Source of the DNA: Dermatophagoides farinae
Taxonomy: Eukaryota; Arthropoda; Arachnida; Sarcoptiformes; Pyroglyphidae
NCBI RefSeq assembly: GCF_024713945.1
Contig: NC_134683.1
Span: 1,230,501-1,294,500 of the forward strand
Direction of reading: 5' to 3'
Length of the DNA: 64,000 nt
Shown: positions 1 through 64,000 of the stretch, piece by piece
How positions within the stretch are numbered: the first letter of the stretch is position 1
Layout: every line of letters begins with the position of its first letter
Notes under the pieces: model-generated
What the model was told of the DNA's origin: nothing
What the model saw: only the letters and a program-made list of their open reading frames with translations
Database searches by the model: none
Program-made: the position numbers and the translations under genes

Positions 1-2370
1 GCTAATAATGTTGATTTACCTGATCCTGATCGACCGGTAACAATAATTGGTTGATGACGAAAATTCTGTTGTTGTGAATGATGAAGATGACTTGTAGCTG
101 TACAACGTGATGCAGATGTTCCAGTATTTGTTGGTCCACTAGTAACGGTATTAGTGGAACCACTACCAGCACCATGTATATCAGTTATTAATAATTCACG
201 AATATGAAGTAAATGTCCAAAATCAGAATGATTTATAGCCTGTGCCATACCCAATGAACGCATTACACGACGAAAATTTGATAAATGTGAATGTGCTTCA
301 CGTACAATATCGCCAGGATATTCAAAACTAGAACCAGGAGCAATTGGACCAAATATTGATTGTTGCATTGCTTTCCAATGTTCATCAATCGATGATTTCA
401 ATGTACGTAATACTGTTTCACCAAAACGTTCAATATAATTTGCTGGTAATGTATATGTTCGTGTTTGAATACATTGATCTGGTGGTGGGCTCCATGATAT
501 GCTGATAGAAGAAAAATAAATGATTAATTTAAACAAAAAAAAAAAATGGAAAAATTCGTTTTGTTTCACCAAAAAAAAAAAAAAAAAATAAAAATAAAAA
601 TAAATCTGCTACTCACTTAAAATAATGTACATTTCCTTTTTTCAATCCAAGTATTACATCTTCAATCAATTGTTGTATATCATTTTGAGCTGTAGGTGCA
701 TATAGTTGTCTCATTGTTGATTGTTGTTGTTGTTGTTGTTGTTGCTGTTGATTATTCGATGGAATTGGAAGCGATGAATTCATCGATTGTTGTTGTTGTT
801 TCAATTCATCACTGGAAGACGTTGTTGTTGTTGTTGTTGTCGTCGTCGTTGTTGTTGTTGTTGTTGATGTTGACATTGTTGTTGTTGGTGTAACATCAAA
901 AAATCTTGTTACAGATGCATTGTTAAAATTAACACCTTCTAATTGACGAATAAAACACAACATTCGATCAACTGGTTGTTGCATTAGTTCATAATTTGTT
1001 GACACCGATGTTTGTCGATGTGTCATTTGAATTTTTTTCTGTGTTGGTCCCTGTTGTAATGATACCTGATGCATTAAACGATGACGTGTTGGTGTTAATG
1101 GTGGTGATGGTTTTTTTACAATTTTCATCGATGAATGTTGATTATCATTATTGTTGTTGTTATTGTCATTTTGATTATTATTGCTACTATTCACATTAGT
1201 GTTGATGTTAGATGTTCCAGTTAATAATGAACCAAGTTTACCGGAACCAAGAATTTTTTTCTTTGCTATTGTTGTCGATGATGATGGTGATGATGATGAT
1301 AATCGTTGTGGTGGTGATTTAAGTGGATGAATTCGTTGTTGTTGTTGGTGCATATGATGAGGATGATGATGGCGATTGGAAGAAATGTTATTATTAATTG
1401 TAGTTGGTGATGTAACAAGACCACCTAATTGATATTGGCGAGCACAATATAATGCATGTAATGTTTGTTGATGAACGGCTGACATTACAACACCAAAATT
1501 ATTACTTAATAATCCTTCACGTGCAGCAACTTTTGAACCGTATTCAACCAGTTTAGCAATATGTTCCAATTCTTCTTCATATTGTCGTGATGCACGACGT
1601 GGTTCCAACAATACATAATGTGGTTCTGGTTGTAGATTACGATTTTCTTTATAACATGAACGTAATAGATTCACATCGCCTAAACCGGATTCAGCGGCAG
1701 CTGTAAAAATTTGTTGAAAATCATCCGATGCAATCACTGTTGGCAATGCAATTGGTCTATATTTATGACCAATCAAGCACATAAAAAATGTTGATATTGA
1801 TTGCTGTGAACATTCTTCAATCTCTTTTAATTGTAAATCAAATTCATGTGGATCAATTAGATTAGAATTTTGATCATATATCACCGGTGTTACTGTTGAT
1901 GGTTGCTGTCTTATCATTGTTGAGCATTTATCACCATTATTATTATTATTATTATTATTATTACTACATGAATTCTGCTGATTCTGTTGTTGAGAATATT
2001 CTATTGTAATCAATGGTGGCTGTAATTGCCAATGTGGATCAATAGTTAATAAATCTAATGATAAACTATTACAATAACGTTCTAATTTTGGTAGAATAAT
2101 TTCATGTAAATGTTGTCGTTCAATTTCAAAATCAGTACGTGTTGAACTTATAAATAATTTTATCAAACGTGATGGTGGCTCTGGAAAACCTTTACAAATA
2201 TTACCATTCATAATAGCATGTATTAATTCATTTGGATTTGGATATGGTGGTGTACTATTATTATTTGCATTCATTATTGTATTGTTTCCATTTCCGATTG
2301 CATGAATATTTGACATCATCGTTGACGATGATGATGATGATGATGATGATGTTGGATTTCGTTGATCCAT
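1..2370 (-). CDS. NACHT and WD-repeat domain protein (NWD1/NWD2-like), 5' part, truncated by window edge
   Basis: Two exons are visible: 617-2370 (ATG at 2370) and 1-501, separated by a 115-bp GT-AG intron (502-616). They give about 751 residues before the window ends. Residues 64-85 and the following block (motifs RLIKLFISSTRTDFEIERQ, DPHEFDLQLKEIEE, FFMCLIGHKYRP) match the N-terminal region of vertebrate NWD1/2 and nematode qui-1. Exon 2 ends in PIIVTGRSGSGKSTLL, a Walker A P-loop, so the NACHT ATPase begins right at the edge; the WD repeats must lie outside. Between the two conserved parts sit low-complexity runs of Ser, Asn, His, Gln and 14 or more Thr, probably disordered. Family members are cytoplasmic STAND-type scaffolds with poorly known substrates. 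Identity as NWD-type is well supported; which paralogue is not clear. Confidence 0.85.
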
Positions 2371-2863
2371 TTTTTTCTGTTTTCTTTTTTAGTTTTCTTT
2401 ATTCATCCATGAATAATGAATAATGTTCGAATGAATGAGATGGCCATCTCATAATTTATATATATATTTTGTTTATGAATCTATAGAAAAAAAAGAAGAA
2501 AATTTCAAATTAAAAATAAAATTCCATTAACACAGATTAAATTTCAAAGAAATAAACAAAACTGGTTTCCCATACACACAGTAGGAAATTCTTTCAGAAA
2601 AAAAACCATGTTGCTAGGCAAGGTAATTTTTCGTCATTGAACATTGATTACATTGATGATAACAAACGTGTTTGTCCTTGAATCAAATCATATCATTCGA
2701 ATGAGATGATAACATTCATGTATTTTTTTTCCATTCATTTGAGTTTCAATCAAGTTCAAATTCAGTTCAGTTCAGCTGATCATCATCGTTGATGTTGAAG
2801 TGAAGTGATTTTTTTTTTGATTTTTCTGAATTTTGAGCCAAAACAACAACCACCAAGATCATA
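2371..2863. promoter_or_regulatory. Divergent intergenic promoter region between the NWD-like and imidazolonepropionase genes
   Basis: This 493-bp gap separates two start codons pointing away from each other (2370 minus, 2864 plus), so it must hold both promoters. It contains a perfect 18-bp palindrome at 2435-2452 with core GATGGCCATC, next to a TATATATATA tract at about 2456-2468 that could serve the minus-strand gene. Direct repeats of TTCAG lie at about 2759-2775, near the plus-strand gene. That these elements are functional is inference. Confidence 0.5.
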
Positions 2864-4252
2864 ATGGTGAAACCAAAAACAGCGATTATAAATTGTGAAC
2901 AAATTGTAACAATTTGTTCAAATAATCAACCATTTTTAGCTGGTGAAAAACAAGATAAAATTGAATCAATTGAAAGACGTGATCATGGTGTTGGTGTTTC
3001 GATTGTATTCGATGATGATGGCCGTATAATGGCCATCGATCATCATGATCGTATTGATAATTGGCTATGTCAAAATTATGGTAATAATTGTTGGCAAACA
3101 ATCGATACGATCGATGGTATTGGTCGTTCAATAATACCGGGTTTAATTGATTCACATTCACATCCAATTTGGGCCGGTGATCGTATTGATGAATTTGATC
3201 GAAAATTACGTGGTGCAACCTATATGGAAATACATGAATCTGGTGGCGGTATTAATCATACGGTACGTGAAACAATACGTGCCAATGAATCGGAACTTTT
3301 ACAATCATTATTATTGCGTATCAATCGAATGATCAGCTGTGGAACAACAATATTAGAATGTAAAACCGGTTATGGACTTGATTATGAATGTGAAAGAAAA
3401 ATGTTACGAGTTATTCAACAGGCATCAACCATGACACCGATACAATTGGTACCAACATTTTTGGGTGCACATTCGATTCCAAGGTAAACAAAGAAAAAAA
3501 AATTTGAATTTTTCGAATTAAAATTTTCGTTTTTTTTTCTTCAACTAACCAGCGGAATGACAGCCGATCAAGGTGTTGAACATGTATGTAAAATGATGGA
3601 AAAATTATCAAATGATGATCCGGAATTAAAAATTGAATTTTTCGACGTATTCTGTGAAACTGGTGTTTATGATAATCAACAAACTGAACGAATTCTCCGA
3701 AAAGCACAACAATTGTATCCAGAATCAAAACTAGCATTTCATGGTGATGAATTAAGTGATCAGAATTCCGGTTGTTTAGCTGCACGGCTTGATGCCTGTT
3801 CAGTATCACATCTAGAATATCTTAATACTGCTGGAATTGAAGCAATGGCTGCAAAAAACATAGCTGGCATTATAAATCCAACAACTTGTTATCTATTGAA
3901 ATTACGTAAACCACCTGTACGTGAAATGATAGCCAATAATGTACCGATTGTAATAGCTAGTGATTACAATCCAAATGCAATGTGTTATTCATTACCAATG
4001 GCAATGAATCTTGCCACAATTCATTTAGGTATGACAATGAATGAATCATTGATTGCAACAACATTGAATGCAGCATATGCATTGAATAGATCAAATGAAT
4101 ATGGATCATTAGAAATTGGTAAACGTGGCAATTGTCTGTTATTAAATTGTTCAGATTGGCGTCATTTAATCACTGAATTTGGTAATACATCATCATTGAT
4201 ATATAATGTTATTATCAATGGTAAAAATGTATCATCAAATAGTAATTTTTAA
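2864..4252 (+). CDS. AMDHD1: Imidazolonepropionase (EC 3.5.2.7), two exons
   Basis: Exon 1 is 2864-3483 and exon 2 is 3553-4252, with a 69-bp GT-AG intron; together they encode 439 residues, close to the usual 400-430 of HutI/AMDHD1. The enzyme hydrolyses 4-imidazolone-5-propionate to N-formimino-L-glutamate, the third step of histidine breakdown, in the cytosol. The amidohydrolase metal site is visible: HSH in PGLIDSHSHPIWAGDR (His98, His100), GAHS (His203), AFHGDEL (His270, Glu273) and ASDYNP (Asp344). GTTILECKTGYGL is also typical of the family. Splicing restores the expected HSIPSGMTADQ junction. The start is the first ATG in frame, with a purine at -3. The gene is intact and diverges from the NWD-like gene. 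Confidence 0.93.
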
Positions 4253-4406
4253 GAAATGCCAAAAAAAAAGATCATTTGTTTTGCAAATGTTTTTTTTTTC
4301 ACTAAACCATCAAAAACACGAAAAAAATGATTAATTATGATCTGGTGAAAAATGAAAAAAAAAATTTTGTTCGTTCGTTTGTTTGTTTGTTTGTTTGTTT
4401 GAATTC

Positions 4407-4412
4407 AATAAA
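4407..4412 (+). terminator. Candidate poly(A) signal for imidazolonepropionase
   Basis: AATAAA lies 155 bp beyond the stop codon, and is followed by T-rich DNA. It is the first canonical hexamer downstream, but the cleavage site is not visible from sequence alone. Confidence 0.35.
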
Positions 4413-7400
4413 TCAACATCTGCATTTTTATTTTTTTTTCGTATCCGGTAAATTTTTTTTTACCAGATCATTATCGTACATGTCATTTATGAATGGCATA
4501 ACAATTTTTTTTTCTTTCGCTCATTCTCATTACATTCATTCATTCATGATCATTCTGAATGGAAATTGAATTTCGAATGAAATATCAAAAAAAAAAGAAT
4601 CTTTTCATTCATTTCGATTTTATTATTATCATTATATCATGCCAATCATCATCATCATCAAAAAATGATCTTATGATTATAATGATGTTATATAAATTGT
4701 CATTACTCGTCATCATCATTATTATTATTTGGAAATAATAATCATCATCGATATATTTGAAACATTATTATTGCTACATCATCATCATCATCATCATTAG
4801 CAGCAGCAGCAGTAGCAGCAGAATCATCATTATTTCAAGTGAATAAAAATGATGGTAATGAAATTAATGAGAAATGTGTGAAGAAAAAAAAAGAAATTGA
4901 ATGAAAGAATCTCATCGTCATAGGAATGATGAGAATTACATACACACACAAACACACATTCAGCGAAAATCAAGAATAAGAATAAAAACAATGAAACAAA
5001 GTCTCTAAAGAGAGAGAGAGAGAGACAGGCGTGCACACACACATTATATACGTTTTCATATTTGTTTTGTCTATGATGGTGTTCTTTTGTTCCAAGAAGA
5101 ATTTGAAACTTTTTTTTCGGGTAAGTCATCAATTTAATAAAACCGGATATAATTAGGATGATGAATCTATGATTTTTTTTTTCGTACCAAAAATTCCAAT
5201 TTATTTATTTATTTATTTATTATTCTTGGTTGAAATGGAAATGGCACTTTTTTTTTCGTGTTTGTTAATTTATTCGCAGTGAAAATGTTTATCATTACAA
5301 CACCATATGACATTTTAATATCACGATGTATCAATGTATCGTTCGAATTTGCATATAAACCATTCTTCAACACACACACACACATGCACACACAATCAGC
5401 AAATAGATTGGCAAATAAAATATTGATCGATTTGATTCGATTTATTCTCGACCGTCTATATATAAAACACAATCAAGTTTGTTGTTGTTGTTGTTGTCGT
5501 TGATCGAAAAACGATAACAACAACAACAACAAACAAACAAGAATAATAATAACAAATATATATTCCTTATATTTCTAGGTTTCATAATTAAGAATATTCT
5601 AGACACACACACATAAATATTCTATATTTAGAATATATCAACGATGATGATGATGATGTATAGTTAATTAATATCAATCAATCAATCAATTAAATTGAGT
5701 GGAAAAAAAATTTTTAATAAAAACTAGTCATCATATAAAATTCTGACCAAATTCTTGCTGTTTTCATTCTGAACAACTGAAGATATCGATGATTCATAAT
5801 ATGTGTGTGCGTGTGAGTGTTTTATCGATAATTGATTTCTTATGTTTTTCATCGTTCGTTTTGTTCTTTTTTTTCCATAAAAAAAAGAAACGATAAGATA
5901 TGGTTCAAATATTTGTTTTTCATCATGATCATCATCCATTTAATGAATGAATGATGACGAACGAGGACAGCAAAAAAGAATATGGACCCGAAAAAAGTTT
6001 TTTCTGGCTTTCAATTTCAATTTTTTTCTCTGTTAGTTTTCCACAACGTCAGTGTTTAATCTCTTTTGTTTTTGATTTACGATAATTTTGTTAATAACCA
6101 CCGCTACTACTCTTTATGTCGGTCATTTTTTGTGATTTGATTTGATTTGATTTGATTCATATATGATTGGTTATCAAATGAATAAATGTCACGCAAACAT
6201 AGAGATTCTGCAATAATGATCAGCTTTATGGAAATTCTATATCTCAACATGAGTTTCTCTCTCTCAATGAATAATTAAAAAAGCCCAAAAACAATGGAAT
6301 AAAAGAAGAAGAGAATTAAAAAAAAACTCGGAATATTATGATGAATATATATATGAATTCATTATTCCGGAACGACAAATTGAATTGTTGATCACGTTTT
6401 TATTCTGTTTTCATTGTCTTTGTACTGTTACCATACACATACACACACACACACACACAGAAACATTTTATCCAATTTGATTAAAAACGACAATAATAAA
6501 ATTAAAAAAAAAACAGAATTTTGACCAGAATCCAAATTTGTAGAAATTAAGTTTTTGTTACAATGAATAAACTTGATATTCTTCTTCTTAGCCATCATGG
6601 TGATGATCGATAATATATATACACACAGTATGTGTGTGTGTGTAGAAAAAGAAACAAAGTCATAAAAAATCAATCAGACATCACCAATAGTAATCATCAT
6701 CATCATCATCATATGATAACCAGCAATATTGCATAACTTTAGATATGCAATATTTTTATGGGTCACCAAAAAAAAACCTTGGCCTAACCATCATGATTGA
6801 TGATGATGATGATGATGATGATGATAATGAGACCATGGAACGGCAACAACCAAAATATCTAGTTAGGTTGAGTTTCATGAATGAGTTTTATTCATGTTCG
6901 TCAGTTGCTTGTTTGCTTGCTTGCCTGTTTGTTTGTTTGTTTGTTCATCCATTTCACCATTATATATTCATTATGAAAGAATTTTAAATTTAATTTTAAC
7001 AAACCCAAAAACGAAAAATTTGTTCATGTAAACTTTTTCTATTTTTTTTTCACACACACATTTTAAACAGACAGACACCCACACACACACACACACACGG
7101 TGAGAGAAACAAATTCTATCAATCTATTTTTTCTCATTTCAATTTCAATTCACTATGTGCAATGAAATCAAAATTCTTTTCTCGATTCTCGGCACACACA
7201 CACACACATACACAGAGAGAGAATGGGCAATTCAATAACACGTTCATCATCATTTCATTATTATTATATCAACAAAAACATTTTCAATGGAACCAAAAAA
7301 AAAGAAAGAAAGAAAGAAAAAAAATTCAATTCATTTACATATGACATACATAGGGTGAATGCAGTGGCAAAATAGATCCAAAAATACACACACACGTATG

Positions 7401-10179
7401 CAAATGAATGTTATTGAATGATGATGATGATGATGATCGAATACAGATGGCCGATTGTAAATTTTTTTTTTTGGCTTCACAGTTTCAATTTCACATTGGA
7501 TTTCAATCAACAAATTTTTTTTTTGTTTCGGTTATCAAGCCAGGCAGGCAAGCAAACCAAAAAAAAAAAAAAAATCAATTTTCAATCACTAATCGAATGA
7601 AAAAAAAAAATTAAACAGATTCATCATATTGGAACAGAAAAAACAATATATATGTGTATATCAAAGTCGAAATAGCCGAAATTATTCAACAAAACTTGCA
7701 TTTTCATTCAATTTATTTATCGATTTCTTTTTTTTTATTCACTTCGTCAACATTATAATATTTCGACTGTGCCGAAAACAACAACAACAACAACAACAAC
7801 AACCGGATGAAATGTAGAAGAAAAGACGACCAAAGAAAAAAAATGTAGTTTAATTGAATTTTCTTGCCAGGCTAAAGAAAAACATTTACACAAACATAAC
7901 AATAACAACAACAAAAAGAACGCCAAGTCATTATAGACGACGGGGCACGAAAAAAAAGGTAACGAAAATTTTCGGACCACCATACACACACACACACACA
8001 GACACATTATCATCAAATTTTATTCCGTTGCGTTGGTTGTGGTTCTCCAAAAACGAACTATCGAAATATCAGATATATATGAAAAGAGAGTGAAAAAAAA
8101 ACCATAAAATGAAAATAAAAAGATGGTGAGCCAGAAGCAAAAAAAAAAGAAAAAAAAATTTCAAATTAAAAACCATGAATACACAATTTTTCTATTTTCA
8201 GAACTTTGGCTTCACTTTGTTGTTGTTGTTGTTGTCGATGTTGATGTTTTTTTTTCATTATAATTTCACATTAATAACAACAACAACAACAACAACAATA
8301 GAAACAGCAGCAGCCAATTCATGTTTAAATAATCAAATTGAAAGTGTGTGTGTGTGTGTGTGTGTGTGTAATAATATAAATAACCAGAATTTCAATGTAA
8401 TGTCTGAATTAACCATCAAATGATTATATGGATCGGTTGTTGTTGTTGTTGTTCGTGTTCGTGTTGTTTGGAACATCGTTATTATTTCGGGCTATTTTTT
8501 TCCATTTTGATATACGTGATTATCGTCGGTGTGTGTGTGTGTATTTAGGGCAATAGAAACCAAATACAGGGACCAGATTTTTATTTTTTCCGTTGTTAAT
8601 CCGAAAATTCTAGTCATAGTTTTATTCTTGATAACATAGTCATAGTCGGCCCCAAAAACAAATTTGAAAATGGAGAGAAAAAAAAAGTCAAAAAATTGAT
8701 GGTTGATGGTGATTTTTGATCGGATTTTTTTTTTTTTTGGTTTTGTTTTGTTTTGTTTGATTGATCGTTTTATAAGCTTGAAAAATATTTTTATATTTGT
8801 ACATCATCACCAACACCACTGCTAGAGTGGTTATTAGCTAAACAAACACACAGAGACCGCAAATAAAATAATAATAAATCCATATATTAACCAATCAATC
8901 AATCAATCAAATGGAATGATTAAGAGAGAGAGAGAGAAAGAGAAAAATTTGAATTTTTTTTTGTTTTGTTTACAAAAATTAAATGAAAAAAAAATTTACC
9001 AGAATATTCTACATTAAGAATGATAAAAATCATCATGAACACACACACAATCAATTAATCATGGTGACATGTTGATTTTGTTGTTGCTGTTGTCGGTAGG
9101 TCGGTTGGTTGGTAGATGGTGAAAGAATAATTAGGAAATGATGACCATGATTGAGAAACACGATTGATGATTGATTAGCGGATTGGTTGATTCACAGCAC
9201 ACAGACAAACACACACACACACAAAAAAAATCAATAATGAACAAAATTCAAAACTTTAAATCCTGATGATGATGATGATAAAATCGAAGCATAAAATAAT
9301 GAATGAAAATTATAGAGCAATCAGAGAGCAATGAAAAAAAAATTACCAGACACGGAAATTCAAGTAATTTTGGAAAAAAAAGTTATGTGCCCGACGACGA
9401 CGACGACGACGACGATGATGATGATGATGGTTTTCTGTTATGGAGAAGAATAAACACACACATACATAATACATGAACAGCAATGGACAGAAACAACAAA
9501 TAGATTCTGAATGGAAAAAAAAAGATTGCAAACTGAATGTTCTGTGTTTGTGTATATCTGGTGTGTGTGTGTTGAGAGCAGAAGCAAACCCGCGGGAAAA
9601 AAAATGAATATACACTGTTGGCTGGTTCGTTTTGAGCATCCTCATCATCATCACCAATTTCAGATTCTACCTATTCATTGGTTGGTTAGTCTTGGTTATT
9701 ATTGCTTCTGCTCATATAATATATAAACTTTTTATTTATTCTATAAAATGACGGCCATAAAAAAATGATCATCATCCATGATGATATTCGTTTTGGATCG
9801 ATGGTTAAGAAATTCGTATTGTTGTTGGTTCAATATTCATTTACCAAAAAAAAAAAAAAAAAAAAAAAATTTGTTGATGTGCGCATAATGTACATATTTG
9901 TTTTTGAAGAACAAAAATGAAAAAAAATTTTTTTTTCATTTGATTCAGCATTTTTTAAAATGAAAATGAATTTTGAAATGAGAAAATGAAAATTTTTTTC
10001 AAAACAAAACCAAAAACAAAAAACAAAAAAAAATCAATTCTAAATCAGATGTTTATTGATTTTTTAAAAAATTTTTTTTTCTTCACAATTCTCTGTGGAT
10101 GCTGCCATCTAGTGATGTGGATTTGAATTCCATCTAGAAAAAAATTTTTATTTTCATTTTTTAAATTCTTCAAAATTAT
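4413..10179. other. Gene-free, microsatellite-rich intergenic region
   Basis: Nearly 5.8 kb with no ORF that shows domain-like composition, paired splice sites or similarity to another part of the window. It is packed with short tracts of (CA)n (for example 6438-6460, 7080-7098, 7193-7208, 7984-8000), (TG)n (8344-8368), (GA)n (5011-5025, 8921-8936), (ATC/GAT)n (6798-6825, 7420-7436, 9412-9430), (CAA)n/(TTG)n (5480-5540, 7779-7802, 8278-8298), (CGA)n (9391-9413) and poly(A/T), including about 25 As at 9846-9870. The open frames here are repeats read through. It may hold regulatory DNA or non-coding transcripts that I cannot recognise. Confidence 0.6.
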
Positions 10180-11845
10180 TCATATATATGAATATTGCCG
10201 ATTCTGCATGATAACATATTTATAGATGAACATTAAAAATTGTGAATAAAGTAATGTATACTGTTTTAGGAATGGAATAAAGAAAAAAAAACATACACAT
10301 GCACACTGATTAATGAATAAATTTCGATTTTTTTTTTTTTTTTTTGATGAAGTTTTTTATTCAAACCTTGACAAATTCTTGCATTGTAATTAGTTCCAAT
10401 TTTGCATATGTAAATCCATATTTATTCTTTGTATGAAATGCTTGGCCATAATTTGAAAGTTTTAGAAGAATTTTAAAATTTTTTCCAATAAATCCAGAAA
10501 TACGAATCAAAAGATTGATAAAACAAATGGATGGCTGTTGAAAATGTTGATTACAAATGACAATTATTAGATGAAAAACAAAGATAACCAATGTTTGTTG
10601 TAGAAAAATCATGATGAGAAAGAATTCGAGAATAAAACCACCACGTTCAGATAGAATATAGATAATTATATAACAATTGACAGGAATATTGACAAATATA
10701 AATGCAGTGAATGCTTCGAAATAGCTCCAGCTTTGTTTGATCATTTGTAAATTATTTGTTTGATAACATTGAAAACGTAGCATTTGTTTACAAATAAACG
10801 GCATGATTAGTATGAATTTTTTTCTACCATTCTGTGATACAATTAATGACCAGCATAGATTTAATAATCGTTGTGTTTGCCACACTTTTATATAGAATAT
10901 GAATAACATGGATAAAGCACAAATGGCCATCAATAAATGTACATGGCCATAAATATAGATGAAAAATTCTACAATTTTCCAATTGATTATCATCAAAATG
11001 ATTTTCATAAATTGAAAAATCGAATCCATCGACAGATTTTGATGATTTATATTCAGAATAAAATCATGGACATGTTTAATAGTGATAAGATTGAAAATTA
11101 ATTGAACACAATCTAGGGATTGTATAAAACAAAAACATTTTTTTTAAACAAAAAAAAAAAAAAAATTGACATATTCAAATTACTCACTAATTGCGATGAA
11201 AAAAATACCGAATGTTTTGGAAATTTTTCTCAAATTATTTCGAACAATCAAATTGGCCATCTGTTCACGATATTTAAATGGTGGATAAAATTGTCGATGG
11301 CCATCGTTTTTAAAAAGTACTGAATATAATTGTGATGCTAAATAATTTTTATAATAAAGATAATGATTACTTGTAGCAATCATTATGATCCAAATGGCTG
11401 CAAATAGATTAATAATTGGATCCAAATGGAATAATGAAATTATATTGGCATTCAATATTGATGAATCGATCGATGAATATTGCTCACTAGCATTAAAGAA
11501 ATAATGATGGAAAAATTTTAAAAATTGTATGACTAAAATCGTATCAATAAAATTAGTTGCCAAACAAATCTGGCAATTAGAATGTATTTCGATCGATGTT
11601 TTCTGATAAATGAAACCATCATTAACATCATGATAATTTAAACGTCTACATTCACGATGACCGATATACATTTCAAAATATCTTCGTAAATATTTCATCA
11701 TACGAATCCAAACTAATGGACCAAGTATAGTCCATATAGCCGAAAATTGTCGTCGAATTGTTGAAAATATTCCGAAACAATATTTGCTCATCCATATTAT
11801 TTGATGATGATTAAACATCGTCAAATCATTGAAATTCATTGACAT
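10180..11845 (-). CDS. Multi-pass membrane protein, gustatory-receptor-like family, member 1 (intact)
   Basis: Three exons read 11188-11845, 10367-11112 and 10180-10260, giving 494 residues. Intron 1 is phase 1 and the last intron is phase 0 (AAG, then GTTTGA). It shares with its relatives in the window the block YGQAFHTKNKYGFTY, the QFYPPFKYR motif and several hydrophobic helices. The short last exon encodes YTLLYSQFLMFIYKYV, matching the terminal exon of every other member. Insect gustatory receptors are about this size, have seven helices and a C-terminal TYxxxxxQF motif after a phase-0 intron, so a chemoreceptor role is a fair inference, not proof. The start is uncertain: three in-frame ATGs fall within 30 codons (11845, 11839, 11821); paralogue alignment favours one of these. 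The 5' end faces the 12.5-kb pseudogene head to head. Confidence 0.72.
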
Positions 11846-11929
11846 TGTCTTAAATGATAATAGAAAAGTGATCTCTCTGACAATCACTACACAATAACTC
11901 ACTTGTTCCAATAATTTTTTTTAAAAAAA

Positions 11930-12499
11930 TTCAAATTATCAACAATCATTTGAAACCATAACAACGTTCAAAAAAAAAGTAGAATAATGACAATTTTATC
12001 ATTTATGAAATAGAATTGAATAAAAAATTTTCGTCATTATTCATCATAAATTTATTTATATATATGGAGAAATCGAATAAAAAAGTGAAATCATTCGATA
12101 TGTTTGCAAGAATTTCATAATATTAAAAACATTTTGCCAACCATTAACTTACTTAAATAAAGTTTTAAATTCAAGCAAATATCATTCATTCATTTTATTG
12201 TCACTTTGTGGTCGATAATTGGTTGGAATTTTCTTTTTTCTTCGAAAAAAAAACCTAAGTTCCAATACAAATATAATCGGAAACGAATGTCATCATCATC
12301 ATCATCATCATCATTCATTCATTCGGCATCAACAACAATCATTCATATATGAAAACAAAAACGGATCAGAGAAAAAAAAAAGAAAAGAAAAAAAAAGAGA
12401 AAAAAGAAAGAAAAGTTTCCAAGAAGAAAAAAACACTTGAAATCTACCACATTCACATTTTATTATTATTAAATCGACTATATTCATTGTTTGACAAAG
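11930..12499. repeat. Upstream module, copy 1 (also at about 13290-13828 and 15545-16089)
   Basis: A segment of about 550 bp between GR-like gene 1 and the truncated gene at 12500. It recurs as direct repeats directly upstream of the genes at 13829 and 16090; shared landmarks include ATTTGAAACCATAACAACG, GAATAATGACAATTTTAT and CATCAACAACAAT. Copies differ by small indels. It was carried along by the tandem duplication that built the cluster and probably holds the promoters of the plus-strand copies. Confidence 0.7.
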
Positions 12500-13058
12500 A
12501 TGGAAACTGTGAAAATAATTGATTTAATCATCAACATGATGTTCATTTATCGTAACATCATTTTATCGATTGTAGATTTATATAATGAATTTGCAGAAAT
12601 TCTTTTCTCATTCCTCAAATGTGATCTAATGAATCATCTGAAAAAATATTTCAATAAAAAATTGACAATAAAAAAAAAATTCAAAATTTACACCATATCT
12701 TTGATTTGATATTTCTGAACTTTCCACTTTTGAAAAATGATTTTTTCTTCTTTAATATAAAATAGAGGTGTGATTCAATGAATAAACGTTAAAATTTAAC
12801 ATAAATAATCAGATTAATAATTTTTATAGCGGAAATAAGTTAGGCATATCAACTACGTAAAATTTACGTAGGTTACCTTTTCCGCAATATCGATAAGGTT
12901 ACCTTTCTAGGGTTAATTACGATGGAAGAATTTGCAATGGTAAGTATTTCAATGAGTTTTATTCTAATCAAATTGATTATTGGTTCTTTTTTCTTTTACA
13001 TTAGTTTATTCTAATTTATTTTCAATTCTTCATGTTTGTCTATAAACATTTTTATTAA
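12500..13058 (+). pseudogene. GR-like family pseudogene with internal deletion
   Basis: Starts with an ATG and an N-terminal block (METVKIIDLIINM and onward to LMNHLKKYF) aligned with the intact gene at 13829, but homology stops at about 12655. It resumes only at 12911 with LITMEEFAM, the end of the penultimate exon, then a GTAAGT donor at 12940 and the last exon at 13005-13058 (FILIYFQFFMFVYKHFY, stop). More than 1 kb of coding sequence is missing. The gap is filled by about 250 bp of unrelated DNA with an imperfect hairpin (12829-12885). It cannot encode a working receptor. Confidence 0.8.
12829..12885. repeat. Imperfect foldback sequence with central 19-nt palindrome
   Basis: The segment begins GCGGAAA and ends TTTCCGC, and its centre, 12853-12871, is CTACGTAAAATTTACGTAG, a palindrome with 9-nt arms around one base. 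It lies in the deletion gap of the pseudogene at 12500-13058. It could be a small MITE-like insertion; no target duplication is obvious. Confidence 0.4.
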
Positions 13059-13099
13059 AAAAAAAAAAAAAAATACACAATACTTGTTCTCAATTCTCA

Positions 13100-13250
13100 T
13101 CAAAAAATTGTTGTCAAATTGTTGTAAATATCCACAAACAATATTTGCTCATACAAATTATATGTTATGAATAAACATTGTCAAATCATCATTGAAATTT
13201 ATTGACATTGTTTTAAATGATAATATTAAAGTGATCACTCTGACATTCAC
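13100..13250 (-). pseudogene. Duplicated 5' fragment of GR-like gene 1
   Basis: The minus strand matches the first exon start of the gene at 10180-11845: MSINFNDDLTMF followed by a stop, then a recognisable stretch (MSKYCFGIFSTI in the parent) now mutated. The match continues upstream through the shared upstream module. The segment 13095-13830 is therefore a copy of about 11750-12500 that includes the first exon end of gene 1 and its head-to-head partner. Confidence 0.65.
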
Positions 13251-13289
13251 TACACAATTACCCACTTGTTTCAATAATTAAAAAAAAAA

Positions 13290-13828
13290 TTCAAATTATC
13301 AACAATTCGATCATTTGAAACCATAACAACGAGCAAAAAAAAAGTAGAATAATGACAATTTTATGATTGAAATTGATCCTAAATCATCATAAATTTATTC
13401 ATATATGGAGAAATCGAACAAAACAGTGTATTTCATTCTATAAATATTCTCAAAAATTTTATAATGCAAAAAACATTTTGCCAACCATTAATAACTCAAA
13501 TAAAGTTTTAAATACAAACAAATATCGATATCATTCATTCATTTTATGGCCACTTTTTTTGGTCGATTATTAGTTGGAATTTTCTTTTTTTCTTAGTTTT
13601 TATTAGTTGGAAAAAAACCCAAGGTCCCATAACAATATAATCGGAAACAAATGTCATCATCGTCATCATTCGTTCATTAATTCGGCATCAACAACAATGG
13701 TTCATATATGAAAACAAAAACGGATTAGAGAAAAGTTTCAAAGAAGAAAAAAAAACATTTGAAATTCTACGCATTTTTCACATTGAATTATTATTAAATC
13801 GATTTATTTATTATTGACAAAGATAAAA
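13290..13828. repeat. Upstream module, copy 2
   Basis: Second direct copy of the module described at 11930-12499, ending at the start codon of the intact plus-strand receptor-like gene. It keeps the same landmarks but has lost part of the poly(A)-rich stretch found at 12365-12420 in copy 1. Confidence 0.65.
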
Positions 13829-15392
13829 ATGGCCAAAATAATTGATCTAATTATCAACATGGTATTCATTTTTCGAAACATTATTTTATCGATTGTAGAT
13901 TTATTTAAAGAAATGACAAAAATTCTTTTTTCGTTACTCAAATTGGATCTAATGAATCATCTGAAAAAATATTTAAAAATGTACGCTGAACAAAGAATTT
14001 GTAAACAAAAATATGATTATAATCCATACGGCATGGAATACAAATTCAATTTGGTGACCGCATCAACGAAATTTTCATATAATCAACATCAACAATGTCG
14101 TATTTGTCGTGTTATTGGATTGATCGATTTGATTATCATTGTCTATATAGTTAAAAATTTCTATGAACATTTCCTTATCAAAAGAAATGTATTTGATAAG
14201 CATTTGAATGCCAATGTAATTGGCCTATTCATGCAATCCGATCCAATCGTTTGTTTATTTTGCTATTTATTAGCCATTCAAATTATAATATATCTTCACT
14301 GGCTTTATTATTCAAATCCAAATGCATCAGCGTTATATGATATAATATTCAAACAACGATCCGATAATTTTCATCCACCATATCATTATCGATCTAAAAT
14401 GGCATGTACATTTGTACGAGATATGGCACGAATAATTATCATTTCATTTTCAATTTTTATCATCATAATAAGTAAGTACAAATTGAATCAATTGATAAAT
14501 TCAATTCATTTATCGATTCTCTCTCTCTCTCCCTCTATTCTTTATTTAGATTTTATTACATTAATGATAGATCTATCAACATTAATATTCGTGTTTGAAA
14601 ATTGGAATTATTTTTTCCCATTCAATACAAACATTTTCGAATGTTTTAATCATTCAATAACATTAGTAATGATGTTTTTCTATTGGAAAGTGATAGAAAT
14701 TACAGTCATTTTCTATGCACATTGTTGCATAATAATGGCTACATGTGGATCAATATCAGCATTTGTATTTCGAATCAATGTATGGCAAACAAAACAATTG
14801 TTGTCGTCAATCCATGAACATCAAATATTCATTCAACGACAATTGATACAATTTCAACATTTTAATACAAAAAATTTACGTTTCCTTCACTCAACTCGTA
14901 TATATTTCGAAGCGTTTTTCATATTTTTATTAATTAATATTCCACTCAATTGTTATTTGATCATATTAATTATGAATGGCAACGAAAATAAATTTATCAT
15001 TTTCTTTTTCATTGCACTTGCTGCACAACAAATTATATGCATTTTCGGTATCCATCTATTTGCTGCCATGTGCAATAAAGAATTTCATTCGTCTTCTAAT
15101 CGATTTATAAATTTATTGGTTCGATCACATCGATATTGGCATCGGCGACGATTATCAACTTTGTTGAAATTATCACATTATGGTCAAGCATATCATACGA
15201 AAAAAAAATATGGTTTCACATATGGCAAATTACAATTAATTACGATGGAAGAATTTGCAATGGTATGTATTTTAGTTTAGCTTTATTCAAATACATTCTG
15301 ACCAATGGTTATTTGTCCATTTTCTTTTTCATTAGTTTACTCTAATTTATTCTCAATTCTTCATGTTTATTTATGAACATTTTTATCAATAA
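13829..15392 (+). CDS. Multi-pass membrane protein, gustatory-receptor-like family, member 2 (intact)
   Basis: Exons 13829-14471, 14550-15262 and 15336-15392 encode 470 residues. The ATG at 13829 follows a conserved GACAAAGAT context also seen in the copies at 12500 and 16090. Hydrophobic helices alternate with short loops; family motifs are NPYGMEYKFNLVTAS, CRICRVIGLI, FHPPYHYRSKMA, RINVWQTKQLL and HYGQAYHTKKKYGFTYGK. The last intron is phase 0 (ATG, then GTATGT) and the last exon encodes FTLIYSQFFMFIYEHFYQ. Intron 1 (78 bp) has no stop and stays in frame, so an unspliced form would also be open. It is the best-preserved plus-strand member of the cluster. Ligand and membrane topology are unknown. 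Confidence 0.75.
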
Positions 15393-15544
15393 ATAGACTA
15401 ATGGCACGTATATATACTTGTTCTCAAGTCTCAACAATTTCTGCATCAATCGATTAGAAAAAAAATGTCAATTATTTCTGTGGTCGAAATTCTTTATTTC
15501 TACACATAGGCATACAAACTTCAATTGTTTATTGGTAAAAAAAA

Positions 15545-16089
15545 AATCTAAATTATCAGCAATTCGATCATTTGAAACCATAACAACGTGCAAAAAAAAG
15601 TTGAATAATGACAATTTTATCATTTATGGAATAGAATTGAATAAAAAATTTTCGTCATTAATTATCATATATAAATTTATTCATATATGCGACGAGTAAT
15701 TTTTCAAAAAAAAATTATTCCAAATAAAATAGTGGATTCTTTCGATATATTTTCAAGAATTTTCTCATGCAAAAATTATTTTGTCGGCCATTAATTTAAA
15801 TAACATTAATAAAGTTTTAAATGCAAAAGAATATCGCTATCATTGATTCATTTTATTGCAACTTTGTTTTTGATCGATTATTGGTTGGTATTTTCTTTTT
15901 TCTTCAACCCAAGTTTTTAAAAAAAAAATTCCCATAACAATATCATCATTCATTCATTCAGCATCAACAACAATGGTTCATATATGAAAAAAAACGGATA
16001 AGAGAAAAATTTTCAAGAAGAAAAACAAAACTTTAATCATAATCATATTGCATTATTATTAAATCGACTATATTCATTGTTTGACAAAG
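15545..16089. repeat. Upstream module, copy 3
   Basis: Third direct copy of the upstream module, directly before the pseudogene at 16090. It starts in the 3' flank of the gene at 13829-15392 and is the most diverged of the three, with small deletions around 15680-15710 and 15940. Confidence 0.6.
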
Positions 16090-17690
16090 ATGAAAATTAT
16101 GATCATAATCGATTTAATTATCAACATGGTATTCATTTCTCGTAACATCATTTTATCGATTATAGATGTATTTGAAGAATTGGCAGAAATTATTTTTTCA
16201 TTCCTCAAATGTGGTCGAATGAATTATCTGAAAAAATATTTCAATATGTAAAGTGAACAAAGAATTTGTAAACGAAAATATGATTATAATCCATATGGCA
16301 TGGAATACAAATTCAATTTGGTGACCGCATCAACGAAATTGTCAAATAATCAACATCAACAATGTCGCATTTGTCGTGTTATTGGATTGATCTATTTGAT
16401 TATCATTGTCTTTTTGGTTAAAAATTTCTATGAACATTTTCTGATCAAAAGAAATGTATTTGATATGCATTTGAATGCCGATGTAATTGGCCTATTCATG
16501 CAATCCGATCCAATTGTTTGTTTATTTTGCTATTTATTAAACATACAAACTTTGTTGTATCATCACTTGCTTTATTATTCAAATCCAAATGCATCAGCGT
16601 TATATGATATAATATTCAAACAACGATCCGATAATTTTCATCCACCGTATTGTTATCGATCTAAAATGGCATGTACATTTATACGAGATATGGCAAGAAT
16701 AATTCTAAATTTATTAATAATTTTTATTTTCACAATGAGTAAGTACTAATTGAGTCTATTGATAGATTCAATTCATTTATCGATTCTTTCTCTCTCTCTC
16801 TATTTCTCTCTACAAACATTTAGATTTGATTATATTAATGGTGAATATATCAACATTAATATTCGTATTTGAAAATTGGAATTATTTTTTCCCATTCAAT
16901 ACAAACATTTTCGAATGTTTTAATCATTCAATAAAATTAGTAATGATGTTATTCTATTGGAAAGTGTTCGAAATTCCATGCATTTTATATGGACATTGTT
17001 GTTTATTAATGGCTATATGTGGATCAATATTAGCATTTGTATTTCGAATCAATGTATGGCAAACGAAACAATTGTTGTCGTCAATCAATCATCGTAAAAA
17101 TGAACAAAAAATGACAAAGATGATATTCATTCAACGACAATTGATACGATTTCAACGTTTTAATACAAAAAATTTACGTTCAATGCAATCATATCGTATA
17201 TATTTAGATGCATTTGTCATATTTTTATTCATTCATATTCCATATAATTGTTATTTGGTCATATTGATTATGAATGGCAACAAGAGTTCCATTATCCTTT
17301 TCATTATCACCATATTTGCTACACAACAAATTCTGTGCATTCTATGTATCCATCTTTATATTGCCATCTGTAATAAAGAATTTCATTTTTCTTCCAATCG
17401 TTTTATGAATTTATTGGTTCGATCACATCGATTCTGGCATCGGCGACGATTATCAACGTTGTTGAAATTGTCACATTATGGTCAAGCATATCATACGAAA
17501 AAAAATATGGTTTCACATATGGCAAATTACAATTAATTACGATGGAAGAATTTGCAATGGTATGTATTTCATTGAGTTTTATTCCAATTTGATCTAATCA
17601 AATTGATTATTGATTATTTTTCTTTTTCATTAGTTTATTCTATTTTATTCTCAATTCTTCATGTTTGTCTATGAACAATTTTATCAATAA
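16090..17690 (+). pseudogene. GR-like family member 3, recent pseudogene (premature stop and frameshift)
   Basis: The exon layout is as in member 2: 16090-16738, 16824-17559, 17634-17690. Codon 54 is a TAA stop (16249-16251) where paralogues have TAC for Tyr in the motif KMYAEQRI. Near the end, a run of 8 As (about 17498-17505) replaces the 9 As of member 2, shifting the frame inside YHTKKKYGFTY. All splice sites and the last exon (FILFYSQFFMFVYEQFYQ) are kept, so the loss is recent. The A-run change alone could be a sequencing slip; the TAA is less easily explained that way. Translation could restart at Met71 (16300) but would lack the conserved N-terminus. Confidence 0.78.
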
Positions 17691-18447
17691 ATAAACTACA
17701 CGTATATATACTTGTTCTCAAGCCTTAACAATGTTTGTCTGTATCAATCGATTGGAAAAAAATGTCAATTCCTTATTCCTACACATAGACACTCAAACTC
17801 CAACTCACCTACTTACACATTGAAACACATTTAATGCACCAAAAACCAATTTATACACACAGTACACACACACACACAATCCAAAAATTTGTGATCTCCA
17901 TATTATATCCTTAACTTGTGAATTTTTAATTTTATTTTCATTGTTACATTATTATTATGATATATATCAGAATTATCCGTTGCTGTTTCACTCAATATTC
18001 ACTCAATAATAATTATCGTGCTTTATTATTCTTTTTAGATTAGCTTATATATAGTAAATTTCAGAATTATAATTTGTTTTGTTTTATCAATCGTATGTTC
18101 AAAGGTTTACTGATGTTCCGAGTTTTACCCAGTTGTTTTTTCTCAAAAAAAAAAAAAAAAAAAATTTCCAGAATCATAAAAATAAGAATTGACGATCATT
18201 ATGAAAAAAATTTCAAAAAAAAAACCAAAAAACAAATAAACAAACGTAATGCCCAATTCATTGTGCATTTGTGTTTGTTTGTCAATTTTAAAAATTTACA
18301 ATTTTACAAATTTCAGACACTAGATGGAAGCCAGTAATGATAATAAACATTTATTTCAAATTTCAAATTACTAATTTATTATATTGTATTGAATTCTATC
18401 GATAAACAAGTTATTATTACAAGTTTTGAAATATATTTGATTGTGAT
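17691..18447. other. Intergenic region with no recognised gene
   Basis: AT-rich DNA between the 3' ends of two convergent receptor-like pseudogenes. It holds a short (CA)n tract at about 17855-17878 and a poly(A) run at 18145-18163. The one open frame (18074-18337) is Lys- and Phe-rich low complexity with no recognisable domain. Confidence 0.5.
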
Positions 18448-19770
18448 TCAAATATATTGAAAGAAGAACATTATAAATTGACAATAAAGTAATAGAAACT
18501 GTTGGAGAGAAATAAAAATCAATTTAAAATAAACAAAAATTGTATCGGTTTTTTATTTCTTACCATAAGGAATTCACGCATTGATATTAGCTGCAATTTT
18601 CCATATGTAAAACCATATTTATTCTCCGTATGATATGCGTGGCCATAATTGGACAGTTTCAATAACAATGATAAATTCTTCACATGTGATTGTCTACAGG
18701 ATTCTCGAGCCAATAGATTCAAGAATCGTGTAGATGATTCTTAAAACTATTGTTACAAATGGCAATAATTCGACAAAAATTTTCGTATTTGACAATGAAC
18801 CTTTGACATTTTATAATGATTTAAAAAAAATAGAACCAATTTGAAATTTGAATTGATTGTGTTATATGGACTTGTTGGAATTTTCTATGATTCTGAACTG
18901 GTCGTGTTAGGTTGGATTTGTATTAATTTGGATTTTGAATTCTGAATTGATTGTGTTAGGTTGGATTTGTTATTTTATGGATCTTAAATTGATTAATAAT
19001 TGTTTTGTTTGCCAAACATTTATCACTTGTTATCATCATAAACAACAATAAACTGGTCGTGTTAGGTTGGAACAATGTATTTACTGGATTTTGAATTCAT
19101 ATAATCTGAATTGATTGTGTTACATTGCCACATGGCGTGATTTAGAGAAACGAAAATTGGCCTGGATTTTGTCCAAATTTTCCATGATAATTTTCAACGA
19201 TAATAGCTCCATTGATTGTGATTAACTATGGAATTGTTATTTTCTAGATTAAAATTGAACTTTTCGTGTTAGGTTGATGATCATGAATTTTGAATTCTGA
19301 ATGATTTTTAGGTTGGATTGTTATTTTCTGGATTTTAAATTTTGAATTCTGCAGGTTGGATATTGATTGTTGTTAGAATTGATTGTGTTAGTTTGGACTT
19401 GTTATTTTCTCGATTCTGAACTGGTCGTGTTAGGTTGGATTTGGATTGATTGTGTTAGGTTTGTACGATATTTTCTAAATGATTGTTGTTTATCTATTGA
19501 ATCAATTCTGCATCAAGAATGGATACAGTTATATTGATAATAAAGCCATGATGAATGATTGTGTCAATCTGGATTTGATGAATTTTACGATTCTGAACTA
19601 ATTGTGCAATTGCAAATAGATTAACAGTTGGATTTGTTATTTTCTGAATTCTGAATTATTGTGTTAAAAACATTTGATATTAGGATGAATAATGCATATT
19701 TTGAAAATTGATTGATTAAACAAACATTATGACAAATGGAAGAATTTTGATTTTGATTTGTTTGTTTAAT
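18448..19770 (-). pseudogene. Heavily eroded GR-like pseudogene, part of a segmental duplication
   Basis: The 3' end is clear: the last exon 18448-18498 (FLLLYCQFIMFFFQYI) and penultimate exon end 18564-18722 (SNYGHAYHTENKYGFTYGK) closely match member 4 at 22591-24079. Upstream a frameshift appears at about 18740, and only islands of similarity remain: 18990-19010 to 23160-23190 (TTGTTTTGTTTGCCAAACAT), 19130-19150 to 23308-23325, 19500-19550 to 23610-23650 and 19690-19740 to 23790-23850. Between the islands lie about ten copies of a GTGTTAGGTTGGATTTG-like motif. Further flank (20040-20310) matches 24150-24425, so the whole region is a decayed duplicate of the member 4 locus. Confidence 0.7.
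18895..19480. repeat. Dispersed GTGTTAGGTTGGATTTG-type repeats inside the pseudogene
   Basis: About ten variants of a unit reading roughly GATTGTGTTAGGTTGGATTT, often followed by GTTATTTTCTGGATTCTGAA, occur at about 18906, 18953, 19058, 19118, 19266, 19310, 19350, 19383, 19425 and 19448. They break up the receptor homology. Each contains a TTAGGTTGG core like that in the TTAGG-rich dumpy intron at 39275-39550. Confidence 0.55.
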
Positions 19771-20039
19771 TATTACTTATTTTTCCTATACCGATTCCAC
19801 TACAAACAATTGTTCACAACTTTAATAGATATTTGAATAATCGAAGTATATCGTTTTCTTTTCAGGATTACCATAATATTCAAATGTAATCGTAAAAATG
19901 GATTTTCATTTTATTATAAAATGGAAATTTCGCGGCACACAAAAGTTTTTCGAAAACAGTGGTTGAGAATTGATTGTTACTGGAATGAAAAAAAAAAAAA
20001 AACAAAAATTACAAATGAAAATAAAAAAAAATTTTTACT

Positions 20040-20289
20040 TAATCTTAAATACTGGTTTGGAAAAAAAAATTCCACTAAAAGGCGAAAAAAATAGCCAGTT
20101 TTCTTCACAGAATTATTGACGCAAAACAGAAAAAAAATTTATGTACACAAGAAATTAATCAAGAATCATTGGAATTTTTGTTGCTAAAAACATAAAAAAT
20201 AATCATGTGTAAAATGTACATTCGAAATATTCATCCGGACCGATGAAAAAATTTATTCTTTTCCCGGACTATGAATTTGACACCGCATG

Positions 20290-20316
<27 letters not shown>
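20040..20316. repeat. Left flank of the duplicated locus (matches about 24150-24425)
   Basis: This stretch aligns with the sequence upstream of member 4, including AATAGCCAGTTTTCTTCACAG, GAATTATTGACGCAAAAC and GATGAAAAAATTTATTCTTTTC, and ends in a (CA)n tract at 20290-20316. In the paralogous locus the CA tract is short and runs straight on to the sequence found here at 22092. It marks the left edge of the LINE insertion. Confidence 0.75.
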
Positions 20317-20320
<4 letters not shown>

Positions 20321-22034
20321 ATTATGTGATCAAATAAATGGGATAGTAAATATCGTTTTTGATTGGGCTATACAAAATAAAATTCCTGTGAATAAAGAAA
20401 AAACCAATGCTCTTCTTTTATCGAAAAAGAACAAACCAACACCAAACAATCTTATAATCAAAACGGTCGAATCAACTAAAATCCTTGGTGTAACTTTTAC
20501 GAGAGACCTTAAATTCAATTTACATGTTAAGAAAAAAATTTTGGAAGCTTACAAATATTTACAAATCCTCAAAACATATGTATCGCACAAATTTGGTTTA
20601 TCAAGTGATAAAAGAATCACTCTATATAATTGTTTTGTCAAGCCTAGCCTTTTAAATGCTTCAGAAATATGGTCAAATAATATTAATTATCAATCAAAAA
20701 GAAGCTTGGTCACACTTGATAATGCATTATTAAGAAATGCAATAAAACAGTAATGCTTTCAAATCTACACCGATCGATTGTCTGCTGGCCATTTACAATC
20801 TCAAAACTATGTACACGTACTCCACTGATTAATTGTTTTATACTTTTAAATTTTGGAGAAGATTAATTCAAAAAGAAGCTTGCACTTTAATGCATTATTA
20901 AAAATGCAATTAATGCTTTCAAATCTACACCGATCGATTGTCTTCATCTACTAACACGTACTCCTCTGATTAATGATATACTAATTTTGAGAAGAAATTC
21001 AGCTGCACTTAAAATACGCAAAATTCCTGTTGGACCAGTAGATGCACTGAACAATAACATAATAATCATGGGCAATTGGAACATCGAACACGACATTACT
21101 ATTGACATAAATTATCAATTCAATGATCATTTCATTCTTTGTCACTCTTCTATTAATATTGTACAAGGAAATCACACATTCGACGTTTACACAAAATACT
21201 GGTTTCATACTGGCTTAGTTGATGCAATAGACAATAGCATTCGGAAATCTTTAAAATTGCTGCTCAACCACCACTATTTACATCAATCAAAGATTATTGT
21301 ATACACACCAATAAAATCTGGTCTCTACAAGATTCAGACAATTTCATCCAAAAATATTATGAAAATTGTTCAATTTTTGAACTTATCATATTCAACAATT
21401 TATGTAAAACATATTGAACGATACACATACACAAATCAAGTTGACGTTTCACGAATTAAAATCAGCTTTAAGTACTATGCCAAATCAAAAATCAACGAAA
21501 TCATTAAATCACATCTGAATGAATCTATGGTTAACTTATCAAATAATTGTAACAAAGAAGAAACGACAACTCTAATAAATCATAAAAATTTCAATATAAA
21601 TCTAGTTAACCAAGAAATTACATCCTTATGCACAGGCCACGGCCCAACAAGGGCGTACCTGTTTAATAAACGAAAAATTGGTTTATCAGCAAATTGCCCT
21701 GTGTGCAATTCTCCACAAAATTATAGCCACATCACCACATGTCCGATGTTTGATGACATTATGAACATCTTTGAAATTAACGGCAACGAACATTTGACCT
21801 CCACAATTGGTAAATTGTTAAATAACAACAAACTATCTGATTTCTCCCATCTCGTCCACCGACGCTTAAGGGATATGAATGAACGCCTTAAATTCATCAT
21901 TTAAAGCTCTATTCTTAATTTTATCTCTTATCTACATGATTATTATCATTGTATGACTTTTATTCTCGTTTTTTTTATTGTATTTACATTTTTCATTATT
22001 TGATAATTTTAAATAAAGCTAGGAGTCATGCTCC

Positions 22035-22069
<35 letters not shown>
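20317..22069 (+). mobile_element. 5'-truncated non-LTR retrotransposon (LINE, R1/Jockey-like) with poly(A) tail
   Basis: The element starts inside the reverse transcriptase just after the catalytic box (DWAIQNKIPVNKEKT, then STKILGVTF, then LYNCFVKPSLLNASEIW, the thumb region) and reads open to about 20752. After an internal duplication the frame continues at about 20987-21901. The C-terminus has TGHGPTRAYLF and a Cys-rich CPVCNSP...HITTCPMFDD motif, typical of R1/LOA/Jockey-type elements. The 3' end has AATAAA (22012-22017), a small GGAG/CTCC stem and about 33 As (22037-22069). CA tracts on both sides fit a target-site duplication that cannot be measured exactly. It is dead: truncated, frame-broken and lacking the polymerase core and endonuclease. 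Confidence 0.85.
20694..20995 (+). repeat. Internal 174-bp imperfect tandem duplication in the LINE
   Basis: The block beginning TCAAAAAGAAGCTT at 20694 recurs about 174 bp later at 20868, and both copies contain GCTTTCAAATCTACACCGAT. The copies differ by several short deletions (for example, GGTCACACTTGATAATG becomes GCACTTTAATG). The duplication ends the upstream open frame at 20753 and restarts it at 20987. Confidence 0.65.
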
Positions 22070-22083
<14 letters not shown>

Positions 22084-22235
22084 CACATACACAGCAAAAA
22101 TAGTTCCAGTTTTTTTCGATTAGAATTATTTAACGAAGAGAAAGCTGAATTGGTCGTAATCGATTGGTTTATACTTGAGAGATATGAATTTCTTTCACAG
22201 ATAAATGTGTTATTATTAAGATTTGACAAGAGGTC
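22070..22235. repeat. Right flank of the duplicated locus (matches about 24415-24565)
   Basis: Begins with the second CA tract (22070-22087), then AGTTCCAGTTTTTTTCGATTA, which aligns with AGTTCTAGTTTTTTTTTCGA at 24432, and keeps matching through ATGAATTTCTTTCACAG. With the left flank it shows that the LINE landed within one CA tract. Confidence 0.7.
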
Positions 22236-22590
22236 TTGGAAGTATTGATTCAATAGTTATATAATATTCAATAAATAGGCTTTTAGAATGATATAAATGA
22301 TTTTTAATAATAATGAATAACTGGTAAACTATTACACCATTGATCGCACTAATTAAATATGCTTTTATAGTGACATTAAACAGTAAAACAATCTTTCTTT
22401 CAACAATTCAAACAGTTAAGTTTGATTAAAATTTCATAAAATTCCTTGAACAATTCTCGGATCAATTAGATAATTCGATTGACACCTTGGATTGGATATC
22501 AAATAGGAAACGACGCAGGATATTTCATTTTGTGTGAACAAATTACAGGTTTTCAGTAGAAAATGAGAATTGGAAAATTTTGATTTTAAC
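22236..22590. other. Short intergenic region with no recognised gene
   Basis: AT-rich sequence between the right flank of the insertion and the 3' end of member 4. Nothing else in the window matches it clearly and no ORF stands out. Confidence 0.45.
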
Positions 22591-24079
22591 TTAAATGTAT
22601 TCAAAGAAGAACATTACAAATTGACAATACAGTAATAGAAACTGTTGGAGAGAAATAAAAATCAATTGAAATAGACAAAAATTGCATCTGTTTTTGTATC
22701 TTACCATAACAAATTCTCGCATCGATATGAGCTGCAATTTTCCATATGTAAAGCCATATTTATTCTCAGTATGATATGCATGGCCATAATTAGACAGTTT
22801 CAATAACAATGATAAATTCTTCATACGGGATTGTCCACTGGATTCACGAGCCAATAGATTCAAGAATCGTGTAGATGATTCATGAAAATTTTGATTACAA
22901 ATGGCAAACAATAAATGAACACCAAATATGCACACTATTTGTTGACAAGCAAAAGTGGATAAAACCAAAGAATAGACCAAATCTGAACGTCCAGACATTA
23001 TGAATAAGATGATGTAACAATTGATTGAAACATTAACGAATATAAATACAGTGACCGTTTCACAATAAACATTTCCCCATTGTATTAATTTCAGATTATA
23101 TGTATTGAAATGTTGAAAACGTTTCAATCTTTGAAAAATCGATACACGGCTTAGATTGACTAATAATTGTTTTGTTTGCCAAACATTTATCAGAAAGATC
23201 ATCAGATATGGCAATAAACAAAGAGCAAATAGTGCACAACATTGGGCATAAATAACATGGAAAAATTCATATAATTTCCAAAAGAATGTCATTAACATTA
23301 GCCACATAGCGTGATTTAGAGAAACCAAAATATTTCGGTTGAATATAGCGAAAAAATAGTTCAAATTTTCAAGGATAAATTTTACTAATAATAGTTCCAT
23401 TGATATGATAATCAAAACTGAAATGATGAAACAAATCAAATTTATTAAGATTACAAAACATTTTGAATGACTCACTAGTTATAAACATAAAAAGATTGAC
23501 CATTTTGATCGCCATCATGGCAATATCTTTGGCTACTTTACCTGCCATTCTAGTGCGATAACGATATGGTGGATGAAATTGTTGTCTATCTTGTTGAAAT
23601 AATACAGCATTGAGAATGGAAACAGTTTGATTCCGGTAATAAAGCCGATGAAGATAATATTGGATCTGTATGACAAACATGATGATAAACAGAACAAGAA
23701 TACGACGACCTACTTGTGTGATTGCAAATAGATTAGCAGTAAGATAATTATTAAAAGTATTGCTATCGTCTTGAAACATTTGAACAATAGGATGGATAAT
23801 GCATATTAATAAAATTAATTCGATGAAACTAACAACTTGACAAATGGAACATTTCTCGTGATGATGTTGACCAATCCATGATAAACGAAATTGTTTACTA
23901 ATCTGGTCACAATCGAATTGTTTACATTGTCTTTGTGGATCATTGTACATGTCGAAATATCTTTTCATATAATTCAATCCATCTAATCGTAGTAATGGAC
24001 TAATCATTCTTACTATACCAATGGAAATGATTCGAATGGATAGGAAATTTTTCCGAAAAATTTCAATCATTTTATTCAT
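22591..24079 (-). CDS. Multi-pass membrane protein, gustatory-receptor-like family, member 4 (intact)
   Basis: Exons 23476-24079, 22705-23417 and 22591-22641 encode 455 residues. It is diverged from members 1-3 but has the same design: CSICQVVSFIELILL after the first hydrophilic loop, QFHPPYRYRTRMA before the first intron, FLINVWQTKQLL, and SNYGHAYHTENKYGFTYGK near the end. The last intron is phase 0 (ATG, then GTAAGA) and the last exon encodes FLLLYCQFVMFFFEYI. The middle exon is 713 bp, the same as in member 2. No stop or frameshift is seen. A decayed duplicate lies at 18448-19770. A longer open frame upstream (to 24424) has no support from paralogues, so the ATG at 24079 is preferred. Confidence 0.75.
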
Positions 24080-24149
24080 TGTTATGACTGAAAAGAAAAT
24101 TTCTTGTGAACATAAATATTCGTTAGATGAATCAAAAAAATAAAAAATA

Positions 24150-24565
24150 AAAAAAAAATTTACTCTTAAATTTAATCTTAAATACTTAGAAACGAAAAAA
24201 AAAATCCAATAAAAGGTAAAAAAATAGCCAGTTTTCTTCACAGAATTATTGACGCAAAACAAAACAAAAAAATTTATGTACACAAGGAATTCATCAAGAA
24301 TCATTGGAATTTTTGTTGCTAACGATATATCAAATGTAAAATGTACACTCGAAATAATCATCAGGGACTGATGAAAAAATTTATTCTTTTCCTGGGATAT
24401 GAATTTAACCTCACACACACACAAAAAAACAGTTCTAGTTTTTTTTTCGATTAAAATTATTGAACGAAAAAAAAGCTGACCTGGTCGTAATAATCAATTT
24501 ATTCATATTTGAAAAATGAATTTCTTTCACGGTAGATAATTGTGTTATTTAAAGTCTATGATGAT
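24150..24565. repeat. Paralogous empty site of the LINE insertion
   Basis: This stretch matches 20040-20316 and then, after a short CA tract at 24414-24423, matches 22092-22235 without the 1.75-kb element. It therefore records the state before insertion in the duplicated copy. Confidence 0.7.
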
Positions 24566-25009
24566 TAAATGTCGATATTTTATGGTCCAAAATCTCTCCT
24601 ATTTAATTTGTCATTGGTATTTAATACATAAAATAATCGACATTGATTAATAATAATAATAATAATAAAGAATCAAAGCAGCGAAACAAATTGATAAATA
24701 TAACCACCACAATGAATTCGGTTGAGCTCGGTCAGCGAAATGATCAAAAAAAATTTCATATCACAAATCACAAATATATGTGTGTTGATTGATAATAAAT
24801 AAAACACAAATCGAACAACAAAATTTTCATGTCAATGTCAATCGCATTAAAAATATTTAAAAAAAAATTGGTTCATTTTATCATCATCGTCATCGTGATT
24901 TTCAACAGAAAAAATATGACATGAAAATTATATCAAATATAACATTACCTCGTGCATGCGCATCAAAACAAAAAACACATGCATAATGATCACAAGGTAA
25001 TTGAAGTGA

Positions 25010-25128
25010 TAATGATAAAAACTTTTTTTTTGGATTGATTAATATTCAATATATATAAATGGGTGATATGATTTGATTCGATTTAATTTCATTTCATTTC
25101 ATTTTTTTTTTTTTTTTTGTTAAAACAA
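25010..25128 (+). promoter_or_regulatory. Putative core promoter of P450 gene 1
   Basis: A TATATAAA box at 25052-25059 is followed by GGGTGATATGATTTGATTCG; the ATG is at 25129. The same block precedes the second P450 at 27690-27789, including AAGGTAATTGAAGTGAT upstream. Conservation between tandem copies may only reflect recent duplication, so the promoter call is moderate. Confidence 0.5.
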
Positions 25129-26992
25129 ATGACGATGGTCACGACGACGACGACAACAACAACAACAACAACGGCGACAAATGGAACGAATGTTGAAAAA
25201 TTCGTTCATCAAATAATACTTCTATTTATACGTTATGGAATCATATCCATTATTGTTTCATTACTTTTGCTACGTTCAATAAGGATAATTCAACGATGGT
25301 TACGATCAAGATCAATGATTTGTAAATTTTCGGGCATAAATGTTCCATTTTGGAAAATTCCAATTGGAAACATTGACATGTTATTCATTGGAAGTTGGAC
25401 AACAGAAACAATTGTTGATGGTAAAAAAAAAAAATTTTTTGCTTTATAAATTAATGACAAATTCACTTTTCATTTATTAAAAAAACCATCTAGATTATTT
25501 TAAAGTGATGACGGGAATGTCCAAACTTTTTGGTGAAACATCTCATGTTTGGCTTTCATTGTTTCCAACTATGATTATTAGTCATGCCGATGTTGCTGAA
25601 GTAAGTATAGATTGTGGATTTTTGTGTGGAAATAGTATTCGAAATTTTTTTTTTGCATTTAGAAAATATTATCCAGCACTGATACATTTTTAGATAAAGA
25701 TTATTTTTATGAAATGGTTAAACCATGGCTGAATGAAGGACTGTTGACCAGTGCATCGAATAAATGGCGTTCACGACGAAAATTATTGACACCAACATTT
25801 CATTTTAATATTTTGGAACAATTCTTACCCATCATGAATGAACAGGCACAAATTCTTTCTCGTATAATCAATGATCGTCAACTGAAAGCAGGTGGTAATG
25901 GTTATCTAGATATTGTGCCACTAATAACAAATGCAACGTTGGATGTTATCTCGGAAACTGCAATGGGTGTGAAAATTGGTTCACAACTCGATAAAAATCG
26001 TGATTATGTGGATGCAGTTACAAGGTTAGTGATCATGGGTGAATTTTTATTCCTGTCATAATTGAATACGTCAAATTTTCAGAGTTACAGCTACAGCTTT
26101 GAAACGAATGTTATTGCCATGGTTTCAAAATAATTTCATTTATTTTAATTTTTTGGCCGAAGGACGTAAACATCGTCGTGATATTAATCTAGTTCGTGAA
26201 TTCACAATGAATGTTATTAAAAAACGTAAAAACGAAATTGTCAACCAAAAGAATCTTGATTTGAATGCGAATGAAAATGGTCGTCGTTTAGCATTTATGG
26301 ATCTATTGATTGAACAGCATTTAAATGATCCAGATAAATTTACTGAATCGGATATTCGTGAAGAAGTGGATACATTCATGTTTGAAGGTCATGATACGAC
26401 GGCAATGTCATTGATATGGACATTACATTTACTCGGTAATCATCCTGATATTCAGGATCGTATACATGAAGAAATCGACGAAATACGGCAACAATCTGAT
26501 GATTATGATCAAACACAGAATTGGTCTCAAAATCAATTAAGACAGATGAAATTTCTGGAGGCCTGTATCAAAGAATCGTTACGAATTTATCCATCGGTAC
26601 CGGTAATATTACGTTATACACATCAAGATACGGAAATAGAACCCGGTCGTATCATACCAAAAGGAACGTCCGTCGCTCTCGTACTTTATATGATACAAAG
26701 GGATCCAAAATATTTTCAACAACCAGAACGCTACATACCGGGTCGTTTTATCGAAGATTCTGAACATTATTGTGGCCGTATAAATCCATTTGCTTATGTA
26801 CCATTTTCAGCCGGGCCACGTAATTGTATTGGACAGAAATTTGCTCTACAAGAAGAGAAAATCATGTTGGCCACTTTATTGTCTCGATATCGTGTTGAAT
26901 CTGGTGATAATCGTGGTAATGTCGATGTAAAAGCGGCATTAATTTTAAGGCCAAAATCATCAGTCAATATTCGTTTCATACAACGTATATAA
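25129..26992 (+). CDS. Cytochrome P450, CYP4-type, tandem copy 1
   Basis: Four exons (25129-25420, 25494-25600, 25663-26024, 26083-26992) encode 556 residues. It is an ER-anchored monooxygenase: a hydrophobic segment (IILLFIRYGIISIIVSLLLL) follows a poly-Thr start. Visible P450 signatures are WRSRRKLLTPTFHF (helix C), EVDTFMFEGHDTT (helix I, the CYP4 family motif, with Glu355 that in many CYP4 enzymes links covalently to heme), KESLR (ExxR, 418-421), PERYIPGRF and FSAGPRNCIG (heme ligand Cys502). Length is usual for microsomal P450s. CYP4 enzymes typically omega-hydroxylate fatty acids or act on xenobiotics; the substrate here is unknown. All introns are short GT-AG introns and the next gene has the same structure. 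Confidence 0.93.
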
Positions 26993-27689
26993 TTTTTAAT
27001 CAAACCAAAATAATAAAAAAAATAAATCCTTTTATTCCACCAACTTCTGTTTATCTTTGTTGTAATAGTTTAGTTTAGGAAGTCCGGATCTATGACGTGT
27101 GTTGATAATAAATAAATCAAACCGCACAAAAAAAAACAATTTTGCATGTCAATGTCAATCGTATATATCCGAATAAAATACAATTTTGACTTTTATTATT
27201 GTAAATCAGCAAAATTATATCTGTTCGATCAACAATTTTAAATTTAAAAAAAAATTATCCAAAGTTTCAATAAATGGTTACAATTCAAATCAAAATTTTC
27301 ATTAAAAATGAATAAAACAAAACAGAAGCTGTTGATCATCATGATTGACTCCCCTTATATTGGCATTTTCAGGCTTGACCAATAAGCTTGTTATTCAATT
27401 TTAAATCAAATTTTTAATATATCTCAACCAATTCATTATCAGGCGTTGCTGATTAACCAAAATAAAATTTTGACGTAATTGGTAATTGGTAATCTTACAT
27501 TTTAACGTCATCATCATCGTGATTTGCATCAAAATTTTATTATCGATTCAACACACACAAAAATATATATGACATGAAAAACAAATCAAATAACATTTCC
27601 TTATAAGGTATATCTATATCAGTATGTATCATCAGAACAACAACAAAAAAACACACACAAACATTTGAATATAATGTTTACAAGGTAAT
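26993..27689. other. Intergenic region between the two P450 genes
   Basis: The first part (to about 27180) is the 3' flank, duplicated after the second gene at 29620-29735 (shared TTTATTCCACCAACTT and AAGTCCGGATCTATGA). The stretch 27095-27170 matches 24780-24850. AATAAA-type signals lie at about 27019 and 27109. No gene is seen. Confidence 0.55.
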
Positions 27690-27789
27690 TGAAGTGATGA
27701 TAAAACTTTTTTTTCTGATTGATTAATATTTAATATATAAATGGGTGATATGATTTGATTCGATTTCATTTTTTTTCCGGGTTAAACCA
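27690..27789 (+). promoter_or_regulatory. Putative core promoter of P450 gene 2
   Basis: A TATATAAA box at 27734-27741, 49 bp before the ATG, is followed by TGGGTGATATGATTTGATTC, as in gene 1. The spacing to the ATG is shorter than in gene 1 because a poly(T) tract has contracted. Confidence 0.5.
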
Positions 27790-29619
27790 ATGATGATAGC
27801 CATGACGACAAATGGAACGAATATTGAAACATTCGCTCATCAGATAATTCTTCTAATCATACGTTATGGAATCATATCCATTATTGTTTCATCATTTTTG
27901 CTACGTTCAATGAGAATTATGCAGAGATGGTTACGATCAAGATCGATGATTTGTAAATTTCCTGGCATAAATGTTCCATTTTGGAAAATTCCAATTGGAA
28001 ATATTGACATGTTATTCATTGGAAGTTGGACAACAGAAACAATTATTGATAGTAAAAAAAAATTTTTTTAATTTATGACAAATTAACTTTTCATTTATTA
28101 AAAAATCATCTAGATTATTTTAAATTGATGATCGGAATGTCCAAAATTTTTGGTAAAACATCTCATTATTGGCTTTCATTCTTTCCAACTATGGTTATTA
28201 GTCATGCTGATGTTGCTGAAGTAAGTATATATTGTGAATTTTTGTGTGGAAATAGTAATCGAAAATTTTTGTTTTCGCATTTAGAAAATATTATCCAGCA
28301 CTAATACATTTTTAGATAAAGATAATTTTTATGAAATGCTTAAACCAATGCTGAAAGAAGGACTGGTGACCAGTTCATCGGATAAATGGCGTTCACGACG
28401 AAAATTATTGACACCAACATTTCATTTTAATATTTTGGAACAATTCTTACCCATCATGAATGAACAGGCTCAAATTCTTTCTCGTATAATCAATGATCGT
28501 CAGCTGAAAGCAGGTGAAAATAGTTATCTAGATATTGTGCCACTAATAACGAATGCAACATTGGATATTATCTCGGAAACCGCAATGGGTGTGAAAATTG
28601 GTTCACAACTCGATAAAAATCGTGATTATGTGGATGCAGTTACAAGGTTAGGGATCATGATTGGACTTTTTTCCCGTCATAATTAAATTCGTCCAATTTT
28701 CAGAGTTATGGCTACAGTTGTGAAACGAATATTATTGCCATGGCTTCAAAATAATTTCATTTTTTTCAATTTTTTTGCCGAAGGACGTAAACATCGACGT
28801 GATATTAATCTAGCTCGTGAATTTACATTGAATGTTATTAAAGAACGTAAAAACGAAATTGTCAAACAAAAGAATCTTGATTTGAATGCGAATGAAAATG
28901 GTCGTCGTTTAGCATTCATGGATCTATTGATCGAGCAACATTTGAAAGATCCGAAACACTTTACCGAATCGGATATTCGTGAAGAAGTGGATACATTCAT
29001 GGTTGCAGGTCATGACACGACTGCCATGTCATTGATATGGACATTACATTTGATAGGCAATCATCCGGACATTCAGTATCGTATACATAAAGAAATTGAC
29101 GAAATAAGGCAACAATCTGATGATGATGATGACCAAATAACACAGAATTGGTCTAAAAATCAATTAAGACAGATGAAATTTCTTGAGGCCTGTATCAAAG
29201 AATCGTTACGAATTTATCCATCGGTACCGGTAATATTACGTTATACACATCAAGATACGGAAATAGAACCCGGTCGTATCATACCAAAAGGAACGTCCGT
29301 CGCTCTCGTACTTTATATGATTCAAAGGGATCCAAAATATTTCCAACAACCAGAACGCTACATACCGGGTCGTTTTATCGAAGATTCTGAACATTATTGT
29401 GGCCGCATGAATCCATTTGCTTTTGTACCATTTTCAGCCGGGCCACGTAATTGTATTGGACAGAAATTCGCATTACAAGAGGAAAAAATAATGCTTGCCA
29501 CTTTATTGTCTCGATATCGTGTTGAATCCGGTGATTATCTTGGTAATGTTCATAAAAAAGCGATAATAATTTTAAAACCAAAATCATCAGTCAATATTCG
29601 TTTCATACGACGTACATAA
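27790..29619 (+). CDS. Cytochrome P450, CYP4-type, tandem copy 2
   Basis: Four exons (27790-28051, 28114-28220, 28285-28646, 28704-29619) encode 548 residues. Exons 2 and 3 have exactly the lengths of the first copy. Signatures: WRSRRKLLTPTFHF, EVDTFMVAGHDTT (helix I), KESLR, PERYIPGRF and FSAGPRNCIG (Cys494). The helix I residue before GHDTT is Ala345, where copy 1 has the CYP4-typical Glu, so this copy probably cannot form the covalent heme ester. The N-terminal poly-Thr run of copy 1 is absent. The exon 3 donor is GTTAGG, weaker than GTTAGT in copy 1. From about 29165 to 29330 the DNA is nearly identical to copy 1, unlike the rest. Confidence 0.93.
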
Positions 29620-29845
29620 TTTTTAATTTAATCAAACCAAAATTAAAATTAAAAAAAAAGAAATATTTTTATTCCACCAACTTTTGTTTATTCTTTGTTG
29701 TAACGTTTAGTTTAGTAAGTCCGGATCTATGATGTTCGTTTGCTGAGAGAAAAAAAAAGGAAAAATATTATTAAATGTTAAAAACAAAACTTTAATCATA
29801 ATCATATTGCAATTATTAAAGCGATTAGAACGATATTCTACAATA

Positions 29846-30304
29846 ATGGGGATTTTGAAAATCATTGATTTAATTATCAACATGGTATTCATTTCTCGTG
29901 ACGCCATTTTATCGGTTATAGATGTATTTAAAGAATTGACAAAAATTCTTTTTTCTTTACTCAAATTTGATCTAATGAATCATCTGAAAAAATATTTCAA
30001 AATGTACGCTGAACAAAGAATTTGTAAACAAAAATATGATTATAATCCATATGGCATGGAATACAAATTCAATTTGGTGACCGCATCAACAAAATTGTCA
30101 TATAATCAACATCAACAATGTCGCATTTGTCTTGTTATTGGATTGATCTATTTGATTATTATTGTCTTTTTGGTTAAAAATTTCTATAAACATTTTCTGA
30201 TCAAAAGAAAAATAAACAGTAGTTGGTGGAAATTAAGACAATTTCACCAACTACTGTTTATTTTTATTCAATTTATATGTTTTGGTCCAGATACCAATTG
30301 GTAA
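29846..30304 (+). pseudogene. 5' fragment of a GR-like gene
   Basis: From about 29770 the sequence matches the 5' region of the gene at 16090, including upstream DNA (AAACTTTAATCATAATCATA). The ATG at 29846 opens MGILKIIDLIINMVF and continues with NPYGMEYKFNLVTAS to HFLIKRK, where homology stops at about 30210. The remaining 31 codons of the open frame come from a hairpin (30211-30262) and unrelated DNA. It lacks exons 2 and 3 and cannot make a receptor. It lies 3' of the second P450, outside the main cluster. Confidence 0.78.
30211..30262. repeat. Perfect 18-bp inverted repeat with 16-nt spacer
   Basis: The left arm is AATAAACAGTAGTTGGTG (30211-30228) and the right arm is its exact reverse complement (30245-30262). 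The spacer itself can pair (GAAATT with AATTTC), giving a nearly continuous stem. It begins at the base where receptor homology ends. Confidence 0.85.
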
Positions 30305-31278
30305 TTCACAAATCATACCTTGTATAACGAGAAGATAATTGGCATGTATTTTTGTTTATTGATCAATCATTGAACATTGATAAACACAGCCACGAATTTA
30401 AGATAGATTGTGCAATCCACCAAAAGAAATTTAAAAGCGAATCCAGAATGCTGGAGCATTTGCGATCATGTTTTTTATTCAGCGAAAAGCTCATCGGTAC
30501 AAAACATTGATGAAAAAGCTTGAATTTGAAAATTATGGATTTGAAACCAAAATATGACTATAAACTCAAAGTCATATTAATTTGACCTGTTTGTGTCGAA
30601 CAAATTTTAATTGAAATTTTAAAAAAATAAATAAAAAACTAAACTAACAAATTTGAATTATTTTATTCGTTCAATGATTAAGAATCAAGGTCATTTCATC
30701 AAGAATCATGAAATATATGCACAAGTTAGAATTCGTTCAAATGCCTTTCTTATCATAAAAAATTTTTAATTTTAAATGTCATCATCATGTTTTAAATGTA
30801 ATGATGATGATGATGATTTTTGGTCGACTCATATTTTTTTTTTTTTTTTTTTGAGTACGTCATATAAGAATGGTGGCTGTGAATGAGCGTTTTTTTGTGT
30901 TGAGTCAGTGATTGACTGCGCAACTCAGTGAGTCAATGTTCTATTGAAAATAGTGATGATGATGATGATAAAAGAAACGTTGCAAATCCGTTTTCTTTCA
31001 ATTCCGTTTTCGACTTGCTCAAATGTGGTTTGATTTTGATTTTTCATTTTTTGTCCACATTTTTATTTCATCATCGTCGAAATCAAATCATCATCACCAT
31101 CAAATCATAATTGGTTCAATTAATTTATCGCAATCAATTATTGAACGGTTAATTCACCAGTTTTTTTTCATTGTTGGCATGTTTGATTTTTGTTTTATAT
31201 TTTCTTTTATGTCTGTTTACCGTTTTCGAGCAGTTTTTCTGCGCGGTGTCGTCATCTAACACGAATAAAATTAAAAAA
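30305..31278. other. Intergenic region upstream of the zinc-finger locus
   Basis: No intact gene is seen. A short stretch at about 30391-30510 reads on the plus strand as CAIHQKKFKSESRMLEHL and might be a remnant of a zinc-finger or transposase ORF, but stops follow and I cannot assign it. A poly(T) tract lies at 30834-30852. Two TGAGTCA sites (30901-30907, 30929-30935) flank TGCGCAAC and could belong to a promoter. Confidence 0.4.
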
Positions 31279-31442
31279 ATGGAATTCATTAATTTTGGTG
31301 ATGATCAACAACAACAACAACAACCACCACAATTCATATTATAATTATTAATTAATTATATAATTATTATAACTGCACATATGCTGGTTGTAATTTTAGA
31401 AAAAAATATAGACAATGTTGTATAGAACACATTGCCAAAATA

Positions 31443-31542
31443 CATACACACACGAAAATCATACCACAGATTAAAGAAACAGTGGTACAGCGCTAAAGTG
31501 GTAACAACAACAAAAACGTGGTATGATTTTTGTGCGTGTATG
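31443..31542. repeat. 25-bp imperfect inverted repeat upstream of the first zinc finger
   Basis: The left arm 31443-31467 (core AAAATCATACCAC) and right arm 31518-31542 (core GTGGTATGATTTT) are reverse complements with about three mismatches, separated by 50 bp. Confidence 0.7.
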
Positions 31543-33217
31543 AACATGCGGTTTCCATGCAAGATAGCTGGTTGTGAAAAAACATTTCGCCATCAATGCT
31601 CAGTGTATAGGCATATTCATATGAAACATCAAAAGAAATGCCGGCCAGCACCACCATCATCTTCATCATGACCATCTCCATCTCTAAAACCGATAAAAGA
31701 TGATAATGATAGAGAAGAGTTTTAAGAAATAACAAGCACGAATAATAATGTTTAATCAGAACAAACATATATAAATATCAAGAAAACGTATTGTTTAAAC
31801 TAATCAAATAACGAATATTCTAGTAATGAACGGCCGTTACAATAGGTTTTCATGTCCATATCAAGGCTGTGAAAAAAATTATTCATCTTCAAAAATGTGT
31901 AAACATCACATATCATCTATTCATCACAATGAACAAATTCGATGCCCTATACAGAGTTGTGGAAAGGTATATAGATATCCAAGATGTGTATCGAGGCATC
32001 TCTATGCAGAACATTATAATGAATATAATGAATACTCGCCAGCACCACCATCATCATCATCATCATCTAGACCATCAACTTCAACATCACCACATCTAAA
32101 GCCGATAAAAGATGATAATGATAAATATCAATGTCCATATTATAGTATGAATATAATAAAAAACACAAATAATAAACACACTAATAATAATTTTTTAATT
32201 AATTAATATTTCTTACAAACTCATTCATATTTATACTGCTTTTAACAATCAATTAATAATTGAATTAATTGTAATATTTGACATATTACAACACATATGG
32301 CTGTCAAAAAAAAATATACATCTTTAAATATGTGTAAACAACACATATCATGTATCCATCACAACGAACTAATTCGATGCCCTATACCGAATTGTGGAAA
32401 AATATATAAATATCCAGCAACTATTTACAGCCATATGAAGAAAAAACATAAAGATGAATGGCCACCAAAAACATCATCATCTACATCATCATCTACACCA
32501 TCATATTCAACATCATCACATCTAAAGCCGATAAAAGATAATAATAAAAATTATCAATGTCCATATCATGGCTGTCAAAACAATTACACATCTTCAAAAA
32601 TGTGTAAACATCATATATAATTTTTTAATTAATTAATATTTCTTACAAACTCATTCATATTTATACTGCTTTTAACAATCAATTAATAATTGAATTAATT
32701 GTAATATTTGACATATTACAACACATATGGCTGTCAAAAAAAATATACATCTTTAAATATGTGTAAACAACACATATCATGTATCCATCACAACGAACTA
32801 ATTCGATGCCCTATACCGAATTGTGGAAAAATATATAAATATCCAGCAACTATTTACAGCCATATGAAGAAAAAACATAAAGATGAATGGCCACCAAAAA
32901 CATCATCATCTACATCATCATCTACACCATCATATTCAACATCATCACATCTAAAGCCGATAAAAGATAATAATAAAAATTATCAATGTCCATATCATGG
33001 CTGTCAAAACAATTACACATCTTCAAAAATGTGTAAACATCATATATCATATATGCATCACAATGAAGTTATAAGATGCCCTGTAGACAGTTGTAATCAA
33101 ATATATAGATATCCTTCAAATCTTTACAGGCATATAAGAAAAAATCATAAACTTGAATGCCCTTTTCTGGAAGATGACATTTGTAAACTAAATGGTTTTT
33201 GTTTTTTTTTCACATGA
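31543..33217 (+). pseudogene. Degenerate C2H2 zinc-finger protein locus with repeated two-finger modules
   Basis: Several open segments encode C2H2 fingers of the form C-x4-C-x12-H-x4-H: 31546-31670 (CKIAGCEKTF), 31826-32206 (CPYQGCEKNY, CPIQSCGKVY), 32297-32620 and 32708-33217 (CPIPNCGKIY, CPYHGCQNNY, CPVDSCNQIY). Each module is two fingers plus a linker with a Ser/Pro-rich stretch and the motif HLKPIKD. In-frame stops (TGA at 31669-31671 where other copies keep Ser/Arg, TAA at 32204-32206 and 32618-32620) and a degraded first finger (YYNTYGCQKKY) break the chain. The last segment keeps four fingers. It could be a small nuclear DNA-binding gene with introns I cannot resolve, but decay after tandem duplication fits better. 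Confidence 0.6.
32190..33048 (+). repeat. Nearly perfect 430-bp tandem duplication
   Basis: Two adjacent units, about 32190-32619 and 32620-33048, are identical as far as I can read except for one A in a homopolymer (9 As at 32306, 8 As at 32736). Each unit carries an AT-rich non-coding start (ATTTTTTAATTAATTAATAT), two zinc fingers and a linker. Such high identity implies recent duplication, gene conversion, or an assembly repeat. Confidence 0.85.
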
Positions 33218-34349
33218 TGAGAATCTAATAATGTAGAATCATTTAGCAAATTTCCATCATATATTTGTTATTACTTAAACTTAATGAAAAAATGTAATTG
33301 TACCGTTATTGGTGACGTATTTATATACTCACATTTATAATATTCATTCTTTTTTTTTAAAAAACGATTATTGTTCCGTATGTAATACATCTAATTAATA
33401 AATAACGTTTTAATATTACAATTTTGTGTTTTCTTTGTTTTGTTTTTTGCTGAAATATTATCACACTCCACAATGGAGATTATTGCCCACTGCCTCAGAA
33501 TAATTTCGCTGATCTTTTTAATATGATGACGATTTCGTTCATCTATCTTTTTCTCCACAAAAAAAACACTACAATAGCCGATAATTTAATTTTATAAAAA
33601 ATAATTTATTATTCAAAGAAAAAAGAGAAAAAATAATAATAAAAAAATGTCAGGTGTTATTATTTCAAAATGGCCAAAAATTGTGGATTAGGAATTTTTG
33701 GTTTTTCGTTTACCAGCAATAAAAAAAATTATTATAATACAAAAAAAAAAAATTTTCTATTTACAGAAAAAAAGAATATAAAAAAATCATCATTATCCCT
33801 AGAAAAATAAGATCGATATTAAAAGTTGTGTTATCATTCTGTGTGTATAGGTGTGTGAATTATTAATTAGGACACAAAAAAAAGAAATAGCTGCCATATT
33901 GTAAAGGAAATACAAATGTTTTCTTTATATAAAAAAGTATTAAGTAAGTTGTTTGTGTCTATGCAGGTTGAGAGAAAACAAAAAAAAATCAAAGAATTAA
34001 GAACTTTTTCATTGTGTTTGTGGTAAGCTGCCAAAAAATATATAGAAATTTAATACCTTCAACACACAGCAATTGAATCAATGAATAAAAAATTGAAATG
34101 AAGAATGACCAGCAAATCTATTTTACATAAGCAGATTAATTTGATGATGATGATGATGATGAATAAAGAGAGAGAAATAAAAATTTGGCACTAATAATCT
34201 TTGATTCATTATTATGATTCATCCCATTATAATTGATTATTGTTTTTTTTGCCCATTACCCAAAAGGAACATGCCCAATGTTTTTTTTTTGCTTCGAAAA
34301 CCCGATAAATGTATGATAATAAATGAAACAATTTGACGAAAAATAAATT
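33218..34349. other. Convergent 3' intergenic region
   Basis: Lies between the 3' end of the zinc-finger locus and the stop codon of the minus-strand dumpy homologue. AATAAA occurs on the plus strand at about 33398, and TTTATT at 33605-33610 is AATAAA on the minus strand, so both genes may end here. The rest is A-rich with an ATG/GAT microsatellite at 34144-34162. No gene is seen. Confidence 0.5.
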
Positions 34350-35494
34350 TTACATATGTCGTTGCATTGATGGATAATAATCGGGTAATGGTTCAATCAA
34401 TGATGGATCAGGTGTTGTATATAATGGATTTGGAAAATCCGGTGGATGAGGCAGTGGCCCAACACCTTTTGGACGACGACGATAAGCCATCAGCCAACAG
34501 GATATGGCAACAGCAACAGCAACTAATGCCAATAATGTGGTGATAATCATTGAAATGATTAGACCAAGTTTTGGTAAACAAACATGTTCAATATCTTCCA
34601 CATGAATCGAATCATTCTCGACAATATTTTCCGATTGTTGTAAACCATGTTTTTCAAATGTCAATATGGCATTCGATTGTACCATAATTTCTTCACGAAG
34701 TGCACCTTCTTTAAATGTATCGGTAAGTATGAAATCATCTTCATCAACTTCAATTTGACGTCGTCGTCGACGACGACGACCAAAGGCATCGATACCATCA
34801 CAATTAACGGGTGGACATGATCCAAAACATACACGGATATTACATTGAAATCGTAGATTATTGCTGCTTGGAAATTTAAATGCATTGAATCGAGCCATTA
34901 ATGATTTTTTATGTGGATCATATTCCCAATTGCCAAATATACTTGGATCAGTTGCACAGCCATTTTCATCTGTAACTTCATATTGAAATTCGCCTTCTTC
35001 TTCCATAGTTTTAGCAAAACAACTTCGAGCAAAGCCTCCGTAAATGAAATCTGGTTGTACATCCACTTTGAGTATAAGGTCATCACCAATTTCAGCGCTG
35101 TTAATTTCTTTACCATCCAACGTACAGATTGACATGATACATGTTGGTGGTGGACCAGTGTTGGCAATAGTTCCAGAGGTAGTGATCATACTGACATTGA
35201 ATCCTAACGTAACGGTCTTTTCACCGGTATTGTAAACACATTTAATATGATAAGCTCGAGCACGATAGGTGATAAGTTTAGGATGTTTTTGAATGACCAA
35301 CACAAACGATGCTTCACCATCGATGTGAATCAAGCCACAATGACCGAATAAAACTTTAAAATCAATAGAATCACCTTCACCACTGGTGACCAATCGACGG
35401 CATTGTGGATCTTGACTATGTCCTTTTACATAGATAAGACCATCGAATCGATCCAATTGGACGCTGACTTGTACACCATCAGCCAGACACATGA
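34350..35494 (-). CDS. dpy: Dumpy homologue, last exon: ZP domain, furin site, transmembrane anchor
   Basis: This exon encodes the last 381 residues. A ZP domain (from [15 protein letters not shown] through [10 protein letters not shown]) with its paired cysteines comes first. It is followed by [11 protein letters not shown], a polybasic furin-type cleavage site, a linker of about 75 residues, and a membrane span ([20 protein letters not shown]). A 40-residue Pro-rich cytosolic tail ([13 protein letters not shown]) ends the protein. ZP modules polymerise after furin-type cleavage frees the ectodomain from the anchor, so this end likely drives filament assembly at the apical surface. The stop is TAA at 34350-34352. 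Confidence 0.93.
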
Positions 35495-38400
35495 CTAGAA
35501 TGATTTGAATGCATAAAAATTACAGATTATTTAAATTCATTGAACATTAATTAAAACAAACCTAATATTTCTGATGGCGGTGGAATGGTTCGTGATTCAA
35601 TCGGTAGATCTGGTTCTTCATAACAGCCAACCAATTTATCCAAAGGTTCCCCAATTCTTCCAGGTGGGCAACTGCAAATAGCTCGATGATCGATAGCCGT
35701 ACATTCAGTATGCGGACCACAGATATAACATGGACTTATACATTGTTTGCTGCCAATATCGCATTCACGATCACTAGCACAATCAGCTGTAGAAATACAG
35801 CCTTCAATTTCGAAACAGCCTTTAACATAGGCATCGCCAACTGTATCCGGGGGACAGCTACATTCATAACCGCCAGGTTTATTATTACAAACAGCACCGG
35901 AACCACAATGAACGTGAAGACATTCATTGAGATCAATACATTCACCACTTGGATGATATTCGTAGCCATGTGGACAGACACAGAAACCATTCAAACTTCC
36001 AGTGTATACACATTCTTCATTCGTAGGGCATGGATTATTTGTTGTACAATTCAATGATTTCATGTAACAATAATCATTCTCTTGAAGGAAATTCGGTGGA
36101 CAACCACAAGTATTACTGTCCAAACAAATTAAATTGCCTGGACAATGATAATCAATACCACAGATGATTTTCTTATGACAGGATTTAAATGGATCGCCTT
36201 CATAACCACCAGGTGGACAAAAACATTCAGGATTATGATTTTCCGTTATACAAATAGCATTTAGACCACATTTGTAGCCAAGACGATGTTCTCTTGAAAC
36301 ACAAGGATCTGTGTGTTTATTGATAGGAGATAATTAGTTTCACAAATCATGAATCAAATTACTCAAATTAAATACGAACCATAACATTCTCCTAGATGAG
36401 CATTACATTTTTTGTTTAATGCACAATCACTATCCTGAAGACAACCTTTCAATGGTGGTGGTGTTGAACGACAACCTTCACGATATGGATCACCATCATG
36501 GTTTTCATAACAACGACATTCATATGATCCAGGTAAATTATGGCAATCGGCATTTGCAGCACAAAGTCCTGTTTGTTCAATACATTCGTTGATATCTGTG
36601 TGTGAAGAAAATCAGAAACAAAAATTAACACAAAGTTTAGAGAAAAAAAATTCATTTTCATTTATCAACTCACCTTGACATTCGCCATTCGAAGAAAGCC
36701 TAAAACCACGCATACAAACACAGAAACCATTTCCTTTGGTGAGGATACATTCTTGATTACCTTTACATAATTTTGTCGATGAACAACCGATCGATGATTC
36801 TAAAAAAAAAATTCGAAAATGAGTAATGAAAATAATTTTTTTTTCTTACTCAAAAAACCTACTTATACAATAATCCAATTGTCGTTCATATCCAAGTGGA
36901 CAGCCACATTTTTGATCCGACATACAGGCCAAATTACCTGGACAATTATTGTCTGATAAACATTCTACAGGTTTACGACAGATAGAATATGGATCACCAA
37001 AAAACAATGGCCTACAATTACATTCTTTTCTATGGTTTCGTACAGTGCAGATGGCATTTTGACCGCAGCTGTTTTCTTTCAAACAAGGATTGACACAGTT
37101 TGTTTCCACACAAGCTTTGTCCGCATCACAATCACTGTCCACGAAACATCCTTCACGGAAATTATCAGTCAAACATCCTTCATTGTATGGATCACCACCG
37201 AATGGACATGAACATTTATAGCTTCCAATCAAATTCGTACAAATGGCACCAGATCCACAGATGTTTGAGTTTTGTTGACATTCATCAATATCTTTGCAAC
37301 TACCATCCAATGAAAGTTGAAAACCTCGAGGACAGATGCACGTTCCTTGATGAGTATTACCACCGTTTATAAAAACGCATTCTTGATTTAATGGACATGG
37401 ACTTTGAAGGGAACAGTTGAAACTTTGAGCTAATTACAAATGAAATAAAATATGAGTTTTTCCACTCCAATTAAACAATCACAATCAATCAAACATATTT
37501 ACCAATACAGAATGTGCCCAATTGATGTAGATGTTTAGGACATGAACAATAATCAATTTGACATTTAAGATTACCCGGACAATCATTATCAGAAACGCAT
37601 GAATCACCTATAATAATTATTAATAATTGTTATGATAATGGCCAAAAATTTGATCATGTTGAAAAACTTACGAATCGTGCATTCAACATGTGGGTTGCCT
37701 TGATAACCATTTTGACAAAGACATTCAGCTTTATAATCAAATCCTCTACAAATGGCACCCTTACCACAGACGCCGGGCCTAGAACAGATATCTAAAGAAA
37801 AACAATAATGTGAAATAATCGTAAATGCTGCAACGTCATCGAAATTACCATAACATTCTTGTGTAACTGGATTGCATCGTTGATCCGGTTTACAGTCAGC
37901 ATCATGAAGACAAACTGGCTGTGGTGATCGACAACCAAATGGTCCATATGGGTCGCCAACCAAAGGCATGGGGCAAGAACATTTGAACCAACCAGGTAAA
38001 TTAGTGCAACTGGCTCCAGGTCCACAAGGCATTTTTTCCTGCAGACATTCATTTATGTCTAAATGGAAATGTTTTTATATTTAATTGCCAATAATTATAA
38101 ACAAACTTGAGAATTTTACCTTTGCATTCGTTATTAGCGCAAACATATCCATTACCACAATCTTTATTCTGTTCACATTCGACTGAAAGTTTTGAACATT
38201 GTTTCAATGGATCGCCAGTATAAAGAGGCATACATGAACATTGAGCTTCATGGCGTTCAGCACGACAAATTGTATTCACTCCACACATTCCACCGATATT
38301 GCATGGACTTTGGCACAAACCATTCACACAGGCTTTATCCATCGGACAATTTCCATGCATTCGACATCCAACTATTTATAGAAAAGAAGAGAAAAAATTT

Positions 38401-41400
38401 TAATAAAAAAAAGTTTGAATTTTTTCATTCTTTACTTACCAATACATTTTTGTTTCAAACAGATACGTTCCGTACCACAATCATCATCAGTTCGACATTC
38501 AGGTGGAATTTCTATTTTGAACAATCGATTGTTGTTGTTGTTAGTTAAAAATCAAACAATTTAAAATTGTTTTTACCTTTGCATTCGAAATTCGGTTCGC
38601 CAATAAATCCAGCAGGACAACTGCAAACGGCAACATGACTAGAAGCCAAACAGATTGCGTTTCGGCCACAAGCACCACTTTGTTTACATGGATTGATGCA
38701 TTTTTCTTGTACACAGGTTTTATCTTTCGGACAATTCAATGTTGATCGACATCCATCTGCATAGAAAAAACGAAATCAATGAATAAAAATTCAACTCAAG
38801 ACAAACAATCGCGTTAAGAACTTACAGGTACAACGTTGATTTTTGCAAATATGTTCAGTGGGACATTCAAAATCAGAGAAACATTCTGGTGGTGGTAGTA
38901 CACGTTCACAGGAAACTCGTGGATTTCCGGTAAAATCACTAACACAGGTACAAACTCGATCATGATTCAATGGTTTACATACGGCATTTTGACCACAAGC
39001 ACCAAATAAATCGCATGGATTTTGACATTGTTTATTGATACAAGATTCTTCAAATCGACAATTAGCATCATTTCGACAGCCATCTATTCGATATTGAAAA
39101 AAATGTTATTCATTCAATTTAGACCAACAACAGCAAAAAAAAAATAGCGAGAGAGAAGCTCGTGACGGTTTGGCGATGTCCCGGTGAACCGGGCGAAGCG
39201 ATACAATCAACAGCTGATCATTCAGGTGTTACAACGATGCATTATTGATGGCCGGAGCTCGCTGTGAAACTAGTTTAGGTTAGGAGGATGAATTTCACCG
39301 GTGGATTGTCATAATGGAAGTTTATGTCCAACTTGACTTTGCTTAAAAGGGGTTTTTTTTAAACTTTATGGCGGCAATGGCCACCTTGAAAGGGGGTTAG
39401 GTTAGGTTGGTTTTTTTTTAGGTTAGGTTTTTTTTTAGGTTAGGTTGGTTAGGTTAGGTTAGGTTAGGCAGATGAACTGCACCGGTGGATTGTAATAATG
39501 GAAGTTTATGTCCAACTTGACTTTGCTTAAAAAGGTAATTTAGGTTAGGCGAATAAACTACACCGATAAATCGCCATAATACTAGCATATTCAACTTATC
39601 TCCAGCTTTTAAGTTCTTATTGTTTTTTTCTTCATGGTCGATGACAATGAAAATTGTTGCAAGTATATATTTTTGATCACTTTCGCTCTTTTCGTATATG
39701 TATTTTCATTCGCTATTTTGAGTCGGAATCTTCAATTTATCTACAGCAATAGAAAAAAACTTACCAATACATCTGTTGTTTTCACAGATTTTACCCAATG
39801 AACAAGCCTGATCTTGTTCACAATAATCGTCTGGAACTAGAATTAAAAGTTTTTATTATTCAAAAATTTATTCTCATTATTTTTATGATTGAAACAAAAC
39901 AAAAACAATACTTACTTGGTTCACAATGTTCGAATGGATTTCCACGGAAATTTTCGATACATTCACATCGGGCTCGATGATTGAACGGTTGACAAACGGC
40001 ATTCAAACCGCATGCTTTTGGCAAAAGGCAAGGATTTTGGCATGTTCCATGAACACAAATTCGATCTTCAGGACAATTATTATCTTGTCGACAACCCGAG
40101 ATACATTGATTATTTTCACAAATTTGACCGACAACACATTCATTATCTCGGAAACATTGTGGTGGAGCATCCGTACAAAGAACATTCGGATTTCCTTTGA
40201 GTCCAACTGGACAGCTACAAACAGCCGAACGATTCATTGCTTGACATATTGCATTTCGGCCACAAACACCATATAAACTGCAAGGATTTTGACAAATACC
40301 ATTTATACATGATTCTTCATCTGAACATCCTGAACTATCTCGACATCCAATAACACACGTGGAACGTTCACCACAAATCAATCGATGACCGCAATCACGA
40401 TCGGATTGGCATTGTTTGATCTCTTCAAATGGATAACATGAAACACCATCACCGATGAAACCGGAATGACAAGAACAAACAGCACGATGTCCATTCGTTG
40501 TACAATCAGCATTCAAACCGCAAGCATTCGGTGATTCACAAGGATTTCGACATTCAGAATTAATGCAGGCTTCATTCGGCACACAATGATCATTATGATG
40601 ACATCCTTCTATACAAGATCCTTGATTACAAATGTATCCAAAACCACAATCATCATCAGCTAAACAATCTGTTGGCTGTAAGATGATTTGTTGACGATCA
40701 CAAGCACTGAATAGATGATCATTTTGATCACCACCACCAATACTTGATGATGATGAACATTTACAAACAGCACGATGATTTTCAGCCTGACAAATAGCAT
40801 CATTATGGCCACAAGCACCGTATACACTGCATGGATCTTGACAACGTTGATTGATACAGGCTGTAACATATGAACAGGTATCATCCGTTCGGCAAGCATC
40901 GATACATTTACTTTTCTCACAAATCTGTCCAATACTACAATCAACATCTTGAACACAGATTAACATTGTCGATACTGCACATTGTCGATTAGGGTCGCCA
41001 GTGTAACCAGCCATGCAAGAACATCGTGGTCGATGGCCAACGGTCGTACAGATAGTATTCTGACCACACGAATCTGATAAATCACATGGATCAACACATT
41101 GTTTGTGTATGCAGGCCAATTCTGATGGACAACTTTTATCAACACGACAGCCAATTGTACAGATATTCAATTCACAGATAAATCCCAATGGACATTGTTT
41201 ATCATTCGTACATCTTGTTGCTGGTAATTTGGTCATTGGTTTACAATAATCGTAAGGATTTCCATCATAACCAAATGAACAACGACACTGGGGCCGATGA
41301 AGAACAGGTTGACAGTGAGCATTCGAACCACATGGTGTTTGAATCGTACATGGATTCTGGCATTGGCTATTATAACAAGCTCGATCGAATGTGCAATCTG

Positions 41401-44400
41401 AATCACGGCGACATCCACTAATACATTTTCCTTGGTCACAAATTTCTCCCGGATGACAGTTATTATCATAGAGACATTGCTTAATGATATCGACACAATA
41501 ATGATGTTCACAAACTTTTCCTGGACCACATCCAACATCATCAGAACATTCATATAATTCTAGTTTTTGTTTGCTTTCCACACAATGAACTTTAGCATCG
41601 CCAATATAATTTGGCTGACAAAAACATTCGGCTTTATGATTTGCTGGTCGACATAATGAATTTACACCACAAATTTGTTCCAATGAACATGGATCAATAC
41701 ATTTTCGATTATAGCAAGTTTTTTCGAATGGACAATTATCATCGTTACGGCAACCAATAATACAACGATTAGAGATACAAATTTTGCCAATACCACAATC
41801 TTTATCCACGTGGCAATCATTTTGTTGAATTCGACAACCTTGATAACCATCGCCGATAAATCCTTCTGGACATCTACAAACAGCTTCATGATTGATGGAA
41901 ATACAAATAGCATTAGGACCACACGTTTTCATTGAGCATGGATTTTGACATAGATAATTAATACAGGCCATTTTGAATGAACAATCACTATTGGAACGGC
42001 AGCCTTCTGTGCAACGGTTATTCAAACAGATTTCCGTCATACGGCATTCATTATCCGAAACACATCCAATCGATTGAACACATTTATTTGATTGACAAAG
42101 ATAACCAATAGGGCATTCATCATTTTTACGACATAACGGTAATGGTAAACATTCAGTTTCAGGATGACCAATATGGTCAGCGGAACAAAAACATTTTGCA
42201 TGATGATTAAAGGGCTGACAAATGGCATTGTTACCACAAGCACCACGAGTGTTGCATGGATTATGACATTGTTGTGATTGACAGGCCATATCCAATGGAC
42301 AATCATCATCTCGACGACATCCGGCAAAACATTTTCCTTGTATACAAATGTTGCCTATAGAGCAGTCTTTATCTTTACTACATTCATTGTTTCGAATACA
42401 TCGTTGATGGATGCAGGAACTATCCATTGGACAATCGTTCGATGATCGACATGATAATTCTTCTTGTTGTTTAAGCATACATCGTACGGTTGGATTTCCA
42501 TCATAATTAGAAGAAGGACAAGAACAATATGGTTGATGATCAATAGTCTGACATATGGCATTCTCACCACAAACTTCAGCAAACATACAAGGATCAACAC
42601 ATTGTAAGCTGATACAACTTTCACTGGATGAACAACCAGAATCGGATCGACATCCTGGTTGGCATTTATAATTTTGACAAATTTCTCCATCATTACAATC
42701 GATATCGATTAAACAGTCTATATGTTTGCATTCAATTTTTGGATTTCCAGTTTGCTGAGCATGACATGAACATTGAGCAAGATGATTGACAGCAATGCAT
42801 TGGGCACCAAGACCACATGATGTTGGATTATGACAGGCATTGATACATTTACGATTGATACAAATATCGGTAGTTGAACATTCGGAATCTTGACGACAAC
42901 CAGGCGTACATTGTTGTTGACCAAATTCACAGACAAATCCACGTGGACAAGCATCATGATTAGTACAAATCGTACTACAAATACCATTCAAACATCGTTC
43001 ATTATTGTAACAATCTTGATCACGATTGCATTGAGCAAAACAATATGATGATTCACAAATTTGTCCAATTCCGCAACCACCACCTGTTTGTTGATCACAG
43101 CTAACAAATTGACGCACACATTCAACGAAAGGATTACCAATCGTATCTTCTTTGCATGAACAAATCTTTTCATGATTATGAACCGAACAAATGGCATTCG
43201 TACCACAAGCAGTTGGACTTGCACAAATATCCATACAGAAATTATTCATACAGGTTTCCGTCGATGCGCAATCCGCATCGGAACGACAGCCAACATTACA
43301 GAAATTATGCAGACAAATTTCACTTGTCGGACATTCACGATCTTTGGTACATTGAATATGACAACGGCCACTCACACAGCGTTCATCAACGGCACAATCT
43401 TTATTGGCCGAACAAACTTGTCGACATTGATTATTCGTACAAATCAATCCGGCATCATGACAATCAGTGTTCGATTGACAGGAAATTGATTCACGCATAC
43501 AGCCAACATTTGCAGATGGACGACCGACAAAATTTATCGGACAGGAACAGGATATTCGATGATTCACGACACTACAAATAGCATTCGGTCCACATGCTGC
43601 TGAACCTTCACATGGATCGATACATTGATTTCGAGTGCATACCAAATGTCCAGCGCATTGATTATTGTTACGGCAACCAGTTTGACAACGATTAGCGTTA
43701 CAAATTTCATGTGTTGTCAGACATTCATTATCATGACGGCAAAGTAGAACGCAATGACCACTGAAACATTTCTCTCCAATAGCACAATCTTTATCGGCCA
43801 AACAAAGCGATTTACAACGACCATCAATACAGATATGATTTTCCGGACAATCAATCGGCGATAAACACATCCGCATGATACGAATACAGCCCATTTTTGA
43901 ATCACCAGTAAACCCATATTTGCATGAACAAATTGGTTGATGAGCCACCATTGTGCATAAAGCATTCGCACCACAAGCAATCGGTGTATCGCACATATTC
44001 TTACAACTATTCAATATACATGCTTCTTTCATTGAACATTCATTATCATTGCGGCAACCAGCTTGACATCGATTATTCATACATATTTCACCGTCTGAAC
44101 ATTCTTGATCACTGAAACATCGAAGCAGACAACGATGATCGAAACATTGTTCATTTTTAGCGCAATCTTTGTTCGTTGCACATTGTGGCCGACATTTTCC
44201 AATATCACAAATCGTTCCAATGGGGCATTGATTTTCATTTTGACATTCAATCAGATTACGTTGGCAACCACGTCTTGTATCTTTTGGATTTCCTTGAAAT
44301 CCATCTGGACATTTACAGATTCGTTGTCGATTCGATACAGTGCATAGAGCATTGATTCCACAACTATCATCCCGTTCACATGGATTCTGGCACATCAATA

Positions 44401-47400
44401 GACCACGTGATGAATTAAGCTCACAAACAGCATTAGGTGGACAATCGGAATTTCCGTTTGGACATTCATTAGGACCACGACATCCAGGTTCTTCAAATGG
44501 TGAACCAATATTTTTATCTATTGGACACATACATTCATAACCGGAAAGTTTATTGATACAGATGGCGGTTGGATGACAAACTTTTTTACTACAATAATCA
44601 ATACGTTGACAGCCAACGATCGGATCATCACCTTCAAATCCATCGAAACATCGACAAATTGCCGAATGTTTTTCCGAACTACAATATGCATTTTTACCAC
44701 AAATAAAACTGTTTTGTTGTTTACATGGATCAATACATTTATGATTTGAACAGGCTTGATTCGTTTTACATTCTTGATGTGATGAACATTCAATAGGACG
44801 ACAACCAAATCGTTCATCATTGGGATTGCCAAAAAATCCTGATAAACATTCACAGATTGGAGAATGATTGATAACTTTACATTGAGAATTACGGCCACAA
44901 ATAGTATTTTCACATGGATCTTTACAATCATTAAAACCACCAGTATCATCAGCACGACAGGCGGCATATTCACCACATTCATTGTCATTGTTACAACGAT
45001 TTTCAATACGTCGTATGCATCGCCATTCAACACAGTAATAATCGGATGAACAATCAAAATCATTTTTACAGCTTTGAATACATTTGCCCATTTCACATTT
45101 TTCATTTTGATTGCAATCACGATGGCTAGCACAGGAACTACGACAAAAATGATCCATATGACAGAATTCAGAAAATGGACAATCTTCATCTGAATCGCAA
45201 GCTAAACGTTTACGGCAGCCAGCAATTGGATCGCCAAAATATCCATCGGCACATTTACAGCTGTAGCTATGTTTTTGTGGAACACAATAAGCGTTTTCAC
45301 CACAAGCCACAGTAGGTGAAAGACAAACATTAACACAATGATTTTCAAAACAAATATCCGTTTCATTTGTACAATCCAAACTGCCAGTACATTCGACACG
45401 TTCACAACGTTCTAATGGATTTCCAAAAAAATTTTTTGAACATGAGCATTTAGGTTGATGATGTATGGTCATACAAATGGAATTCATTCCACAAATTGTT
45501 GGATCATTACATCGATCACGACATTTTGGCACACCGGCAACCATTATACAGGTAGAAGAATCGGGACAATCATCATCACCATTGTAGCAAACATCTGATT
45601 CATGGCAGCCAGGATGTTCGTAAGCATTTCCAACCAGATTTGTTGGACATTTACAGCCATAACTTCCGGGTATATTTTCACAAATTGCTGTATTATGACA
45701 AGGATGAAGATGGCATTCATTTATGTCGACACAATTTAATAATCCATTGTTTTCGAATCCAATTTCACAACGACAAATAGCTTGACGATCACGTATGATA
45801 CATGAACCATGAGGGCCGCAATCGACCTGATCGCAAGCATTTTCACAGACAAAATTACGACATTGTCTATCGGATGGACAATCTGAATCGTGAAGACATT
45901 CAACTGCTTGACAGCCAATTTGATGATTGAAAGCATCGCCACTGTATAAGCCAACTTCTGGACATTTACATTGAATTTTGTGATCAACAACATTACACAA
46001 TGAATTCGGTCCACATGGCTGATAGGAACAAAGATTTACACATTTCGATAGTCCACCATTTTGATTACTTCGACAGGCAGCATTCGATGGACAATCAATA
46101 TCACCTCTAGGACATTCACCAGGATTTTGGCATCCAGTCCATCCATCTCCAATTTCTCCATCACGACATGAGCATCTATAACTTCCAGGTACATTTTCAC
46201 ATATAGCAGTAGGATGACAAGGTTCAGTAAGACATTCATCAATATCTACACATCCAACACCAGCAATATATTCGAATCCAGGTATACAAGAACAAAGGGT
46301 ATTGGCACAGATTTGATTCAATGTACAATCGGCATTTGAACGGCATCCAGTAATGCAGACATGATTGATACAAACTTCACCGGCTGGACAATTAATATCA
46401 CTGGAACATGTTTGAAAACAAGCATCGGCAATACATTTTTCTCCATCCACACAATCGTTACATTTCGGTCGACATTTATTATTGGCACACACTAATCCAA
46501 AAGGACATTCCATATCGCTAGAACAATGATAATATTTCCGTTTACATCCCATAATTGGATCTGGATTGCCTTCGAAATTCTCTTGGACAATAACAGGTAA
46601 GATTATGACTTTGAATAGTACATAATGCATTGTTGCCACAAATATTTTTGATTTCACATGGATTCTGACAACGATTCTGGATGCAAGCTTGATCCGCTGG
46701 ACATTCAATATTGTCACGGCATCCAAAATTACAATAACCTTTGCTTACACAGGCTTCATTCGGTGAACAACTATCATGGACGATACAAGCTTTTACACAG
46801 AAATTATCGACACATTTCTCACCATCAGCACATTCACTATCAAGCGTACAAACAAATCGACATTGACCATCAATACATTCTTGGCTATCGTCGGCACAAT
46901 CAGGATTTGTTTTACAAAATCTTGGAATTCGTGAACATCCAAATGAATTTGGTTGGCCGTTGAAATTGTCCAAACATTGACATTTTGGTTGTTGATCACG
47001 TATCTGACAAACAGAATTCGGTCCACATTCGATTTGGTCACATGGATTTTTACATAAAAATAATCCAGTAGCATCAGGCATACACACTGAGTTTGGTGAA
47101 CAATCAATATTTCCACGTGGACATGCATTAGGATGTTTACAGCCATCAATATCTTTGGAATATGGGTCCCCAATAAAACCGGAAGTACATGTACATGTTA
47201 ACGATCCAAGTGTATCATTACAATAAGCCATTTCATGGCAAGGATTTGAATCACATAATCGAACCAACGAACAACCGATTCCATAAGGTTCTCCAGTAAA
47301 ACCAGATAAGCATTTGCAATGAGCATAATGAGAATGTGAAATACAAACAGCATTCTGACCACAGCCATTGATGCATGGATCATAACAATGATTGTGTGTT

Positions 47401-50400
47401 GAACAAGCTTTATCATCTGCACAATCTTTATCGGTAATACATTCGACACGTATACAGCCATTATTACGATCATATGGATTGCCAACAAAATGACCATTTG
47501 TTGGACAACGACATTCAGGTGCACGATTTTCAATCACACATACGGCATGTTTACCACATTCGAATTTCAAACATCCATCAACACATTTTCGAATACCATG
47601 TTGATCAGCTAAACATATTTCATTGGACGATAAGCAATCATTGTCATTGTTGCATTGATGTAATGAAATTTGGACGCAACCAGTACGGCTAAGTGGATCG
47701 CCAGTAAAACCTGATTCGCAAAAAAAAATTGATTTAATTTGATTTTATAGTTTATCAATCGTTCTCAATTTAAATCAATTACCTGGTTCACATTGACATT
47801 GTTCTTTATGATGCATGGCCACACATCGTGAATTCGGCGTACAAGTGAAATCAATACAAGCTTCGGCACATTGTCGTATGCCAAGAACATTCGTTTTACA
47901 AGTTGATAATGCTGGACATTGATGATCGGAAACACATTCATCTTTACGTGGTATACAGATCTGATTCTGATCACGTACAAATCCTTCAATACAATCACAA
48001 TAGGCACGATGTTCAACTGCCACACATATTGATCCAGTTCCACAGGTGATAAATTGACAAGCATTGAAACATTTTTTAACACCATTATTCAATGCTTTAC
48101 AAACATCGGATCCATTGATACAATCAATATCTTCATTACATTCATCGTGATCTTGTTTAATACAACCGATGGCGAGATCAGTAGCAGAGCCAACATAACC
48201 GGGAATACATTCACAGGTAGCATCATGATTATGTATTTGACATTTAGAATTTGGCCCACATTGAACAGTGGTGCAGACATCGATACAATCATTGATTCCG
48301 GAACGGGTAGGTAAACATTTGTAATTATATTTACAATCAAAATCATTCTGGCATAGATTATTGATGACCGGTATATGGCAACCATGAATAAGATCATATG
48401 GATCACCATCAAATGATGATTGGCAAAAACATTGTGCTTTATGTTTATGTGTTTTACACAGTGCATTTTTGCCACATTCACTGTAAAGACAAACGTTGAC
48501 ACATTTATGTGTGCTGGTAATTTGATCAAATTTACAAACACTATCGTTTGGACAATCGATATCTAATTTGCATTCATCCGGATTATAGCACATATGGAAT
48601 GGATCTCCACTGAAACCGGGCAAACACGCGCAATGTGCGCGATGATTCAATGACGAACAGATAGCGTTTTCACCGCATAAAAATTGTTTACATGGATCTT
48701 GACATATATTAATATCTTCTGGACCTTGTACACAGATTGCATTGGATGGACAATTTTCATCATTGAAACATTCATTAGTGATTCGATAACAGCCACCACC
48801 ATTTTGATCACTAGCACGACCAGTAAAACCATCTGGACAGGTACAGGTAACGAAATGTTCATTGGTCAAACAAATAGCATTTGGACCGCAAACATTTACC
48901 GAACATCCATCCACACAGGATTTGACACCATACTCATTTAGATGACATACTTGTTCAGTATTGCAATCGGTATTTGATGTGCAACGATCTTTTGGAACAC
49001 AACCGCGGAATAAATCTTCAGGATTTCCAAAAAAAGATTTCTTACATTTACATGTGGCTGTATGATCGATGGCAATACATTCGGCATTCGGACCGCATTT
49101 GATTGATTCGCAAACATCGACACAATCCAGTATACCTTTACGAGTGATTGTGCAGATTTGATCATTACGACATTCTCGATTTGTTTGGCAAATATTTGGC
49201 GCACAGGTAGCACCGTTAGAATCACCCGATATACGTGTATAGCCAGCCATACAATCACAATGGGGCCGATGATTTTTGGCAACACAATATGCACCTTTGC
49301 CACAAATATGATTGAAACAAATATCCACACAATCTTTTACATTTTCGGTGGTCAGCACACATTTTTTATCCACCGGACATTGTTCATCACGTTGACAAAG
49401 ATGTTGGCTTGGTGTTTGACATTGTCGTGTGGGAGGGTCCCCACTGAAACCAGGTAAACATTCACAAACAGCTTGATGAGCACGGCCAACACAACGAGCA
49501 TTTTGTCCGCAACGAATATTATCACAAACATCAGTACAATTTCGAAGACCAGTCAATACACGTCGACAAGCTTGAAATTCAGCACAGCTATTATCATCCG
49601 AACAAGTAAGCTGAACTGGTTGACAGCCAATTTTTCCATCATATGGATCGCCGGCAAAATTTGGCCGACACTCACAATATGCTTGATGTGCGCGACCACG
49701 ACAAACACTATTGATACCACATTGAAAATCTTTACAAACATTGTCACATTCACGATATCCTTGTGAATATGATGAACAGATTTCATCCTGTTTACAATCA
49801 CCATCATCTGTACAAGCATGGGCACTACATCCTTTGATTAGATCATATGCATTTCCTTCAAAATCTTCATGGCAAACGCATTCTGGTCGTCGTCGTTCTC
49901 GTGCAATGCAATGAGCATTTGGACCGCATTCTATGATATCACAGACACTGACACATTGTTTCGAATCTGATCGTGATGGTATATGTTTACAAACAAAATT
50001 CGATTGACATTCATCATCATGATCACAAGTTGATGGTAAACGAATTTCAGCAGCACTTGGTGAACAACCAATTTCTAGATCATTTGGATCCCCAGAATGA
50101 GCATCGATACAAAGGCATTTTGGTTTATGTTCAATAGTAAAACAGAATGCATTCGGGCCACATTGGGTTGTGTCACATGGATCGATACATTGAAATCCAA
50201 TTTCCTGGTTGACTAGAGCACATACATTGTTACTATCACATTTAGAATCTTCAATACATCGGTTTGGTTGCACACAAATACCACGGAAACATACAGTGTT
50301 TGGTGGGCAATTTGAAGTTGTCGAACAGGAAATACCAACACCATTGATTTGATTTTCATATCCAGGTTTTTTTGGCAATTGGCATGAAAACAAAGGGTTA

Positions 50401-53400
50401 CCCACATAACCGGATCGACAGACACATTGATAACTGCCGATAACGTTGATACAATTGGCATTTGTGCCACAAATATTTCCATGATGATTATCGCAAAGAT
50501 CTTGTAAACATTCATTAACATCTTCACAGGCAATATATGGATTACCATGGAACCCAGCTGGGCAAACACATTCAACACTTGTTGCACTTTCCAAACAATT
50601 AGCGCCGGTACCACAACGAATCCTATCACATCGAGGAATCGTCGTACAAGCGATATATGGATTTCCGCTAGTTCCACTATTGCAGACGCATTTATTCGGC
50701 GTATCGTAAGCACAATGACTGTTGAGACCACAACCAGGATAACATGTCGGTGGTGTTATCAACGGTGGTATCCTATCGATACATACGTGATTAATACAAA
50801 TTTGATTCGATGGACATGGTAATTGATTCGAGCATTTAATTTCCGGCGCACAAACACCACCGGCCCAAGGATTACCATAGAACCCATTTCGGCATCGACA
50901 AACTGGTTGATTTTGTGTGTTTACAATACAATGGGCATTAAGGCCACAATGAAGATTACTACAAGGTGATAAACATCCTTTAACTAGATCATTTCCTTCA
51001 CCAGAATAGCCGGAAATACATTGACAGATAGCTGTATGATTGATGCCGATACAATAAGAATTTGGTCCACAAATAGCCTGATTGCAAGCATCGATACAAA
51101 CATTAAGCTCTTTGTTGCAAATCGTATCATTTGGACAATCATCATTTGATTGACATATTGATGATCCTTGACATCCAGATTCATAAGCATTGCCAGTACC
51201 ATCAGAACATTCGCAACGATAACTTCCCAATAGATTGATACAAACAGCATTGGCTCCACAAGGACCATTAGGATCTAATGGCAGCAATGATGTACATTCA
51301 TTTATATCATGACATCCTTCATTTGGATTTCCTATACAACCAGGCTTACATTGGCAATGTGTTCCTTCATCTTTGTCGAAAATACATTCAGCATTTTGGC
51401 CACATTGTTTCCAATCACATGGATGTCGACATGATTGACCATCAAAAATGAACGGTGATGAACATTCACACGAATGATTTCGACATTGATAATTTTGTTC
51501 GCAATCAGTATTGGATTGACAATGTTGAACAATACGATCGCAGCCAACTTTACCGATACCAGTATAGCCAACACGACAAAGACATTCATAAGCACCGGGT
51601 AGATTAATACATTCGGAATTTGATCCACAAAGATTAAATTCTTGCATTTCTGTACATTCATCGATATCGCGACAGAATCCATTAGCTTCCAATGTAAATC
51701 CTTTTGGACAGATACAGAAACCAAATCCTGAACTGGTCATCATACATTCTTGATTCTGTGGACATGGATTAGCATTCGAACAATTTCGGCTAGTCATAAT
51801 ACAATAATCGCCTTCACGAACATATGGATCTTTACAGCCACAATGAACACCATATTGAATATCGTTAATACAAGCCGTATTACCGGGACATTGTTTATCA
51901 TCATTGCATTCGATTATATCGGGATAACACAATGAATATGCGTTGCCAGTTAACCCATCAGGACAATGGCATGTATAGCCACCATCAAGATTCATACAGA
52001 ATGCATTCGTTCCACATGGTGATTTTTTTGATTCACTACATTCATTAACATCACGACAGGATTCCGTAACCAAATCACGAACATAGCCACGTTGACATAC
52101 ACATTGATTTATATTATGCGCTGAAATACATTCTTCATTTGGATGGACAAGATAAATTATCATTACATTCGATACGATCTTTGCCTTCCAATAGGCATTC
52201 AATGAATGCATCGCCACGATAATCGTGTGGACAAAGACATTCAAAAGATCCAGGAGTGTTACGACAGACGGCCAATTTTCCACAAGGATTGTTGTTGGCA
52301 CATTCATCCAAATCTAATTATGAATGAGACAAAAAAAAATAAATAAATTATTGATCAACAGGTGTGTAATTGAATCATTTTCCGTAACAAATTTAAAATA
52401 ATATAATATTATTATTATTATCATTAAACATACCGACACAGCCAGGAAGACTATTACTTTTGCCAGTATAACCATCAATACATGAACAAACTGGATTTCC
52501 GTGACGATCCAATTGACATTTGGCATGCTCACCACAGAATAGATCATCACATGGATGTTTACAATTTTCACCAAAAAAAGGCGGTGGACAATAACATTTT
52601 TCTTGTTTACATATCGAATTTCCTTGACAATCTTTATCATTTGAACAGGTTTGTTCCAGAAAGCAACGTATTTTTGGATCACCATAACTTCCGGGTGGAC
52701 AACGGCAGCTAAAATTACCGAAAGAATTTGAACATATGGCTGAAAATCCACATTTTCCATTTGCACCAAACGCTAACGAGCATTCATCAATATCTTGACA
52801 GGATTCATGTGCATTACCGGTCATTCCGGATGGACAAGAACATGAATAGCTTCCCATAAGGTTTGTACAGATGGCATTTTCACCACACTTTCCATATTGC
52901 CCATATCGACGATCACATTCATCCATATCTTCACAATAACGGAAAGGGTCCCCACTTAAACCAGGGGAACAGTGGCAATGATGACTTCCAATAATATTCG
53001 TACAGACAGCACCTTGTCCGCAGAGACCTGAAGGACCATGATCAACATCACATTCATTAATATCCAAACATCCGGCGCTGATATTGCTCGGATTAAAAGT
53101 AAATCCTGGATCACAAACACAGGCAGCTTCTTGACCATTAACGTGACAGGTTGCATATTGACCACATTGTACTGAATCACAAGGAGATTGACATCCACTT
53201 GTTGCATTTCCAATGAAACCTTCTTTACATGAACATTTGAAATGGCCATCCTGATTGATACATACGGAATTTTCACCACAAGGATATGGAATACGAACAC
53301 ATTCATCAATATCTTGACATTTGCTTTTCGCTGATTGTTGAATTTTTTCGTAGCCAAATTCACAAAAACATTCATAACCACCATCTAAATTTATACAGGT

Positions 53401-56400
53401 TGCGCCTTTACCACAAACATTTTTGTTTGTTCGACATTCATCAACATCGATACACATTATTCCATCGATTCGATAACCAGATTTACATTGGCAATTACCA
53501 TCAATACAAATAGCATTGGCCGTACAATCGGATTGTTCTATACAATAAACATCGACAGCGGTACGATCACAACCTAATTCAGCATTACCATCACGAGCTA
53601 GATATTTATCCGGACATTGACATTGAAATGAACCAATCGTATTCAAACACTTTGCATTCGGTCCACAAGGATTCGTTGAACATTCATCAATATCTGTAAT
53701 TACAAAAAATGGTTGAGAAAAAAAATCATCATAATTTACAACAAAAATTTAAATTTTTTTTCGCAAACAACATCATCATCATTACCTTTACAGCCACGAA
53801 TAGGATTTCCTGTATAACCTGTTGAACATTTGCATTCATATGATCCTGGTTTATTATAACATAAAGCATTTGGTCCGCAAAGATTTTCTTGTCGACATTC
53901 ATCGATATCTATGGTAAAAAAAAGGGTAAAAAAATTTTAAAAATTCACAATAATTATATTATTTATATGAATGAATGGAATTTTGTTGTTTACCTAAACA
54001 ACCAGCCGAATGATATGGAGTTCCAGTGAAACCAGGCTTACATTGACAACTATAGCTTCCAATATTATTTATGCATATTGCATCAACACCACATGAAGCC
54101 GACGGACATTCATCAATATCTGAATATGAGAAAGAGAGAAAAAAAATTTCAAACGATAAAAAAAGGGTAATTTCACTCATAAATCTTTGTTTTTTCCTTT
54201 CTCTTTAAGATTTTTTTTTCCATTCTAATGATGATTTTTTATACGATTATTTTTATTATCATCTTCATCATCATCTATCGTGTAATCGAAACGATGATGA
54301 TAAAGTCATTCAGACACACACACTTTACCTTCACATTGTATTTTTGGATTGCCAGTGAATCCGGATCCACATTCGCAGACAAAACTACCAGGAATATTTA
54401 TACAAACAGCATTTGAACCGCATATTAATGGATTTTGACATTCATCTATATCGATACAACCACCACCAAGTGCGGTAATATTGTTATTATGATAACCTTC
54501 TGGACATGAACATTCAAAGCTGCCGACAGTATTTGTACAGATTGCACCAGATCCGCATGGATTATTTTCACATTCATTCAAATCTAAAAAAATAAAATTA
54601 AACACATGAATAATAATAATAATAATAATCAGATTACGAATCATTTACATATAAATAATATATAATATAAAGTACACATTTACCTAAACATTCAATAGAT
54701 GGGTCGCCAACAAAACCATTGGCACATTCACATGAATAACTACCAGGTATATTGGTACAAATAGCATTCTGGCCACAGTATCCTCCATCTTGACATTCAT
54801 CAATATCCATACAAGCAATAGTTGCGTTACCAGTGAAACCTGATTGACATTTGCAGACAAAATGTCCAGGTAGATTACAACATTCAGCATTTTCACCACA
54901 TAATGCAGCCAATGATGGTATTTCACATTCATTAATATCTAAAATAAAGCAAAATGGATAGAAAATGGATTAAATGTTGTTAACAAAATTCGAATAAAGT
55001 TATTATATAAAATTTGAATATTTATAGCCATAGGCAATAACAAACAAGAATAATATCTGATGATCGAACATAATATATTCACAATCGATACGTTCAATAA
55101 TAATGATGATTATTAAACGCCTAACAAATCATAATAATGAATGGTTACCAGAACAAAAAAAAAAAAAAATGTTAATAATCATTCTTCGTAAGAAGATTAT
55201 CATCATACTGATGATAATAGGAATAAATAACTGTGTTCAAAACATCATTTTTCAAAGCGAAAAAAAATAAAAAAACATTTTTGATGATATAATTATCCAT
55301 TTTGCTCGAAATTTCATGCATGTTGTTTCAAGAATTATTAATGATATTATGTTAATAGTTACCTTTACATGAGAATCCATCGCCTTCATATCCTGGAAAA
55401 CATGAACAATAATAGCTACCCATTGTGTTTGTACAATGGGCAAATACATCACATGGTCGATATTTGCATTCATTTTCATCTGACGTCGTCGTCGTTGTCG
55501 TTGTTGTTGTCCAAAAATGAAAATTTAACAAAAAAAAAAAAAAATGAGTAAAGGAATTAGAATTTGAAGAATGAAAAATGATTTGAGAAAAGGAAAAAAC
55601 CAAACACACACACACATTCGAATATATGATAATCAGGGATAAGAAAAACGAAAAAAAAAATTTCTTTGACAATTGATTAAGATGAATGATCATGGAATTT
55701 TTTTTCTGTCACAAATCTTTTTTTTTTGTTTGTTTGTTAATTATATCATCAAATATTAAAAAAAAATAAGAAAATTCTGATGAAAAAAAACAAAACAAAT
55801 AAAAATTCAAATATCAATGGTTTGCAAATCAACAAACAAAAAAAAATTCCGTAAAGAAATCTTTCTGGGAAAAAAAATTGTTACACAACAAATTGTAATC
55901 TTTAATTCTGATGAAAATTGAACAATAAAATTATAAATTATAATAATAATAATGATTAAAATAGATTTCATACCTTTAAAAATTACACTGGAACAAAAAT
56001 CAAATTGATCACAACACAAGCACAAATCATTTGTATACAGAAAGTTCGATAACATGTGCTTTTTTAAATTCATTGAATGTATTTTCACTCTTCATTTTCT
56101 GCTTGATTCACAGACAACGTACGGTTACAAAAAAATTATCCATGAAATTAGCATACAATTTTTCAACAACAACAACAACAAAAAAAATCGAGAAAAAATT
56201 CCTCACTTGTTGATCATCCTGATTATCCATCCATTATTTATCATTATTATTGCACAGATGGCCATGATGTTTAGACGGTAATAACACACACACACACACA
56301 CACATTATAATAATCAACATGATTATCATCAAAAAAGCAGAGCAAATGCAAATGCCAAAAAAAAAAACTAAAATTTGCCCATCAAAATCAAAAAAATTTT

Positions 56401-57995
56401 TTATTTTTCGGAAAAAAAATAAATAAATAAATTCTTAAATGTTGAAATAATTCATTCTTGTTTGGTTGTGAATTTTTGTTTTTTTGTTTACGAACCAAAA
56501 CAAAAACAAAAAAAAAGAAGAAAAGAAGAAATTATCCATTAATTTTAAACACACACACACACACAGTTATATAATCAACATCAATTACTTTAACGATAAA
56601 AGAGTTGTATAATTGACTATAAATACATGACATGACATGACACCAAATGTTTGAAAGAAAAATTATTCATTTTTTTCTGTTCTTCTTCTTCTTCTTCTTT
56701 CAAACATAAATTACATAATAATCCTGGATTTTTTTTTTGATGAAAAAAAATTGCAAAAAATTTTTCATCATCATCATCATCATCAGTCATTTATTTTACA
56801 CACACACACGGATGATCATGATCACTATAATCTTCTGGTAATAGTCTGATTACTTTTTTTTCGGTAGCTTTTGATGATGAAAAAAAAATGTATTCTAAGA
56901 GCGCGAAAATTTTTTTCAGTTTTTTTTCTGAAAAAAAATTTCATTAAAAATGAAAAATTAAAATTCTTCAAATCAAATCTAACCTTGCCTAATAATCAGA
57001 ATAATCACATATACCATTGGATGATCATCATCATAATCAATCATCAAAATTAAGATTATCATATTGAACATTATTATCTGAATGAATAAATCAATTGGTT
57101 AGGTTTTCAATTTTTTACTATTTTTTTTCACATGGAAATTTTCTCTCATGATTTATCGTATACGTTTTGCTTGACTTTTATGCAAAAGTTTATTGTACCT
57201 TTTTTTTCATAGGTGACAATTGTTGTCATTCATATTGGATAAATAAATGGAAACATGATTTGTTTAGCCAAATATTTGCTGCTATTATAAGATGAAAATT
57301 TTCTTCCCATTTTACTATGAATAGGTTTTTTTTCTCGGTTGTTTCTATGTTTGTGAATTGATCATCATCATCATCATCATTCTTTAAGTCATTTCAGCAA
57401 GGGCGTATTGTTGTCATTGTGTTTTGCATGTGGTTAATTTTGACAATTTTTCTCCCATACATGCTTATACACACACACATAGCTAATAGTAATTGTATTC
57501 ACAAACAAACAGAGAGAAAAAGAACAACAACAACAACAACAACAACAGAAAATATGCCGAAATTTGATGATGATGATAATGATAATTATCAAAAATTGAA
57601 TATTAAAGAAAGCGACAAAAGCAACAACAACGAGAGAGAGAAAAAAAAAAGAATCTCATTATCATTGAATAAAATAAAAAAAAAACTTACCTGGTATATC
57701 ACAACTTTTGCCACCAAATCCATCATTACAATAACAAAGATGATCAAGGCATACGCCATTTGTACATTTAGATTGTTTTGGATGACAATTATCTATGTTG
57801 AAGACAAAAAAAAAAATAAAAAAATTAAATGGAAATAATTAGTAAATATATATTCGGTTTATAAATATGTAAATTGAATATAAAATGTAAATTAGTTATA
57901 TCATCATCATTGAGATTGCCACTGTTATATTGTCATTAAAATTAACTGTATATAAAAACCGGAAATGGAATCAAGAATTTTAAATTTTTTTTTTG

Positions 57996-58027
<32 letters not shown>

Positions 58028-58784
58028 CACATATACATACCGTTTATGCATTTTGTACATTGATTACGATCATTACATTTCAATTCTAATGAAACTTCAT
58101 CAGAACCTTGAAAACATTGAGGTATACCATCACATAGTTTAGATAATTCAAATAATTGTAAAAAATCTGTCGATTCATTCACTTGGCAACCAAAATAACC
58201 ATCTTCAAGATTTAATACAAATATTTCACGTTGTACATAAGGACTAGGCCATTGTGGACGATATTGTGCATGTACATTGATGGTGGTGATTAAATATTGT
58301 GATAATGATGATAATGATAATAAAAATAAAAATTTTAAAATAAAAATGATAAATAATATAAAAATTTTGTTCAATTTTTTCACATGATTATGATGAGAAT
58401 TTTGTTGTCGTTTTTTAACATTAAATGACGATGATGATGTTGAAAAATATTGATGTGATGATTGGTGATGATTAGATTTCATTTCATTTAATGACAATGA
58501 ATCATCATCATCATTATCATTTGCATATGAATCACTATTAATGACAATTGATGTTTTTGATTCGGCGGTATTGTTGTTGTTGATGATTAATATTGGCAGC
58601 TCATTCATCATCATCATCATTATTATTGTTGATGATAATTTTTCTGATAAAAATTGATCATTTATCGATTTTGAACGTTGTGAATGTCGTCCACCAACAT
58701 GAATATCATCATCATCATTATTGTTATCCATTTGATCACGATCAGGATCGGTTTTTTTTGTAGATTCTATTTCCAATGTTTATC
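34350..58784 (-). CDS. dpy: Dumpy homologue: giant EGF/DPY-module, ZP-domain, membrane-anchored matrix protein (23 exons)
   Basis: Exons: 58041-58784 (ATG 58731), 57691-57792, 55363-55479, 54684-54938, 54329-54583, 53994-54119, 53786-53908, 52434-53693, 47783-52313, 39916-47710, 39765-39836, 38826-39083, 38577-38756, 38440-38511, 38120-38371, 37849-38058, 37672-37791, 37503-37607, 36863-37429, 36674-36799, 36380-36595, 35562-36308, 34350-35494. Every intron is phase 1. The product is about 6,440 residues. Order: hydrophobic leader, LDLa-like domain, calcium-binding EGF domains (DIDEC), long EGF/DPY alternation (motifs CGxNAxC, NHxxxCxC), ZP domain, furin site, transmembrane anchor. In Drosophila this protein tethers epidermis and trachea to cuticle under tension. 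No Pro/Thr-rich PIGSFEAST-type repeats are seen. Each giant exon has one extra base (about 52141 and 46590). Confidence 0.92.
35562..39836 (-). CDS. dpy: Dumpy homologue, C-terminal-side small exons encoding EGF/DPY modules
   Basis: Twelve exons of 72-747 bp, each with length divisible by three and phase-1 ends, so any could be skipped without breaking the frame. They carry units such as [36 protein letters not shown] and [18 protein letters not shown]. Introns are 45-110 bp except 39084-39764 (681 bp), which contains a TTAGG array. The donor of the 36380-36595 exon reads GTTCGT, an unusual but GT-type site. Confidence 0.85.
39084..39764. repeat. Expanded dumpy intron with TTAGG arrays and subtelomere-like tandem units
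   Basis: This intron holds TTAGG motifs, including four perfect contiguous copies at 39449-39468 and others at 39275-39284, 39395-39404, 39423-39427, 39437-39446 and 39542-39549. Three copies of a 55-70-bp unit (core CACCGGTGGATTGT then GTTTATGTCCAACTTGACTT in the first two) follow TTAGGTTAGG at about 39285, 39469 and 39550; the third is diverged. The proximal 39155-39265 part is more GC-rich than its surroundings and has a CCCGGTGAACCGGG stem. TTAGG is the usual arthropod telomere repeat. Confidence 0.8.
39916..47710 (-). CDS. dpy: Dumpy homologue, giant exon A (about 2,600 codons, one extra base)
   Basis: One 7,795-bp exon of EGF and DPY modules, with recurring blocks such as [18 protein letters not shown] and four- to six-cysteine units of the type GCRxDxDCxxxxxCxxxxC. 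The length is 3 x 2598 + 1, though both ends are phase 1 and should give a multiple of three. Upstream of about 46590 the frame reads [13 protein letters not shown] and soon stops at 46542; one base over, it reads on as [13 protein letters not shown], restoring the C-x2-NFxGNP pattern of sister modules. A single extra A near 46587-46592 is implied. Confidence 0.88.
47783..52313 (-). CDS. dpy: Dumpy homologue, giant exon B (about 1,510 codons, one extra base)
   Basis: A 4,531-bp exon (3 x 1510 + 1) with phase-1 ends. It starts [17 protein letters not shown] and continues [10 protein letters not shown], then hits an in-frame TGA; one base over, the frame reads [16 protein letters not shown] and stays open to the donor. 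The sister unit at about 36000 reads [22 protein letters not shown], so a single extra C at about 52141-52142 accounts for the break. The rest is DPY/EGF modules, for example [16 protein letters not shown] and [17 protein letters not shown]. Confidence 0.88.
52434..55479 (-). CDS. dpy: Dumpy homologue, N-terminal-side calcium-binding EGF exons
   Basis: Six exons (52434-53693, 53786-53908, 53994-54119, 54329-54583, 54684-54938, 55363-55479) that mostly encode one or two complete EGF-like domains each, beginning with DIDEC or DINEC. This is the calcium-binding EGF consensus, as in [18 protein letters not shown]. The 1,260-bp exon contains about nine domains. Exon boundaries coincide with domain boundaries, the classic pattern of EGF exon shuffling. 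Confidence 0.88.
55480..57690. other. Large intron 2 of the dumpy homologue
   Basis: About 2.2 kb between the second and third coding exons, with no further in-frame EGF exon that I can find. It holds (CA)n tracts at 56284-56304 and 56549-56566, poly(A) runs and ATC repeats. Its size contrasts with the sub-120-bp introns downstream, as is common for regulatory first introns. Confidence 0.55.
57691..57792 (-). CDS. dpy: Dumpy homologue, exon 2: single EGF-like domain
   Basis: 102 bp encoding [20 protein letters not shown] and on to [11 protein letters not shown], one EGF-like domain without the calcium-binding DxDE start. The acceptor AACATAG and donor GGTAAGT are clear, and phase-1 ends join it to both neighbours. 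Confidence 0.85.
58041..58784 (-). CDS. dpy: Dumpy homologue, first coding exon: N-terminal extension, hydrophobic leader, LDLa-like domain
   Basis: The first ATG of the open frame is at 58731; the frame is open a little further upstream without an ATG. A TCTCTCTTCACAG acceptor-like site ends at 58785, suggesting a 5' non-coding exon farther upstream. The first 115 or so residues are Asn/Asp/Ser-rich; then comes [20 protein letters not shown], which could be an internal signal peptide cleaved near NVHA, or a signal anchor. The exterior part has YFGCQVNES and [21 protein letters not shown], an LDL-receptor class A-like domain, before the exon ends in NQCTKCIN. The long leader is odd for a secreted protein, so a start at an internal Met is possible. 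Confidence 0.8.

Positions 58785-64000
<5,216 letters not shown>

Follow-up and report, generated by a model that had tools for sequence, protein, structure and literature searches.

The window, that is the whole 64,000-nucleotide stretch of Dermatophagoides farinae DNA analysed here, holds three intact putative receptor genes and the remains of further copies. Gene 1 (10180..11845, minus strand) encodes 494 aa in exons 11188-11845, 10367-11112 and 10180-10260, separated by a phase-1 intron of 75 bp and a phase-0 intron of 106 bp with a weak donor (GTTTGA), and its last exon (10180..10260, minus strand) reads YTLLYSQFLMFIYKYVIMQNRQYSYI followed by the stop. Gene 2 (13829..15392, plus strand; 470 aa) is spliced from exons 13829-14471, 14550-15262 and 15336-15392, with an in-frame first intron of 78 bp in phase 1 and a last intron of 73 bp in phase 0, and gene 3 (22591..24079, minus strand; 455 aa) from exons 23476-24079, 22705-23417 and 22591-22641, with a phase-1 intron of 58 bp and an in-frame last intron of 63 bp in phase 0. 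The remains comprise a gutted copy (12500..13058, plus strand) that keeps a 5' piece (12500-12652) and its last exon (13005-13058), the middle being gone; a pseudogene copy (16090..17690, plus strand) with an in-frame stop about 53 codons in and a frameshift close to the 3' end, whose last exon (17634-17690, plus strand) is still readable; a 3' fragment (18448..~18760, minus strand, upper end estimated by eye; last exon 18448-18498) from a source gene close to gene 3; and a seventh copy, a 5' fragment (29846..30220, plus strand) close to gene 2 and limited to the N-terminal ~125 codons.

A first-pass annotation of this DNA had listed six copies by their last exons, and all six exons lie exactly where it placed them, each in phase 0 after an AG acceptor; as read, they begin YTLLYSQFLMFIYK.., FILIYFQFFMFVYK.., FTLIYSQFFMFIYE.., FILFYSQFFMFVYE.., FLLLYCQFIMFFFQ.. 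and FLLLYCQFVMFFFE... The last-exon length of 17-27 codons that it gave is correct with the stop included, and its protein length of about 455-495 residues agrees with the spliced intact genes. The count of six holds for the last exons, but three of the copies (12500-13058, 16090-17690 and 18448-~18760) are decayed, and the sequence quoted as an example, FILIYSQFFMFVYE, occurs in none of the six exons, being a mixture of two. The clustered birth and death of members that it proposed is compatible with these decayed copies and with a segmental copy of 97.8% identity.

Genome-wide, the clade to which the window genes belong comprises about 39 loci (merged by eye) and a sister clade about 40, giving some 80 loci together, many in tandem arrays. 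The 3' end was modelled for 28 of the 39 window-clade loci, and the other 11 comprise two 5' fragments, the three decayed copies of the window, whose last exons were seen, five pieces or near-identical copies, and C6:2163k. A common short terminal block is present in all 28 modelled members. It stands behind a phase-0 intron in 27 of them, and in the remaining one, the paralogue C7:2104k, the intron is exactly lost, FLK being joined directly to CIILYMKSLSLVYKIF. In every one of the 27 intron-bearing members the acceptor is followed in phase 0 by hhhhY-x-[QKE], whereas 0.04 such cases in total are expected by chance when that downstream DNA is resampled with a dinucleotide Markov model; since the gene models were built by seeking such a terminal exon, this agreement tests chance and not completeness. 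Intron 1, where modelled in the window clade, is in phase 1 in 13 of 14 genes, the fourteenth being uncertain, and many members of both clades carry a phase-1 intron within TM3 or close to it, as placed by region and not by shared column. The only 3' phase-0 intron kept in the window clade is the one preceding TM7. With 16 paralogue pairs pooled, pN is 0.19 and pS 0.45 in the last exon, and dN/dS in the protein body of these pairs is 0.23-0.55. These data show a common family whose coding sequence is under constraint. Such dN/dS values mean that the proteins are still in use, in whatever role.

Searching Pfam and PDB with single window-clade sequences gave nothing useful. No match to 7tm_7 or 7tm_6 above the curated cut-off was obtained for any of 15 window-clade proteins and pieces, and four sister-clade proteins or halves had none either. 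When the whole genome was searched with 7tm_7, allowing E values up to 10, seven places were listed, none among the 39 window-clade loci, and a single sister gene came up, L014, with an E of 0.077. An incomplete piece of L014 reached 20.7 bits; because the match vanished with the nearly whole protein, L014 was dropped as a direct 7tm_7 member. A PDB search with the profile of either clade found no gustatory receptor (GR).

Comparison of profiles with each other was more informative. By hhalign, the window clade (26 proteins) matches the sister clade (8 proteins) with a score of 84, a probability of 96.7 and an E of 3.4e-10 over 260 columns, against 16-18 for reversed controls, and judged by these profiles the two clades are homologous. 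(B_C4_1211k was excluded from the sister profile and the 99-aa model C4_6136k from the window-clade profile; C6_3561k had no full model; C4_3468k was retained despite an uncertain intron 1.) Against a canonical GR profile built from four mite GRs and Drosophila Gr64a, the window clade scored 44.2 (60 block shuffles, mean 14.7, maximum 19.2), the sister clade 50.3 (shuffle maximum 26.3), and both clades jointly 55.9, with a probability of 91.7 over 324 columns (shuffle maximum 22.7), while reversed controls gave 12.5-25.3. The homology extends from TM1 through the TM6-TM7 block. The canonical mite GR L030, which matches 7tm_7 at 51.8 bits, 7tm_6 at 27.4 bits and the Gr64a channel in PDB at E 2.7e-6, and in whose sequence three phase-0 introns are read, gave 32.1 (100 shuffles, maximum 21.1) and 44.0 (maximum 31.8) on its own, and L072, L074 and L075 gave weak scores as single canonical GRs (13-32). 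Gr64a alone stayed at background in hhalign, at 14.9-16.4 (shuffle means 11.8-15.2, maxima 16.3-19.6), and at the level of profiles the bridge to the GRs is thus the mite's own canonical GRs and not Gr64a. The Pfam-weak GR candidates L031, L017 and L015 were at background against the window clade, as were L031 and L017 against the sister clade; we do not count this against the homology, because the canonical GR profile itself does not recover L031 or L017 and scores just 24 with L015.

The gene structure agrees with the profiles. Automatic alignments place the phase-0 intron in the identical column to that of the canonical mite GRs L030, L072, L074 and L075, and the stretch G-F..L.[LV]IT......, which runs up to the intron, aligns ungapped on G-F..L..[IL]T...... 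at the intron of canonical GRs, in a global alignment for the window clade and a local one for the sister clade. The first-pass annotation's conclusion of a lineage-specific GR branch is therefore upheld by profile homology well above the reversed and shuffled controls and by the same-column intron; its argument from a shared TYxxxxxQF motif is not. The Tyr lies two residues before the Q and not six, and in the automatic register Q-F overlies the T-Y of the GRs. Nor does YxQF describe the family, Q-F being found in only 4 of the 28 modelled members, Lys replacing the Gln in 15, and the invariant residue being the Tyr (28/28). Equating YxQF with TYhhhhhQF was rejected once distant paralogues showed Lys in place of Gln, and TYhhhhhQF itself occurs in none of the 28. 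Since variant TM7 motifs are described among GRs in sections of PMC9998090, and since canonical mite GRs also deviate (SYFLIVADF, QNFLLIIDF, QNFLLIVDF, TYFSVILES), we do not treat TYhhhhhQF as defining a GR.

The same alignment allows the pore to be compared with that of BmGr9, where a hydroxyl ring and a Gln swinging into the open pore are described at T436 and Q443 (PMC11100771, in part). If the ungapped alignment is anchored on the shared intron, T436 corresponds to Lys in 15 of the 28 members, Gln in 12 and Glu in one, and the gating Q443 to Lys or Arg in 18, with 15 members basic at both; this register is tentative, and a shift of three residues would instead set the invariant Tyr on the GR Tyr. 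One could speculate that in this GR branch the pore is lined by lysine, and that its channels could be anion-selective, or silent subunits needing a Gln-type partner, although we regard this as rather improbable. If true, inhibitory taste or odour channels would be possible inside the insect-type receptor superfamily. The substitutions also offer a natural experiment on the TM7 residues that a GR channel requires.

As the first-pass annotation had it, hydrophobic helices are many in the family mean, where crude hydropathy gives an N-terminal region plus seven, the fourth double-peaked, but with a fixed cut-off the count for a single protein ranges from 3 to 9 (7, 7 and 8 for the three intact window genes). 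AlphaFold reached a pLDDT of 44.3 with nine window-only rows, the first of which retained both introns, and 49.4 for the C-terminal half with five window-only rows and one intron retained. Foldseek with both of these low-pLDDT, shallow-alignment models gave no GR or odorant receptor (OR) among its matches (E >= 2), and since alignment depth was lacking, the structure comparison speaks neither for nor against a GR fold.

We consider it likely that the window and sister clades are, as one explanation including the channel mechanism described below, a highly diverged branch of the arthropod GRs (7TMIC). The proteins might instead keep the GR fold and have no part in chemoreception, acting internally in gut, germline or development, which may also hold for some Drosophila Grls. 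The lost TYhhhhhQF and the lysines at pore positions could mean that channel function has been lost, and the nine Drosophila Grls are taxonomically restricted, most lacking a recognisable TM7 motif, in the account of PMC9998090 as far as available; however, a set of some 80 loci, of which many stand in tandem and which includes pseudogenes and a recent segmental copy, resembles a sensory repertoire, the dN/dS of 0.23-0.55 shows proteins still in use, and we think this role unlikely. A mite-specific seven-helix family outside the GRs, with a convergent or coincidental short last exon and intron, would account for the window clade matching nothing in Pfam or PDB and the sister profile nothing in PDB, for the spurious QF resemblance, for Gr64a alone being at background and for the failed structure prediction (pLDDT 44 and 49), but is made very doubtful by canonical GR profile scores of 44-56, where shuffles peaked at 19-26 and reversed profiles did not exceed 25, and by the intron column and G-F..L..[IL]T register shared with four canonical GRs. 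Mite-expanded G-protein-coupled chemoreceptors, rhodopsin-type or other, would share the seven hydrophobic regions, tandem arrays and rapid evolution, but are scarcely credible given that 7tm_1, with 151 matches in this genome, has none in the 15 scanned proteins and pieces, and that pieces of four mite 7tm_1 genes, used as a specificity control, stayed at background (11-20) against all profiles (open frames at the matches, L076 and L079 partial, and the last 600 residues of the 1209-aa L078, which may miss the domain).

The window family is thus probably a fast-evolving GR branch of putative tetrameric ligand-gated channels. Each protein would have an internal N terminus and fold as an S0-S7 channel that has a cytoplasmic anchor, the YGxTYGKLxLIT block forming S7a and the last exon encoding the pore helix S7b. 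Sensory neurons of the legs, palps and mouthparts would carry ligand-gated channels, each assembled from four such subunits, and the repertoire would be retuned to local chemistry through tandem duplication and loss.

The analysis suggests that these are insect-type taste-receptor genes, diverged beyond the reach of standard searches, and that the number of chemical sensors in mites of this group may be far higher than counted so far. Published reports, as far as their text was available, give four GR-like proteins in D. pteronyssinus, identified by KEGG (PMC12105342), one GR in a Tyrophagus transcriptome (PMC6065420) and, out of 13 Sarcoptes candidates for chemoreception, one 'gustatory receptor-like protein' (PMC4930577), and in the accessible parts of the open-licence literature we found no earlier report of these GR clades. 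If the ~80 loci are GRs, the low published counts for astigmatic mites may reflect failed detection, and work on the chemical senses of medically and veterinarily important mites becomes feasible.

Insect ORs (7tm_6), which have a phase-0 intron before TM7, belong to the same superfamily, whereas 7tm_6 has no match in the 15 window-clade proteins and pieces scanned; ORs are reported missing from mites in the available text of PMC6275457. For Tetranychus urticae, another acariform mite, the same source, in part, cites 689 GRs, likewise a large expansion of GRs within one lineage; the present mite differs in being apparently astigmatic. The Drosophila Grls are likewise cryptic GR relatives, and in Grl36a and Grl43a the TM7 exon is still preceded by the same phase-0 intron; according to sections of PMC9998090 they are few and were found by structure, whereas the ~80 mite loci were found via introns and profiles and are known from sequence. 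Unlike the arthropod GRs (7tm_7; Drosophila Gr64a, Bombyx Gr9), the window family lies below Pfam detection, has [K/Q]-x-hhhhh-[mostly K] for TYhhhhhQF with an invariant Tyr two residues upstream of the K/Q, and keeps a single 3' phase-0 intron, to which many members add a phase-1 intron within or close to TM3. Several phase-0 introns are not taken as defining a GR, because accepted GRs such as Gr36 and Gr59c/d retain only one (PMC9998090, in part). What the family has in common with the arthropod GRs is its length, the seven hydrophobic regions of its family mean, its tandem birth and death, the large TM6-TM7 block with G-F..L..[IL]T, the phase-0 intron preceding the TM7 exon, and profile homology.

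All six short last exons that the first-pass annotation had located in the window (C7:1230501-1294500 of the 62.4 Mb, 22-contig genome searched) were recovered, each in phase 0 after an AG. The genome also has three Pfam Blo-t-5 matches that exceed the cut-off (best 184.5 bits); Blo-t-5 is typical of astigmatic mites. The intact receptor genes lie at 10180-11845, 13829-15392 and 22591-24079 (494, 470 and 455 aa spliced; the last is receptor gene 3), and they are accompanied by a gutted copy (12500-13058), a copy with a stop and a frameshift (16090-17690), a 3' fragment (18448-~18760) and a 5' fragment (29846-30220). The segment 21582-25021, which includes receptor gene 3, has a duplicate at C7:929500-933000, ~320 kb distant on this contig, and copying at about 98% identity points to recent turnover. 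By eye, a tandem pair resembling cytochrome P450 genes occupies 25087-29619; the P450 genes next to the receptor gene 3 segment were likewise copied (L029, about 89-93%), and a further P450-like copy at C7:922-926k adjoins a receptor 5' fragment. Receptor fragments also flank the remains, again judged by eye, of a non-LTR retroelement-like open frame (20247-21904), which may have helped copying. At C7:1124000-1142500 (L021, L022), eight genes or pieces of the receptor family form an array that looks like four duplicated near-identically in tandem. The minus strand of the window carries a very long coding region of EGF repeats at 34350-55708, whose look we take to be dumpy-like.

Genome protein searches using four different members as queries gave 30, 32, 34 and 27 places, which we merged by eye into 39 loci on C3, C4, C6, C7 and C8, the window clade. 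Among the 28 loci whose 3' ends were modelled, 27 close the body with a phase-0 GT donor, and a last exon encoding 16-29 residues follows across an intron of 54-129 bp; C7:2104k is the exception, lacking the intron and carrying the same terminal peptide directly after the body. Intron 1 measures 49-78 bp in the best models and 275 bp in one uncertain model. Resampling predicts 0.04 such last exons in total against the 27 observed, a comparison to be read with the caveat that finding such an exon guided the modelling of members. The last exon is under constraint (pooled pN 0.19, pS 0.45; 16 pairs), and dN/dS in the body is 0.23-0.55 (16 pairs, with dS >1 in 6). Natural intron loss and exon constraint together constitute strong genomic evidence that the last exon is spliced onto the body.

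The motif by which this exon had been likened to insect receptors fares less well. With the invariant YG glycine numbered 1, G1 and Y22 are present in 28/28 modelled members; at position 24, 15 members have Lys, 12 Gln and one Glu, and position 25 is Phe in 8/28. Since Q and F occur together in 4/28, every one on C7, YxQF is not a feature of the family but is confined to part of the C7 genes, and the example string offered for it has no literal match among the window copies. In TYhhhhhQF, moreover, the Tyr stands six residues before the Gln. An ancestral QF is not demonstrable in any way, and the motif argument is wrong in detail.

The relationship to gustatory receptors (GRs) was judged from profiles and introns. 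Searched with 7tm_7 under an E limit of 10, the genome yielded seven places, two of them above the cut-off, and none of the 39 window-clade loci was among the seven. One of the weak places, L014, is a gene whose C terminus bears a block resembling that of the window clade; searching the genome with it gave 69 exon-level matches, merged by eye into about 40 loci on C2, C3, C4, C6, C7, C8 and C9, the sister clade. Its intron plan is similar: an intron of phase 1 lies within or close to TM3 in 8/8 sister genes sampled (best-scoring splice models, 2 with unlikely acceptors; its column was not matched to that of the window clade), and among these eight plus L014 the phase-0 intron before TM7 is kept in four (L014, L062, L066, L067), read through in four (L063, L064, L068, L069) and unscored in L065. 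Profiles of the window (26 proteins) and sister (8) clades align over 260 columns with a score of 84 (probability 96.7, E 3.4e-10), compared with 16-18 when either side is reversed.

L030 (C6:145k), one of the two 7tm_7 places above cut-off, has three phase-0 introns read from sequence; once spliced, it scores 51.8 bits with 7tm_7 (E 1e-13) and 27.4 bits with 7tm_6, and it matches the solved Drosophila channel Gr64a at E 2.7e-6. Three more GRs (L072, L074, L075) were reached via L030. A GR profile built from these four and Gr64a gives scores of 44.2 with the window clade (mean 14.7, SD 1.8 and maximum 19.2 in 60 block shuffles), 50.3 with the sister clade (shuffle max 26.3) and 55.9 with the two clades joined, the last at probability 91.7 over 324 columns (shuffle max 22.7). 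Reversed profiles reach 12.5-25.3, and fragments of four rhodopsin-type GPCR genes from this genome score 11-20. With L030 as the only target, the clades score 32.1 (maximum of 100 shuffles 21.1) and 44.0 (maximum 31.8). Because Gr64a alone gives a background score, L072, L074 and L075 singly give 13-32, and a PDB search with either clade's profile found no GR, the link depends on the mite's own canonical GRs.

In hhalign alignments built blind to intron positions, sister GPKYGPILSIFGAITNRIVLQ/MVIIYIGFLIF (local mode; slash, intron) and window KYGFTYAKLELITMQEFVK/YTLLYSQFLMFIYK (global mode) both align ungapped to L030 GPTIGFSCLDLFVITNASISN/TIAAVASYFLIVADF, and their phase-0 introns thus share one column, which holds an intron in L072, L074 and L075 as well. 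The local alignment of the window clade ends short of the intron block; the joint one extends to LITM over VITN with the register unchanged. We estimate a chance coincidence of introns at ~1%, given two L030 phase-0 introns within about 200 aligned columns. According to PMC9998090, the ancestral GR intron sits just before the TM7 exon and is retained in Grl36a and Grl43a, and the canonical TM7 motif is variable.

Family-mean hydropathy gives an N-terminal region plus seven more, the fourth a double peak and the last the terminal exon; single proteins show 3-9 regions at a fixed cut-off. Both AlphaFold models, with window sequences only as input, were unusable (pLDDT 44.3 and 49.4), and Foldseek searches with these models returned no GR or OR match. 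The proposal of a GR branch is supported by profile homology and the shared intron column, although not by the shared motif: on sequence grounds, the family is very probably homologous to GRs, and a chemosensory channel function is suggested less firmly.

No description of this family appeared in the parts of the literature searched. Published reports credit astigmatic mites with one to four GR-like proteins each (PMC12105342, PMC6065420, PMC4930577), and 689 GRs are cited for a spider mite (PMC6275457). In the intron-fixed register, positions 24 and 31 correspond to T436 and Q443 of BmGr9. According to PMC11100771, a hydroxyl ring formed by T436 lies in the pore, into which Q443 swings when the channel opens, and F444 is the gate. 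An alternative register would set Y22 over the GR Tyr, at the cost of opening a gap of three residues where the exon begins. The TM7 motif of the four canonical mite GRs is itself already altered, with Asp or Glu for the gating Gln and, in two, Gln-Asn instead of Thr-Tyr; the sister TM7 pieces inspected have Gly or Ala at position 24. If the intron-fixed register is right, many window-clade channels would have a basic pore. Position 24, which is Ser, Gln or Thr in the canonical mite GRs, is Gln or Lys (Glu once) in the window clade, and position 31, Asp or Glu in those GRs, is mostly Lys in the window clade (n=28: Lys 17, Arg 1, Val 4, Glu 2, Asn 2, Thr 1, Ser 1).
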